6,828 nucleotides of DNA, taken from assembly GCF_021107415.1 (NCBI RefSeq), contig NZ_JAIOSW010000288.1:1-6828 (forward strand), in the 5' to 3' direction. Within the stretch, counting starts at the first letter, position 1; every line of letters starts with the position of its first letter. The position numbers and the translations under genes were made by a program. Shown here one piece after another: positions 1-6,828 of the stretch. The stretch comes from Desulfobacula sp. GTDB lineage: Bacteria; Desulfobacterota; Desulfobacteria; Desulfobacterales; Desulfobacteraceae. The notes beneath the pieces were generated by a model. The model made no database searches. It saw only the letters and a program-made list of their open reading frames with translations, and was not told the origin of the DNA.

Positions 1-2
1 AG

Positions 3-266
3 TCAAATGAATACCGGCGATATCACCTGCATGATACCCACGTTCAAAAAGCCATAAAGAAGGCTGTCAGAAAATCAAAGCTGCTCAAAAGAGCCTCGGC
101 TCATACCTTTCGCCATAGTTTTGCAAGCCATCTGCTCCAGGCAAACTATGATATCAGGACTATTCAGGAGCTTTTAGGGCACAGTGATGTCAGGACAACG
201 ATGATTTATACTCATACCATTAAATCAAGAACACTTAAGGAGATAAAGAGTCCGCTGGATTTCTAA
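3..266 (+). CDS. Integron-type tyrosine recombinase, C-terminal part (5' end outside the window)
   Basis: The visible 87 residues are the catalytic C-terminus of a site-specific tyrosine recombinase. The active-site pattern is complete for this part: His34 and Arg37 of the HTFRH box, His60 of the LLGHSD box and the nucleophile Tyr69 in MIYTH (numbering from the first visible codon). The opening [18 protein letters not shown] and the ending KSPLDF are typical of integron integrases (IntI) and differ from XerC/XerD, so I assign it to that branch. The family recombines attC cassettes with an attI site. In usual integrons attI lies near the integrase 5' end, which is outside this window to the left. 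No attC-like site was recognised here. The N-terminal SAM-like domain and the IntI-specific insert cannot be assessed because they are missing. The gene ends with TAA. It could also be a solitary integrase without an array. Confidence 0.88.
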
Positions 267-454
267 AGCTAAGACAGTGCTCCGCCCTGTCGATTACATT
301 AATCGCGGTTGAAAATTGATTAATAATTTTATATAAGGCAAAGGAGAAAAAGGCAATAGGAAAGGACCCGGTTAAATCTTTTTACCTGGAATGTCGGGAG
401 CAAATAGATGAATTTAATTTTATGATTTTTTAAGGGTTTTTTCCAGGAATTCAA
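267..454. other. Spacer between the integrase and selenoprotein gene 3' ends
   Basis: No convincing gene lies here. Two short adjacent inverted repeats follow the integrase stop: GACAG/CTGTC (273-277 with 287-291) and CGATTA/TAATCG (291-296 with 300-305, 3-nt loop). Neither is followed by a T-run, so they are weak terminator candidates. From 356 to 433 a 25-codon frame follows an AAAGGAG-like sequence but begins with ATA and has no normal start codon. The selenoprotein gene transcribed from the other side also ends here without a clear terminator hairpin. Confidence 0.4.
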
Positions 455-637
455 TTACAATCTGTTCACAGGAACATTGGCCAGTTTCTCCTCAAGGTAT
501 TCGTCCATGAGATCTTTATACTTGTCCTCGGGATAATTAATTGTGCAGGACCTGCAGCAAAAATAGATTTTTGTTCAGGTCCGTTTAATATATAGTTTTC
601 CACCGCAGTTCAAACATCTTTCTTTTATATCTTTCAA
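455..637 (-). CDS. Dual-CXXC small selenoprotein (Sec21 encoded by in-frame TGA)
   Basis: Read through one TGA (plus-strand 575-577), this frame encodes 60 residues. The order is CLNC (8-11), a basic stretch IKRT, Sec21, then TKIYF, CCRSC (Cys27, 28, 31) and an acidic helical tail ending in NVPVNRL. Two CXXC pairs suggest a zinc-ribbon or thiol-redox mini-domain. I recall a Desulfobacterota family named dual CXXC motif small (seleno)protein, whose members carry Cys or Sec between the two pairs; this match is from memory. The start is TTG at 635-637, because AAAGGA lies 8 nt upstream and a stop lies five codons upstream in frame. A hairpin resembling a SECIS follows the TGA. The coding pattern is intact on both sides of the TGA, so a simple pseudogene is unlikely. 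No selenocysteine machinery gene is in the window. The cellular role is unknown. Standard gene calling would miss it or truncate it at codon 20. Confidence 0.8.
541..560 (-). promoter_or_regulatory. Bacterial SECIS-like hairpin downstream of the in-frame UGA
   Basis: On the minus-strand RNA, UUG, a bulged C and UGCA form the 5' arm. The loop is GGUCC, and UGCA followed by CAA closes the 3' arm, giving 7 base pairs and one bulge. In E. coli fdhF the known SECIS has the same design: a 3-bp lower stem, one bulged U, GCA/UGC and a GGUC loop. Here 22 nt lie between the UGA and the loop, compared with 18 in fdhF by my count. SelB is known to bind this loop and bulge to deliver Sec-tRNA. The bulged base is C rather than U, which is a difference to note. 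The hairpin codes for the FCCRSC part of the protein. Confidence 0.75.
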
Positions 638-645
638 GACTTTTA

Positions 646-651
646 TCCTTT
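646..651 (-). promoter_or_regulatory. Ribosome binding site fixing the TTG start of the selenoprotein gene
   Basis: AAAGGA on the minus strand sits 8 nt before the TTG codon at 635-637. No ATG or GTG is available in frame between the upstream TAA (five codons away) and the first CXXC motif, so this site decides the start. Confidence 0.6.
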
Positions 652-672
652 ATTTTTTACTATCTTGTGGAT

Positions 673-701
673 AAAATAATGCCAAATATGATAAAAGTCA
701 A
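673..701 (-). promoter_or_regulatory. Candidate sigma70-type promoter for the selenoprotein gene
   Basis: On the minus strand a -35-like TTGACT (696-701) is followed after 17 nt by a -10-like TATTTT (673-678). Transcription would start near position 665, about 28 nt before the TTG codon, which leaves room for the AAAGGA site. The -10 hexamer is only a partial match and the region is AT-rich, so chance resemblance is possible. A plus-strand promoter for gpt would overlap this stretch (TTGTGG at 665-670, TATGAT at 687-692, spacing 16). Confidence 0.35.
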
Positions 702-742
702 AGATAATACAACAATATAGATAATAGGAGCCTTGACTATCA

Positions 743-1225
743 ATGGATAGAAAAGAAGACAGATACAACCGGAATTATCCCATTTCCTGGGAGCAGCTCC
801 ACAGGGATTCAAAAGCCCTGTCATGGAGACTCCATGACATTGAAAAACCATGGAGAGGGATTGTTGCAGTTACGCGGGGAGGTCTTGTTCCTGCTGCAAT
901 TATTGCCCGGGAACTTGGGATATACTATATTGATACGGTCTGCATCTCCACCTATGACTGGAAAGAACAGGGGGAGCCGAAAATCCTGAAAAATATTGAT
1001 GATTCAGGTGAAGGACTTTTAATTATTGATGATCTTGTGGACACGGGCTCAACAGCCAGGATTGTCAGGAAAATGCTTCCAGATGCCTATTTCGCAACCG
1101 TATATGCCAAACCTGCTGGCAAACCTTTGGTGGATGCCTATGTGACGGAAGTCAGCCAGGATACCTGGATACTTTTTCCATGGGATTCGGAGTCCCAGTT
1201 TGTAGAACCTATTGCCGGAAAATAA
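743..1225 (+). CDS. gpt: Xanthine/guanine phosphoribosyltransferase (Gpt type)
   Basis: This 160-residue protein closely resembles E. coli Gpt (152 residues) along its whole length. Gpt transfers the phosphoribosyl group of PRPP to xanthine, guanine or hypoxanthine in purine salvage and is cytoplasmic or membrane-associated. Visible marks are the PRPP loop residues RGG (45-47) in VAVTRGGLVP, the family segment IDTVCISTYD (63-72), the PRPP-binding motif IIDDLVDTGST (94-104) and the C-terminal QDTWILFPWD block (139-148), the counterpart of the purine-binding end of E. coli Gpt. The start ATG has AGGAG at 726-730 with a 12-nt spacer, slightly long. The N-terminus is a few charged residues longer than in E. 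coli. The gene stands alone on its strand between the divergent selenoprotein gene and the convergent argG. I see no purine riboswitch upstream. Confidence 0.93.
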   Translation: MDRKEDRYNRNYPISWEQLHRDSKALSWRLHDIEKPWRGIVAVTRGGLVPAAIIARELGIYYIDTVCISTYDWKEQGEPKILKNIDDSGEGLLIIDDLVDTGSTARIVRKMLPDAYFATVYAKPAGKPLVDAYVTEVSQDTWILFPWDSESQFVEPIAGK

Positions 1226-1226
1226 A

Positions 1227-1270
1227 ATCTCCTGCCCGGCGGATTAAACCGTGACTTCCGGGCAGGAGAT
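1227..1270. terminator. Bidirectional terminator between gpt and argG
   Basis: A perfect 13-bp inverted repeat, ATCTCCTGCCCGG (1227-1239) and its complement (1258-1270), begins 2 nt after the gpt stop. The 18-nt loop can fold a further CGG/CCG hairpin. T-rich runs follow the stem on both strands (cttaattattttctttt rightward, attttattttcc leftward). It therefore can serve gpt and the converging argG, whose stop codon lies 6 nt beyond. Confidence 0.85.
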
Positions 1271-1275
1271 CTTAA

Positions 1276-2505
1276 TTATTTTCTTTTATCTATGATATTT
1301 CTGTGGGCCATCAGCCTGATGGCATTGATTTTGATAAATCCTTCCGCATCTTCCTGATTGTAACCGCCTTCAATATCCATGGAAGATAGATCCTGGTCAT
1401 ACAGGGATGAAGGACTTGTCCTGGCAATGGGATATGCCGTGCCTTTATAGAGTTTCAGAGTGACGTCACCATCAATGACTTCCTGGCTTTTATCAATGGC
1501 CACCATGAGAAATTCCATTTCAGGACTGAACCAGAAGCCATTGTAAACCAGTTCTGCAAATTTGCTGGAAAACATGTCCCTCAGCCGCATGACCTCTCTG
1601 TCCATGGCAATGCCTTCAATGTCTTTGTGGGCTTCATGGAGAATGGTGCCTCCGGGTGTTTCATACACACCTCGGGATTTAATCCCCACAAACCGGTTTT
1701 CAACCATGTCAAGCCGCCCGATACCATTCTCCCGGCCCAATTCATTGAGATATTCAAATAGTTCAAGGGCATCGGTTTTAACCGTGTTATTATCAAGATT
1801 GGTGACTTTAACCGGGATACCATCTTTGAATTCGATTTTTATTTTTGTGGGGTTGTCCGGTGCATTTTCAGGGGATACGGTATGGGAATAAATACTTTCT
1901 TCGCATTCATGGCCAGGGTCTTCAATAATGCCGGCTTCATGGGAAATATGCAGCAGGTTGTCATCTTCACTATAGGGTTTGGATGCCGTTTGCTTGGTTG
2001 GAATGCCATGCTTTTCAGCATAATCAAGAAGATCGGTTCTTCCTTTGAAGGCACTTAAAAAATCAGTGTTTTTCCAGGGCGCAATGACCTTGATTTTGGG
2101 ATTCAGGGCATAGTATGACAATTCAAACCGGACCTGGTCATTGCCTTTGCCTGTTGCGCCATGGGATACATACTCAGCACCCACCTGTTTTGCAATTTCT
2201 ATCTGCTTTTTTGCAATGATAGGGCGGGCAATGGCAGTCCCTAAAAGGTATCTGCCCTCATATATTGTATTGGCTTTATATACGGGAAAGATATAATCAG
2301 TGACAAATTCTTTTTTCATGTCCTCGATAAATACTTTGGATGCACCGATTTTTAATGCCTTTTGTTCTGCAGCCTGAAAGTCTTCTTTTTGGCCGATGTC
2401 GGCCATATAGGCGAATACTTCATAGCCTTGTTCCAACAGCCATTTTAATATAACAGAGGTATCAAGACCTCCTGAATAGGCAAGAACAATTTTTCCTTTT
2501 GACAT
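1276..2505 (-). CDS. argG: Argininosuccinate synthase
   Basis: ArgG joins citrulline and aspartate using ATP to make argininosuccinate, the penultimate step of arginine synthesis, in the cytoplasm. The 409 residues match the usual family length. The N-terminal ATP pyrophosphatase loop SGGLDTS (11-17) is intact, followed by [25 protein letters not shown] (88-95), and the substrate-binding segment [15 protein letters not shown] (115-129). The tail is complete. The [11 protein letters not shown] wording is closer to the subgroup shared with eukaryotes than to E. coli ArgG. The start is supported by AAAGGAG 5 nt upstream of ATG. A possible promoter is TTGACT (2581-2586) with TTAATA (2556-2561), but the 19-nt spacing is long. 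argH and argF are not adjacent, so the gene appears to be transcribed alone and to end at the shared hairpin terminator. Confidence 0.97.
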
Positions 2506-2723
2506 TGGATCTCCTTTATTTTCTTAAATTTCAATTGTTTTTATATATCACGGATTATTAATGAAGAAAAATAATAAAATAGTCAACAAGAAATGGTTTT
2601 GATGAGGTCCTTCTATATACACTGGGTCCGGTACTATAAGATTTACTGGATATTTTTATGTTGTTAAGCAGGGTTTATTTAAGTAGAGTTGGGTTTAAAC
2701 GATATTTATGACAGGACTTTTTT
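2506..2723. other. AT-rich divergent promoter region between argG and the methyltransferase gene
   Basis: These 218 bp separate two divergent genes and must hold both promoters. For the rightward gene the best candidate is TTGTTA (2661-2666) with TAGAGT (2684-2689), spacing 17, a moderate match. For argG the candidate is TTGACT (2581-2586) on the minus strand. No RNA gene, repeat or operator palindrome stands out. GTTAAGC at 2663 followed by GTTTAAAC resembles parts of an attC core but is not a proper pair. Confidence 0.35.
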
Positions 2724-3377
2724 ATGGGATTATATAAAACAACCATTTTACCAAGACTGACCCACTGGGTATGCAGTCAGAGTGATATATCAAAACTGCG
2801 CAGAGAGGTGGTGCCCCAGGCAAAGGGAAGAGTCCTGGAAGTCGGTATCGGATCGGGTTTGAATCTGCCCTTTTATGATCCGGCTAAAGTGAAACAGGTC
2901 TGGGGCGTGGATCCTTCTTACGAGTTGCGGGCGGTGGCTGAGAAAAAGGCGGATGATCTGGCATTTGATCTTGAATTTATCGGTTTGTCAGGCGAAGACA
3001 TCCCGTTGGAAAAGAATGCGGCAGATACAGTGTTGGTGACGTATACCTTATGCTCAATTCCTGATGTATTAAGAGCCTTGAAGGAAATGAACAGGGTCCT
3101 GAAACCCGGTGGTGAATTGATTTTTTGCGAACACGGAAACGCACCTGATGAGCATATTCGCAGATGGCAAAAAAAGATAAACCCTATCTGGACAAAGATC
3201 AGCGGTGGCTGTCATCTGAACCGGCCCATTGCGGACCTCATAAAAGAGAGCGGATTTAAAATCAGACATCTGGATACAAGCTATAGCAGTTCGTTTAAAA
3301 TCGTTAGTTTTATTTACCGGGGAATGGCTGTCCATGGAAAATTGTTTTTAACAATAATAAAGGAAAAACATCGATAA
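2724..3377 (+). CDS. Class I SAM-dependent methyltransferase (Methyltransf_11 type, METTL7-like)
   Basis: This 217-residue protein has the Rossmann-type SAM-binding fold. Motif I is VLEVGIGSGLN (37-47), the acidic ribose contact is in GVDPS (61-65), DTVLVTYTLCSIPD (101-114) is motif II/III-like, and VLKPGGELIFCEHG (125-138) forms the following strand. The segment GGCHLNRPI (161-169) and the overall layout resemble the METTL7 and UbiE-like small-molecule methyltransferases, including thiol methyltransferases. The substrate cannot be read from the sequence. An AGGA at 2713-2716, 7 nt before ATG, supports the start. The neighbouring Fe-S protein gene begins 28 nt after the stop with its own ribosome binding site, so the two are probably cotranscribed. 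There is no signal peptide; I expect a cytoplasmic protein. Confidence 0.85.
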   Translation: MGLYKTTILPRLTHWVCSQSDISKLRREVVPQAKGRVLEVGIGSGLNLPFYDPAKVKQVWGVDPSYELRAVAEKKADDLAFDLEFIGLSGEDIPLEKNAADTVLVTYTLCSIPDVLRALKEMNRVLKPGGELIFCEHGNAPDEHIRRWQKKINPIWTKISGGCHLNRPIADLIKESGFKIRHLDTSYSSSFKIVSFIYRGMAVHGKLFLTIIKEKHR

Positions 3378-3405
3378 CAGGAAGTCCCGGATACAGAGGA
3401 ACGGC

Positions 3406-4569
3406 ATGAAAAAGGATGAAAAAGTCTACAGAAACCTTCAAAAACACCTGGACAGTCAGGCCGTTGGTTTCCCTGCCACAAGTACAGGTGTTGAAATCAG
3501 GGTATTAAAGCATATTTTTTCACCACGGCAGGCAAAGATTGCCATATGCTTGAACTATAAACCTGAACCGCTTGAAATCATTTATAAAAGGGCTCAAAGC
3601 CTGGTTGAGTCTTCAAATGAGCTTTCAGACATCCTGGATGCCATTGAGAAAAAAGGAGGGATTGAAGCATGGGAAAAAGGGAAAAAAAGATATTATTGCA
3701 ATGCTCCCTTTGTCGTGGGGATGTATGAATTTCAGCTTGGTAAATTGACACCTGAATCAATTAAAGATTTTGATGAATATTTTTCAGACAGAAAGTTCGG
3801 GGTGGAATTTTTAAGCACGGAATTGCCTCAAATGCGAACCATACCCATTGCCAAAAGTATTTCCATTAAAAGCCATGTCAGTACATTCGATGAAGTTGCA
3901 GCTCTATTGAAAAAATCCGACACAGCCCTTGCCATCTGTGAATGTATCTGCCGACAGAAAAAAGACTTGCAGGGAAAACCCTGTCAGGTTACAGATCGAA
4001 AGGAAACCTGTCTTGCAGTTGGAAACTTAGCACAGGCGGCTGTCAAGCATGGCCTGGGAAGAGGCATTGATCTGGAAGAGGCAATGTCGATTCTTGAAAA
4101 AAATCAACAAGAGGGATTGGTTCTCCAGCCATCCAATACGGAACAGGTCGATTTTATCTGCTCCTGTTGCGGATGCTGTTGTGGCATGCTTCAGATTCAC
4201 AAGAGCATACCGAAGCCCGTGGATTTCTGGGCTTCAAATTTTTATGCCAAGATCGATACAGGCTATTGCGAAGGCTGCGGTAATTGTGAAAAAAGATGCC
4301 AGGTGGGCGCAATAAAACTATCTGAAAAGACAAAGCAGGCATCAATCGACCTCAATCGGTGTGTCGGTTGCGGCCTCTGCGTGCCTGTCTGTCCTCAAAA
4401 AGCGGTAACACTTATAAAAAAATCTGCTGAAATCAAGCCGCCGTCAACACGGGAAGATCTGTATGATATCATCATGTCCAAAAAGAAGGGAAAACTTGGG
4501 AAATTAAAACTAACAGGGAAACTGATAATAGATGCCGTAACAACAGGGCAAACCCATTTGTTTAAATAA
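3406..4569 (+). CDS. 4Fe-4S ferredoxin-type protein with N-terminal winged-helix-like region and Cys-rich centre
   Basis: This is a 387-residue soluble protein of unassigned function. Residues about 20-90 (STGVEIRVLKHIFSP, then repeated helices) look like a winged-helix or MarR-like fold, as in related archaeal and Desulfobacterota ferredoxin proteins I recall. The centre has CECIC (178-182), Cys193 and Cys202, followed by the dense CSCCGCCCG (252-260). The C-terminal part holds two 4Fe-4S motifs: C288-x2-C291-x2-C294-x3-C298, and C319-x2-C322-x2-C325-x3-C329-Pro. The first has Gln instead of the usual Pro after its last Cys. The final 45 residues are basic. The gene starts 28 nt after the methyltransferase, with AGAGGA 5 nt before ATG. 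The Cys clusters suggest electron transfer or cluster-based sensing, which is inference. No membrane segment or signal peptide is seen. Confidence 0.82.
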   Translation: MKKDEKVYRNLQKHLDSQAVGFPATSTGVEIRVLKHIFSPRQAKIAICLNYKPEPLEIIYKRAQSLVESSNELSDILDAIEKKGGIEAWEKGKKRYYCNAPFVVGMYEFQLGKLTPESIKDFDEYFSDRKFGVEFLSTELPQMRTIPIAKSISIKSHVSTFDEVAALLKKSDTALAICECICRQKKDLQGKPCQVTDRKETCLAVGNLAQAAVKHGLGRGIDLEEAMSILEKNQQEGLVLQPSNTEQVDFICSCCGCCCGMLQIHKSIPKPVDFWASNFYAKIDTGYCEGCGNCEKRCQVGAIKLSEKTKQASIDLNRCVGCGLCVPVCPQKAVTLIKKSAEIKPPSTREDLYDIIMSKKKGKLGKLKLTGKLIIDAVTTGQTHLFK

Positions 4570-4611
4570 GTCCTGACAAGTTTCACGATCAGCAGTTAGC
4601 CTTAATCTATG

Positions 4612-4884
4612 TTACATTTGTTTGTCTTCGGGTGTGGCCCACAGAATATGATCCTTGTTAATAAATAACGTTTCGTGTTTTTCCGGATTTTCAAAGCCGG
4701 CCTTATACAGTGTTGAATTCATCAGAATTAAAAAAGGTTCACGATCGCTGCTGATCAAATCACTTAATCTGTTGTAACCCGGCGCTCTATCTATATTTAC
4801 ACAGGCATTTATTTGAGTACCATCCACAAGGGCAACTCTGATAGTATGGGAATTAATGTCTTTGTAAAATTCCTGGCTATCCAT
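4612..4884 (-). CDS. Small conserved protein, DUF6812-like
   Basis: The 90-residue product has alternating hydrophobic strands: IRVALVDGTQINACVNI (about 15-31), YNRLSDLISSDREPFLILMN (37-56) and ETLFINKDHILWATPED (71-87). This arrangement, with a gapped RLSDLI segment and a final INKDHILWATPED, resembles the small beta-rich DUF6812 family as I remember it. The function of that family is unknown to me. Translation is well supported by AAAGGAGG, 5 nt before ATG, one of the best ribosome binding sites in the window. It converges on the Fe-S protein gene, leaving 42 bp without an obvious terminator hairpin. It has no signal peptide or membrane helix. The gene appears monocistronic. Confidence 0.7.
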   Translation of the reverse strand: MDSQEFYKDINSHTIRVALVDGTQINACVNIDRAPGYNRLSDLISSDREPFLILMNSTLYKAGFENPEKHETLFINKDHILWATPEDKQM

Positions 4885-5076
4885 AATGACCTCCTTTGAT
4901 TTAAAAAAATGAAAATTTTTTAGTTGTGCATTTATTCAGGATTACTTGCTGATTGAAAGAATGTTAACCCAATAAAATCCATGAAGAAAATGCTTAATAA
5001 TTTATTTTGAGTCGTTCAATATCATAACATAGATTGTATTGATTTTTAAAGGATCATTAAATTTTATAGAGAAAAG

Positions 5077-5130
5077 ATACTGAAGCAGTATGAGCTGACA
5101 AGACTGTTGACTACAGTCTTGCACCAGGCT
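5077..5130 (+). other. Two tandem hairpins in the mscS leader region
   Basis: ATACTG/CAGTAT (5077-5082 with 5086-5091, 3-nt loop) is followed by CAAGACTGT/ACAGTCTTG (5099-5107 with 5113-5121, 5-nt loop), a perfect 9-bp stem. The second hairpin can be extended outward by AGCTG (5094-5098 region) pairing with CAGGCT (5125-5130), across a small internal loop and one bulge. No T-run follows, so an intrinsic terminator is unlikely. They may be part of the mRNA leader, protein-binding sites or a remnant of a mobile repeat. The rest of the 294-bp spacer (4885-5178) shows only AT-rich promoter-like sequence, for example TTGAGT at 5007-5012 with TAGATT at 5030-5035. Confidence 0.5.
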
Positions 5131-5178
5131 ATAGAAGTGAGAATAAAAAGTGAAATGTGAATTAGAACAGGAAAACTA

Positions 5179-6288
5179 ATGAATTTTGAAAAAGAGCAAT
5201 TACTGGAGTTGCTGGCGCAGATAGCGCCTAATCGTTATCTTCAGGCCGTGTTGATTATCCTCTTGTTTTTTGGCCTGGCAAAGATCATCGATGTGATCAT
5301 CACCCGCGTAATCAAAAAATGGATAGAAAAGACCAATCTCAAGTTAGATGACCAGGTTCTTGCTATTTTTCATAAGCCCGTCTTTCTCAGTATCATACTA
5401 TTCGGTCTTGCCCTGGCCACGGAAAGATTGGAGTTTAAAGAGACCATAAACTTCATAACCCTGGGCGGCCTGAAAACTGTGGCTATTTTTTTCTGGGCAG
5501 CGGCTGCAGCAAGATTTCTTAAGCTTTTACTCAACCTGGTGAGTCACGACGACAGTCGGTTTAAGTTGATACAGGACCGGACACTTCCCTTGTTCAGCAA
5601 TCTGTTGATTCTTCTGGTAACAGGATTGTCAATTTATATTATTTTTCTGGTATGGGCTATTGATCTGACAGCCTGGGTAGCTTCTGCCGGTATACTGGGT
5701 CTTGCCATCTCTTTTGCCGCAAAAGACACTTTGGCCAATTTGTTTTCTGGTGTATTTATCATGGCAGATGCTCCCTACAAAATAGGAGATTTCATCGTTC
5801 TTGATTCAGGGGAGCGGGGAGCGGTGACAAACATCGGTATTCGCAGCACACGTCTTTTGACCCGTGATGATGTGGAAATAACAGTGCCCAATTCCATCAT
5901 GGGAAATACCAAGATTACCAATGAAGCCGGCGGCAGGCATGAAAAATTCCGTATCCGTGTCAAGGTGGGAGTTGCCTATGGATCGGATATTGACAAGGTC
6001 CAAAGCGTATTGTTTGATGTGGCAACAAATTTTCCAAATGTCTGCAAAATTCCTAAACCGCGTGTGCGGTTTCGGGCCTTTGGAGACTCAAGCCTTGACC
6101 ATGAATTATTGTGCTGGGTCAATAAACCGGTATTGCGCGGTAAAGTATCGCACATGCTTAATACTGCTGTTTATAAACGATTTCTGGAAGAAGGCATTGA
6201 GATACCCTTTCCTCAGCGGGATGTGCATATTCAGTCTGCATCGGCAGACAATGCAGATATTGACTTATATGAAACTGATTGCAGATAA
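5179..6288 (+). CDS. MscS-family small-conductance mechanosensitive ion channel
   Basis: These inner-membrane channels open under membrane tension and release solutes during osmotic downshock. The 369-residue protein has an N-terminal helix (about 20-42), further hydrophobic helices at about 66-82, 93-119 and 138-161, and the pore-lining TM3 segment GILGLAISFAAKDTLANLF (171-189), rich in Gly and Ala as expected. The cytoplasmic MscS beta domain follows, with the characteristic YKIGDFIVL (200-208), GAVTNIGIRSTRLLT (214-228) and VPNS (236-239), and ends with the conserved EIPFPQRDVHI (341-351). It has more membrane helices than E. coli MscS (three), which is common in the family. AGGA 6 nt before ATG supports the start. 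Its last 20 nt overlap the next gene, suggesting cotranscription. Tandem hairpins lie in its upstream region. Confidence 0.93.
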   Translation: MNFEKEQLLELLAQIAPNRYLQAVLIILLFFGLAKIIDVIITRVIKKWIEKTNLKLDDQVLAIFHKPVFLSIILFGLALATERLEFKETINFITLGGLKTVAIFFWAAAAARFLKLLLNLVSHDDSRFKLIQDRTLPLFSNLLILLVTGLSIYIIFLVWAIDLTAWVASAGILGLAISFAAKDTLANLFSGVFIMADAPYKIGDFIVLDSGERGAVTNIGIRSTRLLTRDDVEITVPNSIMGNTKITNEAGGRHEKFRIRVKVGVAYGSDIDKVQSVLFDVATNFPNVCKIPKPRVRFRAFGDSSLDHELLCWVNKPVLRGKVSHMLNTAVYKRFLEEGIEIPFPQRDVHIQSASADNADIDLYETDCR

Positions 6289-6828
6289 TCTTAGAATTAC
6301 AAAAACAGCTATCCAGCATGCGCTTAAGGCTTCTGACCCCAAGCCCATACAGGAACTTGTGAAGCAGTGTGTGGAAAAAGGGGCATGGGCCATTGATGTG
6401 AATACCGGGCCTTTGGGTAAATTTCCTGAAAAGGGCATGGTATTTTTTATTGAGGCAGTACAGAGTGTGACAGATCTGCCGTTGCTCATTGATACTTCCA
6501 ATCCGGCTGCCATGAGAGCAGGGCTTGAGGCTGCAGACAACAAGGCGATCATTAACGGGTTTTCCCTTGAATCCCATAAGCTGGAGAAAATTTTACCCCT
6601 GGCAGAGGAGTATGATACCGATATCGTCGGGTTCCTTCTGTATCCTGACAGCCGGGTTCCAAAGGATGAGGCTGAGCGGTTTGAGATCGCCCTTGAGCTG
6701 CTTGAACAGGCTGAAGCGGCCGGGGTTTCAAAAGAACGGATCATTATTGACCCGGTTGTACCGCCTTTGGCCTGGGAAGACGGGATTGTTCAGGCAAGGG
6801 CTGTTTTGAATGTTATAAGGATGTTACC
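6269..6828 (+). CDS. Methyltetrahydrofolate:corrinoid methyltransferase-like protein (AcsE/DHPS-fold), 3' end outside the window
   Basis: The visible 186 residues match the pterin-binding TIM barrel of AcsE (MeTr), which passes the methyl group of methyltetrahydrofolate to the corrinoid iron-sulfur protein in the Wood-Ljungdahl pathway. Supporting marks are WAIDVNTGPLG (40-50), LLIDTSNPAA with Asp75 (72-81), AIINGFS (93-99), VGFLLYPDSRVPKD (120-133) and IIIDPVVPPLA (158-168), in the same order as in AcsE and dihydropteroate synthase. DHPS itself and the MetH pterin domain are alternatives, but the spacing suits AcsE better. I chose ATG at 6269, because family members begin near this point. 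An in-frame ATG at 6251 is possible, and neither has a clear ribosome binding site, so translation may be coupled to the overlapping channel gene. The C-terminal third is missing because the window ends. The pathway context (acsCD, cooS) is not visible. Confidence 0.85.
   Translation, partial: MKLIADNLRITKTAIQHALKASDPKPIQELVKQCVEKGAWAIDVNTGPLGKFPEKGMVFFIEAVQSVTDLPLLIDTSNPAAMRAGLEAADNKAIINGFSLESHKLEKILPLAEEYDTDIVGFLLYPDSRVPKDEAERFEIALELLEQAEAAGVSKERIIIDPVVPPLAWEDGIVQARAVLNVIRML

Follow-up and report, generated by a model that had tools for sequence, protein, structure and literature searches.

The minus-strand frame at positions 637-455 of the window, i.e. the whole stretch of 6,828 nucleotides analysed here, is, to judge from its sequence and those of its relatives, very probably a functional selenoprotein gene of the OS_HP3/NF041197 family in a Desulfobacula-like sulfate reducer. 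It is an additional selenocysteine (Sec)-containing member of an already known family; the family itself is not new. Re-reading of the strand recovered the frame described in an initial annotation, with 60 codons, a TTG start, a TAA stop and a TGA at codon 21 as its sole break; in translation it runs LKDIKERCLNCGGKLYIKRT-TGA-TKIYFCCRSCTINYPEDKYKDLMDEYLEEKLANVPVNRL-TAA. The AAAGGA noted ahead of the start is suitably spaced, at 8 nt from the TTG, and was also found upstream of the TTG in L001-L008. The TGA lies between two CXXC motifs, as had been described (residue 21, flanked by residues 8-11 and 28-31), and the codons of the second motif (545..556) overlap the interior of the SECIS hairpin. 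The features are as follows.

455..637, minus strand: very probable selenoprotein gene, NF041197 (OS_HP3) member, 60 codons plus TAA (translation; NCBIfam, 72.5 bits; codon-21 TGA shared by 18 relatives)
646..651, minus strand: AAAGGA, likely ribosome binding site, 8 nt ahead of the TTG start (sequence)
605..616, minus strand: first CXXC, residues 8-11, presumed zinc ligands (neither Cys varies across the 95 members aligned)
575..577, minus strand: in-frame TGA, codon 21, very probably read as selenocysteine (TGA 82, Cys 24 and defective 2 among 108 loci)
545..556, minus strand: second CXXC, residues 28-31, presumed zinc ligands (neither Cys varies across the 95 members aligned)
541..560, minus strand: SECIS hairpin, minimum-energy stem, nt 15-34 past the TGA; apical loop GGTCC at 548-552
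743..1225, plus strand: phosphoribosyltransferase gene (gpt-like), divergent (Pfam Pribosyltran, 2e-15)

With U written as C, the window protein scored 72.5 bits against the NCBIfam model NF041197, 'dual CXXC motif small (seleno)protein' (CxxC_Se_CxxC; cut-off 40, E 2.3e-20), and all 53 model positions were covered. Both CXXC motifs and the RxU motif of NF041197/OS_HP3 (RTU in the window) are shared, and no difference in kind was seen. The accessible part of a 2026 review lists a 'Dual CXXC motif small protein (hypothetical protein OS_HP3)' with the motif RxU under NF041197 and credits OS_HP3 to Zhang and Gladyshev 2007, from an Olavius algarvensis symbiont (PMC13188914); the accessible part of another source lists OS_HP3 without a domain (PMC9312934). 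As far as these two partial texts extend, the role is given as hypothetical and no function is reported (PMC13188914, PMC9312934). According to the part of the deep-Sep report (2025) at hand, that tool missed OS_HP3 in Desulfosarcina widdelii, and the same report describes a hypothetical protein DW (PMC12013277), which the available text of the review places under NF041197 with the motif GxU (PMC13188914). In a Desulfobacula-related genome, 34 putative selenoproteins were counted, according to the excerpt available (PMC8318568). The NF041197 model matched 252 of 389 genomes of the order sample (238 over the cut-off) and 112 of 395 genomes of the phylum sample (88 over the cut-off), with 0/14 controls in either case; among the order-sample matches listed, 12 had no internal stop and all others had one TGA each. 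The family is common by these counts, yet its role is still hypothetical in the accessible part of the review that dates its source to 2007 (PMC13188914).

The gene had been called an unannotated selenoprotein gene, which is correct for this contig and incorrect for the family, already modelled as NF041197 and listed as OS_HP3. It had also been claimed that no automatic caller would report the gene intact; callers do catch pieces of it, and JGI has forms in which residue 21 is W. For the window's own gene, the protein collection contains a piece of 37 residues (P0003). Of the 16 proteins retrieved with the profile, four (P0008, P0013, P0014 and P0016) had been given the NF041197 family name by NCBI, and the last three of these are 35-37-residue pieces from relatives.

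A scan of genome contigs yielded 18 related loci, with the titles Desulfobacula, Desulfotignum, Desulfobacteraceae, Desulfobacterales and, in one case, Deltaproteobacteria. The TGA at codon 21 was present in all 18 (L001-L018) and is therefore beyond chance. The frame past the TGA was intact in 17 of them, L007 being readable to residue 56, where its stretch ends; L018 showed the codon-21 TGA and a frameshift soon after it. Across 108 homologous loci, residue 21 was encoded by TGA in 82 and by a Cys codon in 24 (12 TGT, 12 TGC), and two loci (L018 and L077) were defective. Homologs with Cys or U aligned to residue 21, to which the initial annotation had looked for support, thus make up these 82 and 24 loci, and the opposite outcome, in which all homologs stop at the TGA or align a residue other than Cys or Sec, was not observed; the sole other residue, encoded by TGG, was seen in L077 (genome G133), where the frame is lost near C8, upstream of codon 21. 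L077 looks like a decayed Sec gene. It retains a TTGCAGGTCATGCAA-type stretch, and genome G133 has SelB and tRNA-Sec.

The 108 loci comprised the window with L001-L018 (19), L044, L046-L053 and L055-L114 from the order sample (69) and L155-L174 from the phylum sample (20), after removal of the duplicates L025-L043 and L045 (places of L055-L074) and L054 (place of L017); they were mostly drawn from the top of the score lists, which biases them towards good copies. L115-L134 were kept outside the 108. Eight of the 20 duplicate L155-L162; the remaining 12 all had Cys at the matching residue, so that the real Cys share of the phylum sample exceeds that in the 108. L135-L154, which represent GxU and other branches, were likewise kept outside. 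In an alignment of 95 members, from which near-copies and the two defective loci were excluded, only five columns were invariant: C8, C11, U/C21, C28 and C31. Residue 19 was R in 92 and K in nine of 106 loci. Residue 59 was R in 97 of 106 loci, with no aligned residue in eight; most members end in N/D-R-L/I, and some Cys forms end in IIYD.

The window protein is most likely a four-Cys zinc ribbon with Sec exposed at a hairpin turn, as suggested by a low-confidence model. AlphaFold2, run with 95 sequences, predicted strands at residues 14-19, 24-28 and 34-36 and a helix at residues 37-52 (mean pLDDT 66, pTM 0.42), and in this low-confidence model residue 21 lies off the knuckles, in the turn that joins the first two strands. 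A fold search of the PDB with the model gave nothing at E 0.001; the best Foldseek match was RNA polymerase II chain I (E 0.3), with RPB9-type ribbons among the nearest. Profile comparison with PDB sequences gave 2jrp (E 2.6e-5), HypA 3a43 (0.0016) and YfgJ 2jne (0.0036). Pfam Zn_ribbon_6 matched weakly in 38 of the 95 members, and the window protein itself had no Pfam match at E 0.01 in the zinc-ribbon check. Zinc ribbons such as 2jrp, YfgJ (2jne), HypA (3a43), RPB9/RPA12, the TopA zinc fingers and LysW share CXXC knuckles at similar spacing, but the matches are too weak to assign the window protein to any of them, and none of them is known to contain Sec. A YHS/TRASH metal domain was considered for its spacing and rejected, as TRASH_HVO_1752_C reached 10.6 bits against a Pfam cut-off of 27 and no YHS match was obtained at E up to 1.

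In the proposed structure, C8/C11 and C28/C31 would together hold one zinc in a zinc ribbon with the helix behind. Sec21 would sit at the beta-hairpin turn, away from the metal and two residues past the basic R19, and its exposed selenol might serve as a redox or nucleophilic group directed toward a partner. It is conceivable, if rather unlikely, that the gene does encode a selenoprotein but that its product handles metal, with Sec21 as a fifth ligand of the metal or in exchange with a ligand, and not as an exposed redox group. Such a role would fit the invariance of Sec/Cys21, which equals that of the four CXXC cysteines, and the seven of 82 Sec members that have no Cys at residue 27 or in the tail to resolve a selenenylsulfide; the low-confidence model, on the other hand, sets residue 21 in a turn distant from the knuckles, and 75 of the 82 do possess a spare Cys, either at residue 27 or in the tail. 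An exposed Sec on a zinc ribbon remains our preferred reading of the fold. The two spare positions were both occupied by Cys in only four Sec members and look interchangeable, one replacing the other, in counts that ignore kinship. A resolving Cys (C27 or tail) was rejected as a general rule, as the seven members with neither do not conform to it.

The stretches before and after the TGA are under equally strong purifying selection: among 21 close Sec sequences, pN/pS was 0.218 before and 0.200 after it, which bears out the earlier impression of coding-like sequence on either side. Codon choice agrees with a putative constraint from the hairpin. The codon for C28 was TGC in 81 of 82 Sec genes, that for C8 in 54/81 and that for C11 in 63/81, and Arg29 was encoded by AGG in 59 of 61 Sec genes.

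The hairpin was assessed by folding and covariation. The minimum-energy fold of the 45 nt past the TGA has 14 unpaired nt followed by an 8-bp stem with one bulge (-6.0 kcal/mol), and the loop is GUC with the last G-C pair closed and GGUCC with this pair open. Folding thus agrees with the hairpin proposed initially (beginning 14 nt past the TGA, single bulge, GGUCC loop), the loop being GGUCC in the open form. Against 1000 synonymous recodings, the window fold had a z of -2.0 over codons 25-35 and of -1.5 over all 45 nt. A search of Rfam with the window gave no family at E up to 1. The likeness to the SECIS of E. coli fdhF, which had been pointed out before, is real in that both hairpins have TGCAGGTC in common shortly past the UGA; the distance from TGA to GGTC is, however, 18 nt in fdhF and 22 nt in the window, and the lower stem differs. 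The fdhF SECIS string used for this comparison matched fdhF at 100% in three listed E. coli records, and matches to it occurred in 5368 of 5426 E. coli genomes.

Compensatory changes preserve the hairpin across the TGA genes; the Cys genes have no hairpin in common. After merging of identical stretches, 81 Sec and 24 Cys sequences were available for folding and covariation. RNAalifold gave a hairpin of six base pairs and a 5-nt loop (-6.7 kcal/mol) for the 81 Sec sequences, and a common hairpin was not found for the 24 Cys sequences. Folding was better than the mean of a gene's own synonymous recodings in 79 of 81 Sec sequences (mean z -1.34) and 14 of 24 Cys sequences (-0.36). The loop G, nt 24 past the TGA, was G in all 81 Sec sequences. 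Standard pairs filled 452 of 486 pair cells in the Sec genes, against 79-186 when the 3′ side was slid, and 107 of 144 in the Cys genes. Two outer, variable pairs exceeded all 2000 shuffles in the Sec genes, the shuffles being blind to kinship; in the Cys genes the observed values of the same two pairs were reached by 313 and 300 of 2000 shuffles. The four inner pairs of the six showed no covariation gain over shuffles in the Sec genes, because they are almost invariable. In bacterial Sec insertion, SelB with Sec-tRNA binds the loop of a hairpin located after the UGA. By this established mechanism, SelB carrying Sec-tRNA would bind the GGU hairpin loop and insert Sec at the UGA of the window gene.

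These data bear on two readings in which the gene would not encode a selenoprotein. That translation truly ends at the TGA, or that the TGA is a lesion, leaving a pseudogene or a 20-residue peptide plus a dead remnant, would be in line with the frameshift past the TGA in L018, with the frame loss and TGG in L077 and with the finding that annotators have just the 35-37-residue post-TGA piece for several relatives, but we consider it very improbable: codon 21 is TGA in 82 and a Cys codon in 24 of the 108 loci, purifying selection is equal on both sides, and a common hairpin is confined to the TGA genes. It is just as hard to credit that the TGA encodes tryptophan, as it does in code 4, or is passed by near-cognate readthrough. 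W does occur at residue 21 in three database proteins, P0002 and P0005 from JGI and P0004 from NCBI (P0004 and P0005 are known here as protein only), in addition to the TGG of L077. Yet the gene's own terminal stop is TGA in eight of the 18 close relatives (L002, L004, L006, L008-L011 and L013), so that TGA functions as a stop in those hosts when the hairpin is absent. Apart from the out-of-frame L077, the sole alternative to TGA in the DNA was Cys (24 loci); P0002 carries an extra W at its end, at the position of the TGA stop in the closely related L006, which is what a caller using a code with TGA as W would produce; and insertion of Trp needs no SECIS.

The machinery for Sec insertion, for which the selenoprotein reading calls, was found in nearly all of the relatives' host genomes tested. 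In the 18 hosts of the close relatives, which are draft MAGs, SelB was over the family cut-off in 16 (not in G001 and G014; controls 2/14) and tRNA-Sec in 15 (not in G010, G011 and G014; controls 5/14). In G014, the only host without both over the cut-off, the C-terminal half of SelB was matched at 49.5 bits. SelB was found in all of 23 further genomes and tRNA-Sec in 22 of them (controls 2/14 and 3/14), which brings the totals for all tested host genomes of relatives to 39/41 and 37/41 over the cut-off. Genomes with the Cys form had SelB in 11/11 and tRNA-Sec in 10/11 cases; the Cys form therefore does not signal that the Sec system has been lost. After merging, a tree of 105 rows (82 Sec, 23 Cys) required four Sec/Cys changes against a shuffled mean of 21.1. 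At least three of these are forced by well-supported branches, in a tree from a short alignment with many forks open. A ten-row Cys clade (support 100/99) is nested in a supported 39-row clade (95/87) that contains the window. Eight of the ten Cys rows share the window's gpt-like divergent neighbour, which indicates orthologs at one chromosomal place.

In the window, a clear operon including the selenoprotein gene was not found. The gpt-like gene is divergent, and while common to the window's group it probably does not belong to the selenoprotein unit. Elsewhere in the window, the C-terminal end of a phage-type integrase, cut by the window edge, lies at 3-266 (plus strand; Pfam Phage_integrase 3.8e-19), and an MscS-type channel gene at 5179-6288 (Pfam) overlaps with its 3′ end the start of a frame at 6269-6828 (plus strand), by eye pterin-binding methyltransferase-like, that runs off the window. 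In 88 loci, of which many are short stretches, recurrent neighbours were argJ-like in 31 (divergent), truA-like in 25 (downstream), gpt-like in 24 (divergent), argG-like in 20 and an AEC-type transporter in 14, the names being given by eye except for the phosphoribosyltransferase (Pfam). A function deduced from context was rejected, as the neighbours are housekeeping genes that vary by group. pyrE was seen by eye directly ahead of the Cys members L161, L164 and L166. Since branches adjoin gpt, truA, pyrE, topA and dnaX-recR in different groups (names mostly by eye), it might be speculated that, in sulfate reducers and related bacteria, a core process involving nucleic acids or nucleotides uses the zinc ribbon with its exposed Sec as an adaptor that responds to redox state, with the spare Cys (27 or tail) as resolving thiol, a proposal that we put forward as a long shot.

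The LysW C-terminal end is of the EDWGE type, and argJ belongs to the acetyl route of arginine synthesis, which needs no carrier. The least probable reading of all, a LysW-like amino-group carrier for arginine synthesis, could draw on the argJ-like and argG-like genes (near 31/88 and 20/88 loci, names by eye) and on the weak zinc-ribbon matches to LysW, but the best NCBIfam LysW score was 13.2 bits (L148; P0007 10.8) against a cut-off of 75, the window protein had no LysW match, the members mostly end in N/D-R-L/I, the neighbours vary between groups, and neither the argJ route nor the EDWGE end fits.

Residue 21 was Sec or Cys in every locus read save the decayed L077, and the Cys clade lies within a Sec clade, mostly at the same place beside gpt and in genomes keeping SelB. 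Because residue 21 is confined to Sec or Cys, the Cys clade is nested and the CXXC pairs are invariant in 95 members, the family offers a clean Sec/Cys ortholog set for asking what Sec contributes to a zinc ribbon.

In the related GxU branch (L135-L144, L146, L147, L149, L153 and L154) a TGA was found at the matching codon within CXXC...U...CXXC; its places fell below the NF041197 cut-off in the genome search, and L135, L136, L137 and L141 were above it when U was read as C. These relatives share CXXC...U...CXXC with the window protein, but without the NRL/DRI end, and judged solely by its motif the branch may be the published hypothetical protein DW. An alifold over all 15 GxU loci did not find a common structure; eight of them (L135, L137-L140 and L142-L144) have a different hairpin just past the TGA, of the forms GGTGAG...CTCACC, GGTAAG...CTTACC or a near form, in which compensatory changes can be seen by eye. 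Among the neighbours, also recognised by eye, topA- and dprA-like genes lie ahead of the GxU members L135, L139 and L143, and dnaX-ybaB-recR-dprA follow L137, L140, L142 and L144. In L145, L148 and L150, CxCG replaces the first CXXC and the TGA lies in RRUSG or RKUSG, together with a TGCAGG-type hairpin; these three loci scored 39.5-42.7 bits against NF041197.
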